From assembly GCA_018714105.1 (NCBI GenBank), contig DVNW01000003.1, forward strand, positions 1 through 64,000: a DNA stretch of 64,000 nucleotides, read 5' to 3'. Below the pieces are notes generated by a model. The model searched no databases. It saw nothing but the letters and a program-made list of their open reading frames with translations, and was not told where the DNA came from. This stretch comes from Candidatus Faecicola pullistercoris (lineage in GTDB: Bacteria > Bacillota > Clostridia > Christensenellales > CAG-917). Positions 1 through 64,000 of the stretch are shown piece by piece; the stretch's first letter is position 1, and every line of letters begins with the position of its first letter. The position numbers were made by a program, and so were the translations under genes.

Positions 1-117
1 GGAGCTGACGGTTGGAAATCTGCTCGCCACAATTTGGAAGAAACCTTTGACGTTTTAGATAATATGTACTGTATCGCCGATTTGGAAAACGGCATAATCG
101 AAAGGTTGTTTGATTGA
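1..117 (+). CDS. C-terminal end of an unknown protein (cut by window edge)
   Basis: The frame is open from base 1 to a TGA at 115-117 and gives 38 residues, including an NLEETF stretch and an ending in RLFD. The stop lies one base before the ATG of the methyltransferase gene, so the two are probably co-transcribed and translationally coupled. The fragment is too short to assign a family. Its position suggests a partner in a restriction-modification or DNA-modification locus, but that is inference from the neighbour only. Confidence 0.6.
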   Translation, partial: GADGWKSARHNLEETFDVLDNMYCIADLENGIIERLFD

Positions 118-118
118 T

Positions 119-856
119 ATGGCGAAAAAAATTCCTTTACAACCCGAAAATTTTGAACTCGAAACTAATACCGTTTGGGCCTTTCCCGATCGCGGTAAAT
201 GGGCAACACATGATGCTAAATATCGCGGGAACTGGTCACCGTACATTCCCCGAAATGTAATTTTGCGCTATTCGCAAGAAGGCGATACCGTTTTAGATCC
301 TTTTGTCGGCGGTGGTACAACTGCCGTGGAAGCAAAACTTACAAATAGGAATTTTATCGGTTTTGATATTAATCCCGCAGCAATTGAATTAAGCCGTCGA
401 AAGTATGCTTTTCAATTTGATACTACTGATTCATCTTTAATAGAGGTAGCCGACGCTAGAAAACTACCGTTAAATGATAATTCCGTGGATTTGATTTGCA
501 CTCATCCCCCTTATGCCGATATTATTCATTACAGCGAAAATATAGAAGGCGATCTATCCCTCCTGCCCATAAAAGATTTCTTATTCGAAATGAGCAAAGT
601 GGCAGAAGAGCTCTACCGTGTATTGAAGAAAGGTAAATTTTGTGCTATACTTATGGGAGATATGCGCAAAAAAGGAATGGTACAACCTCTTGCATTTGAA
701 ACCATGCGCGTCTTTGAGCTTGCCGGATTCAAAACAAAAGAAATAATAATTAAGGAACAACACAACTGCAAAGCAACAGGTTATTGGAAAACCAACAGCA
801 TAAAATACAATTTTCTTCTTTTAGCCCACGAGTATTTGTTTGTGTTTAAGAAATAA
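119..856 (+). CDS. Site-specific DNA methyltransferase (N4/N6 amino type)
   Basis: A predicted S-adenosylmethionine-dependent DNA amino-methyltransferase of about 245 residues. Motif I, which binds AdoMet, is DPFVGGGTT at residues 60-68, followed by the acidic end of motif II in GFDINP. The catalytic motif IV is THPPY at 128-132, in place of the usual DPPY or SPPY. The order is motif I then IV with only a short spacer, so no large target-recognition domain lies between them; the N-terminal 55 residues may do that job. A TTG at 110 is in frame, but the ATG at 119 is preferred, one base after the upstream stop. No restriction enzyme is visible, so this may be an orphan enzyme or half of a split system. 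The recognition site cannot be read. Confidence 0.8.
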   Translation: MAKKIPLQPENFELETNTVWAFPDRGKWATHDAKYRGNWSPYIPRNVILRYSQEGDTVLDPFVGGGTTAVEAKLTNRNFIGFDINPAAIELSRRKYAFQFDTTDSSLIEVADARKLPLNDNSVDLICTHPPYADIIHYSENIEGDLSLLPIKDFLFEMSKVAEELYRVLKKGKFCAILMGDMRKKGMVQPLAFETMRVFELAGFKTKEIIIKEQHNCKATGYWKTNSIKYNFLLLAHEYLFVFKK

Positions 857-991
857 AACGGCTTTTACAACATACATCGACAAAGTAACACGTTCGCTTT
901 CGGTTTACTTTTTGCGCGGGGTATTTTAAAATATATTTGGCGAGGGACGGCTTCCTGCCGCTCCCGCACGGAACTTAAAAGGAGATTTATA

Positions 992-2158
992 ATGTTAGGC
1001 GATTTTATATTCTGTAACCCTACGCGCATCTATTTCGGGAAAAACTCGCTGTCGGGCCTCGATAAAGAGCTTCCCCTGTACGGTAAAACCGTAATGCTTA
1101 TATACGGCAAAGGCTCGGTCAAAAAAAGCGGGCTTTACGACAAGGTAACGGCCCTTCTTAAAGCGCACGGAAAAACCGTTGTCGAGGACGGCGGCGTTAT
1201 GCCCAACCCCACCCTTGACAAACTCTGCGAAGGCATGCGTATAGCACGCGAAGCAAAGGCGGACCTTATTCTGGCGGTCGGAGGCGGTTCGGTTTGCGAT
1301 TACGCCAAGGCCGTGTCGGTTTCGGCCTACTGCGATGAGGACCCGTGGGAAAAATACTATATCCGCTCCGAACCCGTAGACAACAAAATCATTCCCGTCG
1401 GCTGCGTGCTTACCATGGTGGGCACGGGCAGCGAGATGAACGGCGGCTCGGTTATCACCAACACCCGAACAAAACTCAAAATCGGCCGCGTTTTCGGCGA
1501 CGACGTCTTCCCGAAGTTTTCCCTGCTTAATCCCGAACTTACCTTTTCTCTTCCTAAGTATCAGATGGTTGCCGGATTTTACGATATAATGTCGCATATT
1601 CTCGAACAGTATTTCTCGGGTGAGGACGACAACACCTCGGACTATATTATGGAAGGACTGATGAAGTCGCTTATCAAAAGCTCGCTGGCGGCCGTACAAA
1701 ACCCCCTCGACTACGAAGCGCGAAGCAATATAATGTGGACGGCCACCCTCGCCCTCAATACTCTCGTGGCGCAGGGCAAATCCACCGACTGGGAAGTACA
1801 CATGCTGGGACAGGCCGTAGGCGCGCATACCGACGCCACGCACGGCATGACGCTGGCCGCCGTTTCCATGGCTTACTACAAGCACATACTGGAATACGGC
1901 CTTAATAAATTCAGACGTTTCGCAACCGAAGTATGGGGCGTCGACCCCGACGGCAAAACCGACAGGCAGATAGCCCTCGAAGGGCTTTCCGCAATGGAAA
2001 AATGGATGAAAAACATAGGCCTGGTGATGAACCTTAAAAATCTGGGCGTAACCCAGGACATGATTCCGGGCATCGTCAGCTCCACCCTTATAATGGAGGG
2101 CGGATACAAAATACTGTCCGCGGACGACGTTAAGAAAATCCTGCTTGAAAGCATGTAG
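992..2158 (+). CDS. Iron-containing alcohol dehydrogenase, butanol dehydrogenase type
   Basis: A 388-residue group III alcohol dehydrogenase, expected to reduce aldehydes with NAD(P)H in the cytoplasm, as in fermentative butanol or ethanol formation. The nucleotide-binding GGGS motif sits near residue 97 with the GTGSEM segment downstream, both typical of the BdhA/YqhD branch. Metal ligands are suggested by Asp and His in FYDIMSH and by the two His in the HTDATHG stretch. The length matches the family. An AAAAGGAG ribosome site precedes the ATG, and a strong intrinsic terminator follows, so the gene is probably monocistronic. The physiological substrate is uncertain. Confidence 0.9.
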   Translation: MLGDFIFCNPTRIYFGKNSLSGLDKELPLYGKTVMLIYGKGSVKKSGLYDKVTALLKAHGKTVVEDGGVMPNPTLDKLCEGMRIAREAKADLILAVGGGSVCDYAKAVSVSAYCDEDPWEKYYIRSEPVDNKIIPVGCVLTMVGTGSEMNGGSVITNTRTKLKIGRVFGDDVFPKFSLLNPELTFSLPKYQMVAGFYDIMSHILEQYFSGEDDNTSDYIMEGLMKSLIKSSLAAVQNPLDYEARSNIMWTATLALNTLVAQGKSTDWEVHMLGQAVGAHTDATHGMTLAAVSMAYYKHILEYGLNKFRRFATEVWGVDPDGKTDRQIALEGLSAMEKWMKNIGLVMNLKNLGVTQDMIPGIVSSTLIMEGGYKILSADDVKKILLESM

Positions 2159-2190
2159 AAACGGCCTTTGTTTCAGCTTTTGAAAGCAAA

Positions 2191-2219
2191 AATCGGAAGC
2201 GACAAGCTTCCGATTTTTT
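2191..2219 (+). terminator. Intrinsic terminator of the alcohol dehydrogenase gene
   Basis: A perfect 10-bp stem, AATCGGAAGC at 2191-2200 paired with GCTTCCGATT at 2206-2215 around a 5-base loop, is followed by a run of T. Confidence 0.9.
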
Positions 2220-2479
2220 ATTGTTTGATTTTGTATTTTTTTAAAATTTTATGCTATTTTTCGCAAAATTTTTGATTTTTTCGCCGTTATTCGACAATTT
2301 TTCACTTTTTATTCTTGACAAAATTTCGTATTTCCGATATATTTATCTTATCGTTACAGGCCGTTTTCCGCCGTTTTCGGCACTGTTGAAAATAGGATAA
2401 ACCGATTCCTTTTGTTCGCTTATCGGTTTACTTATTATAAAAACTCTGCGGTGCAGAGTTTTTATTATTTCCCCTGCTT
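2220..2479. other. AT-rich spacer with inverted repeats, no gene
   Basis: No supported gene. The stretch is T-rich with many TTTTT runs. It contains an inverted repeat, AAACCGAT at 2399-2406 with ATCGGTTT at 2422-2429, and the bidirectional terminator listed separately. Confidence 0.6.
2442..2465 (-). terminator. Terminator of ychF
   Basis: Stem AACTCTGC at 2442-2449 and GCAGAGTT at 2453-2460 with a 3-base loop. A-runs and T-runs flank both sides, so it can work in either direction; on the minus strand it follows the ychF stop. Confidence 0.85.
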
Positions 2480-3568
2480 TTACACGTTGAATCTGAACAG
2501 AACCACGTCGTCTTCCTGCATTACGTAGTCCTTGCCTTCGCTTCTTACTTTGCCCGCCGCCTTGGCCGCGTTGAAACTTCCGAGTTCGAGCAGCGTTTTG
2601 TAATCCACAATTTCCGCGCGTATGAAGCCCCTTTCGAAGTCGCTGTGTATTTTGCCCGCCGCCTGCGGCGCTTTGGTACCCTTTTCTATCGTCCAGGCGC
2701 GCGTTTCCTTTTCGCCCGCCGTAAGGTAGCTTATCAGCCCCAAAAGCCTGTAACTTGCGGTAACTATTTTGTCAAGGCCGCTTTCCTTTATGCCGAGTTC
2801 GGCAAGAAAGGCCTTTTTTTCTTCGCCGTCCAGAGAAGCAAGCTCCTCTTCCAGCCTGGCGCATACGGCTATTACCTCGCTGCCCTCGGCCGCGGCGGCT
2901 TTTCTGACCTCGTCAACGTAACCGTTGCCTCCGTCCACGTCGTCTTCCCCCACGTTGGCCACGTATATCACGGGCTTTGCCGTGAGCAGGAAATATCCCT
3001 TGACCGCTTCCTTTTTGTCGTCGGACAGGTCGTAAGTCCTTACGGGCTTGCCGCTTTCGAGGTGCGCGTATAGTTTTTCCATGAATTCGGCTTCTTCCAG
3101 ATACTTTCTGTCGCCGCCCTTTGCCGAAGTCTTTGCCTTGGCTATACGGCGCTCGAGACTTTCCATATCGGCAAAAATCAGTTCGAGATTAATGGTCTCT
3201 ATATCCCTCAGCGGATTTATGCTTCCGTCCACGTGCGTTATGTTTGCATCCTCGAAACACCTTACCACGTGCACGATGGCGTCGACTTCCCTTATGTGCG
3301 ACAGAAACTTGTTGCCCAGACCCTCGCCTTTCGACGCGCCCTTTACCAGACCGGCTATATCCACGAATTCAAGGGTAGTGGGCGTAATCTTTTTGCTGTC
3401 GTACAGAGCCGCGAGTTTGTCGAGTCGCTCGTCGGGTACGGGGACTATGCCCACGTTGGGTTCGATTGTGCAGAACGGATAGTTCGCGCTCATCGCGCCC
3501 GCGTTTGTTATTGCGTTGAACAGCGTGCTTTTTCCTACGTTGGGAAGTCCCACTACGCCCAGTTTCAT
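2480..3568 (-). CDS. ychF: Ribosome-binding ATPase YchF (Obg family)
   Basis: A 362-residue TRAFAC GTPase-family protein that prefers ATP and binds the 50S/70S ribosome; it has been linked to stress responses and translation quality. The P-loop GLPNVGKST lies at residues 7-15, and the N-terminal [14 protein letters not shown] is diagnostic for the family. A helical arm (about residues 130-200) and a C-terminal TGS domain ending in VVLFRFNV follow. Length and ends match the family exactly. An AAAGGAGC ribosome site precedes the ATG. It diverges from uppP across 85 bases. Confidence 0.97.
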
Positions 3569-3653
3569 ACTTGCTCCTTTCGCGAATATTCGCCACTAAA
3601 TTGAATACTATTATAAATGAATAATATGTTAAAGTCAATTTAAAAGAGGATTT

Positions 3654-4409
3654 ATGGAACTGCTTGAAAGCATTTTGTTGGGAATAGTTCAGGGGCTTAC
3701 CGAATTTCTGCCCGTATCCAGCAGCGGACACCTGGTTCTTCTGGAGAAGGCGGGGTTTGGCAAGCCCGATTTGTTTTTTAACGTCATGCTGCATACGGGC
3801 AGTCTGTTTGCCGTAATACTGTTTTACCGTAAAAACGTGCTTGCCCTTGTCAGGCACCCTTTCAGAAACGGCGGACCGTATTACGTATGGGCCATGATAC
3901 CGACAGGGATAATGGCTCTTTTGTTCGACGCACTCGCCTCCGACGCCCTCGAAGGTAAATATCTGCCCTTGGGGTTTATGATTACAGCGGCGGCTCTGGT
4001 TTTGGCCGAATGTTTCAGAAACAGCAAAATACAGACTTTATCTGTTAAAAACAGTATTTTAACGGGTGTTTTTCAAGGAATCGCCTTATTCCCCGGCGTA
4101 AGCAGAAGCGGACTTACCCTGTCTGCGCTGACGCTTTCGGGCGTGGAAAGAAAGACGGCCGCGGACTTTTGTTTTATGCTGAGCATACCCGTTATCGCTC
4201 TTTCCGCCGTGTACGAACTGATTACCGTTCCCTTTTCGGAAATTAGCGTAAATCCGCTGAATTTGGCCGTGGGAACGGCTGCCTCTTTCCTCAGCAGTCT
4301 TGTTGCCGTGCGCTTTATGACGGCTTTCGTGAAAAAGCACAGACTGTACGTTTTTTCCTTTTATCTGGTTATAGCCGCCGCTATTTCTTTTTTGACGATA
4401 CGTCCTTGA
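3654..4409 (+). CDS. uppP: Undecaprenyl-diphosphatase UppP/BacA
   Basis: A 251-residue polytopic membrane enzyme that dephosphorylates undecaprenyl pyrophosphate, recycling the lipid carrier of peptidoglycan synthesis; high dosage gives bacitracin resistance in other bacteria. The two catalytic signatures are present: the EFLPVSSSGH segment near residues 17-26 and the PGVSRSG segment near residues 144-150. About seven hydrophobic segments can be seen, and the length is close to the usual 260-275. The start has an AAGAGG ribosome site. It is followed by its own terminator and then argS. Confidence 0.96.
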   Translation: MELLESILLGIVQGLTEFLPVSSSGHLVLLEKAGFGKPDLFFNVMLHTGSLFAVILFYRKNVLALVRHPFRNGGPYYVWAMIPTGIMALLFDALASDALEGKYLPLGFMITAAALVLAECFRNSKIQTLSVKNSILTGVFQGIALFPGVSRSGLTLSALTLSGVERKTAADFCFMLSIPVIALSAVYELITVPFSEISVNPLNLAVGTAASFLSSLVAVRFMTAFVKKHRLYVFSFYLVIAAAISFLTIRP

Positions 4410-4466
4410 CCGTCCCCCTCCCGACCCCTTGCTAAGAAAAACCGTACTCCGACGTCCTCACGCACG

Positions 4467-4495
4467 GCGCGCCTAACGCAAGGCGCGCTCTTTAT
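4467..4495 (+). terminator. Terminator after uppP
   Basis: Stem GCGCGCCT at 4467-4474 and AGGCGCGC at 4481-4488, with a 6-base loop and a short TCTTTAT tail. Confidence 0.7.
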
Positions 4496-4506
4496 GTCCT
4501 CTCTGC

Positions 4507-4535
4507 TTGCTATTTTTTAAGTTGTATGATACAAT
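4507..4535 (+). promoter_or_regulatory. Promoter of argS
   Basis: TTGCTA at 4507-4512, a 17-base spacer, and TACAAT at 4530-4535, about 29 bases before the argS ATG. There is no room for a T-box here. Confidence 0.65.
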
Positions 4536-4563
4536 TTTACTTATCTTTGAAGGAGTTTTTAAC

Positions 4564-6255
4564 ATGGATTACAAATCGGCTGTCGCCGCCGCCGTCGCTT
4601 CCGTCGGTTGCGGTCTGAGTATGGAAGAACTGTCGGCGCTCATAGTCGTGCCCAAAGACTCTAAAAACGGGGATTATTCTTTGCCCTGTTTCAGGTTCGC
4701 CAAAATTTCAGGCAAATCGCCCGTCGCCGTGGCACAGGAACTGAAAGACAAAATCGCCTTGCCCGAAGGCATCGAAAAAGTCGAAAGCCTTGCGGGTTAC
4801 CTCAATTTTTACACCGATAAGAAAGTTTTCGTGAAAACCGCTCTCGAAAAGGTGCTTGAAAAAAAGCAGGATTACGGAAAGTCGGATATCGGCAAGGGTA
4901 AAACCGTGTGTATAGATTATTCCTCGGTCAACATTGCCAAACCCTTTCATATAGGGCATCTGTCTTCTACCGCTATCGGCGGCGCCCTGTACCGTATTTT
5001 CGGTTTTCTGGGCTATACCGCCGTGGGTATAAACCACCTCGGGGACTGGGGCACGCAGTTCGGTAAAATGCTGGCGGCTTACAAATTGTGGGGCGACGCG
5101 GAAAAAGTGGAAAAAGGCGGCGTTGCCGCTCTTCTCGAGCTTTACGTCAGATTTCATAAAGAAGCCGAAAACAATCCCGAACTGGACGACCTCGCGCGCT
5201 CCTGGTTCAAAAAGATAGAGGATTTCGACGAGGAAGCGACTACGCTTTTCAATAAATTCAAAGAGCTTACCCTTGCCGAAGCCTTTAAGGTTTACGACCG
5301 TCTCAGGATAAAATTCGACAGCTACGCGGGCGAAAGTTTTTACAACGACAAGCTGGACGCCGTCGTCAACGAACTTGAAGCCAAAGGCCTGCTTCGGGAA
5401 AGCGAGGGCGCAAAAGTAGTAGATCTCGAAGCCTACAACATGCCTCCCTGCATTATCGTAAAGTCGGACGGGGCCTCGCTTTATTCCACCCGCGATATCG
5501 CCGCCGCGCTATACCGCAAAAAGACTTACGATTTCGATAAATGCCTGTATGTGGTAGCTTATCAGCAGAATCTGCACTTTAAACAGTGGTTTAAGGTAAT
5601 TGAGCTTATGGGATACCCTTGGGCGAAAGATCTGGAACATATTGCTTTCGGCATGGTTTCGCTGCCTGACGGGGCAATCAAATCGCGCGCGGGCAACGTG
5701 GTATTTTTAGAGGACGTTTTAAACCGCGCCGTTGAAAAGTCGTTGCAGGTTATCACCGAAAAATCCCCCGACCTCGAAAACAAAAAGGAAATAGCCGAAC
5801 AGGTTGGCGTGGGCGCCGTCATTTTCAGCGTGCTGTACAACAACAGGATAAAAGACATTGTCTTCAATTACGACAAGGTGCTTAACTTCGACGGCGAAAC
5901 CGGACCTTACGTTCAGTATACTCACGCACGCTGTTGCAGCGTACTCGCAAAAGGGACGCTCGGCCGGGAAAAGGACTTCTCCGCCCTCGACAACGAAGAA
6001 AGCGTGGAAGTCGTCAAACTGCTGGACACCTTCCCCGACGCCGTAAGAGAGGCCGCCGACAAGCGCGAGCCCTGCGTTCTTTCCCGCCATATCGTCGAGC
6101 TTGCCAAAGCGTATAACAAGTTCTATCTCGCGCACCGCATAATCAACGCGCCCGAGGGCGCAAAAAACGTAAGGCTTATGCTTACTTCGGCCGTGCGTCA
6201 GGTAATTAAAAACGGGCTTACCCTGCTGGGCATGGGCGCGCCCGAAAAAATGTAA
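4564..6255 (+). CDS. argS: Arginyl-tRNA synthetase
   Basis: A class I aminoacyl-tRNA synthetase of 563 residues that charges tRNA-Arg. The HIGH motif appears as FHIGHL near residue 125, preceded by the YSSVNIAKP segment; the KMSKS-like loop appears as KSRAGNVV near residue 377. The C-terminal DALR-type anticodon-binding domain ends in MGAPEKM. The reading frame is open further upstream, but that region overlaps the promoter. The ATG at 4564 has an AAGGAG site 9 bases before it and begins the typical MDYKS N-terminus, so it is chosen. Confidence 0.96.
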   Translation: MDYKSAVAAAVASVGCGLSMEELSALIVVPKDSKNGDYSLPCFRFAKISGKSPVAVAQELKDKIALPEGIEKVESLAGYLNFYTDKKVFVKTALEKVLEKKQDYGKSDIGKGKTVCIDYSSVNIAKPFHIGHLSSTAIGGALYRIFGFLGYTAVGINHLGDWGTQFGKMLAAYKLWGDAEKVEKGGVAALLELYVRFHKEAENNPELDDLARSWFKKIEDFDEEATTLFNKFKELTLAEAFKVYDRLRIKFDSYAGESFYNDKLDAVVNELEAKGLLRESEGAKVVDLEAYNMPPCIIVKSDGASLYSTRDIAAALYRKKTYDFDKCLYVVAYQQNLHFKQWFKVIELMGYPWAKDLEHIAFGMVSLPDGAIKSRAGNVVFLEDVLNRAVEKSLQVITEKSPDLENKKEIAEQVGVGAVIFSVLYNNRIKDIVFNYDKVLNFDGETGPYVQYTHARCCSVLAKGTLGREKDFSALDNEESVEVVKLLDTFPDAVREAADKREPCVLSRHIVELAKAYNKFYLAHRIINAPEGAKNVRLMLTSAVRQVIKNGLTLLGMGAPEKM

Positions 6256-6263
6256 CTGCTCAG

Positions 6264-6288
6264 CGCCGCCGTCGGGCGGCGTTGTTTT
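6264..6288 (+). terminator. First terminator after argS
   Basis: A GC-rich stem (CGCCGCC paired with GGCGGCG) starting 8 bases after the argS stop and followed by TTGTTTT. Confidence 0.7.
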
Positions 6289-6317
6289 AAAAAAGCGCCG
6301 CAAGCGGCGCTTTTTTT
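6289..6317. terminator. Bidirectional terminator between argS and the glucosidase gene
   Basis: Stem GCGCCGC at 6295-6301 and GCGGCGC at 6304-6310, flanked by six A on the left and seven T on the right. It can end both converging transcripts and touches the stop of the minus-strand gene. Confidence 0.85.
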
Positions 6318-8010
6318 ATTTGTTGTCGAATATGTACGTCCTGACTTCGTGAGGCCTGAGCACGTATCCGTTCCGCGCGAAAGGCGCGTCGGGATAACTG
6401 CTTATCAGCAGTCTTCCCTCTTCGAGGTTAAATCCCTTGGGCGCGACGAAGGTTACATTTTTATTGCTGAAATTGGCCGTTACCAAAAGCCTAGTGCCCT
6501 CGTAGTTGCGCTCGTACACGTAAATCCTGTTGCTGTTTTTGCGGTGTTCTTTGTAGTCGCCGTAAATTATCACGGGATTTTCCTTTCTGAGCCGCAGCAG
6601 TTTGCGGTAATAGTTGAGCAGACTGTCGGGATCCTTTTCGGCGGCTTCCACGTTTACCTCGGTATAATTGGGGTTTATGAAGAACCACGGCTTTTCTCCG
6701 TCGGTGAAGCCTGCGTTCTTTCCCGCCGTCCATTGCACGGGCGTGCGGGCGTTGTCCCTCGACGAGTACATAGCCCGTTTCATGGTGAATTTATGGCCGA
6801 AACCGAGCTTGCGGAACAGACGGTAAGTAGTGATAGTGGACACGTCCACGTAGTCTTCGAGCTTTGGTATGCGGATATTGGTCATGCCTATTTCCTGGCC
6901 CTGATATATGAAGGGCGTTCCGCTTAAAAACAGATACGTATTTGCAATTACCTTACCGCTTCGCACCCTGTCGGATTCGTCCCCGTAACGGCTGATTACG
7001 CGCGGCTGGTCGTGGTTTTCCATGTAAAGCGCGTTCCAGGCGTCGCCGTAAAGGGCCTTCTGCCAACGTCCGAGCGCTCTTTTGAGTTTTTTGAGCCTGA
7101 ACCCGGTATATACCCAGCTGTACATAAAGCAGTCGGCTTCCATGTGCTGAAAATTGAACATCATGTTAAGTTCCTGCCCGGGGCCTTCGACGATATATTT
7201 GCGGGCCACGTCCGTAGTCATCATGGGGGCTTCGCCTACCGTCATGCAATCGTAATTGCCCCAGCCTTCTTCCTTGAACTGTTTTAAGAATTCGTGTATC
7301 CTGGGGCCGTTTACGTAATAACTCATACCTCGTGCGGCAGGCATCAGAGGACTGCCGTCGGGAAGCCCCTCGGTTTTGGATATAAATGTGATTACGTCCT
7401 CCCTGAACCCGTCCACGCCGAGATCCAGCCAGAATTTCATGATGTCCACGACTTCCTGCCTTACTTTGGGATTGTCCATATTAAGGTCGGGCTGCTCCTT
7501 GGCGAACAGATGCAGGTAGTATTCTCCCCGTTCGGGGACGTACTCCCACGCGGGCCCGGGGAAAGTCGCGGTCCAGTTGTTAGGCGGCTTTTTCCCGTCC
7601 TTGCCTTTTCCCTTGCGCCAGATGTAATAATCCTTATACGGATTGTCGTCGCCGCCTTTTTTGGATTCGAGAAACCACTTGTGCCGATCCGACGTGTGAT
7701 TTACAACAAGGTCCATTATTACCCTCAGCCCGCGTTTCTTGCATTCGGCAAGCAGCTCCTTGAATTCGTCAAGCGTGCCGTACTCAGGCGCTATGTCGCG
7801 ATAGTCGGAAATGTCGTAGCCGAAATCGGCTTGCGGCGATTTATATAATGGCGAAAACCATATAGCGTCCACGCCCAGACTTTTTATGTAGTCCAGTTTT
7901 TCCCTGACGCCCTTGATGTCCCCTATCCCGTCGCCGTTTCCGTCCTTGAAACTGCGGGGCCATATCTGATATACGGCCATTTCCTTGTACCAATGTTTTT
8001 TGATTTCCAT
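6316..8010 (-). CDS. GH13 alpha-glucosidase, oligo-1,6-glucosidase type
   Basis: A 564-residue glycoside hydrolase family 13 enzyme, predicted to be cytoplasmic (no signal peptide) and to cleave glucose from isomalto-oligosaccharides or related alpha-glucosides. The four GH13 regions are visible: DLVVNH, the nucleophile Asp in DGFREDVI, the acid/base Glu in TVGEAP, and the transition-state Asp in MENHDQPR. The Val after the nucleophile (EDV) is the residue associated with alpha-1,6 specificity in this subfamily; alpha-1,4 maltases usually carry Thr. The ATG at 8010 has a GGAGGAAAAT ribosome site; an in-frame start at 8076 lacks one. Trehalose-6-phosphate hydrolase is the main alternative. Confidence 0.9.
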   Translation of the reverse strand: MEIKKHWYKEMAVYQIWPRSFKDGNGDGIGDIKGVREKLDYIKSLGVDAIWFSPLYKSPQADFGYDISDYRDIAPEYGTLDEFKELLAECKKRGLRVIMDLVVNHTSDRHKWFLESKKGGDDNPYKDYYIWRKGKGKDGKKPPNNWTATFPGPAWEYVPERGEYYLHLFAKEQPDLNMDNPKVRQEVVDIMKFWLDLGVDGFREDVITFISKTEGLPDGSPLMPAARGMSYYVNGPRIHEFLKQFKEEGWGNYDCMTVGEAPMMTTDVARKYIVEGPGQELNMMFNFQHMEADCFMYSWVYTGFRLKKLKRALGRWQKALYGDAWNALYMENHDQPRVISRYGDESDRVRSGKVIANTYLFLSGTPFIYQGQEIGMTNIRIPKLEDYVDVSTITTYRLFRKLGFGHKFTMKRAMYSSRDNARTPVQWTAGKNAGFTDGEKPWFFINPNYTEVNVEAAEKDPDSLLNYYRKLLRLRKENPVIIYGDYKEHRKNSNRIYVYERNYEGTRLLVTANFSNKNVTFVAPKGFNLEEGRLLISSYPDAPFARNGYVLRPHEVRTYIFDNK

Positions 8011-8157
8011 ATTTTCCTCCACGGAGCGTGAGCCGCTACTGTTTAATAATATATTAATGTAAATAAAGTATAACATATATAAATTATTATTTCAATACGC
8101 AAATTCGGACAGTCGGTATCCGCCCTCCTGTTTTTTTAGGATAATGTCTGATTTTCG

Positions 8158-8186
8158 TTGACAAAAAGTGTATGTTAGTATATTAT
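8158..8186 (+). promoter_or_regulatory. Promoter of the condensation-type acyltransferase gene
   Basis: TTGACA at 8158-8163, a 17-base spacer, and TATTAT at 8181-8186, about 47 bases before the ATG. Confidence 0.85.
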
Positions 8187-8232
8187 GTATATAAACAGGT
8201 TATATACTCGAAGGTCAGAGGAGGTAATTTAT

Positions 8233-9525
8233 ATGTCTGAAGTCAAAGAATATCCGTCCTATTTGTGGGACAATATGCAAAGGTTTATGGCCGATTACAA
8301 CGACCATATGGTGCACTTTGTGGCCAAATTCGACAAAACGCTGGATATAGAAAGTTTCAAACTCGCGCTGTCAAGGGCTATAGATATCGCTCCCATACTC
8401 AAATGCAGATTCGTAATTAAGTTTTCCAACCCGGTTTGGCGCGAAATTGCCGGGTTCAGAATTGACGACGTCTTCGAGCTTGTTGAAGGCGACGACAGTT
8501 GGGAAACCATAGAAAAATTTCTTGTCGGGATCATCGACGAGGAAAAAGAAGCTCAGGTTAAATTCAAAGTGTACAGAAAGGACGGCAAGGATACTTTTGC
8601 CATGCTCATCAACCATATGACGTTTGACGGTCAGGCTATAAAAGAATGGCTGGGCATCGTAGCCAAACTGTACACCAACATACTTACCGACAAAAACTAC
8701 AACATCACCGACTACGAAAACGGCGACAGAAGCTTTGAGCAGCTCTTTCAGGCTTTGCCCGTCAAAGACAGAATTAAAGCCTCCACCATGTTCAGTTACG
8801 GTAAGAAGAACTCGGATAAGATAGGTTTTCCGTATTCCAAAAAGAACAGGTACGGCCTAACCCCGAAAATAATGAAGTATAAACTTCCCGCCGAAGATTT
8901 TATTAAAATAAAAACGGTTGCAAAGCGTAACGACATGACGCTTAACGATATGATTATGTCCGTATGGAGCAGGTCCGTTGCCGACCTTATCCCCATGGAA
9001 AAGGTCCCCCTTCAGATTGACTGTATACTCGACCTGAGAAGGTATATGCCCGACAACCGTACGAAAGGTCTTACAAACTTCGTTACCAAAATCGTGTGCG
9101 ACGTGGATAACTACAAAACCGAAAGCATTTTCAGCACTATCGCTCAGGTAAACCAGAACATGGAAGCGGCAAAAGGCGACTACCCCGGACTGGGCGGACT
9201 GCCCCAGCTCCGTTTCGGATATAAGGTTCTGCCCCACAAGATGGCGCGCGCGGTTGTCAGAAAGGCCTTCAACAATCCCCTCGTGGCCATTTCCAACATA
9301 GGCATTCTTGACGAAAAAACGCTTACTTTCGGCGATCTTTACCTCGAAGACGCCTTTATGACGGGCTCTATCAAAAAGGCTCCTTACATTCAGCTCGCGC
9401 TTACCACGCTGCGCAACGAAATTACCTTTACCATTGCGCTTTACGCCAACGACGAGGATATCGAAACCACCAAAAAGTGTTTTGCCCACATGCAGAAATA
9501 CTTCGATATTATCAAAAACGCTTAA
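8233..9525 (+). CDS. Condensation-domain-like acyltransferase
   Basis: A 430-residue single-domain protein resembling the CoA-dependent acyltransferase superfamily (chloramphenicol acetyltransferase, NRPS condensation domains, alcohol acyltransferases). The HHxxxDG active-site motif appears as NHMTFDG at residues 127-133, so the second, catalytic His is kept and the first is Asn. A DLRRYMP segment near residue 280 resembles the conserved structural segment seen in free-standing members. No carrier protein or adenylation domain lies nearby, so it is not part of a visible NRPS. It probably esterifies or amidates a small alcohol or amine; the substrate is unknown. It has its own promoter, an AGGAGGTAATTT ribosome site and a terminator. 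Confidence 0.75.
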   Translation: MSEVKEYPSYLWDNMQRFMADYNDHMVHFVAKFDKTLDIESFKLALSRAIDIAPILKCRFVIKFSNPVWREIAGFRIDDVFELVEGDDSWETIEKFLVGIIDEEKEAQVKFKVYRKDGKDTFAMLINHMTFDGQAIKEWLGIVAKLYTNILTDKNYNITDYENGDRSFEQLFQALPVKDRIKASTMFSYGKKNSDKIGFPYSKKNRYGLTPKIMKYKLPAEDFIKIKTVAKRNDMTLNDMIMSVWSRSVADLIPMEKVPLQIDCILDLRRYMPDNRTKGLTNFVTKIVCDVDNYKTESIFSTIAQVNQNMEAAKGDYPGLGGLPQLRFGYKVLPHKMARAVVRKAFNNPLVAISNIGILDEKTLTFGDLYLEDAFMTGSIKKAPYIQLALTTLRNEITFTIALYANDEDIETTKKCFAHMQKYFDIIKNA

Positions 9526-9541
9526 TTAGGTTTCAATTAAA

Positions 9542-9573
9542 AACAGCGTTGCAATGCAACGCTGTTTTTTTAT
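9542..9573. terminator. Bidirectional terminator between the acyltransferase gene and gyrA
   Basis: AACAGCGTTGCA at 9542-9553 and TGCAACGCTGTT at 9555-9566 form a long perfect inverted repeat (the real loop must open a few base pairs). A T-run lies on the right and an A-run on the left. Confidence 0.88.
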
Positions 9574-9623
9574 TTTTCGGCATTTTATCGCGCCGTTTGC
9601 GGCCTTTAAAGCCTGTTTTTAGA

Positions 9624-12200
9624 TTATTGCTCGTTTTGAGTATCGTTCTCGGCGGCCGTGATTTCCTCTTCGGCGACGCCTTCGGCCTGCACGGCGTTTT
9701 CGTCGGGAAGCTCCTCTTCGGGTTCTTCATGCGGGGTTACGGCTACCGAAGTTATCTTGGTTTCGCCTTTGGTGCGCATTACTCTGACGCCCTGCGTGTC
9801 GCGGCCTATCTTGCTGATTTCGTCCGTGCATATCCTTATTATCGTGCCGCTGCCGCATATCATCATGATGTCTTCGCCCGGCTCTATCATTTTGAGGCAT
9901 ACGAGTTTGCCCGTCTTATCGTTGAACACGCCGGCTTTTATACCTTTGCCCGCTCTGCCCTGTACGCGGTACTCCTCGGGGTCGGTACGCTTGCCGTAGC
10001 CGTTGGTCGTTACGGTAAGCACCTCTTTTCCGGGACGGATTAAGGCCATATCCACGACTTTGTCGCCCGCGCCTAGCTTAATGGACTTGACGCCCTGCGC
10101 GTCGCGCCCCATATTTCTTACGTCGGCCTCCCTGAATCTTATGCACTTGCCCTCGGTGGACGCCAGAATAAGCTCGTCTTCGCCGCTTGTGATTTCGGCC
10201 GCTATGAGTTCGTCGCCGTCCACGAGTCGGATTGCTTTTTTACCCGTCCTTCTTATGCTTTCGAATTCTTTCAGGCTGGTCTTTTTGATAAGCCCGTTCT
10301 TGGTTGCCAAAATCAGATAACCTTCGCGCGGCTCGTCCTCGCTCTGCTCTTTAAGCGGCAGAAGAGTGGTTACTTTTTCGTCCTGCGCTATCTGCAATAC
10401 GTTGACCAGGGCGCGGCCTTTGGCTGTTCTGGACGCCTCAGGAACCTCGTAGCCCTTTATGGCGTATACTTTGCCCAGGTTGGTAAAGAACAGCAAATCG
10501 TCGTGCGTGGAAGTCGTGAACATGGTTTCCACAAAGTCGTCTTCCTTAGTCTTGTGCGCGCTGATGCCCATTCCGCCCCTTCTCTGGCTGGCGTATTCGC
10601 TTACCGCCATTCTCTTGATGTAGCCGCCGTGAGTCATGGTGATTACGACGTCTTCCTTCTCGATGAGGTCGGCGATGTTGATTTCGCTGTAATCGTAGCT
10701 TACTTCGCTGCGGCGCGGAGTGGAATACTTCTCTTTTATTTCGAGCATTTCATCCTTGATTATCTTATTGACCTCGCCCATATCCGAAAGTATGACTTTG
10801 TAGCGCGCGATTTCCTCTTCCTTTTCTTTGAGTTCCTCGTTTATCTTTTCGACTTCCATCGAGGTCAGCCTTCTGAGACGCATTTCAAGTATGGCGTTGG
10901 CCTGCGCCTCGCTTAGCTCGAAACTTTCTCTGAGTTTGTTCTGCGCGTCGGCGTTGTCCTCGGAGTGCTTGATTATTTCGATAACCTCGTCTATATTTGC
11001 AAGAGCTTTTGCAAGACCTTTCAGGATATGCTCCCTTTCCTCGGCTTTTTCGAGGTCGAAACGGGTACGCCTTATGATGACGTCTTCCTGATGCCTGATG
11101 TAGTATTGAAGTATCTCTTTCAGGCTGAGGATGCGGGGCGTGCCGTCCACGAGCGCAAGCAGAATTATGCTGTTGTTTATCTGCATGTTGGTCTGCTTGT
11201 AAAGAGTATTGAGCACTACCTGCGCGTTGGCGTCTTTCTTGACGTCGATAACTATACGCATACCGGTACGGTCGCTTTCTTCCTTGATGTCGGCGATGCC
11301 TTCGATACGCTTGTCCTTGACCTGATCGGCTATGGTTTCGATAAGTTTGGCCTTGTTAACCTGATAGGGAAGCTCGGTTACCACAATCCGTTCGCGTCCC
11401 GAGGAAGTTTCCTCTATCTCGCATTTGGCCCTTACTATCGCGCCGCCCCTGCCCGTTTTGTACGCCTGGCGGATTGCCGCCCTGCCCAGTACCACGCCTG
11501 CCGTGGGATAGTCGGGCGCGGGAATATAATCCATAAGATCCTCTACTTCCATTTCGGGATTGTCCATAAGCGCTATCGTAGCGTCTATGACTTCGCCTAG
11601 ATTGTGAGGGGGTATACTTGTCGCCATGCCTACCGCTATACCGTCCGAACCGTTTACCAGAAGGTTGGGATATCTTGCGGGCAGAACGGAGGGCTGCTCT
11701 CTGGTATCGTCGAAGTTAGGATAGAAATCCACCGTCTTCTTGTCGATATCCCTTATCATTTCGGCGGCGATTTTGCTCATTCTGGCTTCGGTATAACGGT
11801 ACGCGGCGGGCGGATCTCCGTCTACGGAGCCGAAGTTGCCGTGTCCGTCGATAAGCGGACAGCGTATGGAAAAGTCCTGCGCCAGCCTTACCAAAGCGTC
11901 GTATACCGAACGGTCGCCGTGAGGATGGTATTTACCGAGCACGTCGCCTACTATGAGCGCGCACTTGCGGTAGGGTTTGTCCGAAGTCAGGTTTAACTCG
12001 TTCATCGAGTACAGTATCCTGCGGTGTACGGGTTTGAGGCCGTCCCTTACGTCGGGTATCGCTCTCGAAACGTTTACCGCCATAGCGTACGCTATGAAGG
12101 ATTTTTTCATTTCGGACTCTACTTCGACGGGAACTATCTTGGATTTACCGAGATGCTCGACAAAATCTCTGTCTTTCACGTTATTGTTGTTAGTGGCCAT
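9624..12200 (-). CDS. gyrA: DNA gyrase subunit A
   Basis: The 858-residue breakage-reunion subunit of gyrase, which with GyrB introduces negative supercoils. The catalytic Tyr is Y136 in AAYRYTEAR. The C-terminal beta-pinwheel carries a GyrA box in the form QRRGGMG, supporting gyrase rather than topoisomerase IV, followed by an acidic tail rich in Glu. In the quinolone-resistance region the sequence reads [11 protein letters not shown]97 occupies the place of E. coli Ser83 and D101 the place of Asp87. The Arg codon is CGT on the minus strand at 11910-11912. It is the last gene of the 78-codon gene-gyrB-gyrA set, 11 bases after gyrB. Confidence 0.97.
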
Positions 12201-12211
12201 TTTCCTTTCTC

Positions 12212-14369
<2,158 letters not shown>

Positions 14370-14416
14370 ATTTTACCCTTATATATATCTATTATATATA
14401 ATATAATAACATATAA

Positions 14417-14444
14417 TATATATAAAAGCAATCAAAAGCGTCAA
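14417..14444 (-). promoter_or_regulatory. Promoter of the gyr operon
   Basis: On the minus strand, TTGACG (14439-14444) and TATATA (14417-14422) are 16 bases apart. The region 14381-14425 is almost pure A/T, which helps melting and may make the promoter sensitive to supercoiling, as gyr promoters are elsewhere. Confidence 0.65.
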
Positions 14445-14451
14445 TTTTTTG

Positions 14452-14474
14452 TTACATAGCTTATAGCTATGTAA
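14452..14474. repeat. Perfect 10-bp palindrome upstream of the gyr promoter
   Basis: TTACATAGCT at 14452-14461 and AGCTATGTAA at 14465-14474, separated by TAT. The minus-strand side is followed by A-rich, not T-rich, sequence, so it does not read as a terminator for dnaN. It sits 7 bases upstream of the -35 box, in a position suited to a regulator site. Confidence 0.6.
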
Positions 14475-14519
14475 ACGAACTTTGTTGATATTTTGCGTTT
14501 TTTGCCGGTTTTAATTTAA

Positions 14520-14539
14520 AACCGCCCTTTCGGGCGGTT
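14520..14539 (-). terminator. Terminator of dnaN
   Basis: Stem AACCGCCC at 14520-14527 and GGGCGGTT at 14532-14539 with a 4-base loop, just after the dnaN stop. On the minus strand it is followed by TTTTAAATT. Confidence 0.85.
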
Positions 14540-14543
14540 GTTT

Positions 14544-15650
14544 TCAGCCTATTATCCTTATCGGCAGTATCAGATACAGATAATCTTCTTCCTGCGAGGT
14601 GGGCACTATTATGCCGGGCGACGTGGACGTGTTGAATTTGAGTTTGACGAAATTGTCGGTTATGGCGCGCAGGCTGTCGGTAATGTATTTTACGTTGAAG
14701 CCTATCTGCAAATCCTTGCCGTTAAGGCTTATCGCTATATTTTCGTTGGTGGTGCTTTCGTCCGACTGCGCGGATATATTGAGGACGTTTTCCTTTATTT
14801 CGAGTTTTACTATGCTCTTCTTGTCGTTTTTGATAACAAGCGACGCTCTTTCAAGACTCCTTTCGAGAAGTTTTTTATCCACGGTCAGTTCTGTCGTGAA
14901 CTCGGCGGGTATTATCTTGTTGTAATTAATGTATTCGTTGTCTATCAGGCGGGTGACGATTTTTGTGTTTTTAATCTGTACCATAAGGTGATTTCTTTCG
15001 ATATTCACGCTTACTTCGTCCTCGTCGTCTTCAAGCAGTTTGCTGACTTCGTTGAGACTTCTTGCGGGTACAACTATTTTCTTTTCCTCGCCCGAGTATT
15101 CTATTACCTTTTTGCACATGGCAAGACGGTATCCGTCGGACGTTACCGCGGTCACGCAGTTTCTGGATAAATCGATACAGCAACCTTTAAGCACGGGCCT
15201 CGTATCTTCCTGTGCGGCGCAGAAAATGACTTTGTTTATCATATCCTTAAAGTCTTTCTGCTTGATTTTAAAAGACAGAAGTTCGTCCACGTTCTTGAAA
15301 GGAGGATATTCGTCCGCCGCCATAAGATTTATGTTTCCGTAACCGTCGGCAAACCTTATAATGAGCTTGTCTTCTCCGGTTGCGTCAAGCTCGATGGCTT
15401 CGTCTTTTACCTTATTTATATAATCTATTAAAAATTTACCGTTGCAAACGGCGCACCCTTCTACTTTTACCGATGCGTTTATCCTTTTTTCTATCGACAG
15501 TTCGAGGTCGGTAGCGGTTAAAATCAGATTATCCCCCGATGCTTCGAGTTTAATTCCTTCAAGAATAGGTATAGCCTTTTTAAGCGGCATTGCCTTTCCT
15601 ACTTTGGAAACGGCGTCGGCAAGTTCGATTCCGTCAACAAAAACTCTCAT
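14544..15650 (-). CDS. dnaN: DNA polymerase III beta subunit (sliding clamp)
   Basis: A 368-residue clamp that rings DNA and holds polymerase III and other partners. It shows three repeated clamp domains, including the VTAVTSDGYRLA segment in the middle domain and the C-terminal LPIRI tail that lines the partner-binding pocket. It is separated from dnaA by 200 bases and has its own strong promoter and terminator, so it can be expressed independently of dnaA. Confidence 0.97.
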   Translation of the reverse strand: MRVFVDGIELADAVSKVGKAMPLKKAIPILEGIKLEASGDNLILTATDLELSIEKRINASVKVEGCAVCNGKFLIDYINKVKDEAIELDATGEDKLIIRFADGYGNINLMAADEYPPFKNVDELLSFKIKQKDFKDMINKVIFCAAQEDTRPVLKGCCIDLSRNCVTAVTSDGYRLAMCKKVIEYSGEEKKIVVPARSLNEVSKLLEDDEDEVSVNIERNHLMVQIKNTKIVTRLIDNEYINYNKIIPAEFTTELTVDKKLLERSLERASLVIKNDKKSIVKLEIKENVLNISAQSDESTTNENIAISLNGKDLQIGFNVKYITDSLRAITDNFVKLKFNTSTSPGIIVPTSQEEDYLYLILPIRIIG

Positions 15651-15695
15651 GGCAGTCTCCTTATTTTTTTGTTTTTAATATAGTTTACAGTATTA

Positions 15696-15723
15696 ATTAT
15701 AATACTTTGTGTAGATATGTCAA
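15696..15723 (-). promoter_or_regulatory. Strong promoter of dnaN
   Basis: On the minus strand TTGACA (15718-15723) and TATAAT (15696-15701), both perfect consensus, are separated by 16 bases. Confidence 0.85.
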
Positions 15724-15844
15724 TAACCTTTTAAAACCTCAACATATAGTGTTTTTAAAAATCAATAAACAAAATATGTTGTGATTTTCATTGTTGAACG
15801 AATTGTAGATATCCTGTAGAAAATCCCCAAGTTTTCAACAAGGT

Positions 15845-15853
15845 TGTGGATTA
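15845..15853 (-). promoter_or_regulatory. Near-consensus DnaA box at the dnaA stop
   Basis: On the minus strand the site reads TAATCCACA, one mismatch from TTATCCACA, and overlaps the dnaA stop codon. It is the only such box I see in the dnaA-dnaN gap, so this gap is a weaker origin candidate than the 25.5-25.8 kb region. Confidence 0.4.
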
Positions 15854-17221
15854 ACGGCGGTAAAGCATGTCCTTTATGTCTTTAACGGCGTTCTGAACGT
15901 GAGAATTCGACTTTAACTGATCCTCTATTTTGTCGCGCGCGTTTATTATAGTGGTATGGTCTCTTCCGCCGAATATCTCGCCGATAGACTGTAAAGGAAT
16001 GTTGAGAAGGTCCCTTATCAGATAGATTGCTATCATCCTGGGTTCGACTACTTCTTTTGTCCTTCTTTTTCCGATAATATCGGCAGGAGTAACGTTGTAA
16101 AAACGCGCCGTTGTGTTAATTATGTCGTTGGCGTCGATGCTTTCTTTGTTTATTTGTATATAATCCCTCAGCGCTTCCTGTGCGGACTGAATGGAATCCA
16201 CGAGAGAACCCGTAAGAGAGGAATAAAATATAACCTTATTAAGAAGGCCCTCCATGTCGCGGACGTTGGACTGCACGTTTTTGGCTATAAAATAGGCGAC
16301 GTCGTCGGTGAGAAAGAAATTCTGCCCGGCGGCCTTGCGCTTTAATATTGCGATTCTGGTTTCAAGATCGGGCGGTTTTATTTCTTCGGTAAGGCCCCAT
16401 TCGAAACGCGTACGCAGCCTTTCTTCGAGCTGAGCGATTTCTTTAGGCGGACGGTCGGAAGTTATGATTATGTGCTTATCATTCTGATAAAGGTCGTTGA
16501 ATATATGGAAAATTGCTTCCTGCGAACCTGTGGAACGGGACCAGAACTGTATGTCGTCTATCATAAGTACGTCCACACAACGGTATTTTTCCTTGAATTC
16601 GGCCGTGGCGGATTTATTGACCTTGTTCTGATTTATTGAATTTATAAAATCCGACGTAAATTTCTCGGCGGTGGTGTACAGTATCTTTAAGTGAGGACTG
16701 TGCTCTTTTATGTAATTGCCTATGGCGTGCATCAGGTGCGTTTTTCCCAGTCCTACCCCGCCGTATAAAAACAGAGGATTGAAGTTTCCGCCGGGGTGTT
16801 CGGCAACGGTCTGCGCAGCCGCAACGGCAATTTCGTTTGACTTGCCTACAACAAAAGTGTCGAAAGTGTATTTTTTTGAAAAGGAAAAACCGTTGTCCTT
16901 GACGGGTTTTTTATTGCTTACGACAAGTTCGTTATTAAAGATATAATCTTTTTCCTTGAGGTATTTTTCCTTTTGATTTTCGGTAATTATTATTACGTCC
17001 GTGATAAGAGCGTTTACTTCGGTAACGGCTTCTTTTATCGTGTCGAGATATTTGTTTTCGATAGTCTTTTTAGAGCTTTGGGAATTAGCAAGCAGAATAA
17101 GCCTGTTCTGCGTAAAGCAGAGAGGCTCGAGTTTTTCTATCCAGACTTCGAAGCTTATGGCCTGCAGTCTGCCCGATAAAATGGAAAGGGCTTCGGCCCA
17201 TATATCGCTGACAACAATCAT
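15851..17221 (-). CDS. dnaA: Chromosomal replication initiator protein DnaA
   Basis: A 456-residue AAA+ initiator that binds DnaA boxes and opens the origin. The N-terminal interaction domain starts with SDIWAEAL; Walker A is GGVGLGKTHL, Walker B is MIDDIQFW, and the C-terminal DNA-binding signature is GRDHTTIINARDKI. The frame is open to 17263, but the ATG at 17221 matches the usual N-terminus and is chosen. A TATAAT at 17231-17236 would place the transcript start only about three bases before this ATG, so the mRNA may be nearly leaderless; no ribosome site is visible. It diverges from recF, unlike the common dnaA-dnaN-recF order. Confidence 0.97.
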   Translation of the reverse strand: MIVVSDIWAEALSILSGRLQAISFEVWIEKLEPLCFTQNRLILLANSQSSKKTIENKYLDTIKEAVTEVNALITDVIIITENQKEKYLKEKDYIFNNELVVSNKKPVKDNGFSFSKKYTFDTFVVGKSNEIAVAAAQTVAEHPGGNFNPLFLYGGVGLGKTHLMHAIGNYIKEHSPHLKILYTTAEKFTSDFINSINQNKVNKSATAEFKEKYRCVDVLMIDDIQFWSRSTGSQEAIFHIFNDLYQNDKHIIITSDRPPKEIAQLEERLRTRFEWGLTEEIKPPDLETRIAILKRKAAGQNFFLTDDVAYFIAKNVQSNVRDMEGLLNKVIFYSSLTGSLVDSIQSAQEALRDYIQINKESIDANDIINTTARFYNVTPADIIGKRRTKEVVEPRMIAIYLIRDLLNIPLQSIGEIFGGRDHTTIINARDKIEDQLKSNSHVQNAVKDIKDMLYRR

Positions 17222-17230
17222 AGTATATGT

Positions 17231-17259
17231 ATTATACACCAAGACGGCCGAAAAAACAA
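17231..17259 (-). promoter_or_regulatory. Putative dnaA promoter
   Basis: On the minus strand TTGTTT (17254-17259), a 17-base spacer and a perfect TATAAT (17231-17236). It lies so close to the dnaA ATG at 17221 that almost no leader remains. Confidence 0.6.
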
Positions 17260-17319
17260 ACAAAAAAAGTCAAAAAAGACAATATCTTACCAAACGCGCC
17301 AAATAGGGGTTCAAGCAAA

Positions 17320-17348
17320 TTGATTTTTGCCGTGCGGTATGCTAAAAT
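17320..17348 (+). promoter_or_regulatory. Promoter of recF
   Basis: TTGATT at 17320-17325, a 17-base spacer, and TAAAAT at 17343-17348, 18 bases before the recF ATG. Confidence 0.7.
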
Positions 17349-17366
17349 ATCAGCACGGAGACAGTT

Positions 17367-18449
17367 ATGAAAATTTCCTCGCTTTACGTCAGAAATTACC
17401 GTAATTATACAAGCGCTTTCGTGGAGTTCGGCGACGGGCTTAACGTGCTGGAAGGACCGAATGCGAGCGGCAAAACAAATATACTCGAAGCGGTATATCT
17501 TCTCGGCGTGGGAAAGTCCGCCAGAACCTCGCAGGAAAAAGAACTTGTCAGGATAGGCGAGGAAAAAGCCTACGTGAAAGCCGTTATTCAGAAAAAATTT
17601 CGCAGGCATACCATAGAAATGCAAATCGAACAGGGCGGCAAAAAAATACTGATAGACGGTATACCCGCACTCAGAGCCGCACAGCTTGTAGGCATACTCA
17701 ACGTGGTTCTGTTCAGTCCGGACGAAATGAAAATAGTCAAGGAAAGCCCCGCCGAGCGCAGAAAATTCATGGATATAGGTATAAGTCAGCAAAGCGGACA
17801 GTATTTCCGTACCCTTGTAAGGTACAACAAAATTTTAAAACAAAAAAACAAACTGCTTAAAGAAGACGTTAAAAACCCGGATATAGACGGAATGCTTGAC
17901 GTATGGGATATGCAACTTGCCGAGGCGAGCGCGCGGTTGATTTATATGCGAAAGGCCTTTTTGAAAGAACTTGAACCCGTAGCCGCGGGGCTGCACGCCG
18001 AAATTACCGGAAAAGAAGTTCTCAGACTTTGGTACGAAAGCGACGTGGACGGCGAAAGTATACGGGAAATAACGGCCAATCAGCTTGAAAGATACCGCAG
18101 CGACCGCGAAAAAGAAAAAGAAGCGGGATATACCCAAAGCGGCGCGCACCGCGACGACGTTCTGATAGAAATCAACGGAAACGACGCCAGGAAAATAGCT
18201 TCCCAAGGCCAGCAACGCACTGCGGCGCTATCCATAATTTTGGCGCAGCTGGATATATTCAAAAAACAGACGGGAGAAACGCCCGTACTACTTCTCGACG
18301 ACGTGCTCAGCGAGCTTGACGAAGCCAGATGCCGTAAGCTCATCGAAAAAACGCAAGGCGTGCAGACCCTGCTGACATGCACAGAATACACCGTTAAAAA
18401 CCCTATTCCGAAAAAGACGTTCCGTATCGAAAACGGAAGCGTAAAATAA
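17367..18449 (+). CDS. recF: DNA replication and repair protein RecF
   Basis: A 360-residue SMC-like ATPase that helps load RecA at single-strand gaps. Walker A is GPNASGKTN near residues 31-39; the ABC-type signature is SQGQQR followed by the Walker B stretch VLLLDDVLSELD. Length and motif order are normal. Unusually, the gene is divergent from dnaA rather than downstream of dnaN, and it runs against the local minus-strand bias. It has its own promoter and terminator. Confidence 0.96.
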   Translation: MKISSLYVRNYRNYTSAFVEFGDGLNVLEGPNASGKTNILEAVYLLGVGKSARTSQEKELVRIGEEKAYVKAVIQKKFRRHTIEMQIEQGGKKILIDGIPALRAAQLVGILNVVLFSPDEMKIVKESPAERRKFMDIGISQQSGQYFRTLVRYNKILKQKNKLLKEDVKNPDIDGMLDVWDMQLAEASARLIYMRKAFLKELEPVAAGLHAEITGKEVLRLWYESDVDGESIREITANQLERYRSDREKEKEAGYTQSGAHRDDVLIEINGNDARKIASQGQQRTAALSIILAQLDIFKKQTGETPVLLLDDVLSELDEARCRKLIEKTQGVQTLLTCTEYTVKNPIPKKTFRIENGSVK

Positions 18450-18451
18450 AA

Positions 18452-18480
18452 GAAAGCGGCACCGCCGCTTTCTTATTTTT
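18452..18480. terminator. Bidirectional terminator between recF and parB
   Basis: Stem GAAAGCGGC at 18452-18460 and GCCGCTTTC at 18464-18472 with a 3-base loop, with A/T-rich tails on both sides. Confidence 0.85.
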
Positions 18481-18523
18481 AACAAAAAGCAAAGATTAAC
18501 GATAAAATTTTACCTGTCAGCTA

Positions 18524-19426
18524 TTATTTTGCGCCGATATTGGCTTTAAGAAACTCGACAAGCTCATAAATGCGCTGTAAGTCGTCCGCCGAAAAATAGT
18601 CAATCATTATACGGCCCTTTTCGTCGTTACCTTTAATTTTAACGCGTGTGCCGAATACCCTTTTGAGTTCGCCTACGAAGGATTTTAGCTCTCTGCTCTG
18701 AACCTCTTTTTCGCGCGGGCCCATGCCCATTTTTTTGCGGTTGAAATAGAGTTTTACTTCCATTTCGAGATCGCGTACGCTCTTTTTGTTGTCGCATGCG
18801 CGGTTGGCAAAGTCTATCTGAAGTTCGCGCTCGGTTACAGGCAGCAAGGCTCTCGCGTGGCCTGCCGACAGCCTGCCCGATCTTACCAGTTCGATGACTT
18901 CGGGCTGAAGCTGTAAAAGCCTTAACAGGTTTGTAATGGTAGGACGGCTTTTACCTATTTTGGAGGCGACTTCTTCCTGAGTCATTCCGTACGACTTTAT
19001 CAGCTCCTGCAAGCCGACCGCCGCTTCTATGGGGTTGAGGTCTTCCCTTTGAAGGTTTTCTATAAGCGCAACTTCCATTACCTGTTGCGTGGAAAGCTCT
19101 TTTACTATCGCGGGGACCTGATGCAGGCCCGCCAGAATGGCCGCTCTGAAACGTCTTTCGCCCGCTATAATCATATATCTTCCTTCGTTTTTGAGAAGGA
19201 TTAACGGTTGAAGAACGCCGTACGTCTTTACCGACTCGGCAAGCTCTTTCAGGGCCAGATCGTCAAACTGCTTTCGCGGCTGATTCGGATTGTTGTCGAT
19301 AAGCGAAACGGGTATTTCGGTAACCCCGGAATTTTGTTTTTTCTGTTCTTCCTTTAAAATTTCCTCTTCGTTGAAGTTGCTCAGCAGGGCGTCGAGGCCT
19401 CTGCCTAAACCTTTGCCTATTGCCAT
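18524..19426 (-). CDS. parB: Chromosome partitioning protein ParB (Spo0J)
   Basis: A 300-residue CTP-dependent DNA clamp that loads at parS sites and recruits condensin near the origin. The N-terminus GKGLGRGLDALL is the usual ParA-contact motif. The CTP-binding GERRFRA lies near residues 89-95, ENLQREDLNP follows, and a helix-turn-helix (MTQEEVASKIGKSRPTI) is central. It follows rsmG by 41 bases. No parA (soj) gene stands upstream or anywhere in the window, although parA normally precedes parB. Matching parS sites lie 6-7 kb to the right. Confidence 0.96.
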   Translation of the reverse strand: MAIGKGLGRGLDALLSNFNEEEILKEEQKKQNSGVTEIPVSLIDNNPNQPRKQFDDLALKELAESVKTYGVLQPLILLKNEGRYMIIAGERRFRAAILAGLHQVPAIVKELSTQQVMEVALIENLQREDLNPIEAAVGLQELIKSYGMTQEEVASKIGKSRPTITNLLRLLQLQPEVIELVRSGRLSAGHARALLPVTERELQIDFANRACDNKKSVRDLEMEVKLYFNRKKMGMGPREKEVQSRELKSFVGELKRVFGTRVKIKGNDEKGRIMIDYFSADDLQRIYELVEFLKANIGAK

Positions 19427-19467
19427 AACGGTTCTCCTTAAAGTAATATTGCCTTACGGCTGCCGCA

Positions 19468-20163
19468 TTAAAGCGGATTTTTACGTTCTTTGCCGCCGCC
19501 GCGCGGGTATTTCAAGGGCGTGGGAGCGGTTTTTTCTATTATAACAAGCGTTCTTCCGTCTCCCGAAAACGGAAGATTCAGTTTTACCGACTGCGCTATT
19601 CTGCCTTTCAGCAGTTCCAGCGCACGGGCAGCATATTGTTCTTCGTCGCAGTCGCCGCCCTTGTAGGCGATAAATATTCCGCCCGGCTTTACCAGGGGTA
19701 AGGCGTATTCCGCAAGAGTATTCAGTCGGGCTACCGCCCTTGCCGTAACCACGTCGAAACTCTCGCGCAAAGGCCCTTTCGCCGCATCTTCGGCGCGGAT
19801 ATGCAGGGCCGACGCGTTTTTAAGCCCCAGAGCATCTATCTGCCCTTGCAGAAATGAAACTCTTTTCCCGAGAGCGTCCATCATCGTTACGGACACGTCC
19901 TGTCTTACCAGTTTAAGTGGTATCGCGGGAAAACCCGCTCCGCTGCCTATATCCGCAAGAGAAGCGTTTTCGGGTATGTATTGCGCGGCCGTAAGACTGT
20001 CGAGAAAGTGCTTGATTATAAATTCCGTTCTGTCCGTGATCGCGGTAAGGTTTACCGAACGGTTATAGTCGATTACGGCTTCGTAATACCGTTCGAACTT
20101 AAGTGCGGTTTCGGCGCTTAAATCTATGTTAAGAGCTTTGCAGCCCCGTGTCAGCAATTCCAT
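19468..20163 (-). CDS. rsmG: 16S rRNA (guanine527-N7)-methyltransferase RsmG
   Basis: A 231-residue AdoMet-dependent enzyme that methylates G527 of 16S rRNA; its loss gives low-level streptomycin resistance in other bacteria. The AdoMet site DIGSGAGFPAIPLK and the TARAVA segment are diagnostic. It begins one base after the stop of the upstream MFS gene, so the order MFS-rsmG-parB looks like one operon. In many Bacillota rsmG follows mnmG; here it is about 13 kb away, on the other side of the proposed origin. Confidence 0.95.
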   Translation of the reverse strand: MELLTRGCKALNIDLSAETALKFERYYEAVIDYNRSVNLTAITDRTEFIIKHFLDSLTAAQYIPENASLADIGSGAGFPAIPLKLVRQDVSVTMMDALGKRVSFLQGQIDALGLKNASALHIRAEDAAKGPLRESFDVVTARAVARLNTLAEYALPLVKPGGIFIAYKGGDCDEEQYAARALELLKGRIAQSVKLNLPFSGDGRTLVIIEKTAPTPLKYPRGGGKERKNPL

Positions 20164-20164
20164 A

Positions 20165-21694
20165 TTAAATATCGGTATCGAACATCTCTATGCCGCGCTT
20201 TACTCCTACCTTTCCCGTGCGGTTCTTTTCCTTGATAAGAAGGGCCGCAACAAGAGCAAGAATAAGGTTGACTGCGCAGTACGGTACCAGCATTCTGAAA
20301 TCGCCGAACATGGTTTCGCCCTGTGCCGTTACGTATTCTACGTTCCAGAGTTTGCCGAAAATTTCCACTATCGCGCTTGACAGAATGGGGGTTATTACCA
20401 TTGCAACCGTCATCGACGAGGCAAAAATACCCGTGCCGCTGCCTACCGTGTTTTGGTCGGAGTATTCCAAAAACAGAGGATATATGTTTACCATTACGAA
20501 ACCGTATCCGAAACCCGCTACCGCAAAGCACATATAAGTAACCGTAAGATAAAGCGCTTCGGGCATTCCCGACATGATTACGGTAAGAGAATTTAAAGAA
20601 ACTACGGCAAACGCCGCGGACATTACTATAAACCCTGCTATTATGGATTTTTTGCGTCCGAACGCGGTTGCGAATTTCGTCGCCGGAACGAAGCCCAGCA
20701 CCGCGCCCGCCATGGTTACTATCATAGGAACGGTTATCGCCTCGACTTTAAGCACGAAAGTAGCGTAATTGTTAAGATTGCTTACCAAAGCGTTGTACGC
20801 CATGTAGAAGAAGAATACGGCAAGAAGAATAAATATCTTGTCTTTCAGAACGGACGACTTCTTTGTTTTCGTAGCGGGAGTGATTACGGCTTCGTCCGCG
20901 TTTCCGTCCGCAACCGCATCCTGAGAAATCGCGGGCGCCTCGTCAACCGCAGTATCGGCTGCAACCTCGGAAGTTTCCGCCCCTTCGCATAATTCTTCGG
21001 AGAGCGCGCTGTCAGATGCCTCGGGCAAAGACTGATCGGCAGGTTTGGTCGAACTATTTTCAAACTCCTCCGTTTCGCGGCGGAAGTCTTCAATATATTT
21101 GTTCTCGTTAACCTTTTTAAGGAATATCGCCATCGTAATCAGCGACGACACTATTATGCCTATAACCACGGGATAATAATTGTTTTCCGCGATATTGCTT
21201 TTGGTCAGGAACGGCGAAACAAGAGCTATCGCTACAACGTTGAAAAGCGCGCTTACTATATTGGATATCGCATTGGCTTTACTGCGTAAAGGTTCGGGCG
21301 TGATATCGGGTACCAGCGAAAGCGCGGGAGAACGGTATGCCGCCATAGCAATCAAACTTATACATAATGAAATTATGTATAAAGGTAAATTTTGTTTGTT
21401 CGCGAACACCGCGACTAACAGAAATGCCGCCAGTGAGACGCAAGTTCCCGCCACTATGTAAGGCATGCGTCTGCCGTATTTTGTGTGCGTCTTGTCCGAC
21501 AGGTAGCCGAACAGCGGAAGAAGAAATAACCCCAGAATATTGTCTATCGCCAGAATAAAACCCGAAACGGTAGGTTTTAAAGAAAACGTCTGAATGTTTA
21601 TTGTTTGAATCAATTGGTCGTAACCAAACCAGAAAATCGTGATCCAGCCAAACGCAAGCGAAGCATATATTACGTGTTTCGTGTTCAGTTTCAT
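20165..21694 (-). CDS. MFS transporter, glycoside/sugar type, with acidic central loop
   Basis: A 509-residue polytopic membrane protein with about 12 hydrophobic segments. The loop after transmembrane segment 2 carries DKTHTKYGRRMPYI, the pattern of the sucrose and glycoside:cation symporter branch. Between segments 6 and 7 there is an unusually long hydrophilic loop of about 85 residues (about 205-290), rich in Glu, Asp, Ala and Ser and of low complexity. Sugar uptake driven by protons or sodium is the likely role; the substrate is unknown. It leads the rsmG-parB operon. A promoter and an AAAGGACTTTAGG ribosome site precede it. Confidence 0.82.
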   Translation of the reverse strand: MKLNTKHVIYASLAFGWITIFWFGYDQLIQTINIQTFSLKPTVSGFILAIDNILGLFLLPLFGYLSDKTHTKYGRRMPYIVAGTCVSLAAFLLVAVFANKQNLPLYIISLCISLIAMAAYRSPALSLVPDITPEPLRSKANAISNIVSALFNVVAIALVSPFLTKSNIAENNYYPVVIGIIVSSLITMAIFLKKVNENKYIEDFRRETEEFENSSTKPADQSLPEASDSALSEELCEGAETSEVAADTAVDEAPAISQDAVADGNADEAVITPATKTKKSSVLKDKIFILLAVFFFYMAYNALVSNLNNYATFVLKVEAITVPMIVTMAGAVLGFVPATKFATAFGRKKSIIAGFIVMSAAFAVVSLNSLTVIMSGMPEALYLTVTYMCFAVAGFGYGFVMVNIYPLFLEYSDQNTVGSGTGIFASSMTVAMVITPILSSAIVEIFGKLWNVEYVTAQGETMFGDFRMLVPYCAVNLILALVAALLIKEKNRTGKVGVKRGIEMFDTDI

Positions 21695-21739
21695 TTAACC
21701 TAAAGTCCTTTTAAACAATATATACTCAATATATTATAA

Positions 21740-21768
21740 ATTATAGCAAAACAATTATAAAAAAACAA
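21740..21768 (-). promoter_or_regulatory. Promoter of the MFS-rsmG-parB operon
   Basis: On the minus strand TTGTTT (21763-21768), a 17-base spacer and TATAAT (21740-21745). The -35 matches the putative dnaA promoter. Confidence 0.65.
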
Positions 21769-21787
21769 TAGATTTTGTTAAATTATG

Positions 21788-21816
21788 TGGAAAACGCTTT
21801 TAAAGTGTGGTATAAT
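21788..21816 (+). promoter_or_regulatory. Promoter of mtnN-luxS
   Basis: TGGAAA at 21788-21793, a 17-base spacer and TATAAT at 21811-21816, with a TG one base before the -10 box (extended -10 element). Confidence 0.75.
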
Positions 21817-21845
21817 CAGTTCATAACGCAAAGGAAAACATCAGT

Positions 21846-22526
21846 ATGAAAACAACGGCAATACTTGTAGCAATGAGCGAAGAGCTCCGCCCTTTTGCCA
21901 AAAGCCTGGGGAAAGGAAGGCAGGCGGGCGAATTCTGCGGTAAAGAAATAACCGTATACGACACGGCAGACGGCCGGATATATCTGATAAACACGGGCGT
22001 GGGCGAAATAGCCGCAGCCGCGGCAACGCAGGCCGCCGTCGAGCGCTGGAATCCCGACCTTATAATCAATTTCGGGCTGGTAGGCTCGCTTAGCGGCGCA
22101 ATCAGGGCCGGAGACGTGGTGGTAGCGGATAAAATCGTGCATTACGATTACGATATTTCCGCCCTTGAAAACGTGTGCGTCGGGAAATATACCGAGCTTG
22201 CCGACGTGTATATACCCTGTTCTCCCATAAAAGACCGCATAGCCCGAAAGTTCGGACTCCCGTTGGTTACCGTAGCTTCGGGCGATAAGTTTATCGCCGA
22301 CGCGCAGGCTAAAAAACAGCTGGTACAATCTTTCGGCGCTCAAATATGCGAGATGGAAAGCGCGGCAATCGCCCTGACCGCCTATCGGAACGGCAAACAA
22401 TGCCTGTTTCTCAAAATCGTGTCGGATAACGCCGACGAGAACAGTCCCGCAGATTTTGTCAAAGCCTGCGAAAAGGGCACGGAAAAATTGTCGGAAATCA
22501 TGGTAAAATTGATAAAGGAGCTTTAA
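21846..22526 (+). CDS. mtnN: 5-methylthioadenosine/S-adenosylhomocysteine nucleosidase
   Basis: A 226-residue nucleosidase that removes adenine from S-adenosylhomocysteine and methylthioadenosine; its product S-ribosylhomocysteine is the substrate of LuxS, encoded next. Supporting motifs are AMSEELRPF with the conserved Glu near residue 12, INFGLVGSL, the MESAAIA stretch and the catalytic Asp in SDNAD. The stop is one base before the luxS ATG. Together the two genes complete the LuxS route of the activated methyl cycle. Confidence 0.94.
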   Translation: MKTTAILVAMSEELRPFAKSLGKGRQAGEFCGKEITVYDTADGRIYLINTGVGEIAAAAATQAAVERWNPDLIINFGLVGSLSGAIRAGDVVVADKIVHYDYDISALENVCVGKYTELADVYIPCSPIKDRIARKFGLPLVTVASGDKFIADAQAKKQLVQSFGAQICEMESAAIALTAYRNGKQCLFLKIVSDNADENSPADFVKACEKGTEKLSEIMVKLIKEL

Positions 22527-22527
22527 A

Positions 22528-22959
22528 ATGGAAAAAATCAAATCTTTTACGATAGATCATCGCACGCATAAACCGGGACTGTATCTTTCGGGAGCGGCAA
22601 GAGGCATAAGCACTTTTGACCTAAGATTCAAGTTTCCCAATAAAGGAGAGTATCTCGATATCGCCGCCATGCACACGATCGAACACCTTTTTGCCACGGT
22701 CATACGCAACAGCGAGGTAAAAGACGACGTGGTATATTTCGGGCCGATGGGGTGCAGAACGGGATTTTACCTTCTTATGCACGATACCGACAGGGAAAAA
22801 GCGCTTCCCTTAATAATAAAAGCCTTCGAAGATTGTCTTTTGCTAACCGAAATACCGGGAAACAAAGAGGAAGAATGCGGAAATTACAAAGAGCATGACC
22901 TACAAAAAGCAAAGGAAGAAATCAAAAAGTATCTCCTGATATTAAAAGAAGGCCGCTGA
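22528..22959 (+). CDS. luxS: S-ribosylhomocysteine lyase LuxS
   Basis: A 143-residue metalloenzyme that splits S-ribosylhomocysteine to homocysteine and the AI-2 precursor. The metal site HTIEH and a third ligand Cys in EEECGN are present, as is the catalytic Cys in GMGCRTG. It is a little shorter than the usual 150-160. It is co-transcribed with mtnN, and its stop lies inside the loop of the terminator. Whether AI-2 serves as a signal here cannot be told; the methyl-cycle role is certain from the pair. Confidence 0.96.
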   Translation: MEKIKSFTIDHRTHKPGLYLSGAARGISTFDLRFKFPNKGEYLDIAAMHTIEHLFATVIRNSEVKDDVVYFGPMGCRTGFYLLMHDTDREKALPLIIKAFEDCLLLTEIPGNKEEECGNYKEHDLQKAKEEIKKYLLILKEGR

Positions 22960-22970
22960 GGCCTTTTTTA
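22949..22970. terminator. Terminator overlapping the luxS stop
   Basis: Stem AAGGCC at 22949-22954 and GGCCTT at 22960-22965, followed by T. On the minus strand it serves the phosphoesterase gene. Confidence 0.8.
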
Positions 22971-22982
22971 ACGAGCAAAATA

Positions 22983-24338
22983 CTAAATCAGAGGAAGAGA
23001 GATATTGCTGTCGTCCAGACCGTTTCCGAAAAACATCTCCTCCACAACGGGCGCAAACGGGCCCTTTTTTATTATTTTCAGCCAAAAATCAATCTTTTTA
23101 ACGTAACCGGTTATTATATTTGCGCGGATGTCTCCTTCAAAAGACGGGTTGCCCGCATAAACGGTTTCCGCCAGCTTTAACAAAAACGGAAAAACTTTTT
23201 GGTCTTTTAACAAAAGCGCTTCCTTTTTATCTATTCCGCTTTTCTTTTTACACTTTTTCCACAGCTTATAAAAATCCAGTCCGTTTAGTTTTTTCCCAAA
23301 ATATCTTATCGGAAGCCAGAATTTATCCACCTTGTCTCCCGTAATGCTTATGGCGTTCAGACCTTCTTTTACAAGCGCCTTGTCTCCTGCGGCCGCGCCT
23401 TTTACAGTGTCCTCTATAAAGCCGAAAAAACCTTGACGGGTATATTCGTATAACGAAATCGCCTGGTCGTAACCTTTCCATTCCGGCACGGTCAACGTTG
23501 TCACATCTATCCTGTCGCCGAAAACCTCGACTTTTCTGTAAAAAGGCGGGAATCCGCTCAGTGCGGCCGTGCTGACGTCATAAAATTCTCCCTTTTCCAA
23601 CGGTTGCGAACTTACGTTATGTACGTGCGAATGTCCCGTAAATATAACTCTGCCGCCGTATGAGGCCAATTCTGTATAAAGCTCGTTATACGGGTCAAGC
23701 ATATTCTTCGTAGTGATTTTATCGTATATCGGCGACGACGGGAAAAGAGGATAATGGGCAAAAAACAAAGGGATATCGCCGCGCTTTTTGCATTCTTCAC
23801 CCTGCTTTTTAAGCCATGAGCGCGCCGAAGGACAAAGGCCGCAAACGGTATAAGATCCGAAATCGTCTCCGTTAAGGAAAAACAACGTAAGCCCTGCTAC
23901 GGGCCTGACGGCATAGGACATCGACTCCTCATCGAACGACATGGCGTCGCACGGGCCGAATTCGTAATACATATCCCAAAGAGCGCGCCGCTCGACCTTG
24001 TCTACGTCATGAATTTTAGAGCCGTCTTCTTCGTAGCGGTAGGATTTTGCCCCGTTGAAATAATCGTGAGACGCCGTAAAAGCGTAAACGGTTATACCCC
24101 TTTCTTTCAGCCCGCGAAGCAGCAATAAAAACTCTTCGTGGCTTTTGACCTCGCCGTTTTTTGTCAGATCTCCCGTCAAAATCAAAACGTCCCCGGCTTT
24201 CAGGCCGTCGGTTGCCGAAATAAACATTTCCCTCGAGTCCCACGCGCGCAACTGGTCGGGAATAAATACCTTTTTGCGGAAGTATTCTTTTGAGTAATAA
24301 TGAATATCCGTTGCCAGATAAAAGGAAAAATTTGCCAT
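22983..24338 (-). CDS. Calcineurin-like metallophosphoesterase
   Basis: A 451-residue protein with the ordered metallophosphoesterase motifs: DIH near residue 11, GDLT near residue 56, SHD near residue 90, AHYP near residue 195 and GHSHVHN near residue 235. The third motif normally reads GNHD or GNHE; here Ser replaces the bridging Asn. No signal peptide is seen, so it is probably cytoplasmic. The C-terminal 180 residues are not part of the catalytic fold and I do not recognise them. Candidate substrates are nucleotides or phosphodiesters, but none can be chosen from sequence. A GGGGG ribosome site precedes the ATG. Confidence 0.8.
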   Translation of the reverse strand: MANFSFYLATDIHYYSKEYFRKKVFIPDQLRAWDSREMFISATDGLKAGDVLILTGDLTKNGEVKSHEEFLLLLRGLKERGITVYAFTASHDYFNGAKSYRYEEDGSKIHDVDKVERRALWDMYYEFGPCDAMSFDEESMSYAVRPVAGLTLFFLNGDDFGSYTVCGLCPSARSWLKKQGEECKKRGDIPLFFAHYPLFPSSPIYDKITTKNMLDPYNELYTELASYGGRVIFTGHSHVHNVSSQPLEKGEFYDVSTAALSGFPPFYRKVEVFGDRIDVTTLTVPEWKGYDQAISLYEYTRQGFFGFIEDTVKGAAAGDKALVKEGLNAISITGDKVDKFWLPIRYFGKKLNGLDFYKLWKKCKKKSGIDKKEALLLKDQKVFPFLLKLAETVYAGNPSFEGDIRANIITGYVKKIDFWLKIIKKGPFAPVVEEMFFGNGLDDSNISLPLI

Positions 24339-25206
24339 AAATCCCCCAAAGCATTATATAAACAATTATACATAGGACAGCGGAAAAAATCAACACAAAT
24401 CAAAAAATACAAATGTTATGCCTTAAAAACCGCGGAAAATAAGCAAAATACAGAACCAAAAACCAAAATGTTCCACGGGAAACATTGTTTAAAAATTTTC
24501 GTAAATATTGACGAAATAACGGGAAAAGCAGATCGCAACATGACTGAAAATGCGGAAAAAAGGAATAATCGGAGCAAAAAACCGAAGGAAATACGTGCGG
24601 CAGATCGTCAGGAGCAATAAAAAGGCGCGTGCTTATCGGATTACCGTTTTTGCCCGCGCGGCAAGGCCGTTTTTCCGAAACATATGCCAAAACCTGTCCT
24701 GAAAGCGGTTTTTACGGCCGCGCAAGCGGGCCATATCGGGGAAAAGCCCTTTTCCATAAGAAACCGCTTGCATGCTTTTTCCGGCAATATGCGCCTTTAA
24801 AAGGGCCGCAATAAAGCAATTACATACGACTCAGACCGGGTTTGGTCGGTAAAATTCCGTTAAAATCATGTCGGAAAACAGACGGATATGCGATTAATAG
24901 AAAGCTGCAACTGCAATCCGCAATATCACGTCGCGGAATCGCGCGACCGGGAATGCCGCCGTAAAAGCCGCGGCGGGAAAACTCGAATTACTTCGGCAAT
25001 CGGAAAAAACAATCGCTGTTCCGCGAATGCGGGCGGTAGGCACTGCGAGACGAATAGCGGGAAAAACGGCCACCAAACCGCAAAAAAAAACCGCTAAATG
25101 CATCATTATAAAGTTATATTCACGCGAGAAATCGAAACAGTGCGGTTTTATGCAAAAACAAGCCAAATAAGCATAAATATGCACAAATTGTAAATAAATA
25201 TTCGCA
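24339..25206. other. Gene-poor left arm of the origin spacer
   Basis: No supported gene in about 870 bases. Open frames are short and lack ribosome sites. It contains one parS-like site at 24469-24484 and many short GGGAAAA or CGGAAAA words. G and C are about balanced on the plus strand. Confidence 0.6.
24469..24484. promoter_or_regulatory. parS-like site, outlying
   Basis: TGTTCCACGGGAAACA, two mismatches from the parS consensus TGTTTCACGTGAAACA. It is 1.2 kb left of the main parS pair. Confidence 0.55.
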
Positions 25207-25359
25207 TTACGACAGGTATCCGGTTTTAGACGAGCAGTTCGGGCAGAGCGCTTCACCGCCGACGCAGCTCGGGCAAATCAGGGCGCCGCACGTTGGGCAA
25301 ATACCGGCGTCCCCGTCTTTAATGGGCTTTCCGCATACGGAACATCTTATTTCGGCCAT
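25207..25359 (-). CDS. Small zinc-ribbon protein, four CxxC knuckles
   Basis: A 50-residue protein, too short for the usual ORF cut-off. Eight cysteines form four CxxC pairs at residues 6/9, 21/24, 29/32 and 39/42 (CSVC, CPTC, CPSC, CPNC), the pattern of a double zinc ribbon. A GGAGGTTTACT ribosome site precedes the ATG at 25359. It is the only supported gene inside the 3-kb origin spacer and lies about 170 bases from the first DnaA box. Zinc ribbons of this kind bind nucleic acid or act as partner-binding modules; its role is unknown. Confidence 0.82.
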   Translation of the reverse strand: MAEIRCSVCGKPIKDGDAGICPTCGALICPSCVGGEALCPNCSSKTGYLS

Positions 25360-25527
25360 AGTAAACCTCCGATAATATTATTGCCGATAAACGAAAAAAT
25401 AGACAAACAATCAAAAAATTACCAAAATCCCATAGAAGCCGCCGGTTTTTTATTGAAAAATTATATTAAAACTTGTAAAAACGCCGGTTTTCCGTAATGT
25501 AAAACAAAACCGGAAACGCGGCAAAAA

Positions 25528-25536
25528 TTATCCACA
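25528..25536 (+). promoter_or_regulatory. DnaA box (perfect)
   Basis: TTATCCACA on the plus strand. Confidence 0.8.
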
Positions 25537-25682
25537 AAAATCATGGTCGAAATTTAGGTGGTGAAAGAACGCGATTTTATAAAATCGGCCGTGAAACATT
25601 TAAATAAAACCAATAAAAAAGCGAAAAAAACATAGGAAAACAGCCTAAAATTCGAAAAATAAACGTAAAAACAGGCCGATAT

Positions 25683-25698
25683 GGTTTCCTGTGAAACA
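25683..25698. promoter_or_regulatory. Degenerate parS-like site
   Basis: GGTTTCCTGTGAAACA, three mismatches from the parS consensus, right next to a DnaA box. Confidence 0.4.
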
Positions 25699-25699
25699 A

Positions 25700-25708
25700 T
25701 GTGGATAA
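25700..25708 (-). promoter_or_regulatory. DnaA box (perfect)
   Basis: TGTGGATAA on the plus strand, which is TTATCCACA on the minus strand. Confidence 0.8.
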
Positions 25709-25714
25709 CTCAAA

Positions 25715-25730
25715 AGTTTCACGTGAAACC
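25715..25730. promoter_or_regulatory. parS: parS site
   Basis: AGTTTCACGTGAAACC contains the perfect 14-base core GTTTCACGTGAAAC. Confidence 0.9.
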
Positions 25731-25749
25731 TACAAACCATACTTTCTAT

Positions 25750-25765
25750 TGTTTCACGTGAAACA
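25750..25765. promoter_or_regulatory. parS: parS site, perfect consensus
   Basis: TGTTTCACGTGAAACA, identical to the 16-base palindromic consensus bound by ParB/Spo0J. Confidence 0.96.
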
Positions 25766-25785
25766 ATCGTCGCCGTGGAAGTAAT

Positions 25786-25794
25786 TGTGGACAA
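25786..25794 (-). promoter_or_regulatory. DnaA box (one mismatch)
   Basis: TTGTCCACA on the minus strand. With the box at 25700 it brackets the two parS sites. Confidence 0.6.
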
Positions 25795-25879
25795 CTGAAA
25801 CCGAGGAATTTTATGCTAAAATACGACAATAATTTTGAGTAAAAGCAGGATTCGGCTGCTATGACTTTAATCTTAACCT

Positions 25880-27323
25880 GATAAAACAAAGTTAAGCCCT
25901 GTCGGATTATCGGAAAATGCGTTTTGCGTGGACAAAAGCTTTTGTTGCTTTGATTTATCGCGCTTGATTCGTACGGATTGCTTTTTGTGCGATCTTCTCA
26001 CAAGACGGTCGATAATATATGTATCGGGCAATGTGCGACGGATTTTTAAGAAAGAGTTTTTACGAATTTGTGTTTATAGCGGCGCGGCAGGCAGACGCGT
26101 TTTGCGCATCAGTTTATTTATTGCGTGTGGCGGGTTTTGTGCGTGTTCGGGGCAAAACAAACCGATTACTGTTTAAACTGCGAAAATTTCTGCGGAAAGC
26201 GCGGGTGCGGTAGCGTTTCGGTTTCCTGTCCCTGGCAAGGGCATTTGTAATGCTGGCTGTGCGGTATGCTTAAAGTCGCAATTAATTTCTTTTGATATCA
26301 AATTTGAATTCAAATAACAGAGGGGCGGTTAATGCACCGTGCCGTAACGGTGTGCTGCCTGCGGTTTAATGTTTTGGTATGACTTGCGGCATTGTCGGTA
26401 AAGTAAGGCATTGATAATCGCAAACGAACTTAAGGTTTGTTCGGATGCGGCGAGCAATGCCTGAAAGCGCAGTGTAACGGGATAAAGGCCGCGCAGACAA
26501 TGTTCCCTGCACAAAATAGCGATAAACACATATCGACCGACCGTATGATCCTTTCGTGTGCGAGCGGCAAGAATGATTGTGAACCGAATATATAAACTAA
26601 GTAAAAAACGTGCGCAAACAGCAAAACGGAAAGCGCAATTCACGCCTGCGGCAGACTCAGACGTTGTAGCCGCATGCGTAAACAGGGTAAATAACCGTTT
26701 TCGGCAGCGTGAAAAGAAATATTGTAAAGCTGATATAATAACGGCGGCGCAAAAACGGGGTGCGTAATGGCGACTCGGAAAAGCCTGTCCGTAAAATCGC
26801 GAAATAAGTTTTTAAATTATAAAACGGCGTGAATCAGCATACTCGGAGAAGCGTATGCTTGAGGCTTTGCTCATAAACGATAATCAACGCCGCGAAAGTG
26901 GCGCTCACGCGCGGGCAGAGACAACCGGTATCCGACTGCGGATTTGAAATGGGAGCGAGGCGTGATATCGAAGGCTGCCGGACGGGGCCGAAAACGTACT
27001 CGCGGAGGCTTGGGCGGCGAAAAGGCTGACGGCGGGCGACCAAAGTATATAGCGTCCGTTGCGTTATTGGCGCAGGCGGAAGATTGTCGCAAACAGGCGG
27101 GCGAAAAAATCGGGATAATTAAAACAGAAGCTTTTGACGGTTGGCTATTCCTGCGGGCGGAAGATTTGCCGTGAGCGCGACGGACGGATTTCTGCCCGAT
27201 TGCGGAAAGGCTGTCGTTGTGCGTTTGCAAAAATAACGGCGGAAACGAGGCAGAGCGGCGATGCGAATAAAGTCGAAGAAGACTTGCGACCGAGCGTAAT
27301 AATGTCGAAAAACAGGTTTAAGG
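25880..27323. other. Gene-poor right arm of the origin spacer, G/T-rich
   Basis: No supported gene in about 1.4 kb. Frames of 60-80 codons exist but have no ribosome site or family likeness. The plus strand is clearly richer in G than C (37 to 17 in 26041-26160). An inverted repeat, GCATAC with GTATGC, occurs at about 26837-26859. The stretch around 26944-27174 has a long open frame and may be a decayed gene, but I cannot name it. Confidence 0.55.
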
Positions 27324-28586
27324 TTATATTTTACTATTTATGTCGGGAAAAGAGGGATTTTCGGACGAAAGCCTTTTGAGCATTAATATAAAAGCAATCA
27401 TTACCACGCAGACAGAAGAGGCTGCGAGCAAGCCGAGTTTTAAAGAGGCCTCCTCGGGTGAAGAGCCGAAGGCGGAAGGCAGAGCCGTGTCCGCCGTTTT
27501 ATCCGATATAAGCCCGACTATTGCGGGGCCGAGGCTGCAACCGAGGTCTCCTCCGAGCGACAGAAGTCCGAACATCGGAGTGCCGCCTTCGGGAATAGTA
27601 GAGGAAGACAGGCTGAAACTTGCGGGCCAGAGTATCCCGGCAAAGAACCCGCACAGGGCACATCCTGTCAGCGAAAGTACGGGGATGGGCGAAAAGACGG
27701 TCAGCATATATGCGGCAAAGCACCCGCCGCTGCTGACGAGCAAGGCTGTTTTCAGGTTGAGCTTGTCGGCTTTAAGACCAAAAAGAACGCGGGCAAGGCC
27801 CATGCAGAAGGCAAAACAGCAAGGTCCCAGAAGGTCACCCGTGGTTTTGGATATTCTTAGGCCGAGTTCGGCAAACAGCGAGCTCCACTGGGAAACGGCC
27901 TGCTCGGCGGCTCCCGCACATATCATCATTACGAAAAGTATCCAGAAAGCGCGCTTTGCCAGAAGGCGCTTTACCGGAAGTTTCTTTTCCTCGTCCACGA
28001 GCTTTGCAAAAGGAACTTTGCAGAACATAAAAATATTAACCGCCGGTATAACGGCCCATAACAGCGGAAGCCATCGCCACAGTCCGAGACCCGCAACATT
28101 AAAATACAGGGTAGACAGCAGAACGACGGCGACGTGTCCCCAGCAGTAAAACGAATGAAGAACGCTCATAGTAGCGCTTTTCTTTTCGCGCGGAAGAGCC
28201 TCTACTATGGGGCTGATTATGACTTCGATGAGGCCGCCGCCCGTAGCCAGAACGACGGTTGCCGTCAAAATAGCGGCATACGGGGGAACGACTAAGGGAA
28301 GAAGACCCAAAAACGCCAGCCCGATTACCGAGAGCGCATGTGCAATTATGCCCGATGCCCTGTAACCGATCCTGTCGACATATTTCGCGCCTATCAGATC
28401 TACGGCTATCTGTACGCCGAAGTTTACCGAAATTATCAGACTGATTTTTTCGAGCGAAATACCCAGATCCCGATTGAATACGACAAAAAGCAAGGGAGAC
28501 AAATTGTTGATTATGGCCTGGGTGACGTATCCGACGTAGCAGGAATACAAAGTATGCGTATAGGTGAATCTGCCGAATTTTTTCAT
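27324..28586 (-). CDS. MFS transporter, FHS/fucose-permease-like
   Basis: A 420-residue polytopic membrane protein with about 12 hydrophobic segments and the loop DRIGYRASGI after segment 2. The overall pattern (short loops, GGGLIEVIISPIVEAL in segment 4) resembles the FHS branch, which includes fucose and other sugar permeases. The substrate is not readable. It is on the minus strand to the right of the proposed origin, against the local bias, with no clear operon partner. Confidence 0.78.
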   Translation of the reverse strand: MKKFGRFTYTHTLYSCYVGYVTQAIINNLSPLLFVVFNRDLGISLEKISLIISVNFGVQIAVDLIGAKYVDRIGYRASGIIAHALSVIGLAFLGLLPLVVPPYAAILTATVVLATGGGLIEVIISPIVEALPREKKSATMSVLHSFYCWGHVAVVLLSTLYFNVAGLGLWRWLPLLWAVIPAVNIFMFCKVPFAKLVDEEKKLPVKRLLAKRAFWILFVMMICAGAAEQAVSQWSSLFAELGLRISKTTGDLLGPCCFAFCMGLARVLFGLKADKLNLKTALLVSSGGCFAAYMLTVFSPIPVLSLTGCALCGFFAGILWPASFSLSSSTIPEGGTPMFGLLSLGGDLGCSLGPAIVGLISDKTADTALPSAFGSSPEEASLKLGLLAASSVCVVMIAFILMLKRLSSENPSFPDINSKI

Positions 28587-28671
28587 GATAACAGTATAAC
28601 AGAATCTTGCAAAAAAGTAAATTAAAATTCGTTAAAAAATAAGTTAATATAAATTTTTAATTTATATTAAA

Positions 28672-28836
28672 TTAATTCGAGTTCCGCAAAGAGGCAATTT
28701 TGACGTTTATCAGGTCGCGTATCAGCTGCAACAGATTGCCTACTGCTACAAGCTCGGCGGCATCGTCGGGCAGACATTCGGCTATACATGCGGCAATGGC
28801 GGACAGTTCGGCTGGCGACAGCGTTTTAAGATTCAT
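28672..28836 (-). CDS. Small 54-residue protein, unknown
   Basis: A short frame from an ATG at 28836 to a TAA, with two predicted amphipathic helices (SPAELSAIAACIAEC and ELVAVGNLLQLIRDLI) and two Cys. The style is like short helical domains of unknown function seen in gut Bacillota (for example DUF6774), but I cannot confirm that. A TATAAT on the minus strand at 28842-28847 would put the transcript start at the ATG, so a leaderless message is possible; the only Shine-Dalgarno-like bases (GGAG) are too close to the ATG. Confidence 0.55.
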   Translation of the reverse strand: MNLKTLSPAELSAIAACIAECLPDDAAELVAVGNLLQLIRDLINVKIASLRNSN

Positions 28837-28915
28837 ACTCCATTATATTAAAAGGGAGCGAAAAATGTAATAAAGTACAAAAAACAGGGTTAAACGGTTT
28901 ATCGTCGAAAAACGA

Positions 28916-28944
28916 TTGACATAAGCTTACTATTTTATTATAAT
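28916..28944 (+). promoter_or_regulatory. Consensus promoter of rpmH
   Basis: TTGACA at 28916-28921 and TATAAT at 28939-28944, both perfect, with the ideal 17-base spacer. Confidence 0.93.
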
Positions 28945-29013
28945 AATTTGGCAATATTAATATATAATGAGGGAACGCCCGCGGTATGCGGGTAAACCCG
29001 AACGGAGGCAGAC

Positions 29014-29148
29014 ATGAAAAGGACTTACCAACCCAAAAAGAGACAGCGCAGCAAGGTTCACGGATTCAGAAAAAGAATGCAGACCAAAGCCGGCAGAAAC
29101 GTATTGGCAAGGCGTCGTCGTAAAGGCAGAAAACAGCTTTCGGCTTAA
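29014..29148 (+). CDS. rpmH: 50S ribosomal protein L34
   Basis: A 44-residue ribosomal protein beginning [12 protein letters not shown] and ending KGRKQLSA, unmistakable for L34. A GGAGGCAG ribosome site precedes the ATG and a perfect consensus promoter lies upstream. It heads the conserved rpmH-rnpA-yidD-yidC-khpB-mnmE-mnmG order. In most Bacillota dnaA lies just upstream on the other strand; here dnaA is about 12 kb away. Confidence 0.98.
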
Positions 29149-29163
29149 TCGGCCGACGACAGG

Positions 29164-29185
29164 GGGCAACTAATTTTAGTTGCCC
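29164..29185 (+). promoter_or_regulatory. Hairpin between rpmH and rnpA
   Basis: GGGCAACT at 29164-29171 and AGTTGCCC at 29178-29185, with a 6-base loop. No T-run follows, so it is more likely an RNA-processing or stabilising hairpin than a full terminator. It could help set the rpmH to rnpA ratio. Confidence 0.55.
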
Positions 29186-29206
29186 TATAAATAATCGGGC
29201 AAAGAA

Positions 29207-29584
29207 ATGCAGAGCAGATACCGACTTAAAAGCAACGGTTCGTTCAATTACATATACCGCCGCGGCGAAAGCGTAAGCGGAAAGGGCATGGTCTTGATCC
29301 GGGCCAAAACCAGATTGCCTATGAAAGTGGGCTTTTCGGTAAGTAAGAAAGTCGGTAAAAGCGTAGTAAGAAACAAGGCGAAAAGGCGGCTTAAAGAGAG
29401 TTTCCGCAGTCTTATAGACCGCGTTGACGGCGGATACAATTACGTTGTCGTGGCCCGTAAGGCGATAGCGGAGATGGATTTTCACGAAATCAAGGCCGAA
29501 CTTACCCTTCTTCTGGATCGGAGCGGCGCGCTGAAACGCGCCGACGGAGATAAAAATGAAAAAAGCGGCGATACTGCCGATTAA
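29207..29584 (+). CDS. rnpA: Ribonuclease P protein component
   Basis: A 125-residue basic protein that assists RNase P RNA in maturing tRNA 5-prime ends. The signature RNKAKRRLKE lies near residues 55-64, with the FSVSKKVGKSVVRN segment before it. The 3-prime end overlaps yidD by 29 bases, a usual arrangement. The C-terminal 25 residues are charged and variable. Confidence 0.95.
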   Translation: MQSRYRLKSNGSFNYIYRRGESVSGKGMVLIRAKTRLPMKVGFSVSKKVGKSVVRNKAKRRLKESFRSLIDRVDGGYNYVVVARKAIAEMDFHEIKAELTLLLDRSGALKRADGDKNEKSGDTAD

Positions 29585-29798
29585 ATTTTACAAGCGGTTT
29601 ATTTCGTCCGCGACCGCAAACAGGTGCATATACGAACCCAGCTGTTCGATGTATGCGGCCGAGGCTATCCGTAAATTCGGGGCTTTACGCGGTATTATTA
29701 TGGGTGCGGGAAGGATTCTTCGCTGCACGCCCTTTCACGCCGGGGGGAGAGACCCCGTCCCGGAGAATTACAGAGGGAGAGCAAAATGGTTGATATAA
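29556..29798 (+). CDS. yidD: Membrane protein insertion efficiency factor YidD
   Basis: An 80-residue protein thought to aid YidC-dependent insertion at the inner membrane. The motif YEPSCSMYAAEAI and the RCTPFHAGG-D-P pattern are diagnostic. It overlaps rnpA at its start and yidC at its end (13 bases), so translation is coupled. Confidence 0.93.
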   Translation: MKKAAILPIKFYKRFISSATANRCIYEPSCSMYAAEAIRKFGALRGIIMGAGRILRCTPFHAGGRDPVPENYRGRAKWLI

Positions 29799-30823
29799 GT
29801 AGCGTTATGTTGAGCGGCGTTTCCGACGTGGTGGCCAAGTTTATCGAATGGATTTACAACGGCGTCGGCAATTATGCCGTGGCGGTAATACTGTTTACCC
29901 TGATATTGAAAGTCGCGCTGTCGCCTCTCGACGTTTGGCAGAAGATAGCGCTTCGTAAAAACAACAAGGCGATGGAACGCCTTAAACCCAAACTCGAAAA
30001 ACTGCAAAAGCAGTGCGGCGGAAACAAAGAGCTTTACGCGCAAAAACAGATGCAGCTTTATAAAGAGGAAGGATATTCCATGTTCGGCAGCTGCATACCG
30101 ATGATAGTTACGCTGGTGCTGTTTTTCGTTATATTCGCGGGGTTCAGGGCCGAGGTTAAAAACGTCAACGTGGAAATGTATTCCGAAATGAGAGAGGCTT
30201 ATTACTCCACTTACGACGCTACGGGCGGCGACGTGGACGCTTCCAAACAGGCGGTTATAGAGAGGTTCGAAAAGGATTACGCTTCGAGAATAAGTTTCTT
30301 GTGGGTAAACAACATATTCATGCCCGACGGCTGGCAGGACGCCATCCCCGCGTACGATAAGTTCGTAAGCTCGGGCATCGGCGGCGTAGGCGCGACGGAT
30401 CCGTATAAGGACCAGGCGTCCATAACGGGCGACAGATACGAAAACGCGGGCGAAACCGGCTATAACGAAGTCATGCTGGCGTTGCAGGAAAAATACAATA
30501 ACCGCTGGAACGGGTTCCTGATATTGCCCCTTCTTGTAGTGGCACTGTCCGTAGTAAGCAGTAAGCTCAACAAGCCCATGCAGGCTCCTACCGCGGGCGG
30601 TAACGAGCAGACCGAGGCCGCAATGAAGGCAAATATGAAGGTAATGCAGTATATGATGCCCGTTATGATGGGCGTGTTCGCTCTGTTTTACAGCGCGGCG
30701 TTTACGCTTTACATGTTCATAAGTTCGTTGTTTACCACGGTGTTCCAGCTGGTTTACAACCTTGTGGCCAAGCGGAAGGATAAAAAAGAGGAAGAGCAAA
30801 GGTTAATTAATACCTATAAATAA
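29786..30823 (+). CDS. yidC: Membrane protein insertase YidC
   Basis: A 345-residue Oxa1/YidC-family insertase. The first core transmembrane segment carries LILKVALSPLD; the positive residue of the hydrophilic groove, usually Arg, is Lys42 here. A coiled, charged cytoplasmic hairpin follows, then MFGSCIPMIV. Between about residues 125 and 245 there is a large extracytoplasmic insertion, longer than in Bacillus YidC, and no lipobox Cys at the N-terminus. The last segments include PVMMGVFALFYSAAFTLYMF. The GAGGGAG ribosome site lies inside yidD. Confidence 0.93.
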   Translation: MVDISSVMLSGVSDVVAKFIEWIYNGVGNYAVAVILFTLILKVALSPLDVWQKIALRKNNKAMERLKPKLEKLQKQCGGNKELYAQKQMQLYKEEGYSMFGSCIPMIVTLVLFFVIFAGFRAEVKNVNVEMYSEMREAYYSTYDATGGDVDASKQAVIERFEKDYASRISFLWVNNIFMPDGWQDAIPAYDKFVSSGIGGVGATDPYKDQASITGDRYENAGETGYNEVMLALQEKYNNRWNGFLILPLLVVALSVVSSKLNKPMQAPTAGGNEQTEAAMKANMKVMQYMMPVMMGVFALFYSAAFTLYMFISSLFTTVFQLVYNLVAKRKDKKEEEQRLINTYK

Positions 30824-30833
30824 GGAGACAGTA

Positions 30834-31526
30834 ATGAGAAGTATCGAAATCAAGGCGTCCAGCGTGGAAAAGGCGACCGAAGAGGGATTGAGTCAGTTGG
30901 GGATAAGCAAAGAAAATGCCGAAGTGGAAGTAGTAAGCGAAGGCGGATTGTTCAGCAAAGCGGTTGTAAGAATCAGCGAGAAGGAAAGGCCCGGGGACAG
31001 GGCGAGAGAGTTTCTCAAAACGTTATTTGAAAAAATGAGGCTTAACTGCGAAGTCGGCTGCGAAAGCGAAGACGGAGTGATAAAGGTATCCATAACGGGG
31101 CCCGACAGCGGCATAGCGATAGGATACCGCGGCGAAGTGCTGGACGCTATACAGTATCTGACGCTGCTGATTGCCAACGAGGGCGAGGACAAGTTCGAAA
31201 AGGTTGTGATAAACGCCGAAAACTATCGCGAAAAGCGCGAAAAGACTCTGGAAGGACTTGCCAAAAAACTTGCTTACAAGGCGGGTAAGAGCGGTAAGCC
31301 CATAGAACTGGAGCCGATGAATCCCTTTGAAAGAAGGATTATTCACACGGCCCTGCAGGATAACCCTTACGTAACCACTTCTTCCGAAGGCGTCGAGCCG
31401 CGCAGGCATATCGTTATCACGCCCAAGGAGAGGGCGGGTAAGGACGCGCCCGTAAAAGATTTCTCGGTAAAGAGAAACGGGCCGCCCAAGGTTAAGAGCT
31501 TCGGATACAAAAAGAGAAGATTTTAA
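30834..31526 (+). CDS. khpB: RNA-binding protein KhpB (Jag/EloR)
   Basis: A 230-residue protein with the Jag N-terminal domain (residues 1-50), a KH domain with the GYRG loop near residue 97, and an R3H domain with the RRIIHTAL helix near residue 160. With KhpA it binds small RNAs and mRNAs and influences cell elongation in streptococci. The position after yidC is conserved. The C-terminal 30 residues are basic and disordered-looking. Confidence 0.94.
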   Translation: MRSIEIKASSVEKATEEGLSQLGISKENAEVEVVSEGGLFSKAVVRISEKERPGDRAREFLKTLFEKMRLNCEVGCESEDGVIKVSITGPDSGIAIGYRGEVLDAIQYLTLLIANEGEDKFEKVVINAENYREKREKTLEGLAKKLAYKAGKSGKPIELEPMNPFERRIIHTALQDNPYVTTSSEGVEPRRHIVITPKERAGKDAPVKDFSVKRNGPPKVKSFGYKKRRF

Positions 31527-31534
31527 TGATAATG

Positions 31535-31554
31535 CGCCCACGTCAAGGTGGGCG
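31535..31554 (+). promoter_or_regulatory. Hairpin between khpB and mnmE
   Basis: CGCCCAC at 31535-31541 and GTGGGCG at 31548-31554, a 7-bp stem with a 6-base loop followed by TAATTATTT. It could be a weak terminator or attenuator just before the mnmE start. Confidence 0.5.
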
Positions 31555-31573
31555 TAATTATTTGAGAGGTATT

Positions 31574-32911
31574 ATGGTAATAGCGGCGATATCCACGGCC
31601 GTACAGACGGGCGGAATTGCGGTAATAAGATTGAGCGGAGAGCAAAGCCTCGACATCGCGGCACGTCTTTTCACGGCCAAAAAGCTTAAAGACGGCTTTA
31701 AACCCGACCCCGGATACATGTATCTGGGAACGATTGACGCGGGCGGCTTTTGCGATAAATGCTATATGGTTTATTTCAGAGGTCCCGCGAGCTTTACGGG
31801 TGAAGACGTGGTAGAGTTTCATCTGCACGGCGGAGTAAGGCTTGCTCAGGGCGTGCTGGACGCGTGTTGCGCGGCAGGCGCACGCCCGGCGGAGCGCGGC
31901 GAATTTACCAAAAGGGCTTTTTTAAACGGTAAACTCGCGCTTGCCGACGCAGAGGGCGTAATAGATATGATTAACGCCGACAGCCGGGCCGCATTGAGCG
32001 CGGCTTACAGGCTTATGGAAGGCGAGCTGTCGGCAAAAGTGCGTATAATTCAGGACCTTCTGTTCGATACCGTTACGGGGCTTGAAGCCACGCTGGACTA
32101 TCCCGACGAGATGGAAGACGAGCAGCTTCCCTCGGCTTACGGGCGCATACTGCAGGCGCTGGAAATGCTGGAACCGCTTATTAAAGGGCAGAGCTACGGC
32201 CAAATGGCCAAATACGGCATCAACGCAGTGCTTACCGGCAGGACAAACGTGGGCAAATCCTCGCTTATGAACAAAATGCTGGGAAGTCAGCGCGCCATAG
32301 TAACGGAAAAGGCGGGTACGACCAGAGACGTTATAACCGAAAGCCTCGAACACAACGGCGTAAAAATCAACCTCGCCGATACCGCCGGCATAAGAGAGAG
32401 CGCGGACGAAATTGAACAAGAAGGCGTTAAGCGTGCTAAAAACGCATTGTCAAGTGCCGATTTGGTAATTTTCGTACAGGCCGCAGACGATATGGGCGAC
32501 AGCCCCGTCGAGCAATGCGCGGGTAAAAGAATAATTAAGGTAATAAACAAAACCGACCTCGTTAAAGGCATAAAGCCCGGCCGCAAAGAGAAAGAAGAAG
32601 GTTTCGACGCCGTGTTCGGCGTATCCGCGCTTACGGGAGAAGGGGTAGAGGAAGTGCTCGACTACGTTGCGGGACTGTTCACGCAAGGCGAGGGATCGGG
32701 CGAAATCGTTACGAACGTCAGACACGCCGACGCCATAAGAAAGGCGTATGAGAGGCTGAAAGAGGCGCGGGACGGATTTGCTTCGGCACCGACGGATTGT
32801 GTGTTGGTTGACGTCAGGGCGGCGTGGACTTGTCTGGGAGAAATCACGGGAAACACGGCGAGCGAGGACATTGTGAACGCGATATTCCAAAGATTTTGCG
32901 TAGGGAAATAA
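31574..32911 (+). CDS. mnmE: tRNA modification GTPase MnmE
   Basis: A 445-residue GTPase that with MnmG modifies U34 of tRNAs that read two-fold codon boxes. The N-terminal tetrahydrofolate-binding domain begins with ISTAVQTGGIAVIRLSG; the G domain has GRTNVGKSSLMN and DTAGIRE; the C-terminus ends with the active Cys in RFCVGK. The frame is open from 31526, but that region is the intergenic hairpin. The ATG at 31574 gives the family N-terminus and has a GAGAGGT ribosome site. Confidence 0.96.
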   Translation: MVIAAISTAVQTGGIAVIRLSGEQSLDIAARLFTAKKLKDGFKPDPGYMYLGTIDAGGFCDKCYMVYFRGPASFTGEDVVEFHLHGGVRLAQGVLDACCAAGARPAERGEFTKRAFLNGKLALADAEGVIDMINADSRAALSAAYRLMEGELSAKVRIIQDLLFDTVTGLEATLDYPDEMEDEQLPSAYGRILQALEMLEPLIKGQSYGQMAKYGINAVLTGRTNVGKSSLMNKMLGSQRAIVTEKAGTTRDVITESLEHNGVKINLADTAGIRESADEIEQEGVKRAKNALSSADLVIFVQAADDMGDSPVEQCAGKRIIKVINKTDLVKGIKPGRKEKEEGFDAVFGVSALTGEGVEEVLDYVAGLFTQGEGSGEIVTNVRHADAIRKAYERLKEARDGFASAPTDCVLVDVRAAWTCLGEITGNTASEDIVNAIFQRFCVGK

Positions 32912-32914
32912 CTT

Positions 32915-34840
32915 ATGGAAAAGGTTTTTGACGCCATAGTGATAGGGGCGGGACACGCAGGCATAGAAAGCGGACTCGCGCTGGCAAGAAAAGGACACAG
33001 AACGCTTTTGCTTACCCTCAATCTCGAAGGGGTAGGGTTTATGGCGTGCAATCCCGCAATCGGAGGCACGGCCAAAGGTCACCTCGTAAGGGAAATAGAC
33101 GCGCTCGGCGGACAGATGGCGGTTACGGCGGACAGAACGCTGTTGCAGCTTAGAATGCTCAACTCGGGAAAAGGTCCCGCCGTTCACAGTCTGAGAGGGC
33201 AGTCCGACAAGGCCGTTTATCATCGGGAGATGAAAAAGGTTCTCGAAAGTCAGAAAAATCTTTGCCTTACCGAAGGCGAGGTTACGGAGCTTATCACCGA
33301 AGGCGGCAAGGTTAAAGGTGTGGTAACCTCGATGGGCATCAGATATTACGCACCCGCCGTGGTTATTGCCAGCGGAGTTTATCTCGACAGCCGCATCATT
33401 ATCGGCGATTATTCGGCCAAATCGGGGCCGGCGGGATTCCCGTATGCAAAAAATCTTACCGGAAGCCTTCTGGACGCAGGGCTTGAAATCCGCAGGTTCA
33501 AAACGGGGACTCCGGCAAGAATAGACGGCCGCACGATAGATTATTCCGTCATGGAAATTCAGGAAGGCGACACGACAATCGACAAATTCAGCTTTCTGAG
33601 CAAGGGAAAACTGCTGAAACAGACGCCGTGTTATCTTACGTATACCAACGAGCGCACGCACGAGATTATACGTAAGAATCTTCACCGTGCGCCTCTTTAC
33701 AACGGCGGTATAAACGGAGTGGGGCCGAGATACTGTCCTTCGATAGAGGATAAGGTCATGCGCTTTGCCGACAAGGAAAGACATCAGCTTTTCGTAGAGC
33801 CCGAAGGCGCGCATACCAACGAAAAATACATACAGGGCATGAGCTCGTCCCTGCCTTACGACGTGCAGATAGAAATGTATCGTACGGTAAAAGGGCTGGA
33901 ACACTGCCGGTTCATGCGGTTCGCTTACGCAATAGAATACGACTGCATCAATCCTCTGCAGCTGCTTCCCACCTACAAGGTAAAACACATAGAGGGCCTT
34001 TATACGGCGGGACAGATAAACGGAAGCAGCGGTTACGAGGAGGCGGCGGCGCAAGGGCTTATCGCAGGCATAAACGCCGCGCTGTATCTTGAAGGAAAGG
34101 AGCCCTATATCCTGACAAGGGATCGGGCGTATATAGGCGTGCTTACGGACGATCTCGTTACAAAGGGCACCAACGAACCTTATCGCATGATGACGGCGCG
34201 CGCGGAACACAGGCTGTATCTCAGACAGGACAACGCCGACCTGCGCCTTACCGAGGACGGGTACAGGCTCGGACTGGCGAGCGAGAAAAGATATAAAAAC
34301 ATGCTCTCGAAAAGGGAAGAAGTAAATAAAGTAATAGCCGTTGCCGCGGCCAGAAGGTTTACCTCTGCGGACAGCATATATCGGGATAAAGGGATAGAAG
34401 CGCCCGCCAACGGCAAAAGCATGGCCGAGCTTTTGAAACGCACGGATTTCTGCATAAAGGATTTCTTGCCATACGTGGCCGAGCTGCGCGACGCGGGCGA
34501 AAGGGCGCTTAATACCGCCGAGGTGGAAATAAAGTACGAAGGGTATCTTAAAAAAGCAGAAACGGCAATTAAAGAGCAAAAACGAATGGAAGAAACCCCG
34601 TTATCGGCAGATATCGACTATCTCGGAATAAACGGACTGCGCCTTGAAGCGCGTCAGAAACTGCAAAAAATAAAGCCGCTTACTCTGGCGCAGGCGGCAA
34701 GAATATCGGGCGTTTCGCCCGCGGACGTGTCCGTGCTTATTGTCTGGCTTCAACGGGAAAAGGACAGGTCAGTCGGAAAGTCCGCAAAGGAAATCGAGCG
34801 AAACTTCGAAATACCCGGCAATGGCAACGAGAGAGCTTAA
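32915..34840 (+). CDS. mnmG: tRNA uridine 5-carboxymethylaminomethyl modification enzyme MnmG
   Basis: A 641-residue FAD enzyme, partner of MnmE. The FAD-binding motif GAGHAGIE is at residues 11-18, followed by CNPAIGGTAKGHLVREIDALGG, the family signature. Cys residues are present in the KQTPCYLTYTN and GPRYCPSIE segments. It starts 3 bases after mnmE. Its last 72 bases overlap the convergent XRE gene. Confidence 0.97.
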   Translation: MEKVFDAIVIGAGHAGIESGLALARKGHRTLLLTLNLEGVGFMACNPAIGGTAKGHLVREIDALGGQMAVTADRTLLQLRMLNSGKGPAVHSLRGQSDKAVYHREMKKVLESQKNLCLTEGEVTELITEGGKVKGVVTSMGIRYYAPAVVIASGVYLDSRIIIGDYSAKSGPAGFPYAKNLTGSLLDAGLEIRRFKTGTPARIDGRTIDYSVMEIQEGDTTIDKFSFLSKGKLLKQTPCYLTYTNERTHEIIRKNLHRAPLYNGGINGVGPRYCPSIEDKVMRFADKERHQLFVEPEGAHTNEKYIQGMSSSLPYDVQIEMYRTVKGLEHCRFMRFAYAIEYDCINPLQLLPTYKVKHIEGLYTAGQINGSSGYEEAAAQGLIAGINAALYLEGKEPYILTRDRAYIGVLTDDLVTKGTNEPYRMMTARAEHRLYLRQDNADLRLTEDGYRLGLASEKRYKNMLSKREEVNKVIAVAAARRFTSADSIYRDKGIEAPANGKSMAELLKRTDFCIKDFLPYVAELRDAGERALNTAEVEIKYEGYLKKAETAIKEQKRMEETPLSADIDYLGINGLRLEARQKLQKIKPLTLAQAARISGVSPADVSVLIVWLQREKDRSVGKSAKEIERNFEIPGNGNERA

Positions 34841-34975
34841 AGTAGGCTCTCTTTTCGCGTTTTCCCACAGGCTGATAACGCCTTTGCTTACGCCCAGACT
34901 GCGGGCGAGTTCTACCTGCCCTACACCCCTTTCCAGACGAAGCTCTTTTAATCTTTCGGCAAAAACGGTATTCAT
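34769..34975 (-). CDS. XRE-family transcriptional regulator
   Basis: A 68-residue protein that is little more than one helix-turn-helix (KELRLERGVGQVELARSLGVSKGVISLWENAKREPTL, residues about 10-46). It is divergent from the natAB-like ABC genes across a gap with two matching operators, so it probably represses both itself and the transporter. Its 3-prime end overlaps mnmG by 72 bases on the opposite strand. No effector domain is present; the inducing signal is unknown. Confidence 0.88.
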   Translation of the reverse strand: MNTVFAERLKELRLERGVGQVELARSLGVSKGVISLWENAKREPTLSSLVAIAGYFEVSLDFLCGLSD

Positions 34976-34984
34976 AATACAATA

Positions 34985-35002
34985 TTCTCACTTTTGTAAG
35001 AA
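34985..35002. promoter_or_regulatory. Operator 1 for the XRE regulator
   Basis: TTCTCAC-TTTT-GTAAGAA, an inverted repeat with one arm mismatch. It begins 10 bases before the XRE start codon. Confidence 0.7.
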
Positions 35003-35008
35003 ATTATC

Positions 35009-35037
35009 TTGACTTCTTACTATTGTAAGAATATAAT
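35009..35037 (+). promoter_or_regulatory. Promoter of the natAB-like operon
   Basis: TTGACT at 35009-35014, a 17-base spacer and TATAAT at 35032-35037. The spacer is filled by operator 2. Confidence 0.88.
35014..35031. promoter_or_regulatory. Operator 2, inside the natAB promoter spacer
   Basis: TTCTTAC-TATT-GTAAGAA, a perfect inverted repeat exactly between the -35 and -10 boxes. It lies 29 bases from operator 1, close to three helical turns, so both can be bound on one face. Confidence 0.8.
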
Positions 35038-35098
35038 ATTAATATCAACGTAAAGGTATAATATTATACTGACCATAAAACAAGGAGATACTTTCGTC

Positions 35099-35869
35099 AT
35101 GAAAGCCATCGAGGTAAAAAATTTAAAAAAGACTTTTACGCTGTCGGCCAAACAGCGCGCGGCCAAAAAGACCAAGGAAAAACTGCTTGTGGCCGTGGAC
35201 GGGCTGAGTTTCGAAGCCGAAAAAGGCGAGATTTACGGGCTGCTGGGGCCTAACGGCGCGGGCAAGACAACTACTCTGCGCATGATTTCCACCTTGATAA
35301 AGCCCGACGAAGGGGATATTTTCATAGAAGGCGTCGACCTTAAAAAGAGCCCCGACGAATGCAGAAAAAAACTGGGCTTTCTCACGAGCGATTTAAAGCC
35401 GGACGAACAGTTTACGCCCGACTATCTGTTCGGGTTTTTAAGCGCGCTGCACGGCGTGCCCGGGGAAACGGCGGCTAAACGCAAAAAAGAGCTTTTCGAA
35501 AGATTCGGCATAGACAAGTTCGCCCAAACGAAAATAGCAAACCTCTCCACCGGCATGAAACAGAAAGTAAGCATCGCCATTTCTCTTGCCCACGACCCCG
35601 AAATCATTATCTTCGACGAGCCTACTAACGGCCTTGACGTACTTACCGCCAAAACGGTTACGGATTTTCTGACCGAACTTAAAGAGCAGGGGAAGTGCAT
35701 ACTTCTTTCCACACATATTTTCTCGCTGGTAGAAAAGATTTGCGACAGGGTAGGCATTATTATCAACGGCCGAATGGTTGCCGACGGCAGCCTGAAAGAG
35801 CTGACGGCCGAAAAGAATATAGAGGACCTGTTCTTCGATATTTATAAAAGAGAGGTGGGCGAAGAATGA
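35099..35869 (+). CDS. ABC transporter ATP-binding protein, NatA-like
   Basis: A 256-residue ATPase. Walker A is GPNGAGKTT near residue 50, the signature is LSTGMKQK near residue 150, and Walker B is IIIFDEPTNGLD. The closest known type is NatA of the sodium efflux pair NatAB; antibiotic or drug exporters of the ABC-2 class are the alternative. The stop overlaps the start of the permease gene by 4 bases (ATGA). It is controlled by the XRE operators upstream. Confidence 0.88.
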   Translation: MKAIEVKNLKKTFTLSAKQRAAKKTKEKLLVAVDGLSFEAEKGEIYGLLGPNGAGKTTTLRMISTLIKPDEGDIFIEGVDLKKSPDECRKKLGFLTSDLKPDEQFTPDYLFGFLSALHGVPGETAAKRKKELFERFGIDKFAQTKIANLSTGMKQKVSIAISLAHDPEIIIFDEPTNGLDVLTAKTVTDFLTELKEQGKCILLSTHIFSLVEKICDRVGIIINGRMVADGSLKELTAEKNIEDLFFDIYKREVGEE

Positions 35870-37053
35870 AAAATATCTGGACCGTACTTAAAAAAGAAGT
35901 TAAAAGATTTTTCAGCGACAAAAGGACGGCTTTCGCAAGCATAGTTCTGCCCGGCCTTCTGATTTACTTTATTTACAGCCTTATGGGCAGCGCGATAGAG
36001 GATCTTTTCGCGCCCGAGGAGGGATATCAGCCCGCGGTGTACGCCGTGAACATGCCTGACGGTATGGAAGACGTCTTCAAAAATATGGGTATTGACGCAA
36101 AGTATACCCTTATAACGGCATCCGAAGCAGACGCGAAGAAACAGGAAATAAGCGGCGGGGAAGCGGACATATTGCTGGTGTTCCCCGAGGACTTTATGCG
36201 GAAAATAGAGGAGTACGACCCCGAAAGCGGGCTTGCCGCGCCTCAGGTGGAGATATACTTCAATTCGGCCGAGACGGAATCGCAAAATGCCTATATCCTT
36301 TTTGAAAGCGCGCTCAACGCGTTCGAAAGCAGCTTATCCAACCGCTTCGACATAAACGCCGGCGGCGGAATATACGACCTCGCCACCAAAGAGGATATAG
36401 CGGGTAAGATGTTCTCCATGATGCTGCCGTTCCTTATTATTATATTCCTGGTAAGCTCCAGCATGGCTTTTGCCATGGAGAGCGTCGCGGGCGAAAAGGA
36501 AAGAGGCACCATAGGCACCATACTCATCACCCCCATAAAGAGATGGGAACTCGCCGTAGGCAAGATACTGGGTACGGGATGTCTGTCGTTACTGTCGGCA
36601 CTGTCGAGCTTTTTGGGAATAGTGCTCTCTCTCCCCAAACTGATGGGAACCGAAAGCTCGGGCGTCGAAATGAACGTATACGGTGCGCAGCACTATCTGC
36701 TGATTCTTCTTATAATGCTGGTCAGCGTGCTTATTATCGTGGCGGGAATGATGCTGCTGTCCGCTTTCGCGAAGAACATGAAGGAAGCGAATATGTATAC
36801 CATGCCGTTTATGATAATATGTATGGTAATAGGCCTTAGCGGCATGCTTTTGTCGGGCAAAAACCTGCCTCTCGGAATATACTTTATTCCGCTGTTCAAC
36901 AGCATACAGGCGATGTCGGCCATACTTTCCTTTAATATAAACGGCGCGGCCATAGCCATAACGATAGTGTCCGATATAGTTTATTTCGGCGTTATGATAT
37001 GGCTGCTTACCGTAATGTTCAACAACGAAAAGATTATGTTCAAAAAAGACTGA
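35866..37053 (+). CDS. ABC-2 transporter permease, NatB-like
   Basis: A 395-residue permease with one N-terminal membrane segment (about 20-40), a large external domain (about 45-175), and five or six C-terminal membrane segments beginning with FLIIIFLVSSSMAFAME. The segment ESVAGEKERGTIGTIL is typical of the ABC-2/NatB family. It works with the preceding ATPase, and export is the likely direction. A terminator follows. Confidence 0.88.
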   Translation: MKNIWTVLKKEVKRFFSDKRTAFASIVLPGLLIYFIYSLMGSAIEDLFAPEEGYQPAVYAVNMPDGMEDVFKNMGIDAKYTLITASEADAKKQEISGGEADILLVFPEDFMRKIEEYDPESGLAAPQVEIYFNSAETESQNAYILFESALNAFESSLSNRFDINAGGGIYDLATKEDIAGKMFSMMLPFLIIIFLVSSSMAFAMESVAGEKERGTIGTILITPIKRWELAVGKILGTGCLSLLSALSSFLGIVLSLPKLMGTESSGVEMNVYGAQHYLLILLIMLVSVLIIVAGMMLLSAFAKNMKEANMYTMPFMIICMVIGLSGMLLSGKNLPLGIYFIPLFNSIQAMSAILSFNINGAAIAITIVSDIVYFGVMIWLLTVMFNNEKIMFKKD

Positions 37054-37071
37054 ACGGCATTTAAACAATAA

Positions 37072-37105
37072 AAAAGCGACGCGTTAAGCGTCGCTTTTAG
37101 TTTTT
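37072..37105. terminator. Bidirectional terminator between natB-like gene and ftsH
   Basis: AAAAGCGACGC at 37072-37082 and GCGTCGCTTTT at 37088-37098, a perfect 11-bp stem with a 5-base loop, with T-runs on both strands. Confidence 0.92.
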
Positions 37106-37114
37106 AATTTAAAA

Positions 37115-39145
37115 TCAGAACTCGTCCGAAGGATTGTCGTCGCAATCCTTTTCGGCAGGAGTTTCGTCCGCAGTATCGGGAGCGGCAGCGTCGGAAGCAG
37201 GGGCAGACTCGGAATCGGCGGGTTTTGCTTCGGGAATTATCAGATTGCTCGCGGCAACCTTGGCCTTTTTGCTTTCCTCCTCCATTACGGCGATTATTTC
37301 GTCGGCGGACTTGCCGTCGAACAGCATGTCGACTTCCTCGCTAAAGATAGTGCTTTTCTTATAGAGAAGTTTTACCATGTCGTCAAGTATGCGGCGGTTT
37401 GCCGTAAGAATTTCGGTGGCCTTTTTATAGCAGGCGTCCAGAATGGATTTGACCTGTTCGTCTACCTTGCCGGCCATTTCTTCGCTGAAACTGTGGGAAA
37501 CTCCGAAATCCCTGCCCAGGAAAACTTCCTGTTCCGCGCCGAGATATATCGTGCCGAGAGGACTCATACCCCATTCGGTAACCATTTTTCTGGCAATGCC
37601 CGAAGCGCGCTGAATATCGTTGGAAGCGCCCGTAGAAATATCCTTAATGACGAGTTCTTCCGCCACTCTGCCGCCAAGCATCATGGTTATGGTATCAAGA
37701 AGTTTGTTCTGCGTTACGTGCGAGTCGTCGCTGTCGGGACGGGTAATGGTATAGCCCGCCGCCATGCCGCGAGGAATAATACTGACTTCGTGCACGTCGT
37801 CGCAATGCTTTAACATTTTTGCGACAATGGCGTGGCCGCTTTCGTGATAAGCGGTGATGCGTTTGTCGGTTTCGGTAACCAGACGGCTTTTTTTCTGGGG
37901 GCCGGCAATAACCTTGTTTATGGCCTCGTTTATTTCCTTCATGCCTATTGAAACCTTGTTTTCGCGCGCCGAGAGTATTGCCGCTTCGTTAAGCAGATTT
38001 TCGATATCCGCGCCTGTAAAGCCCGAAGTAAGGCGGGCAAGGGTTTTGAAGTCGATATCGTTTTCGAGATGCTTGTTTCTGGAATGAATTTTGAAAATGG
38101 CCTCTCTGCCTCTTACGTCGGGGACGTTTACGTATATCTGACGGTCGAACCTGCCCGGACGGAGCAGGGCGGGGTCGAGAATGTCCGCACGGTTGGTGGC
38201 GGCCATAATTATTATGCCTTCGTTTACCTCGAAGCCGTCCATCTGAACGAGCAGCTGGTTAAGCGTCTGTTCTCTTTCGTCGTGGCCGCCGCCCATGCCG
38301 GCGCCTCTCTTACGGCCGACGGCGTCGATTTCGTCTATGAATATAATGCAGGGCATATTGCGTTTGGCCTGGTCGAACAGGTCTCTTACCCTGGACGCGC
38401 CCACGCCTACGAACATCTCCACGAAGTCCGAACCGCTTATACTGAAAAAGGGAACGTTGGCTTCGCCCGCGACGGCTTTGGCAAACAGCGTTTTGCCCGT
38501 ACCGGGAGAGCCTACGAGAAGCACGCCTTTGGGTATTCTGGCGCCCGCGTCGGTAAACCTTTTGGGGTTTTTAAGAAAGTCGACTATCTCGCGAAGTTCT
38601 TCTTTTTCCTCTTCCGCGCCCGCCACGTCGGTGAAGCGCACCTTTACGTTCTGATTAACGCGGGCTTTGGTCTTGCCGAAATTCAGAGCGGAAGAATTCG
38701 CGCCCTGGGTCTGCTTGTAAATAAAATAGAACAGCACGAACAAAAGCACCATGCCGATAAGCGGAATGCCTATCGAGAACAGCATCGCGTTTTTACTGGG
38801 GTTATCGTAAGTAACCGTGGGAACGGTTTGCCCTTCGGGCAGGTCCTCGATTACCTTATACAGCTGTTCCACGTTTCTGTCGGGAACGTAAACGGTATAG
38901 TCGGAGCGCTTCGGAAAAGCGTTGTCCGTGATTTTGCTGTCGACCTTGCGCGCTTTTACCACGTAATCGCCCGAAATATAGATATCCGAAATTTCTCCTT
39001 TCCGGATTTTATCGAGAAGGCCGCCCTCGCCGCCGTAGCTTATTGTTTCGCCCTCGCCGCCGGGCAGAAGGAATATCAGAAGCAACAATACGGCCACCAT
39101 GATACCGAAAGTGAACAGCCCTCTGTATTTGTAAGATTTTTTCAC
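37115..39145 (-). CDS. ftsH: ATP-dependent zinc metalloprotease FtsH
   Basis: A 676-residue membrane-bound AAA+ protease that degrades misassembled membrane proteins and short-lived regulators. There are two N-terminal membrane segments (about 10-27 and 118-140) around an extracytoplasmic domain. Walker A is GSPGTGKT, Walker B is IIFIDEID, the second region of homology is [19 protein letters not shown], and the zinc site is HESGH. A disordered acidic C-terminal tail of about 45 residues follows. It is on the minus strand to the right of the origin, against the local bias. Confidence 0.97.
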
Positions 39146-39356
39146 TTAATAAAGCCTCCACAGCATAATAAATAAAACTATAACAAAATGGTTAAAAATA
39201 CATTAAAGCATAAGGGAATATACTTTTTCCGGAATTATTATAGTTATATTATATTATACCATAAATACAGAAAAAATCAATAAGAATACGCAACACTTGA
39301 AATTTTGCGAAAAAGCCGATTGCACGGCATTGCGCTCAAGCTGTTTCGAAAGCAAG

Positions 39357-39806
39357 TCAGGCAAGGGCAGAGCTTATCATAAACGCTATTTTATCGCCTA
39401 ATTTCATTATATTATCGTGCGGTACGGTTAACAGGGTGGTCAAAGAGTTTGCGCCGAAACGGTCGACGACGCCCAGTATGCCTACGTCGCCCACGGGGCA
39501 GGTTTTGCCGGTAACGGCCTTTTTGGGGTTGACTCCCGAGGCGGTTATCCTGATCTTGCCGACGGCGTCCTCTCTGCCGAGCGCGGCGTCCACCGCTATC
39601 AGAGTGCTGTCGGGATGCACTTTTTTTATAAAATCGATGTATGCTTTGTAATTTCGGCCGTTTACGCTGCGTTCCGTAGTGCCGTATACGTAATGGCGCA
39701 CGTTGTATTTTCGGGTGAGCAGATCGCCCACCACGGGGCCCAGGCTGTCGCCCGCTATTTTCTCGCTGCCTATGCACAAAATAACCGCCGGTTTCTGGTT
39801 AATCAA
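39357..39806 (-). CDS. yyaC: Spore protease-like protein YyaC (DUF1256)
   Basis: A 149-residue protein matching the YyaC family: CIGSEKIAGDSLGPVVGDLL, HYVYGTTERSVNG and IAVDAALGR, in the conserved order, with GDVGILGVV near the end. YyaC is related to the GPR germination protease and is found almost only in spore formers, where it is expressed in sporulation. The start is TTG at 39806, behind a perfect AGGAGG 8 bases upstream. It suggests the organism sporulates or descends from spore formers. Confidence 0.88.
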   Translation of the reverse strand: MINQKPAVILCIGSEKIAGDSLGPVVGDLLTRKYNVRHYVYGTTERSVNGRNYKAYIDFIKKVHPDSTLIAVDAALGREDAVGKIRITASGVNPKKAVTGKTCPVGDVGILGVVDRFGANSLTTLLTVPHDNIMKLGDKIAFMISSALA

Positions 39807-39975
39807 CGCTGTTTCCTCCTGTCGCTTTTAATTTTTATTGACAACGAAAGGAATTTTTATACGTTATTTGGTTGCAAAAAAGGGTAAATAACATTATAAT
39901 TATTGTGTATATTATCCGGAAAAAGCGGATATAACTTATTCTACGGGCAAATTCTTGCACCGAGGAGGAAATACC

Positions 39976-40740
39976 TTGTTCGTATTGGGTGGTTTTGCAA
40001 TCGGATACGTTGACGTCGCTATAATCTGCGTCGCGGTTATTGCTCTTATCGTGGGCGCGATAGGCGGTTTCCGCAATGCGCTGGAAAAGGGCTTTTTCGG
40101 CAGGATTATAGTTTTAAGTCTTTCGCTTATAGTTGCAATCGGGCTTGTTCACGGGATAGGCAATCTTTCCACGCCCGTTAAAAAACTGGGATTTTATACC
40201 GACACTCAACAGAAAATCGCGTCGTCCATTTCTTCCGGCAGCGAGCTTATGAACAGCGAGGTGTACTATTTCGAGGGCGTCCTGTACGTTACGGTGGACG
40301 GGAAAGAAGTTTCGCTAAGCGAGGCGCTTTCTTCCTTCGATAACCAGACTCTCAACGCCGCGCTTTCCAAACTCATTTCGCCCGAACTGGTAAACAGTTT
40401 CGAAGAGCCCACTCTTGCGAATATTTTTGCGGGCATGGCCACCGAGGCGATATTCATAGCGGGCGCGTTTATCGTGCTTGCCGTTGTTTTCACGCTGTTG
40501 TCGTTTATGCTGTGCAAACTTATCAGAAAATCGTCCGAGTCCAACGACGGCGTTGTCGTGTTCGACAGGATTCTTGGCGCGGCCGCTCAGCTCGTGCTTG
40601 CCGCCGCAATCGTGGGAGGATTGCTGTTTGCGGTGTTCGTATTCCGCGAAAACGCGCAGATGGCACCCGTTATGGAATACGTCAACTATTCGGTAATAGC
40701 CGGCAAACTGTTCGAGCTTTTCGGTCAGTTCGGTATCTGA
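39976..40740 (+). CDS. CvpA-like membrane protein
   Basis: A 254-residue membrane protein with two N-terminal hydrophobic segments (VDVAIICVAVIALIVGAIGG and IIVLSLSLIVAIGLV), a central soluble part of about 90 residues, and two C-terminal segments. The layout and the G-F-R segment after helix 1 resemble the CvpA family, linked to envelope functions. The TTG at 39976 is chosen because AGGAGG lies 8 bases before it; an in-frame TTG at 39955 would place that site inside the gene. The substrate or role is unknown. Confidence 0.68.
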   Translation: MFVLGGFAIGYVDVAIICVAVIALIVGAIGGFRNALEKGFFGRIIVLSLSLIVAIGLVHGIGNLSTPVKKLGFYTDTQQKIASSISSGSELMNSEVYYFEGVLYVTVDGKEVSLSEALSSFDNQTLNAALSKLISPELVNSFEEPTLANIFAGMATEAIFIAGAFIVLAVVFTLLSFMLCKLIRKSSESNDGVVVFDRILGAAAQLVLAAAIVGGLLFAVFVFRENAQMAPVMEYVNYSVIAGKLFELFGQFGI

Positions 40741-40761
40741 ACAGTATATAAAGTCTGTTTG

Positions 40762-40792
40762 AAAAGAGACAAAGTTTGTCTCTTTTATTTTT
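40762..40792 (+). terminator. Terminator after the CvpA-like gene
   Basis: AAAAGAGACAAA at 40762-40773 and TTTGTCTCTTTT at 40775-40786 form a near-continuous inverted repeat followed by ATTTTTT. Confidence 0.88.
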
Positions 40793-40869
40793 TATGCCAT
40801 TATTTTACAGCGCTCCCTTCTTTTCGGGCACGCGGAGGCGGAGGCTAGGGTCCGCGATAAAGATTTTAC

Positions 40870-40898
40870 TTGCAAAAGGCCCGCTTTTAGTGTATTAT
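40870..40898 (+). promoter_or_regulatory. Promoter of the repeat-protein gene
   Basis: TTGCAA at 40870-40875, a 17-base spacer and TATTAT at 40893-40898, about 62 bases before the ATG. Confidence 0.75.
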
Positions 40899-40960
40899 TA
40901 AACAGTAAATAGTTTTAACAGGCGTATGCGCTCTCCGCGGGCGCGCGTCGGGAGGTTTTT

Positions 40961-43900
40961 ATGAAAGGATTCGGCGGAAGACTTCTGACTTTTGTTTTCG
41001 GTATGATTACCGGCATAATCGTTTTCGTGCTGGGGTTGGGCGGCGCGCTGTACGGCATAGTGACCAGCGTGAAGGTCAGCCAGATCGAAGAAAAAACGGG
41101 TACCGATTATACCGCAGGCACGCCCGTTGCCGACATGTCGCTGCTGCAACTGTTCAACAAGCTGAAAGAAACCGTTGCCGACAAGGACAATATTACGCTT
41201 GCTTCCATTGAAGAGGTTTACGGCATCGACCTTGTAGCCAAAATAGAAAGCGCGCTCGAAATTCAGGCCGAAAACAAAACGGTGCTCGTTAAGGCCGACG
41301 AACTTGCCGCGTACGACGTCGAACAGTCTTTGGGCAGGCTCAACAGATACGTATTCAACGACGAGACCAAAGCCATAGAACTTCAGACGTATACCGACGC
41401 CGAAGGCAACGTCAAGGCACAGCAGCTTCCCGTAGTGAAGGCGGCCTTCGTGGACGGCAAAAATACCGCGGGCGGCAATTACAGCGTTTATTTTAACGGA
41501 ACGCAGAACGTGATTCAGTTCAAACTCACCGACACGTTCGAGGACAAGACCGCAAGATATACGGTCAGCGCCGCGGGCGAACTTACCGAAAGCGCGAGCG
41601 GAGCCTACATAAAACTTCACGACGGAATGAAGGATTTGCTTAAAGATACCAAGCTGATGTCGGTATCGGCAAATCTCAATCTCGTAATAAACATGCTCAC
41701 GCTGGATTCGATTTCGGCAAACTTCAATCTCGCTCTTCCCGACATGAGTCTTATTCAGGACTACGAAAACCTGCCCGTAATGCAGGGTATACAGGCCATT
41801 ATCGAGGAAATCAACGGCGCGTCCGATAAAACTTTCGGCGAAATAGAGGAGCTGCTGGGGCTCTCGCTCGGCGAGGGCGGAGTAGCCGATTTCATAAGCA
41901 GTTACAAAATCAGCGAAATTAACAAGGCCGTCGAGGAAATGACCGTCGGCGACCTCAAAGACGATATAGACCGCGACATTTACGTCAGAGTAAGCGACTT
42001 TTCGGCGTATAACGAAGGCGAAGGGCTGCCCGCATACGTAAACAAATTCGATCTTACGGGCGCCCGGCCCGCACTTACCGCAAAAGGTTCGGTTAAAAAC
42101 GGCGAGAACTATGTCATAGCTACCGACGGCGAGAATCTTACCATAAGCGAAATAGTGGACGGCACGCCTCAGGAAAGAACGGAAAAATTCGTCGTTATAA
42201 CCAATACCGACGGCAAAAACGAGATAGTAGCCTATGACGAAACGGCTCACGCGGGCCTCGAAGTGTACGTAAGAGTACACGAGGGAAGCGGTATTTTAAG
42301 CGTCCTTGCAGGCACTAATCTAAACTCTTTCGACAGCACGGTAGGGACCATTAAACTGGGCGACGTCATGGATATTTACGAAAGCGATACATACGTTCAG
42401 TCCGATTCGGGCGAATACGCTCTGGTAGACGGCGCTTTCGTGCCCTACGAAGAGAGTATGGGCGATACCTATATCCGTTACACCCTTAAAGAAAAGAGCC
42501 AGAAAATACTTATCGAACTTCGCAACACCACTCTCGATAACCTTTCTTCAAAAATGAAGGAACTTACCATAAGCTCCATGCTTGACGGTTTCGACAGGGA
42601 TATTTACGCACTGTATACCGACATCACCGCTGCCGCCGAGGGAGACCTTATCGACGGCTACATCAGCAGGGTGGAAAACGGCAGCCTTGCCGCGGCCGAC
42701 GATCAGATCCGCGTAACTGCTGAAATGAAGTCGGGCGAAAGATATACGCTTAAAGATTTCGGCGGCACGCTCAAAATAGTTTACGACGCAGAGGGCGAAT
42801 ACGTGAAGGTTCACGAGGGAACCAGCACCGCCGCTCTTAAAGCGCTTGCCGACGCAAGCCTCGACAACATGAATTCGGTAATAGAAAACCTTATTCTCGG
42901 CGAGGTTATGGAAATCGAAAGAGCGGACGTATTCGAAGTATGCGCGGACGACGCCTGCGCTCACTCCAAACATTACAAATACCTGGACGGCATAGGCTAC
43001 GTCAAGGCCGAGGCCGGATATGCGGGAACCAAATATTATAAGGCGGTTGAAAAGAGCAGCGAGCTTATGATAAGGCTTGCCGACACCAAGGTTACCGAAA
43101 TAGGCGCGGAGGCGCAGGCGATTATGGACGAACTCAAACTTTCGGACGTAATAGAAATCGACGCCGACAGATACCGCGACATTACGGCCGAGGAATACGC
43201 CGCGCTTGCTTCTGCGGACGTCGAATCGCTTAAATCCTACGCCGTAATCACATCGACCGACGCCGACGTGCCGGGGCTCATTCCCGGAATGGCGTATTCC
43301 ATCCTGAGGCGCGAAGGCAAATACGTTATCAACGGCGCGGAATACGACGCTCTTCCCGCGCAGGAATTTATAAAATACCGCATTTACGAGGGGCTTGACA
43401 ACGTGCTCATGAAAAAGCTGAGCGGCATAACCGTAAACTACGTGGCCGCGGCGATGAAGGACGTCGTCAAGGACGTACGCCTTTGCGAAGTAATTACGAT
43501 AGACGTCGACGAGTTCGATGCCGTTACCGACACGGCGGCCATAGCCGAGGCTTTTGCCGAGGGTAACCTGTTCAAAAAGGCGGATAACGGCTACTGGTAC
43601 GTAATAGTCACCGACGCCCCGCTGCCCGGCGATACCGAAGGATATTATGTAAGAACCTACGAAGGTTCCGACAACGCAATAATTAAAAAACTTGCCAACG
43701 TCTGCATCGGCGAAGTCAGCCGTTATATGCAGGACGCGGTAAACGATACCACTTTCGGAGAGCTTAATATAGGCGGCAGCGACGAAAAGGGCATCTTCCA
43801 GCAGCCCGCCATCAAAAACGCCAAAATCAGCGAGATAGACGACGCCATCAAATCCACCCTCGAACAGGCCACTCTCGTACAGATTAACGATTGGGCAAAC

Positions 43901-44044
43901 CTGGGGATCGAGGAAGGCAACCTGCTTCTTACCGTGCTCGGAAACATGACTATCAAGGATTTCTTCACCGCGGTCAAGAACAATATAAGCCTGGACGGAA
44001 GCGGAAACGTGGTTATTTCCTTTCCGTCGCCCGTAGCGCCGTGA
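40961..44044 (+). CDS. Large membrane-anchored repeat protein, unknown
   Basis: A 1027-residue protein with one N-terminal membrane segment (about residues 8-35) and no other anchor, so most of it is probably outside the membrane. At least seven copies of a weak motif occur, near residues 223, 313, 443, 514, 623, 699, 812 and 903. Each has the form L-xx-LA-x-T-x-[LV], then 8-15 residues, then L-x-L-[GS]-[DE]-[VM]-x-[ED]-I-x-x-D. Between copies lie beta-rich stretches with YVxVHEG-like words. The regular spacing (70-113 residues) points to a chain of similar domains. I do not recognise the family. The stop overlaps the GNAT start (GTGA). It has its own promoter and a GGGAGG ribosome site. Confidence 0.85.
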   Translation: MKGFGGRLLTFVFGMITGIIVFVLGLGGALYGIVTSVKVSQIEEKTGTDYTAGTPVADMSLLQLFNKLKETVADKDNITLASIEEVYGIDLVAKIESALEIQAENKTVLVKADELAAYDVEQSLGRLNRYVFNDETKAIELQTYTDAEGNVKAQQLPVVKAAFVDGKNTAGGNYSVYFNGTQNVIQFKLTDTFEDKTARYTVSAAGELTESASGAYIKLHDGMKDLLKDTKLMSVSANLNLVINMLTLDSISANFNLALPDMSLIQDYENLPVMQGIQAIIEEINGASDKTFGEIEELLGLSLGEGGVADFISSYKISEINKAVEEMTVGDLKDDIDRDIYVRVSDFSAYNEGEGLPAYVNKFDLTGARPALTAKGSVKNGENYVIATDGENLTISEIVDGTPQERTEKFVVITNTDGKNEIVAYDETAHAGLEVYVRVHEGSGILSVLAGTNLNSFDSTVGTIKLGDVMDIYESDTYVQSDSGEYALVDGAFVPYEESMGDTYIRYTLKEKSQKILIELRNTTLDNLSSKMKELTISSMLDGFDRDIYALYTDITAAAEGDLIDGYISRVENGSLAAADDQIRVTAEMKSGERYTLKDFGGTLKIVYDAEGEYVKVHEGTSTAALKALADASLDNMNSVIENLILGEVMEIERADVFEVCADDACAHSKHYKYLDGIGYVKAEAGYAGTKYYKAVEKSSELMIRLADTKVTEIGAEAQAIMDELKLSDVIEIDADRYRDITAEEYAALASADVESLKSYAVITSTDADVPGLIPGMAYSILRREGKYVINGAEYDALPAQEFIKYRIYEGLDNVLMKKLSGITVNYVAAAMKDVVKDVRLCEVITIDVDEFDAVTDTAAIAEAFAEGNLFKKADNGYWYVIVTDAPLPGDTEGYYVRTYEGSDNAIIKKLANVCIGEVSRYMQDAVNDTTFGELNIGGSDEKGIFQQPAIKNAKISEIDDAIKSTLEQATLVQINDWANLGIEEGNLLLTVLGNMTIKDFFTAVKNNISLDGSGNVVISFPSPVAP

Positions 44045-44619
44045 CGGAAATTATAATCCGGCCGTATCAAAGCCGCGACAGAGAGGCCGTGAGGCGGGTA
44101 TGCCTTGCGACCTCGGACTACGGCCCGAAAAACACGGAAGTACTGTATACCCTGTATTGCGATTATTATATCGAGCAGGAACCCGAAAACGTCTTCGTGG
44201 CAGACGCGGGCGGCGAGGCTGCAGGATACGTCCTTTGCGCCGAAGACGAGAAAAAATATCTGCAAAACTATAAAAAACACTATTTTAAAAGGCTAAAAAA
44301 GGCAAGTAAACTTATGTTTTTGTCAAAACTGCTGGAAAACGCATATAACCGCAGATTTGCAAAGGCATATCCGGCGCATCTGCATATCGACATCGAACCG
44401 CCCTATCAGCGGCAGGGCGTCGGACACAGGCTTATGGACGCGCTTATTTCCGAACTCGGACGAAAAGGCATTAAGGGCGTAAGGCTGACCGTTGCGGCCG
44501 ACAATAAAAAAGGCGTCAACTTTTACCTGAAATACGGCTTTGAAAAACTGGCTTCGCCGGGCGGCAGGGCGTACGTGATGGGTTATAAAATAAAGGCGAA
44601 TACCGTTGACAAAAATTAA
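44041..44619 (+). CDS. GNAT-family N-acetyltransferase
   Basis: A 192-residue acetyltransferase. The acetyl-CoA binding motif is QRQGVGHRL near residue 123, followed by LTVAADNKKGVNFYLKYGF, the usual GNAT motif B region. The start is a GTG at 44041 that overlaps the stop of the repeat-protein gene by four bases, so the two are coupled. The acceptor substrate is unknown; the coupling suggests a link to the repeat protein, possibly its modification, but that is only inference. Confidence 0.82.
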   Translation: MTEIIIRPYQSRDREAVRRVCLATSDYGPKNTEVLYTLYCDYYIEQEPENVFVADAGGEAAGYVLCAEDEKKYLQNYKKHYFKRLKKASKLMFLSKLLENAYNRRFAKAYPAHLHIDIEPPYQRQGVGHRLMDALISELGRKGIKGVRLTVAADNKKGVNFYLKYGFEKLASPGGRAYVMGYKIKANTVDKN

Positions 44620-44635
44620 TCGGTACGTATATAAT
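44606..44635 (+). promoter_or_regulatory. Promoter of the cysE-cysS leader
   Basis: TTGACA at 44606-44611, an 18-base spacer and TATAAT at 44630-44635. The -35 lies inside the end of the GNAT gene. Confidence 0.85.
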
Positions 44636-44641
44636 ATATTA

Positions 44642-44856
44642 AACCGAATAAGGCGTTGAGAAACAAGAGTATTTTTCCACGGTCGCCAAGAGAGCAGCGG
44701 TCGTCGGCTGAAAGCCGCTGTGCGAACGGAAAAAGAAAGTGCGGTTTCGAGCCTTTGCGGAGGAAATGCCGCAACGGGCGCTCCCGATACAGGGCAAGCT
44801 ACTGACAGGTGGATAACGATTTTTAAAGGTCGTCCTTTCGGGCGGCCTTATTTTTA
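44642..44856 (+). ncRNA. T-box riboswitch, cysteine-specific, upstream of cysE-cysS
   Basis: The leader between promoter and cysE has T-box landmarks in order: AAGAGTA near 44665, AGAGAGC near 44689, GGCTGAAAGCC near 44706, and a specifier region where TGC (cysteine) lies at 44740-44742 after GAAAG. A variant T-box sequence, AGGTGGATAACG, is at 44808-44819, and a terminator stem, AAGGTCGTCC at 44826-44835 with GGGCGGCCTT at 44840-44849, is followed by TTTTT. Uncharged tRNA-Cys should pair with it and allow read-through. The T-box core departs from the usual GGGTGGNACCGCG, which lowers certainty a little. Confidence 0.85.
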
Positions 44857-44880
44857 TCCCGAAAGGGGAAGGAGAAAGCC

Positions 44881-45597
44881 ATGTTTTCAAGCATAAAAGC
44901 CGATCTTGCCGCCGTGCTCGAAAAAGATCCCGCGGCAACGGGCAAATTTACCGTAATGCTTACTTATCCCGGGTTTAAGGCTCTTTTTAACCACAGGATA
45001 GCGCACTGGCTGTACAACAGAAAATTCAAACTGCTAGCAAGGCTTATAGCCAGGCGTTCAAGGCGCGTTACGGGTATAGAAATCCATCCCGCCGCCAAAA
45101 TAGGAAAGGGCGTGTTTATCGACCACGGCGCGGGCGTGGTTATAGGCGAAACGGCCGAAGTGGGTAACAACGTGGTCTTGTATCAGGGCGTTACGCTGGG
45201 CGGCACGGGCAAGCATACAGGAAAGAGGCACCCCACTATCGAGGACGACGTTATGATATCGGCAGGCGCAAAAGTTCTGGGCCCCTTTACCGTGGGCAAG
45301 GGCAGCAAAATAGGCGCCGGCAGCGTTGTGCTCAAACCCGTACCTCCTTACAGTACCGTGGTGGGCGTGCCGGGCAGAATTGTGAAACAGAACGGAAAGC
45401 GCATTGCCGATATGGATCAGGTTCTGCTTCCCGACCCGATAATGGAGGAGTTCCGCAGACTCAATCACCGCATCAGCGAACTGGAAGAAAAGCTCGGCGT
45501 AGCTTCGTGCAGATATTCCATTTCGGAGGACGTGGACAACCGCCCCGTGGGCGAAGAAGAACTCAAAAAACTCGAAGAACTCGAAGAGGAGAAATAA
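44881..45597 (+). CDS. cysE: Serine O-acetyltransferase
   Basis: A 238-residue enzyme making O-acetylserine, the first step of cysteine synthesis from serine. The left-handed beta-helix hexapeptide repeats run from about residue 65 to 165 and include IDHGAGVVIGETAEVG and the GTGKHTGKRHP loop typical of the short CysE/EpsC type. It stands directly behind the cysteine T-box and one base before cysS, so one signal (uncharged tRNA-Cys) controls both cysteine synthesis and charging. Confidence 0.95.
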   Translation: MFSSIKADLAAVLEKDPAATGKFTVMLTYPGFKALFNHRIAHWLYNRKFKLLARLIARRSRRVTGIEIHPAAKIGKGVFIDHGAGVVIGETAEVGNNVVLYQGVTLGGTGKHTGKRHPTIEDDVMISAGAKVLGPFTVGKGSKIGAGSVVLKPVPPYSTVVGVPGRIVKQNGKRIADMDQVLLPDPIMEEFRRLNHRISELEEKLGVASCRYSISEDVDNRPVGEEELKKLEELEEEK

Positions 45598-45598
45598 T

Positions 45599-46996
45599 AT
45601 GCTTAAACTTTACAATACCTTAACCAGAAAGAAGGAAGAGTTCGTACCTCTGGATTCCAAAAAGGTAACGATGTATTCCTGCGGGCCCACGGTTTACGGC
45701 TACGCTCATATAGGAAACATGCGCACCTATATTTTTATGGATCTGATAAGGCGCGTGCTGAGGTATGACGGATACAAGATAAAAGGCGTTATGAACATTA
45801 CCGACGTAGGGCACCTGATGGCCGACAGCGACGACGGCGAGGATAAAATGGAAAAGGCCGCAAAGGAACAGCAGAAGAGCCCTTACGAAATCGCCGAACA
45901 CTATACAAAGGCCTTTTTCGAGGACCTTGAAAGGCTCAATATCGGCCGTCCCGAGATAATAGCAAAGGCTACCGAGCACATTCCCGAAATGATAGACTTC
46001 GTCAAGGAGCTTCAGAACAAGGGCTACGGATACGAAACGTCGGACGGAATATATTACGATATAGCAAAATTCCCCGGGTACGGAAAGCTGTCGGGCGCAA
46101 AGCTGGACGAGCAGAAGGCGGGCGCAAGAGTGGAGGTCAACCCCGAAAAGCACAACGCCGCCGACTTCGCTATATGGAAAAAGGCCGAAAAGGGCCATAT
46201 AATGCAATGGCCCAGCCCGTGGGGAATGGGCTATCCGGGCTGGCACATAGAGTGTTCGGCCATGAGCATAAAATATCTGGGCAAGAAATTCGACATACAC
46301 TCCGGCGGCGTAGATCATATTCCCATTCATCACGAAAACGAAATCGCGCAGAACGAGGCCTATACGGGCGAAAAAAGCGTCAATTACTGGCTGCACGGCG
46401 AGTTTATGCTGGTGGACAACGGAAAGATGAGCAAAAGCCTGGGAAACACCTATACAATCAGTCAGCTGCAGGAAAAAGGATATGACCCCATGGTATTCAG
46501 GTTCTTCTGCGAAAACGCGCATTACCGCAAAAAACTTAATTTCACATTCGAAGGAATGGACGGCGCGAAAAAGTCGTACGAAAGGCTTCTGAGCACGCTG
46601 TATATGCATAAAAAGTCTTCGGCGGCGGCGCCTGCGGAAGTAATCGAAAAATACAAAACGGAGTTTAACAATGCAATAAACGACGATTTAAATATCCCTT
46701 TGGCGCTCGGAGTGCTGTTTACCATGCTTAAAGAGCCCAAAAGCTGCGACATATACAAAACGGCGCTCGAATTCGACAAGGTTCTGGGGTTGCGTCTCGA
46801 CAAGGCAAGACCCGCGGAAGAGACGGCCGCTGTCGACGTACCCGAGGACGTGATGAAAATAGCGCAGCAGAGGGCCGAGGCCAAAAAGAACAGGGATTAC
46901 GCCCTGGCCGACGCACTGAGAGCCGCGGCTGAAGAAAAAGGATACAGAATTATAGATAAGCCCGACGGTTACGTCGTAGTCGCGGCAAACGAGTAG
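45599..46996 (+). CDS. cysS: Cysteinyl-tRNA synthetase
   Basis: A 465-residue class I synthetase. The HIGH motif is AHIGNMR near residue 36, the zinc ligands include the Cys in SCGPTVYG and the HIECSAMS segment with HSGGVDHIPIHHENE, and KMSKSLGN lies near residue 277. It is full length. It follows cysE in the same T-box controlled operon; the next gene starts 10 bases later and may be part of it. Confidence 0.97.
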   Translation: MLKLYNTLTRKKEEFVPLDSKKVTMYSCGPTVYGYAHIGNMRTYIFMDLIRRVLRYDGYKIKGVMNITDVGHLMADSDDGEDKMEKAAKEQQKSPYEIAEHYTKAFFEDLERLNIGRPEIIAKATEHIPEMIDFVKELQNKGYGYETSDGIYYDIAKFPGYGKLSGAKLDEQKAGARVEVNPEKHNAADFAIWKKAEKGHIMQWPSPWGMGYPGWHIECSAMSIKYLGKKFDIHSGGVDHIPIHHENEIAQNEAYTGEKSVNYWLHGEFMLVDNGKMSKSLGNTYTISQLQEKGYDPMVFRFFCENAHYRKKLNFTFEGMDGAKKSYERLLSTLYMHKKSSAAAPAEVIEKYKTEFNNAINDDLNIPLALGVLFTMLKEPKSCDIYKTALEFDKVLGLRLDKARPAEETAAVDVPEDVMKIAQQRAEAKKNRDYALADALRAAAEEKGYRIIDKPDGYVVVAANE

Positions 46997-47006
46997 AGGA
47001 ATAACC

Positions 47007-48593
47007 ATGTTAAGTTTCAGAAAGAAAAGAAAAGAGGAAAACGCGGCCGAAGAAAAAGAGGCCGCAAAGGAATTTGACGCGTCCGTAGCGGAAGCGCCTT
47101 CCGTCGGGTTGCCGTCAGAGTCGGCAGGGGCGGAGGAAAACGGGGATTTGAACGGCGCCGTCGACCTGATTTCCGAAAAAGAGGGAGAGGAAGAAGAAAG
47201 CCTTACGGCCGACGCACGGGCCGACGGGGACGGCGTACTTGCTTTTGCAGCGGAAGAGCCGTCCGCACCCGAGGCTGCCGTCCGTCCCGAAAAGGCGGAA
47301 AGCGAGGGACCCTCGTTTGAAAGCCGCCAGCTCGAACTCGACGCCAGAAAGAAGGAAAAAGACGGAGAAAAGAAAAAGCAGGAAATATTAAGCCGTATTC
47401 ACAACGAGCGGCTTACCGAAAGGGAGATGGCGGAATATACGGCCAAACAGGCGGTAGAAAGGATAGAAGAGTTTTCCAGAGCCAGATATTCGGGCACGGA
47501 CAACGAGCGCCTTGCCGCGCAGAAAATAAGGGACATCGTAGAGGAAAGCACGGGGCGCACAGCCAGACTCGAACCTTTTAACGTGTGGCCTTTTGCCGGA
47601 AGGCTGGGAATACCCGTATACGGAATGGCCTATCTGGCCGTGCTTTTGCTGTATATCATATATCAGCCTTTGGGAATAGTTCTTATACCCGTTCTCGCCG
47701 CGGTTATGCTGGTGCAGATAAGGTATAACGGCAACGTGTTCAGCAGGCTTTTCCCAAGAAAGACCTCGTACAACGTCGTTTCCGAATACAGACGCGGGGA
47801 CAAAACCGTCAACACCGTTATACTCGGCTGCCGATACGATACCGATTACGACAAGCCCGTCGACCATTTTCTGGGCAGGCACAAGACCAATCCCAAGGTC
47901 AAGGAAACGGGCATCTGGCTTATCCTTATAAGCATGGCGCTGACGTTCGTGTTTGCCGTAATACTTTCGGCCGTCAAAAATCCGCCAAAGGCGCTTAAAA
48001 TAGTTCTGTTGCTGATAAACGTAATCGTATCCGGCCTGGCGATAGCCTATATGGCTACTTATTTCAATTATTTCAAAGACGCAGCGAGAGAAAGCAGAGA
48101 GGGCCTTTCCGGCCTGGGTATAGGACTGGCGATTATGAAATATTATACTCTGCATCCGTGGGAACTGCCGGACGGAACGAAACTTGTGTTTGCCGCTTTC
48201 GGTAGTTCGTTTGCGGGGAACAAGGGCAGCGAAGCCTTTATCAAGGCGCACAGAAAAGACGACCTTTTGGTAAAACCGCTTATCATCGACCTCGACAACA
48301 TGCTGGACGGCGAGTACGCCGTAACGGTTGCGGATACAGGGTTTAAAACGGATTACAACGCAAAACTCTGTTCGGCCGTGGCGGAAGGAATCAAAGCGGG
48401 CGGCGGACAGGTTATAAAGGAAAGCAGACACTTTTATTACAACGACGCTCTTCCTTTCGCGAGGAAAGGCTATGCGGCTGTTTGCGTCAGCAGAAAATCG
48501 GGACACAAAAAGCAGGAATACAAGGACTGCGCGGACACTTATTCGCAGATGCTTGCCGCCGTAAGGGAAAGCATAAACGGGCTGAAACAATAG
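47007..48593 (+). CDS. Membrane protein with degenerate M28-peptidase fold
   Basis: A 528-residue protein. Residues 1-125 are acidic, low complexity and probably disordered. A domain follows that lines up with membrane-type M28 aminopeptidases: NERLAAQKIRDIVEE, then membrane helices (about 204-238), TSYNVVSEY, VILGCRYDTD (residues 272-280), more helices (303-323, 332-350), LSGLGIGLAIMKYY, VFAAFGSSFAGNKGSEAF (394-411) and NDALPFARKGYAAV (479-492). The metal ligands are missing: the first-motif His is replaced in CRYD, the Glu pair in FGSEEAG is Ser-Ser, and the N-D-N motif is absent. It is probably an inactive relative acting as a binding protein. It starts 10 bases after cysS. Confidence 0.72.
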   Translation: MLSFRKKRKEENAAEEKEAAKEFDASVAEAPSVGLPSESAGAEENGDLNGAVDLISEKEGEEEESLTADARADGDGVLAFAAEEPSAPEAAVRPEKAESEGPSFESRQLELDARKKEKDGEKKKQEILSRIHNERLTEREMAEYTAKQAVERIEEFSRARYSGTDNERLAAQKIRDIVEESTGRTARLEPFNVWPFAGRLGIPVYGMAYLAVLLLYIIYQPLGIVLIPVLAAVMLVQIRYNGNVFSRLFPRKTSYNVVSEYRRGDKTVNTVILGCRYDTDYDKPVDHFLGRHKTNPKVKETGIWLILISMALTFVFAVILSAVKNPPKALKIVLLLINVIVSGLAIAYMATYFNYFKDAARESREGLSGLGIGLAIMKYYTLHPWELPDGTKLVFAAFGSSFAGNKGSEAFIKAHRKDDLLVKPLIIDLDNMLDGEYAVTVADTGFKTDYNAKLCSAVAEGIKAGGGQVIKESRHFYYNDALPFARKGYAAVCVSRKSGHKKQEYKDCADTYSQMLAAVRESINGLKQ

Positions 48594-48609
48594 CGAAAAA
48601 CCAAAATAA

Positions 48610-48636
48610 AACTCTTCCCCGCCGGGAAGAGTTTTT
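48610..48636. terminator. Bidirectional terminator between the M28-like and PTS genes
   Basis: AACTCTTCCC at 48610-48619 and GGGAAGAGTT at 48624-48633 with a 4-base loop, T-run right, A-run left. Confidence 0.9.
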
Positions 48637-48648
48637 GCGTTACGGGTA

Positions 48649-49812
48649 TCAGATGTCGAGTTTCATGTCGCCGTCTTTTATATGGCCTTTCTTGCGCATG
48701 AGAAGGCATACCGCCCAGCTTATCACCGCAGGCAAGACGAACAGCAGCAGAATTATGCCCAGTGCCAGAGTCCAGTCGTTTATCACTCCCTTGCTGGCGT
48801 CTATGGTGCCGAACACGCCTACAAGACCGCTTGTACCCATGCCGCCGCCGGACGCGTTACATCTGAGCTTGAATACGCAGGTCGATACGGGACCGAGTAC
48901 GGCGCTTGCAACTATGGGCGGAATAAAGATTTTGGGATGTTTCATTATATTCGGGATTTGCAGCATGCTTGTGCCCAGGCCCTGAGCTATAAGTCCGCCG
49001 AATCCGTTTTCGCGGTAGGACATTACGGCAAAACCTACCATCTGACAAGCGCAGCCCACTACCGCCGCGCCTCCCGCAAGCAGCATGGCGTCGCTGGTAT
49101 TGGTAGCGGCTATGGACACCCATATGGCCGCCGAAGAAGTGGGCATTGTAAGCAGAATGCCCATTATAACCGCAATTATCACGCCCATTACGAAGGGCTG
49201 AGCCGTCGTGGCAAGCTCGATCCATGTGCCGAGCAGCTCGGTAAACCTTACGAAGGGCCATGCGACGTAAGCCGCAAGTATGGACGAAAGCATGCAGGTA
49301 AGCGGAACGAGAAGAATATCAAGTTTGGTTTTTCCCGAAACGAGGGAAGACAGTTCTATCGCTATAACAGAGCACACGTAAGCGCCTATCGGATTGCCGG
49401 GCAGGGCTTTGGAGAGAAGCGCGGTTATATCCGAAAGCGTTCCTCCCGTAAACGCGGCGCCCGCGCCTATGAACTGATTGGAAAACGCGCCTATAAAGCC
49501 CGCGACTATGGAAGCGAAAACCACCATTTTGGGCGCTTTCAGATGAGAGGCTATGCCCGCGCCTATGCCCGCGCCCATAAGTATCGAGGCAACCTGTCCC
49601 GCAAAATACAGTATGGCGCCGAAAGAATTGTCAAGGCCTATGAGTTCGCCTATCGTCTTTAATATCGTACCCGCTATCAGGGTTACGAAAAGGCCCTGCG
49701 CCATGCCGCTGAAAGCGTCGATGAAATATCGTTTTAAAAGACGTTTTGCCACCGCGCCCCAGCCTTTGCTGTCGGGATATTCCCACGATTTTTTAAAATT
49801 GGATTTTTCCAT
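48649..49812 (-). CDS. PTS-type membrane transporter IIC (PTS_EIIC_2 family)
   Basis: A 387-residue polytopic membrane protein with about ten hydrophobic segments and Gly-rich turns (GAGIGAGIASHLKAPK, MPTSSAAIWVSI, RCNASGGGMGTSGLVG). This matches the stand-alone IIC-like family PTS_EIIC_2. No IIA or IIB domain is fused or nearby, so whether it is coupled to phosphoenolpyruvate is doubtful. It lies next to the sugar-type gene cluster at 50-62 kb and could import its substrate. It diverges from that cluster across 261 bases. Confidence 0.8.
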   Translation of the reverse strand: MEKSNFKKSWEYPDSKGWGAVAKRLLKRYFIDAFSGMAQGLFVTLIAGTILKTIGELIGLDNSFGAILYFAGQVASILMGAGIGAGIASHLKAPKMVVFASIVAGFIGAFSNQFIGAGAAFTGGTLSDITALLSKALPGNPIGAYVCSVIAIELSSLVSGKTKLDILLVPLTCMLSSILAAYVAWPFVRFTELLGTWIELATTAQPFVMGVIIAVIMGILLTMPTSSAAIWVSIAATNTSDAMLLAGGAAVVGCACQMVGFAVMSYRENGFGGLIAQGLGTSMLQIPNIMKHPKIFIPPIVASAVLGPVSTCVFKLRCNASGGGMGTSGLVGVFGTIDASKGVINDWTLALGIILLLFVLPAVISWAVCLLMRKKGHIKDGDMKLDI

Positions 49813-50010
49813 TTCTTGCCCTCGGAAAAGTATTTAAGTAGAATATAGCACAAACACGAGGGGACAGTCAAAGAAATAAAATAAAAATGACAAAAAAAAG
49901 AAAATAGACAAAACCGCGGTCGGTGTAGACGATTAAATGCGCAACCGTTCGCAGTCAGCCGTTCGGCAAAGAAAAATGCGCCTGACGGGGAACAAAAATT
50001 AAAAAAGGTA
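49813..50010. other. Spacer between the PTS gene and the 50-kb cluster, no gene
   Basis: AT-rich spacer with no supported frame. The divergent promoters of both sides should lie here and just to the right. Confidence 0.5.
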
Positions 50011-50039
50011 TTGAAAAAGATAAACGGATATGTTATGAT
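50011..50039 (+). promoter_or_regulatory. Promoter of the plus-strand 50-kb cluster
   Basis: TTGAAA at 50011-50016, a 17-base spacer and TATGAT at 50034-50039, 34 bases before the first ATG. Confidence 0.75.
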
Positions 50040-50073
50040 TAATTCAATAATTATATAATAGGGAGGTAGTTCT

Positions 50074-50829
50074 ATGGACAATGTAACCAAGGCAAAAATC
50101 AATCTTTTTGCCGTATTACGCAACATGCAGGACCTGTGTGAAATGGACGCGCAATCCAAAGAACTCATTAAAGATACCAAATTGGCGGTAGAGTTCAACG
50201 TACCCGACGTAGGCAGTGCGGTAATGAAGTTCGAAAACGGAAAATGCACTTTTACAAAAGGCAAGGGAAAAGCGGGTTTGAAATTATGGTTCACTTCGGC
50301 CGAGCATTTCAATAAACTTATCGACGGGGAAAAGACGGTACCCATTTTCATAAACGTTTTCAAAGTAAGTTTTCTTACCGGAATATTTACCAAACTGGCG
50401 GAACGCCTGACCTATTATTTAAAACCGACGGACGAGCTGCTTAAAGACGAGGATTATTTCAGAATCAATACATACCTTACCGCGTATACCGCGTTCCACG
50501 CCCTCTGCGAGATAGGCAACAGCGACGAAATAGGCAAACTTAACGCGAGCAGAATTCCCGACGGCGAAATTCAGATGACCGTCGACGGCGGACCGCAGAT
50601 GGTTATATCGGTAGACAAAAAGCATCGCCTTACGCCCTCTATCGGCACCAGCGCCAACCCCAGGGCTATTATGAGATTTTTCTCTTTGAAATCCTGCAAC
50701 GACATTTTGAACGGAAAGTCCGATATATTCTCCGGACTCGGCGGCGGCACCTTTATGATTAAGGGATATCTGCCGATGTTAGACAATATGAGCAAACTGT
50801 TAAGTCAGGTAAGCAGATATTTGGCATAG
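50074..50829 (+). CDS. Protein with two SCP2-like halves, unknown
   Basis: A 251-residue soluble protein. Residues about 35-105 (VEFNVPDVGSAVMKF, then a KGKGKAGLKLWFTSAEHFNKLIDGEK stretch) and residues about 165-250 (IQMTVDGGPQMVIS, then FFSLKSCNDILNGKSD, then FMIKGYLPMLDNM) each show the pattern of the SCP2 sterol-transfer fold: a beta sheet, a helix with a small-residue-rich ILNGK motif, and a final KG strand. It looks like a tandem of that fold. A paralogue of the same design lies at 54104. SCP2 domains bind lipids or other hydrophobic ligands; what this one binds is unknown. It has a GGGAGGTAG ribosome site and leads the cluster. Confidence 0.65.
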   Translation: MDNVTKAKINLFAVLRNMQDLCEMDAQSKELIKDTKLAVEFNVPDVGSAVMKFENGKCTFTKGKGKAGLKLWFTSAEHFNKLIDGEKTVPIFINVFKVSFLTGIFTKLAERLTYYLKPTDELLKDEDYFRINTYLTAYTAFHALCEIGNSDEIGKLNASRIPDGEIQMTVDGGPQMVISVDKKHRLTPSIGTSANPRAIMRFFSLKSCNDILNGKSDIFSGLGGGTFMIKGYLPMLDNMSKLLSQVSRYLA

Positions 50830-50841
50830 GAGGTATTTGAG

Positions 50842-52122
50842 ATGAAATTTCCGATTAACGAATATAAAAAGAGTAACGAACTGTATCAGAGGGCTCTTAA
50901 AGTAGTGCCCGGCGGCGTTTACGGCCACCTCGGCCCGTCCGAAGGCTGTGCTATACCCATTTCGGCGTTTCCCATATTCTCGTCCAAAGCCAAAGGAGCT
51001 TACTTCTGGGACGTGGACGGCAACAGGTTTGTGGATTATATGTGCGCTTACGGCCCCAACGTGCTGGGTTATAACGATCCCGACGTCGACGCGGCGGCCG
51101 CGGCTCAGCTCAAAAAGGGCAACTGCGTCACCATGCCCGGCGACGTAATGGTTCCTTTTGCCGAACTTATGTGCGATACCGTAAACATGGCCGATTGGGT
51201 GGTTTTTGCCAAAAACGGCGGCGACGTTACTTCATACGCGGTCATGATAGCAAGGCAGGCAACCGCCCGAAAGAAAATACTTATGATAAAGGGCAGTTAT
51301 CACGGCGTTGCGCCCTGGACGCAGAAACTCGGTCACGGCGGCATTATCCCCGAGGACGTATGCAACAACCTTTACTGTACCTTTAACGATATAGAGGATT
51401 TCAAACGCGTAGTAGAAGCCAACAAGGGCGAGATAGCCTGCTTTATAACCACGCCTTATTCTCATCCCATATTTACCGACAACGAACTTCCCAACGAAAA
51501 CTGGTATAAAGAAGTACGCAGGATATGCGACGAAAACGGCATCGTGCTTATATTCGACGATATCCGTTGCGGTTTCAGGCTCAACGTAAAGGGCAGCGAC
51601 TACCATTACGGCGTAAAGGCCGACCTGCAATGCTTCTGTAAGGCTCTCGCCAACGGATACAACGTATCCGCACTGTGCGGAACAGACGCACTCAGGGGTT
51701 ACGCTACCGACGTTTACTATACCGGCTCGTACTGGCTGTCGGCCGAACCTTTTGCCGCAGGTATCGCGTGTATTTCCAAAATGCTGAATACCGACAACTG
51801 GGGCGGAAAGCAGTTCCACGAATATATCAGGGCAAAAGGCGTAAAATTGCTGGACGGTCTCGTAGACGTGGCTAAAACCAACGGGTTCGACCTTGTAGTA
51901 TCCGGCGAACCGGCGATGTGGTATATGCGTCTTAACAACGATTACACCACCATGTTGCATCAGGAATGGGTTGCCGAATGCGTCAAGAGGGGCGTGTTCT
52001 TCGTAAGCCACCACAACCACTTCATCAACGCGGCCCTGTCAGACGAGGATATTCAGTTTACCCTCGACGTTGCCGACGAAGCATACAAGGTAGTAAAGGC
52101 AAATCATCCTGAATTAGGCTAA
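50842..52122 (+). CDS. Class III PLP-dependent aminotransferase (first of two)
   Basis: A 426-residue enzyme of the glutamate-1-semialdehyde aminomutase-like group. Features are RALKVVPGGVYGH at the N-terminus, GAYFWDVDGNRFVDYM, KGSYHGVAPWT, the LIFDDIRCGFR segment with the PLP-contacting Asp, and the Schiff-base Lys in QCFCKALANGYN. A typical heme-pathway HemL would carry a different neighbourhood, and no other heme gene is here. It stands 12 bases after the SCP2-like gene with an AGGAGGTATTTGAG ribosome site. The amino acceptor is unknown. Confidence 0.85.
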   Translation: MKFPINEYKKSNELYQRALKVVPGGVYGHLGPSEGCAIPISAFPIFSSKAKGAYFWDVDGNRFVDYMCAYGPNVLGYNDPDVDAAAAAQLKKGNCVTMPGDVMVPFAELMCDTVNMADWVVFAKNGGDVTSYAVMIARQATARKKILMIKGSYHGVAPWTQKLGHGGIIPEDVCNNLYCTFNDIEDFKRVVEANKGEIACFITTPYSHPIFTDNELPNENWYKEVRRICDENGIVLIFDDIRCGFRLNVKGSDYHYGVKADLQCFCKALANGYNVSALCGTDALRGYATDVYYTGSYWLSAEPFAAGIACISKMLNTDNWGGKQFHEYIRAKGVKLLDGLVDVAKTNGFDLVVSGEPAMWYMRLNNDYTTMLHQEWVAECVKRGVFFVSHHNHFINAALSDEDIQFTLDVADEAYKVVKANHPELG

Positions 52123-52127
52123 AAACA

Positions 52128-52170
52128 AGGGTTTATCTTTGAATTTGCAGAGATAAACCCTGTTTATTTG
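52128..52170 (+). terminator. Hairpin between the aminotransferase and transketolase genes
   Basis: AGGGTTTATCT at 52128-52138 and AGATAAACCCT at 52151-52161, a perfect 11-bp stem with a 12-base loop, followed by GTTTATTTG. It may be a partial terminator or processing site that lowers downstream expression. Confidence 0.65.
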
Positions 52171-52216
52171 CATTAATAATCAATTATTACAGACATATTT
52201 TAAGGAGGAAACATTT

Positions 52217-53086
52217 ATGGCTTTAACAAAAAAAGAATGGGTTGCCCTCGAAAACAAAGCCGCCGACCTCAGAGAGCTTTGTTTGGATACCGTCAAATGG
52301 GCCGGCAGCGGCCATATGGGCGGCAGCTTCAGTTCGGCAGACATTCTTACTCTTCTGTATTACAAATACGCTAATTTCGACCCCAAGGATCCCGAGAATC
52401 CCGACAGGGACAGAATAGTGGTTTCCAAAGGGCATATAGGTATAATACTTGCCCCGTTGTTCGTTCAGCTGGGATTGCTTGACAAAGAACAGCTCAAAAC
52501 CTTCAACCTTACCGGAAGCAAACTGGGTATCCACCTCGACTGCAACAAGGTTAAGGGCTTGGACAGCTCGACCGGTTCGCTCGGTCACGGCTCTTCGCTG
52601 GCGCTCGGCATGGCTCTCGCCGCCAGGGTAAAAGGTCAGAAATACAAGACCTTCCTCATACTCGGCGACGGCGAATGCGACGAAGGCTCCGTATGGGAAG
52701 CGGCCATGGCTACCGCTCACTTCAACGTAACCGACCTTATCACGATAGTAGACCGTAACCACAACATGATAGACGGCAATACCGAAGACGTCATGAAGCT
52801 CGAACCCTTCGCCGACAAATGGACGGCTTTCGGATTCGAGACCATAGTAGTCGACGGGCATAACATGAACGCTTTGTCCGAGGCTCTCGACAAGGCATTC
52901 AAGGCAAAGGACAAACCCGTCTGCATCATTGCCGACACCGTAAAAGGCGAAGGCGTTTCCTTTGCGGCCGGAAATTACAAATGGCATTACGGCGCGCTTG
53001 ACCAACCCAAGTACGAAACGGCCAAAAAAGATTTGGCCGAGCATCGCAAGATGAGAATCGAAAGAGCTGAGAAGGAGGGAATTTAA
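52217..53086 (+). CDS. Transketolase, N-terminal subunit
   Basis: A 289-residue subunit with the thiamine-diphosphate-binding half of transketolase. SGHMGGSFSSADILTLL, DRDRIVVSKGH and the TPP motif GDGECDEGSVWEA to DRNHNMIDG are all present. Full transketolases are about 650 residues in one chain; here the enzyme is split, as in many Clostridia and in transketolases recruited to special sugar pathways. It is 2 bases upstream of the C-terminal subunit gene. An AAGGAGGAAAC ribosome site precedes the ATG. Confidence 0.93.
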   Translation: MALTKKEWVALENKAADLRELCLDTVKWAGSGHMGGSFSSADILTLLYYKYANFDPKDPENPDRDRIVVSKGHIGIILAPLFVQLGLLDKEQLKTFNLTGSKLGIHLDCNKVKGLDSSTGSLGHGSSLALGMALAARVKGQKYKTFLILGDGECDEGSVWEAAMATAHFNVTDLITIVDRNHNMIDGNTEDVMKLEPFADKWTAFGFETIVVDGHNMNALSEALDKAFKAKDKPVCIIADTVKGEGVSFAAGNYKWHYGALDQPKYETAKKDLAEHRKMRIERAEKEGI

Positions 53087-53088
53087 TC

Positions 53089-54099
53089 ATGGCTGGCGGA
53101 TTAACATATACGGCGGTTGAAAGTACCAAAATGGCAACCGCGGAAATTTACGGTAAAACTCTTGTCGAACTGGGCGAGGAAAACCCCAATATCGTTGCTC
53201 TTACGGCCGACCTCGCTGGTTCTACCAAAATAGGCGAATTCAAAAACAGGTTCCCCGACAGATTCTTTAACGTCGGTATCGCCGAGCAGAACATGTACGG
53301 TACGGCGGCGGGTATGGCGAAATGCGGGCTTATTCCCTTTGCGTCGTCCTTCTCCGTTTTCGCGAGCCTCAGGTCTCTCGATCAGATTCACACCGATATC
53401 TGCTATCAGAACGTAAACGTTAAAATCATCGGTACGCACGGCGGCACCTCTTTCGGGCAGGCGGGTTCCACTCACCACGCCATCGAGGACTTTGCCGTTA
53501 TCAGGGGCCTCGTAAACATGACGCTTATCTGTCCCGCGGACGGTATCGAAACGGGCCTCGCGGTAAGGGCTGCCGCTAACACCCCCGGACCGTTCTATAT
53601 CAGAATAAACAGAGGTTTCGACCTTACCGTTTACAACACTTCGGATTACGGCTTCGAGGTAGGCAAAGCCGTTAAAATGGTTGACGGTACCGACCTTACC
53701 ATCATCGCGTGCGGCTCTTGCGTATATCAGGCGGTTCAGGCTGCCAATATTCTGCAGCACGACCACAAAATCAGCGCGAGAGTTCTTAACATGCATACCC
53801 TTAAACCTATCGACAGGGAAGCCATACTCGAAGCGGTTAAGGAAACCCGCCGTATAGTTACGGTTGAGGACCACACCGTTATAGGCGGCCTCGGCAGCGC
53901 CGTTGCCGAAGTTGTTGTCGAAGGCGGCAAGGCCTGCGCTTTCAGAAAGCTCGGTTTGCAGGATAAGTTCTCTGCAATCGGCCTGCACGAAGACCTTATG
54001 GCTATGCACGAAATCGATGCCGAAGGTATCGTTAAAAACGTCCTCGAACTTATGAAGATGGACTTCGAAATGGACGAGGACTGGGGCGACGAGGTATAA
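53089..54099 (+). CDS. Transketolase, C-terminal subunit
   Basis: A 336-residue subunit with the pyrimidine-binding and C-terminal domains. The catalytic Glu region is FFNVGIAEQNMYGTAAG; THGGTSFGQAGSTHHAIEDFA gives the substrate and cofactor loop, and RIVTVEDHTVIGGLGSAVAE is the C-terminal signature. Together with the previous gene it makes a complete enzyme that moves two-carbon ketol units between sugar phosphates. The context suggests a pathway-specific rather than housekeeping role. Confidence 0.93.
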   Translation: MAGGLTYTAVESTKMATAEIYGKTLVELGEENPNIVALTADLAGSTKIGEFKNRFPDRFFNVGIAEQNMYGTAAGMAKCGLIPFASSFSVFASLRSLDQIHTDICYQNVNVKIIGTHGGTSFGQAGSTHHAIEDFAVIRGLVNMTLICPADGIETGLAVRAAANTPGPFYIRINRGFDLTVYNTSDYGFEVGKAVKMVDGTDLTIIACGSCVYQAVQAANILQHDHKISARVLNMHTLKPIDREAILEAVKETRRIVTVEDHTVIGGLGSAVAEVVVEGGKACAFRKLGLQDKFSAIGLHEDLMAMHEIDAEGIVKNVLELMKMDFEMDEDWGDEV

Positions 54100-54103
54100 T
54101 ACT

Positions 54104-54940
54104 ATGGCAAAAGAAGTTAAAATCACTCAGGACGATTTGTATGCGGCCAGGATATTCTTTTATTCCGCTCTGCCGCTGCTGAAAGTCATTGCCGAGAGTG
54201 AGCCCAAATACGGCGACAAATTCAAAGGCAAAAGTTTTGTATTCCAGGTATCCGCGGCGTACGAAGGCGCGGAGGGCGGCAAAATGGCCACGCACTTTGT
54301 CGTTGAGGACGGAGTATGGACCACTTTCGTAGGGAAAGCGCACGAAGCGCCCGACGTTGAGTTTGCCTTTTCCGATCTGAAGAAGTTTATAATATTCTTC
54401 TCGGGCAAGGGTATGCCTCTTCCCAAAATCAAAGGCCTTACCAAACTCGGAGTGCTTGTCCCCATACTCATGGCTCTGCTCAGAATGGCCGGGCTTTTGC
54501 AAGCGAAGGACGCACCCAAAAAGGACGAGGATCAGCAGATGCTCGTAAAACTTTACTTCTATCTGCTGCCCAACGGAATATCTCAGCTCAACAAACTCGG
54601 CCACCCCGAGGCCAAAGCCTTTACCGGGCCCAGCCCCGACCGCGCTTACGCGTGGGAAGTAACGGGTTATCCCGAGCTTAAATCCTGGCTCAGGATAAAG
54701 GCCGGCAACAGCAAGGCGGGCAGAGGAGAATATCAGCGTTGCAAACCCTTTTTGACCATGCGTTTCGACAGCACTCAGCATGCCCTCGACATACTTATGT
54801 CCAAAGGCGATATGATAGAGTACATGTCCAAAATGTGGCTTATTATCGACGGCGCGCCCGAATTCGGAGCCGTGCTGGGAGACCTTATGATGCTTGTAGG
54901 CTACTATGCCCAAGGCACTTATTTAGACGCGGCAAAATAA
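54104..54940 (+). CDS. Second protein with two SCP2-like halves, unknown
   Basis: A 278-residue soluble protein, a distant paralogue of the one at 50074. The first half (about residues 45-115) has FVFQVSAAYE, HFVVEDGVWTTF and PDVEFAFSDLKKFIIFFSGK; the second (about 175-275) has LTMRFDSTQHALDILMSKGD and ends in YAQGTYLDAAK. Both follow the SCP2-like strand-helix-strand order. A charged linker with KDAPKKDEDQQ lies between them. It follows transketolase by 4 bases, so it is part of the same transcript. A role as carrier or scaffold for the pathway is possible but unproven. Confidence 0.62.
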   Translation: MAKEVKITQDDLYAARIFFYSALPLLKVIAESEPKYGDKFKGKSFVFQVSAAYEGAEGGKMATHFVVEDGVWTTFVGKAHEAPDVEFAFSDLKKFIIFFSGKGMPLPKIKGLTKLGVLVPILMALLRMAGLLQAKDAPKKDEDQQMLVKLYFYLLPNGISQLNKLGHPEAKAFTGPSPDRAYAWEVTGYPELKSWLRIKAGNSKAGRGEYQRCKPFLTMRFDSTQHALDILMSKGDMIEYMSKMWLIIDGAPEFGAVLGDLMMLVGYYAQGTYLDAAK

Positions 54941-54951
54941 ATTTAAAAGTC

Positions 54952-54980
54952 AAAAGCGGGGTTTTAAGCCCCGCTTTTGC
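54952..54980 (+). terminator. Hairpin after the second SCP2-like gene
   Basis: AAAAGCGGGG at 54952-54961 and CCCCGCTTTT at 54969-54978, a perfect 10-bp stem. The T-run is short (TTTTGC), so it may end only part of the transcripts. Confidence 0.75.
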
Positions 54981-54997
54981 ACAACTTAAAGGTTAAT

Positions 54998-55612
54998 ATG
55001 GCAATAAATTCATTGATTCTTGCGCTGACCGAGGCGCAAAGCACGGGTATTATGATGGGCGTTATGGCCGCCGTAATACTCATTTTACTTGTTATCAAAC
55101 TGTTGGGTACCTCTTACGGCGACCAGCACGTTTCCGACGGTTACCGCTTTATGAAAGAAGGCGACTACGACAAGGCCGCTTTCCATTTCGAAAAGGCGAT
55201 AAAGTCGGGAAAGTTCAAAAAACTTAAAATCCACAACGCTTACGAAGGTCTTGCGGAAACCGAACTTTATCGCAAGAATTACGACCGCGCGGCAGAAAAG
55301 GCAAACGAAGCGCTTCTGCGCCATACGGAAGACAGCGCGGCGTATAACATTCTCGGCAGAGTGTATTCCGAACAGGGCGACAGCCGGAAAGCGGTGGAAA
55401 TGTTTCTCAAGCAGAGTCAGATAAAGGAAGATACCGATTGCTACGTTCTTCTGGCTTTCGAATACGCGAGACTGGGCGACGAAAAGCAGGCAAACATAGC
55501 CGTCAACAACGCTCAGCGGCTCAAACATCCCGATATTAAAGAAATGCGCAAGGACATTAAGCGCATCCTGAACGAGTCAAAAAGAAAAACCTCGGCAAAA
55601 CAGGAGAAATAA
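54998..55612 (+). CDS. Membrane-anchored TPR-repeat protein
   Basis: A 204-residue protein with one membrane segment near residues 15-38 (MMGVMAAVILILLVIKLLG) and then about four tetratricopeptide repeats (for example GYRFMKEGDYDKAAFHFEKA and YNILGRVYSEQGDSRKAVEMF). A basic tail ends the protein. The ATG at 54998 is preferred over the in-frame ATG at 54977, which lies in the terminator hairpin. TPR proteins bind partner proteins; it could organise the cluster enzymes at the membrane, but no direct evidence supports that. Confidence 0.75.
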   Translation: MAINSLILALTEAQSTGIMMGVMAAVILILLVIKLLGTSYGDQHVSDGYRFMKEGDYDKAAFHFEKAIKSGKFKKLKIHNAYEGLAETELYRKNYDRAAEKANEALLRHTEDSAAYNILGRVYSEQGDSRKAVEMFLKQSQIKEDTDCYVLLAFEYARLGDEKQANIAVNNAQRLKHPDIKEMRKDIKRILNESKRKTSAKQEK

Positions 55613-55614
55613 AC

Positions 55615-56556
55615 ATGGTTAAAGCAGTAATTCTCGACGGGCATACAGTGAAGGGCGAGGACCTGAACTTCGACGCGATAAGGTGGCTTGTTGACCTTAC
55701 GGAATACGACAATACCTCAAAAGAACAGGTAATCGGCCGTGTAAAAGGGGCTGAGATTGTGTTTACCAACAAGGTGATTATAGATAAAGAGGTTATGGAC
55801 GCCTGTCCCGAGCTCAGGTTTGTCGCGGTTTTCGCCACGGGCTATAACGTCGTGGATGTTAATTATGCCAAAGAAAAGGGCATAACGGTCAGCAACGTAC
55901 CCGCTTACAGCACGGACAGCGTCGTGCAGATGACTTTTGCGCTTATTTTGGAACTTGCGGTGCGCGTCAGCGTACACGCCAAAGCCGTTGCCGACGGGGA
56001 ATGGAAAAGCTGTCCTTATTTCTGCTTCTGGAAAACGCCGCTTACCGAACTCAGCGGAAAAACCCTGGGCATAATAGGTTACGGCAGCATCGGCAAAGCC
56101 GTGGAAAAAGTAGCAAAAGCATTTAATATGAATGTGCTTGTACACAACCGCACGCCATTTGCGGGAAGCGTGGAACTCGAATATCTGCTGGAAAATTCGG
56201 ATATAGTCAGTCTGCATTGTCCGCTTACGGCCAAAAACGCGAAAATGATAAACGGCGACGCTTTGGCTAAAATGAAAAAAACGGCTTTTCTGATAAATAC
56301 GGCACGAGGCCCTCTTGTGGACGAACAGGCGTTGTATCAGGCCCTTAAAAACAAGGATATTGCGGGAGCCGCTCTGGACGTCATCGAAAAAGAGCCCATG
56401 GCGGCGGACAACAGGCTTGCCGAGCTTGACAACTGCGTCATTACGCCGCATATAGCATGGGCCACCAAAGAGGCGAGATCGAGGCTGATAGAGATAAGCG
56501 TCCGAAATTTGAAGGGCTACCTTGACGGAAAGCCGATAAATACGGTAACCGGCTGA
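55615..56556 (+). CDS. D-2-hydroxyacid dehydrogenase, glycerate/hydroxypyruvate type
   Basis: A 313-residue NAD(P)-dependent dehydrogenase. The nucleotide-binding motif is GIIGYGSIGKAV near residue 150; the catalytic triad is Arg in NTARGPLVDE, Glu in EKEPM and His in TPHIAWAT. The HIAWAT and GYGSIG words point to the hydroxypyruvate/glyoxylate reductase branch more than to lactate dehydrogenase. It is 2 bases after the TPR gene. In the cluster it may reduce a 2-keto acid made by an aminotransferase. Confidence 0.88.
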   Translation: MVKAVILDGHTVKGEDLNFDAIRWLVDLTEYDNTSKEQVIGRVKGAEIVFTNKVIIDKEVMDACPELRFVAVFATGYNVVDVNYAKEKGITVSNVPAYSTDSVVQMTFALILELAVRVSVHAKAVADGEWKSCPYFCFWKTPLTELSGKTLGIIGYGSIGKAVEKVAKAFNMNVLVHNRTPFAGSVELEYLLENSDIVSLHCPLTAKNAKMINGDALAKMKKTAFLINTARGPLVDEQALYQALKNKDIAGAALDVIEKEPMAADNRLAELDNCVITPHIAWATKEARSRLIEISVRNLKGYLDGKPINTVTG

Positions 56557-56562
56557 AACCCA

Positions 56563-56586
56563 AATCCCCGCGCGGGGATTTTTATT
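56563..56586 (+). terminator. Terminator after the hydroxyacid dehydrogenase gene
   Basis: AATCCCC at 56563-56569 and GGGGATT at 56574-56580 with a 4-base loop, followed by TTTATTTT. Confidence 0.85.
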
Positions 56587-56631
56587 TTGAAAAAAGGAAT
56601 GGTTTTAGGATTATAGCGCATAATAACGCCG

Positions 56632-57078
56632 ATGAATAAAACCGCAGTTTTATATTTAATACTGTTCGCGGCGGTCGCGACGGCGTTCGCGATTCCGGCG
56701 GAAGGAGAAAGGGCAATGGCTATTACCGTGGATTTCGAAACGGTCGGAGACGGATACGTCAGGCTGTTCGAAGAAAGGATTTTATCCGAAAAAGTCGTAT
56801 CTGGAAAAAGCGCGGAGGAAATAGAAGATATTGCCCGAAAGCTTAAAGTAAGCCCGCGAAAGGCAAAATGCCTGATGTGTCTGCGCGCGGCCGTTATGGA
56901 CGGCGGAGGGGAAATAACCCTTGAAGAGCTTGCGCGAAAGAGCGACGCCGAACTTACAGGGATATTTGTTTCTTATTATAAGGAAAAGGCCAAAACCATG
57001 TCGCGGCAGCAGAAAAAAGCAGTGGGCGAGGAGTTCAGGCGGCTGAAAAGGGAAGAGCCTATAAAAATCAAACTGTGA
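56632..57078 (+). CDS. Small exported protein, unknown
   Basis: A 148-residue protein starting with a probable signal peptide (MNKTAVLYLILFAAVATAFA, then IPAEG). The rest is helical and charged, with a CLMCLRAAVMDGG stretch near residue 83 and a basic C-terminal third. No family recognised. No clear ribosome site precedes the ATG, and a terminator separates it from the gene before, so its link to the cluster is uncertain. Confidence 0.6.
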   Translation: MNKTAVLYLILFAAVATAFAIPAEGERAMAITVDFETVGDGYVRLFEERILSEKVVSGKSAEEIEDIARKLKVSPRKAKCLMCLRAAVMDGGGEITLEELARKSDAELTGIFVSYYKEKAKTMSRQQKKAVGEEFRRLKREEPIKIKL

Positions 57079-57122
57079 TTTTACAGCTGCAAAACGCGGC
57101 ATAAAATACCGTTTATGCAATA

Positions 57123-57155
57123 AAAAAGCGGCGCCGAAGCGCCGCTTTTTATTAT
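57123..57155. terminator. Bidirectional terminator between the two halves of the cluster
   Basis: AAAAAGCGGCGC at 57123-57134 and GCGCCGCTTTTT at 57139-57150, a perfect 12-bp stem with a 4-base loop, A-run left and T-run right. It ends both converging transcripts. Confidence 0.93.
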
Positions 57156-57159
57156 TTTT

Positions 57160-57804
57160 TTATTTGGTACGAATGGTTTTAATAAACAGAGAGTAAAGAA
57201 GTTCGTCCGAAAATTCCTTCGCGCCGGTTTTTTCCAGCACGGTTTTGACGATATATTCGCGGCAGCCTTCTTCCAGAACGCGGATTGCCTCGAATGCGTC
57301 TTCCACCGTGGCTCCGCAGGCGAACACGCCGTGGTTGGCAAGGAAACAGCCGTTACGGTCTTTCAGGGCTTCGAGAGTGTTGGCCGTGATTTTTTTGGTG
57401 CCGGGAAGGCCGTATTTGGCGCATCTGGCTTCGCCGCCTATATATTTTGCCATTCTGTCGTTCATTACGGGAAGGGATTTCCTCGTGGAGGCAAAGATAC
57501 TGCACTGAGTGGGGTGGCTGTGAAGCACTACGTTTATTTCGGGTCTGTCGCGGAGTATGGCGGCGTGGATTTTTCTTTCGCTGGTGGGTTTTTTGGGGCC
57601 CGTCCATTCGAGGGTGTTTATGTCCACTATAGCCATGTCTTCGGGCGTCAGGGTGATATAATCCAGTCCGCTGGGAGTTACCAGCATGCGGTTTTCGTCG
57701 AGGCGTATGGAGATATTGCCCCAGGTTCCCTGAACGAGGTTTTCTTTAAGCATATCGACGCCGGCCTGTTTTACGGCACAGCGCAGTTCGTATTCGTTAG
57801 CCAT
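57160..57804 (-). CDS. Class II (zinc) aldolase, fuculose-phosphate-aldolase type
   Basis: A 214-residue member of the class II aldolase/adducin family, which splits ketose-phosphates or performs epimerase chemistry. All metal-site residues are present: the phosphate-loop GTWGNIS near residue 26, Glu76, His95 and His97 in HSHP, and His158 in NHG. It stands 10 bases after a paralogue that lacks these ligands. The pair ends the TetR-aminotransferase-kinase operon. Substrates of relatives include fuculose-, rhamnulose- and ribulose-phosphates; none can be chosen here. Confidence 0.88.
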   Translation of the reverse strand: MANEYELRCAVKQAGVDMLKENLVQGTWGNISIRLDENRMLVTPSGLDYITLTPEDMAIVDINTLEWTGPKKPTSERKIHAAILRDRPEINVVLHSHPTQCSIFASTRKSLPVMNDRMAKYIGGEARCAKYGLPGTKKITANTLEALKDRNGCFLANHGVFACGATVEDAFEAIRVLEEGCREYIVKTVLEKTGAKEFSDELLYSLFIKTIRTK

Positions 57805-57814
57805 AAGTCCCTCC

Positions 57815-58465
57815 TTAATTGTGTTCTTCGTTCATTTTGGCCGCCTGGTTGGCTTTGCTGTACTTCTTCTTGTAGATGAAGCGTTGCAGATTGGCGTCCA
57901 GAAATCCGAGTGATACGCAGCCGCCTATTATCGTCCCTTCTATAAAGGTCTTGGCGGCTTTTTCGAGAACGAGACAGGCGGTATAGGCTTCGTCGAGAGT
58001 CCTTCCGCTGCTGAGCATTCCCTTGTTTCTGACCAGGCAGGCGTTACGTCCTTTAATGGCTTTGAGCACGTATTCGCACGTAAGGTCCTGCGCCGTTTTG
58101 ATATTCGCGCCCACAATCTGCGACATATCGTCGAGAACGGGAGGAATGGTAACGCCCTCGTTTGCGCAGACGCAGGCGTTGACGGGCTGAGTATGCATAA
58201 TGGCACCCGTTTCGGGCTGAGCCTTATAGATACCGGTATGTACGGCTATTTCGGCCTTTTCCTTTTCGGAGACGTTTGCCGACCCGAAGAAGGATACGTT
58301 TATGATGTCGGCTTCGGTCAGATTTGCCAGATCCGCGCCGTGCCTGGTGATATACATTGCGCTTTCGCCTTCTTTTACGCTAACGGTGCCGTTTTCGCCC
58401 ACGAGGTTTTCGTCGGAGAGTTTTTTAGCGTATTCTATAATGGCCGCAACAAGAGTTTTGTTCAT
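57815..58465 (-). CDS. Class II aldolase-like protein lacking zinc ligands
   Basis: A 216-residue paralogue of the next gene. The fold words remain, but GNIS reads GTVS (residues 26-29), HSHP reads HTQP (His91, then Gln93), and NHG reads NKG (Lys148). Only Glu72 and one His of the usual ligand set survive, so it can hardly hold zinc in the normal way. It may be a regulatory or structural partner of the intact aldolase, or use another chemistry. The ATG at 58465 is chosen because AAGGAGA lies just before it; the in-frame ATG at 58483 overlaps the kinase gene. Confidence 0.78.
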   Translation of the reverse strand: MNKTLVAAIIEYAKKLSDENLVGENGTVSVKEGESAMYITRHGADLANLTEADIINVSFFGSANVSEKEKAEIAVHTGIYKAQPETGAIMHTQPVNACVCANEGVTIPPVLDDMSQIVGANIKTAQDLTCEYVLKAIKGRNACLVRNKGMLSSGRTLDEAYTACLVLEKAAKTFIEGTIIGGCVSLGFLDANLQRFIYKKKYSKANQAAKMNEEHN

Positions 58466-58466
58466 T

Positions 58467-59996
58467 TTAAAGTTCTCCTTCAAATCGTTTGGAATTGGCG
58501 GCTTTGTAAGTCGACGCCAGATTTTTGTAGATTGCCTTATAGGTTTTGAACAGAGGATTGTAGATATCGGCGTTACGCGCGTTGGGGGTATACGTTTTGG
58601 TGATTTTCACGAAGTCCCTGGCGTCTGAAAAGCTTTTGAGTTCGCCGAGGCCTATGAGAGCGATAATCGCGCAACCCAAAGCGCCTGCGTTTCTGGGGTT
58701 GTCGACTATGGAAAACTCGGTGTTGGTAATATCGGCTATAATCTGCATCCAGGCGTTGTCTAGCGCGCCGCCGCCGATAATACGGAAGCTTTTACAGCTG
58801 AAACCGTAATCCTTTTTAAAGTTTTCGAGAATCCATCTGAGGTTATAAGCTACGCCTTCGTAAACGGCGCGCATCAGATGTTCTCTGGTATGAGTCGGGT
58901 TGATGTTGAACAGGGTGGCTCTAGTGGTGGTGGAGCTTACGGGACAGCGTTCGCCCATCATCCACGGCGTGCAGATGAGGTAGTCGCTTCCGGGGGCGAT
59001 GGTATTGATGACTTCGTCCATATAAGCGTAAATACCTTCGCCTTTTTCCTGTTGTTCGGTTTTGAAGAACTGGTCGCACAGCCATTGAATGTTGCTTCCC
59101 GCGGCTTCGGTTATGCCCGCGATAAGGTTCATTTCGGGGTCCGCGCTCTGTATAGCGGCCGCGCCGTGTTTAAAGGCCGTGGCCGTTTTGGAAGTTGCCG
59201 CCACCCATGCCGAGGTGCCGAGGTAAATGTGAATATCGCCGTCGCCGTTCATTCCGCTTCCTATCGCCGCCGACTGAACGTCGTCGCATCCGCCGAATAC
59301 CGGAATGCCTTCGACAAGGCCCATTTCTTTGGCCGCTTCTTCGGTAAGACCGCCTACGTTGTCCGTGCTTTTTACGAGAGGGGGAAGTTTATTCATATCT
59401 AGCCCCGTAAGACGCAGCACGCTGAGCCACGTCTTCTTTTTGAGGTCGAGGCCGTAAGACGAAGCGCCGGACAGTTCGAATACCATGCGTCCCGTGCAAC
59501 GGTATTTGAGATAGCCGTTAACGTCGAGTATGTATTTGGTATGATTGTAAATGTCGGGCCGCTCTTCTTTGAGCCAGATTATTTTTGCGATGCAGTCCTT
59601 ACCCATTATAGGCGTGCCCGCAACCAGGGTAAACAGTTTTTTGCCGCCCAGTTTTTTCATGATTGACTGAGCCTGTTTTTCTGCGCGCGCGTCTACCCAC
59701 GTAATATTGTTGTAAAGGCAGTTGCCTTTTTCGTCCATGGGTATTACGCCCTGTGCCTGCGTGGAAAATATTATGCCGCCTATATCCTCGGGAGAAATAC
59801 CCTGAGAAGATATTATGTCGCGCGTGGACTGACAAACGGCTTTCCAGTAGTCTTCGGGATCCTGTTCCACCCAGGCGGGGTAGGGATAATACGTGGGATA
59901 AGGCGCGACCTTGGTGGCTATGATTTTACCGTCATAGCTCACCAGAACGGCCTTGTCCGAACTTGTACCTATATCGTGTGCAAGTATGTATTTCAT
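58467..59996 (-). CDS. FGGY-family carbohydrate kinase
   Basis: A 509-residue sugar kinase of the xylulose/gluconate/ribulose type. The N-terminal phosphate-binding motif is DIGTSSDKAVLV, and VDARAEKQAQ and GGCDDVQSAAIGSG (with the catalytic Asp) follow, then RIIGGGALDNAWMQIIAD and the PRNAGALGCAI signature. It should phosphorylate a ketose or sugar alcohol, probably making the aldolase substrate. It is the third gene of the minus-strand operon, 24 bases after the aminotransferase gene. Confidence 0.92.
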   Translation of the reverse strand: MKYILAHDIGTSSDKAVLVSYDGKIIATKVAPYPTYYPYPAWVEQDPEDYWKAVCQSTRDIISSQGISPEDIGGIIFSTQAQGVIPMDEKGNCLYNNITWVDARAEKQAQSIMKKLGGKKLFTLVAGTPIMGKDCIAKIIWLKEERPDIYNHTKYILDVNGYLKYRCTGRMVFELSGASSYGLDLKKKTWLSVLRLTGLDMNKLPPLVKSTDNVGGLTEEAAKEMGLVEGIPVFGGCDDVQSAAIGSGMNGDGDIHIYLGTSAWVAATSKTATAFKHGAAAIQSADPEMNLIAGITEAAGSNIQWLCDQFFKTEQQEKGEGIYAYMDEVINTIAPGSDYLICTPWMMGERCPVSSTTTRATLFNINPTHTREHLMRAVYEGVAYNLRWILENFKKDYGFSCKSFRIIGGGALDNAWMQIIADITNTEFSIVDNPRNAGALGCAIIALIGLGELKSFSDARDFVKITKTYTPNARNADIYNPLFKTYKAIYKNLASTYKAANSKRFEGEL

Positions 59997-60020
59997 AATT
60001 TACCTCTTACGCAAGGGGAT

Positions 60021-61517
60021 TTATTTGTCGAGAGGACGTTTGCACTCTTCTACGGTGGCGAAGACTTTTTCGAATCTGTCGAGAGCCGCGTCTACGACTT
60101 CGTCGGTATCCGCCATAGAGGTGTACAGCCTGCTGCCGGCAAGAGTGATGATTCCGTTTGCCGCATACGCCGCGCCCATCTGTTCCATAGCCGTCTTTCT
60201 TCTCATCATTTCGTCCTTGTTTTTGAGCATGGGAATTACGGATTTAAGCAGGTTCATGCTGGAATAGTCGTAACTCATTGCGCCCGTGCATTCGAGGTGA
60301 ACGATAGAACCCTGGTTGTAAGCCACGAAAGGCAGACCGTATTTGGCAATCAGCGCTTTGAGACCGGCGGTGATTCTGTCGCCGGCCTGACCGGCCTTTT
60401 CGCAAGCGTTGGTTTCGGCTATTGCCTGTATGCAGCAGTATCCTGCGAAAGCGGACAGGGGGTTGGCCGCGAGAGTGCCGCCTACGTAAGCTCTCTTCAT
60501 CATGGTGCCTACGCCGGCCGCCATGCATTTTACGAGGTCGGCTCTGCCGCCTACGCCGCCGGCTGCGGGATATCCGCCCGCGATAACTTTACCGAATATG
60601 GTAAGGTCGGGTTTTACGTTGAAGTAGCCCTGAGCGCCGCCCAGACCTACGCGGAAGCCCGTAACGACTTCGTCGAAGATGAACAGCGCGCCGTATTTGT
60701 CGCAAAGTTCCCTTACGCCTTTGTTGTAATCGAAATCGACGGGACGGGTGCCGCTTTCGGGACCTACGGGTTCAACTATAACGGCCGCGGTGCCGCCTTT
60801 AAGTTTGTTGCGTCTGAGCATCGCTTCGAGCATGTTAAGATCGTTGGGTCTTACTTCGTCGGTAGTGCCGTAGCAGCCCTTGGGTATGCCGTGAGATTCG
60901 AGGAAGCTGCGGCTTCCGGGGATTTTCAGGCCGTAAACCATCTGATCGCTCCAACCGTGGTAAGCTCCGCCGATTTTGATGATTCTCTTTTTCTTGGTAG
61001 CGCAGCGGGCTATTCTGATAGCGGCCATTACGGATTCGGTACCCGAACCGAGCATCCTGAACATTTCTACGTTGGGCATGTGCTTGTTGATTTCTTTGGC
61101 AAGCAGCAGTTCGGCTTCGTGGAAAAGACCGGTAACGGGGCCGCATTCTTTGACAAGCGCCATTACTTTTTCCTGAACGGGCTTGTAATTGCTGCCGAGT
61201 ACGGTGGGACCGCCGGCCTGTAAAAAGTCAAAGTATTTGTTTCCGTCGATGTCGTATAAGTATGCGCCTTCCGCCTTAACCATGCAGAGGGGGAAGGGAT
61301 AGTTGAACGCCAGGTTGTGCTGAACGCCGCCGGGGATATAGTTTTTGGCCTCGGTGGTAATAGCCTTGGATTTGGCGCACTTGGTTTCGTAGTGTTCGAG
61401 AACGTCTTTCAGCGCCTGGTCCGATATGCACCATATAGGCTTGCTGGTTAATTCTTTCAGTTCCTTGTAAATTTCGGATGCGGGTTGCCATTTGCTGATT
61501 GCGTATCCGTTGCTCAT
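60021..61517 (-). CDS. Class III PLP-dependent aminotransferase (second of two)
   Basis: A 498-residue enzyme of the glutamate-1-semialdehyde aminomutase-like group with an N-terminal extension of about 50 residues. Seen are NYIPGGVQHNLAF, GAYLYDIDGNKYFDFLQAGGP, GSGTESVMAAIRIAR, GAYHGWSDQM, LFIFDEVVTGFR with the PLP-contacting Asp, and the Schiff-base Lys in IFGKVIAGGYPAAG. It differs clearly from the plus-strand aminotransferase, so the two probably act on different substrates. It follows the TetR gene by 12 bases and has a TAGGAGGTC ribosome site. Confidence 0.88.
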   Translation of the reverse strand: MSNGYAISKWQPASEIYKELKELTSKPIWCISDQALKDVLEHYETKCAKSKAITTEAKNYIPGGVQHNLAFNYPFPLCMVKAEGAYLYDIDGNKYFDFLQAGGPTVLGSNYKPVQEKVMALVKECGPVTGLFHEAELLLAKEINKHMPNVEMFRMLGSGTESVMAAIRIARCATKKKRIIKIGGAYHGWSDQMVYGLKIPGSRSFLESHGIPKGCYGTTDEVRPNDLNMLEAMLRRNKLKGGTAAVIVEPVGPESGTRPVDFDYNKGVRELCDKYGALFIFDEVVTGFRVGLGGAQGYFNVKPDLTIFGKVIAGGYPAAGGVGGRADLVKCMAAGVGTMMKRAYVGGTLAANPLSAFAGYCCIQAIAETNACEKAGQAGDRITAGLKALIAKYGLPFVAYNQGSIVHLECTGAMSYDYSSMNLLKSVIPMLKNKDEMMRRKTAMEQMGAAYAANGIITLAGSRLYTSMADTDEVVDAALDRFEKVFATVEECKRPLDK

Positions 61518-61529
61518 TTTTCTGACCTC

Positions 61530-62108
61530 CTAATAATTCTTTAAAAAAGTTATGAATTTGTTTATGCTTTCTTTTATCTCAAAGTCGGACGAAAAGTCCT
61601 CCTTATAAATAAACTTCTGAAATATCAGCCCGTAGTAGACGCCCATGAGAATGGCCGACAGCTCTTTCGGCGAAAACTGTTCGGAAAGCCCTTTGAACCC
61701 CGACCTTTCGGTAATGGACTTTTGCAGGTACAGATCGATTTCCTTGAAGGAATTGTCTTTTTTGCTGAGAATGCCGCGCATAAGCAGTTCGCCCGTAAGG
61801 TAAGGATAGGGGAAGGTGTCGTCCACCAGGCGGAACAGCATCGACCGCAAAGGAAATCCTTTGTCCGACGCGACCGCGGCTTCGAGCATATCGTTTATTT
61901 CCTGCGAGGCGATTTCTTCAAGCAGCTCGTCAACCGAGCCGAAATGGTTGAAAAAGGTTGACCGCGAGACGTCGGCGTGTTCGCTTATTTCGTCTATGGT
62001 GGTTTTATCAATACCCTTTTGTTCGAACAGAGTTTTTGCGCTGTGCAAAATAGCTTTGTGGGTATTGTTCTTTTTTCTTAACCGTCTTGATTGCTGTTGA
62101 TTTTCCAT
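61530..62108 (-). CDS. TetR-family transcriptional regulator
   Basis: A 192-residue regulator. The N-terminal helix-turn-helix spans about residues 15-62 (AILHSAKTLFEQKGIDKTTIDEISEHADVSRSTFFNHFGS). The C-terminal ligand-binding part is helical and ends in FITFLKNY. As the first gene of the aminotransferase-kinase-aldolase operon it most likely represses its own transcript until a pathway compound binds. Confidence 0.9.
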   Translation of the reverse strand: MENQQQSRRLRKKNNTHKAILHSAKTLFEQKGIDKTTIDEISEHADVSRSTFFNHFGSVDELLEEIASQEINDMLEAAVASDKGFPLRSMLFRLVDDTFPYPYLTGELLMRGILSKKDNSFKEIDLYLQKSITERSGFKGLSEQFSPKELSAILMGVYYGLIFQKFIYKEDFSSDFEIKESINKFITFLKNY

Positions 62109-62575
62109 CAGCCGTCGCCACCCTTTATTAACGTTTTTAAACGTCAGTTTAAGTACTGTTTAAATTTTACCATACGAAAGAGCAAAAAGTAAAGCAAATT
62201 AAAAAAATAATTGTACTGAGGTGCAATTTTATACGAAAATACAAAAATGACCTCGGCGGCCGCCGGCAAAAGGATTCGGCCGTGCGGCAAAGCGCAAAAG
62301 GCCTAATACGGGCGGCGGAACGCTACCGAGCGCAGGCTGCCGAAAAGCTGCGACCGAGAATAAATTGTCGGAAACCGCTGTTAAAAGCGGGAATTTAGCT
62401 TTTAAACCTCGCATTTGCTTTAAATAAAAAGTTTTGCCGTTTCGGCGAAAATGCAGCGGCAAAGGCGCATAATCCTTTCCGTAAAGTCCTTCGTCGGCTC
62501 TTTTTGCGCTGAAAAACGGGCCGCCGTCAGGAATGCGCGGAGCTTTTCTTTTATATATATACTATCGATTATTTG
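62109..62575. other. Spacer between the TetR gene and greA, with palindromes and no gene
   Basis: No supported gene in about 470 bases. The left end, 62131-62164, is AT-rich with inverted repeats likely to be the TetR operator. The middle is GC-rich without a good frame. The right end runs into the greA promoter. Confidence 0.55.
62131..62164. promoter_or_regulatory. Candidate TetR operator
   Basis: ACGTTT-TT-AAACGT at 62131-62144 is a perfect inverted repeat, and CAGT with ACTG around TTAAGT follows at 62145-62158 inside a longer imperfect TTTAAA-flanked palindrome. The position upstream of the TetR start codon fits autoregulation. Confidence 0.5.
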
Positions 62576-62604
62576 TTGACATATCGCGATTTTGCGGTTA
62601 TAAT
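62576..62604 (+). promoter_or_regulatory. Consensus promoter of greA
   Basis: TTGACA at 62576-62581 and TATAAT at 62599-62604, both perfect, with a 17-base spacer. Confidence 0.94.
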
Positions 62605-62614
62605 CAAATACATT

Positions 62615-62641
62615 ATACGGGTTTTTATCCGTATTATTTTT
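62615..62641 (+). terminator. Terminator hairpin in the greA leader
   Basis: ATACGG at 62615-62620 and CCGTAT at 62629-62634 with an 8-base loop, followed by TATTTTT. It begins about four bases after the expected transcript start and ends 15 bases before the greA ATG. Confidence 0.7.
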
Positions 62642-62655
62642 AAGGAGCTTTAATA

Positions 62656-63129
62656 ATGGAAAAAATTTATTTGACCAAAAAAGGTTACGACGAACTTAAA
62701 GAGCGTTACGATTATCTGTGCGGACAGGGCAGAGCCGAAATGGCCGAAAAAATCAAAGTCGCGCGCGAATTCGGCGACCTCAGCGAGAATGCCGAGTACG
62801 ATATCGCCAAAAACGAACAGGCCTTTATGGAAAAAGAAATTAAGGAAATCGACGACAAGCTCGCAAACGCAATCATCATAGACGAAAGCGAACTCGACAA
62901 CAAAACCGTAAGCATCGGAAGCACGGTTAAAGTTCTGGACGTCGAGCTCGACACGAAGGAAGAGTATAAAATCGTAGGTTCCAGCGAAGCCGAGATAGCC
63001 GAAAACAAAATCAGCAACGAATCGCCCCTCGGCAAAGCGCTTATCGGTAAAAAGAAAAACGCCGTAGTCGACGTGGAAACTCCCGACGGCATCGTTAAAT
63101 ACAAAATACTTTCTATCAGCGTAGACTGA
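62656..63129 (+). CDS. greA: Transcription elongation factor GreA
   Basis: A 157-residue factor that rescues backtracked RNA polymerase by stimulating RNA cleavage. The coiled-coil tip carries the acidic DLSENAEYD motif near residues 40-48; the C-terminal FKBP-like domain has [23 protein letters not shown]. An AAGGAGCTT ribosome site precedes the ATG. It is 17 bases upstream of lysS, a common pairing, and is preceded by a consensus promoter with a leader terminator. Confidence 0.97.
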
Positions 63130-63146
63130 TTTTTCGGGTAAAACTT

Positions 63147-64000
63147 ATGGACGAATCTGTTTTGAATGTCAGCGCGGCTCCCGAAGAGGAAGCCGATATT
63201 AACGAAATACTTAAAATCCGCAAGGAAAAACTTGCAGAGCTTATCGCTGCAGGCAAAAATCCTTACGAAATCGTTAAATTCGATAAGGAAAACTCTTCCG
63301 CCGATATTATTGACAATTATCCGGACTACGAGGGTAAAACGGTATCGCTTGCCGGCCGCCTCGTAAGCAAAAGGGTTATGGGCAAGGCCAGTTTCGGGCA
63401 TCTTCTCGACGGGCAGGGCCAGATTCAGCTTTATTTTAAAAAGGACGTTCTCGGCGACGACGTTTACGAGGACTTCAAAAAGTACGATATAGGCGACATT
63501 ATCGGCGTCAAAGGCGAGGTCTTTACCACGCATAAGGGTGAAATCAGCGTCAAGGTTACCGAGCTTTCACTGCTTTCCAAGTCCCTTCTGCCCCTTCCCG
63601 AGAAGTGGCACGGGCTTACAAATACCGACCTCAGGTACCGCCAGAGGTACGTAGATCTTATCGCCAACCCCGAAGTCAAAAAGACTTTCGTCGTAAGAAG
63701 CAGGATAATAAGCGCGATAAGAGAGTTTCTGGACGGCGAAGGCTTTATCGAAGTCGAAACGCCTATCCTCAATACCATAGCGGGCGGCGCAAGCGCAAGG
63801 CCCTTCATTACCCATCACAACACTCTCGATATCGATATGTACATGCGCATAGCTCCCGAGCTGTATCTCAAAAGGCTTATCGTGGGCGGCTTCGAAAAAG
63901 TCTACGAAATGGGCAGGCTGTTCAGAAACGAAGGTATGGACCCCAAACACAATCCCGAATTCACAACAGTGGAACTCTATCAGGCTTATACCGATTATCA
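63147..64000 (+). CDS. lysS: Lysyl-tRNA synthetase, class II (N-terminal part, cut by window edge)
   Basis: An open frame of 284 codons running off the window. The N-terminal OB-fold anticodon domain has [26 protein letters not shown]; class II motif 1 is in [15 protein letters not shown], preceded by [10 protein letters not shown], and motif 2 begins in [22 protein letters not shown]. The ATG at 63147 lies 17 bases after greA; no strong ribosome site is seen. Confidence 0.96.

Follow-up and report, generated by a model that had tools for sequence, protein, structure and literature searches.

A candidate chromosomal origin sharing a gene-free island with the parS pair, 8.5 kb from dnaA, in a Clostridia-like genome

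A gene-free island at 25.5-25.8 kb is, in our judgement, likely to form the core of the chromosomal origin, or one of its two halves, and also the sole centromere at which ParB is loaded. It probably occupies the classical slot between rpmH and dnaA, into which genes were inserted on the dnaA side, rather than being an origin that moved elsewhere. This arrangement suggests that copying and partition of the chromosome start at one spot. The window analyzed here comprises the first 64 kb of a 102-kb contig, which belongs to a draft genome of 1.62 Mb that is 98% complete.

In Bacillota the origin normally adjoins dnaA, and parS sites are dispersed through the origin domain. The classical origin slot of this group is rnpA-rpmH-dnaA-dnaN (PMC7561715). 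In the window, gyrA, gyrB, dnaN (14544-15650, minus strand, TIGR00663) and dnaA (15851-17221, minus strand, TIGR00362, 493 bits) form a leftward block which is followed by a rightward recF. Beyond recF are found leftward genes for ParB, RsmG and a transporter, a rightward nucleosidase gene, a leftward phosphoesterase-like gene and then the island. To the right of the island, a leftward MFS transporter gene (27324-28586) precedes the rightward block rpmH-rnpA-yidC-jag-mnmE-mnmG, which begins at 29.0 kb. The first gene of this block, rpmH (29014-29148, plus strand), was read from the sequence; rnpA and yidC were supported by profile search, as were dnaA, dnaN and parB.

At 25.7 kb, the island lies between the rightward rpmH (29.0 kb) and the leftward dnaA (17.2 kb), the location expected of oriC, although this interval is hugely expanded here to approximately 12 kb and contains several genes. 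The first-pass annotation had described an origin placed about 8 kb from dnaA. The distance was measured as approximately 8.5 kb from the DnaA box at 25700 to the dnaA start (10.1 kb to the dnaN start), with several genes intervening, so that the island is not directly beside dnaA. Relocation of the origin is improbable, since the site is still placed between rpmH and dnaA in a slot that has grown. The surrounding interval (24339-27323) is gene-poor, its only exception being a 50-amino acid zinc-ribbon ORF just left of the island (25207-25359, minus strand) with a counterpart in G001, a genome from a different genus. A 143-amino acid ORF with no assigned function (22528-22959) is retained close to the island across several genera. 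A search for conserved RNA found no Rfam family in the window or in six related parS loci.

The island contains two perfect DnaA boxes with the sequence TTATCCACA, an outer left one at 25528-25536 (plus strand) and another at 25700-25708 (minus strand), the latter separated by only a few bases from the parS pair to its right. A near-perfect box, TTGTCCACA, with one mismatch is found right of the pair at 25786-25794 (minus strand). The two parS sites lie 35 bp apart. Site 1 (AGTTTCACGTGAAACC, 25715-25730) has a perfect 14-bp core at 25716-25729 and two end mismatches in the 16-mer, and site 2 (TGTTTCACGTGAAACA, 25750-25765) is an exact copy of the parS palindrome TGTTNCACGTGAAACA over all 16 positions. 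The coordinates of these two perfect and one near-perfect boxes and two parS sites, which had been reported to lie within 280 gene-free bases, were confirmed. The boxes were also said to bracket the parS pair; those at 25700 and 25786 do flank it, each within approximately 20 bp, and the one at 25528 lies further left. DnaA boxes are therefore found directly at parS, as in a Caulobacter-type centromere. A degenerate third parS (GGTTTCCTGTGAAACA, 25683-25698) carries three mismatches, and at the aligned place G001 has a true parS. By eye, the element AAATTTAGGTGGTGAAAGAA (25550-25569, minus strand), read in reverse, resembles the CTTTCACCCAAATTTTT repeat that accompanies parS in genera g4 and g9, and may be related to this family repeat.

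Allowing up to one mismatch, the only parS sequences in the whole 1.62-Mb genome are the two 14-mers of the island, and none of the shuffled sequences yielded four parS hits of that quality. A chromosomal ParB is encoded nearby (18524-19426, minus strand; TIGR00180, 190.6 bits, above cut-off), and the Noc model scores under its own cut-off for this protein. The DnaA boxes are more common. Only two perfect TTATCCACA copies occur in the window, and at least two anywhere were seen in 4 of 100 shuffles; the genome has 18 perfect boxes, including three two-box clusters tighter than that of the island. When boxes of the form TTWTNCACA with up to one mismatch were counted, and a cluster was defined as at least three boxes with an average spacing below 100 bp, the island held four with a mean spacing of 86 bp, and similar loose clusters of four boxes per 300 bp were found at several other places in the window.

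Perfect boxes were accordingly rejected as proof of an origin: boxes alone are weak evidence because the three other two-box clusters carry no skew switch, and for the same reason the coincidence of boxes and switch at 25.7 kb is not a general one. These three clusters of this genome (G000) are intergenic and consist of two perfect inverted boxes each (C1:63747-63768, C21:31696-31739 and C26:8015-8058). In this order, the first adjoins a spoIIGA-like gene, the second adjoins an N-acetylmuramoyl-alanine amidase-like gene, and the third is located between a phosphoglucomutase-like gene and a VanW-like one. It is possible that they are regulatory or titration sites for DnaA.

The strand composition of the contig switches at the island. 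The cumulative GC-skew minimum was found at 24475, and a two-level fit over the 102-kb contig placed the best change point at 25800, within the gene-poor interval. Relative to this point, the log-likelihood falls by 0.5 units at parS, 14.5 at dnaN and 18.3 at dnaA, so that the dnaA-dnaN gap, which had been named as the place where the switch should lie if the island were not the origin, fits far worse. In a bootstrap with 2-kb blocks, the 95% range of the change point was 21.8-30.6 kb and 0.6% of the replicates fell at or below 18 kb. The skew is approximately 0 in the gene-poor interval and rises to between +0.1 and +0.3 immediately right of 25.8 kb. As had been noted from the sequence, gene direction changes here along with G/C content, with the rpmH block to the right and gyrA-dnaA to the left, but the leftward MFS gene intervenes. 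The skew left of parS is weak (-0.024) compared to that on the right (+0.072), which matches the level of two other contigs; the left flank may therefore have been rearranged.

Further analysis covered stretches around parS in about 20 genomes and later in 20 more, from the same family and others of the order. These relatives are not independent of each other, and their gene calls were home-made, with a codon-trained caller used for the final non-coding and coding figures. Loci gathered through ParB from named genomes came mostly from distant families and were used for context only. In 14 family genomes, the non-coding GC skew was -0.041 to the left of dnaN, nearly the same (-0.038) from dnaN to parS, but +0.122 past parS. 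In a larger set, from which 1.5 kb on each side of parS was excluded, the middle had a skew of -0.010 and the far side +0.069; the far side exceeded the middle in 16 of 20 genomes (Wilcoxon p = 0.0017), and left and middle did not differ (p = 0.65). The mean profile changes sign close to parS and has climbed to +0.22 by the 250-bp mark beyond it. Moreover, the plus strand accounts for 40% of coding in the middle and 79% beyond parS. The switch of non-coding skew is located at the parS pair, and not at dnaN, in approximately 20 relatives. The raw cumulative minimum was discarded as a measure for the relatives in favor of non-coding skew; it is driven by gene orientation and so does not clearly tell parS from dnaN. 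Total skew has its vertex at dnaA or dnaN in some of them (G010 and G014, the former favoring dnaA) and is ambiguous in G008, G003 and G055.

The separation from dnaA is not peculiar to this genome; it proved, together with the parS pair, to be a family trait. A close pair is conserved in the family, with a spacing of 32-35 bp in most members, and is found between the block of dnaA, dnaN, recF, parB and rsmG and a block containing either gyrBA or the rpmH-side genes. The distance between dnaA and parS ranges from 4 to 14 kb, and the orientations of dnaA and dnaN are scrambled. In G032, G105 and G112, which represent three further families of the order, the vertex of the skew lies at dnaA or close to it; the condition seen in this genome's family therefore looks derived. 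The same arrangement was nevertheless seen in G102 (L202, L203), a member of yet another family, where six parS sites lie between a relative of ORF 22528-22959 and rnpA and coincide with the skew minimum. A separate observation concerns the parS loci of genera g4 and g9 (L178, L182 and L175), which contain the dyad CCACTAAACAGTGG, also as its reverse complement, 30 or 41 bp from parS (one helical turn apart) and followed by CTTTCACCCAAATTTTT-like repeats. Copies of this putative binding site for a factor also occur elsewhere in g4 and g9 genomes, and none in the present genome. In G047, three copies of the dyad follow one another with a period of exactly 182 bp where a contig starts (C63:34-411), and several more in relatives are found close to the ends of contigs, which suggests a repeat or mobile element.

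A very improbable explanation is that the boxes arose by chance beside an ordinary parS pair and have no role, in which case the origin could lie anywhere in the 16-30 kb zone. Loose groups of four boxes per 300 bp do recur in the window, and in most g4 and g8 relatives good boxes at parS are scarce or lacking. The comparison with G001 nevertheless argues for a role. Its island aligns with the present one and contains three DnaA boxes at matching places, all changed together to TTATCAACA. Two of these align with the boxes at 25528 and 25700, and the third, 15 bp right of the second parS of G001, is the counterpart of the box at 25786. G001 has 21 copies of TTATCAACA in about 1 Mb, and the three within 261 bp at the island are the only such tight cluster. 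The DnaA recognition helix differs as well, with GRDHTTI in the present genome and GRDHATV in G001. The change from DHTT to DHAT replaces Thr with Ala at a base-contacting position equivalent to residue 435 of E. coli DnaA, a likely specificity residue for box recognition (PMC5043019). As a single case, this matched change of boxes and helix is a correlation only.

An unlikely but more serious alternative is a bipartite origin, in which DNA unwinds at the dnaA-dnaN gap, the oriC2 location known from B. subtilis and C. difficile, and the island is the first half with its DnaA boxes (an oriC1), brought in by looping from approximately 10 kb away. The gap (15651-15850) is AT-rich and contains four weak DnaA-like boxes. 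Its predicted duplex is among the top 0.1-0.2% most easily melted in the window, compared to about the top 2% for the island. Many relatives have kept boxes approximately 160 and 210 bp upstream of dnaN, together with a promoter, even those in which dnaN is apart from dnaA. Across the family, 36 DnaA boxes were found upstream of dnaN where 2.3 were expected, and 19 around parS against 4.2 expected, the latter mostly from a few genomes. There is also a precedent in C. difficile, where melting takes place in the dnaA-dnaN region and both origin halves are required (PMC7561715). However, skew switches at parS and not at dnaN, and no precedent for halves 10 kb apart was found in the literature surveyed. 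The gap also contains a strong TTGACA-N17-TATAAT promoter for dnaN, and its boxes may instead regulate that gene. A search for a DnaA-trio at the island and upstream of dnaN gave nothing above chance, although weak variants could be missed, and this counts against either site. The proposal of the first-pass annotation that the origin is fused with parS is thus partly supported: it is favored by skew, here and in relatives, and is held back by the missing DnaA-trio at the island and the easier melting of the dnaA-dnaN gap.

Still less probable is a DnaA-responsive centromere, where DnaA triggers segregation at parS and replication starts elsewhere nearby. In Caulobacter, parS is bound by DnaA, which is able to initiate partitioning even when no replication takes place (PMC6399470). 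Boxes in the island lie no more than approximately 20 bp from the parS pair, and the occurrence of tight two-box clusters where skew does not switch suggests that DnaA boxes have other uses in this genome. Nonetheless, skew switches at the island here, and across the family it does so at the parS pair. Moreover, the moving partner in Caulobacter is ParA, and this ATPase was not found in the present genome, either beside parB or elsewhere; the best match was MinD-like (E = 1.7e-6, 31% identity). ParA (Soj) is apparently missing in genera g3 and g8 as well, although ParB and parS are retained there, and parA is kept in genera g4, g5, g6, g9 and g10, usually beside parB. SMC is present in the genome as a 1280-amino acid frame. 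In the absence of ParA, ParB-SMC is the likely segregation route.

If the island is indeed the origin or its first half together with the centromere, DnaA bound at the boxes would assist strand opening within or close to the AT-rich, gene-poor interval. The parS pair would serve as the loading site for ParB dimers, which would spread as sliding clamps over the same DNA, and ParB would then load SMC, which would pull the two fresh origins apart. The unwinding site could also be the dnaA-dnaN gap, acting as the second half of a bipartite origin. The distance of 8.5 kb to dnaA would have been created as recF, parB, rsmG, the transporter gene and others came to lie on the dnaA side.

A stronger version can be put forward only tentatively. 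Here, the DnaA boxes and the phased parS pair would form one nucleoprotein site, a composite of origin and centromere that couples replication initiation to segregation in cis without ParA. ParB clamps loaded between the boxes would then have to slide through the zone of DnaA binding and unwinding, and a whole family of uncultured Clostridia-like bacteria would have kept the merged site while dnaA drifted off. The family appears to keep its origin with the parS pair as dnaA, dnaN, recF and parB reshuffle kilobases away; if so, the element that stays tied to the origin over evolution is not the initiator gene but the centromere. The site would also be a compact natural case of ParB clamps and DnaA sharing a few hundred bases in a cell without ParA. 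On a practical level, tools that use dnaA as the landmark for locating origins may point to the wrong place in these genomes.

Several known systems share features with the island. The rnpA-rpmH-oriC1-dnaA-oriC2-dnaN region of B. subtilis and C. difficile is similar in its DnaA, TTATCCACA boxes, divergent rpmH/dnaA slot and skew switch. Unlike in those origins, approximately 12 kb and several genes separate rpmH from dnaA here, parS lies inside this interval and a DnaA-trio was not found. Caulobacter crescentus also has DnaA boxes directly at paired parS sites near the origin, whereas here the strand composition switches at the parS sites themselves, ParA is lacking and the genome is Bacillota-like. 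Streptococcus pneumoniae, which lacks ParA, likewise has ParB, parS and SMC, but its parS sites are not known to lie between origin DnaA boxes. In chromosome II of Vibrio cholerae (rctA, parS2-B), a centromere site is found among initiator sites and ParB2 spreads into the origin (PMC3688505); the initiator there is RctB with its own sites, in contrast to DnaA and the main chromosome here. In Pseudomonas aeruginosa (PMC4368675) and Thermus (PMC4409726), parS or the par genes lie kilobases from oriC, and ParA of B. subtilis exerts its regulation without requiring parS close to oriC (PMC7614844).
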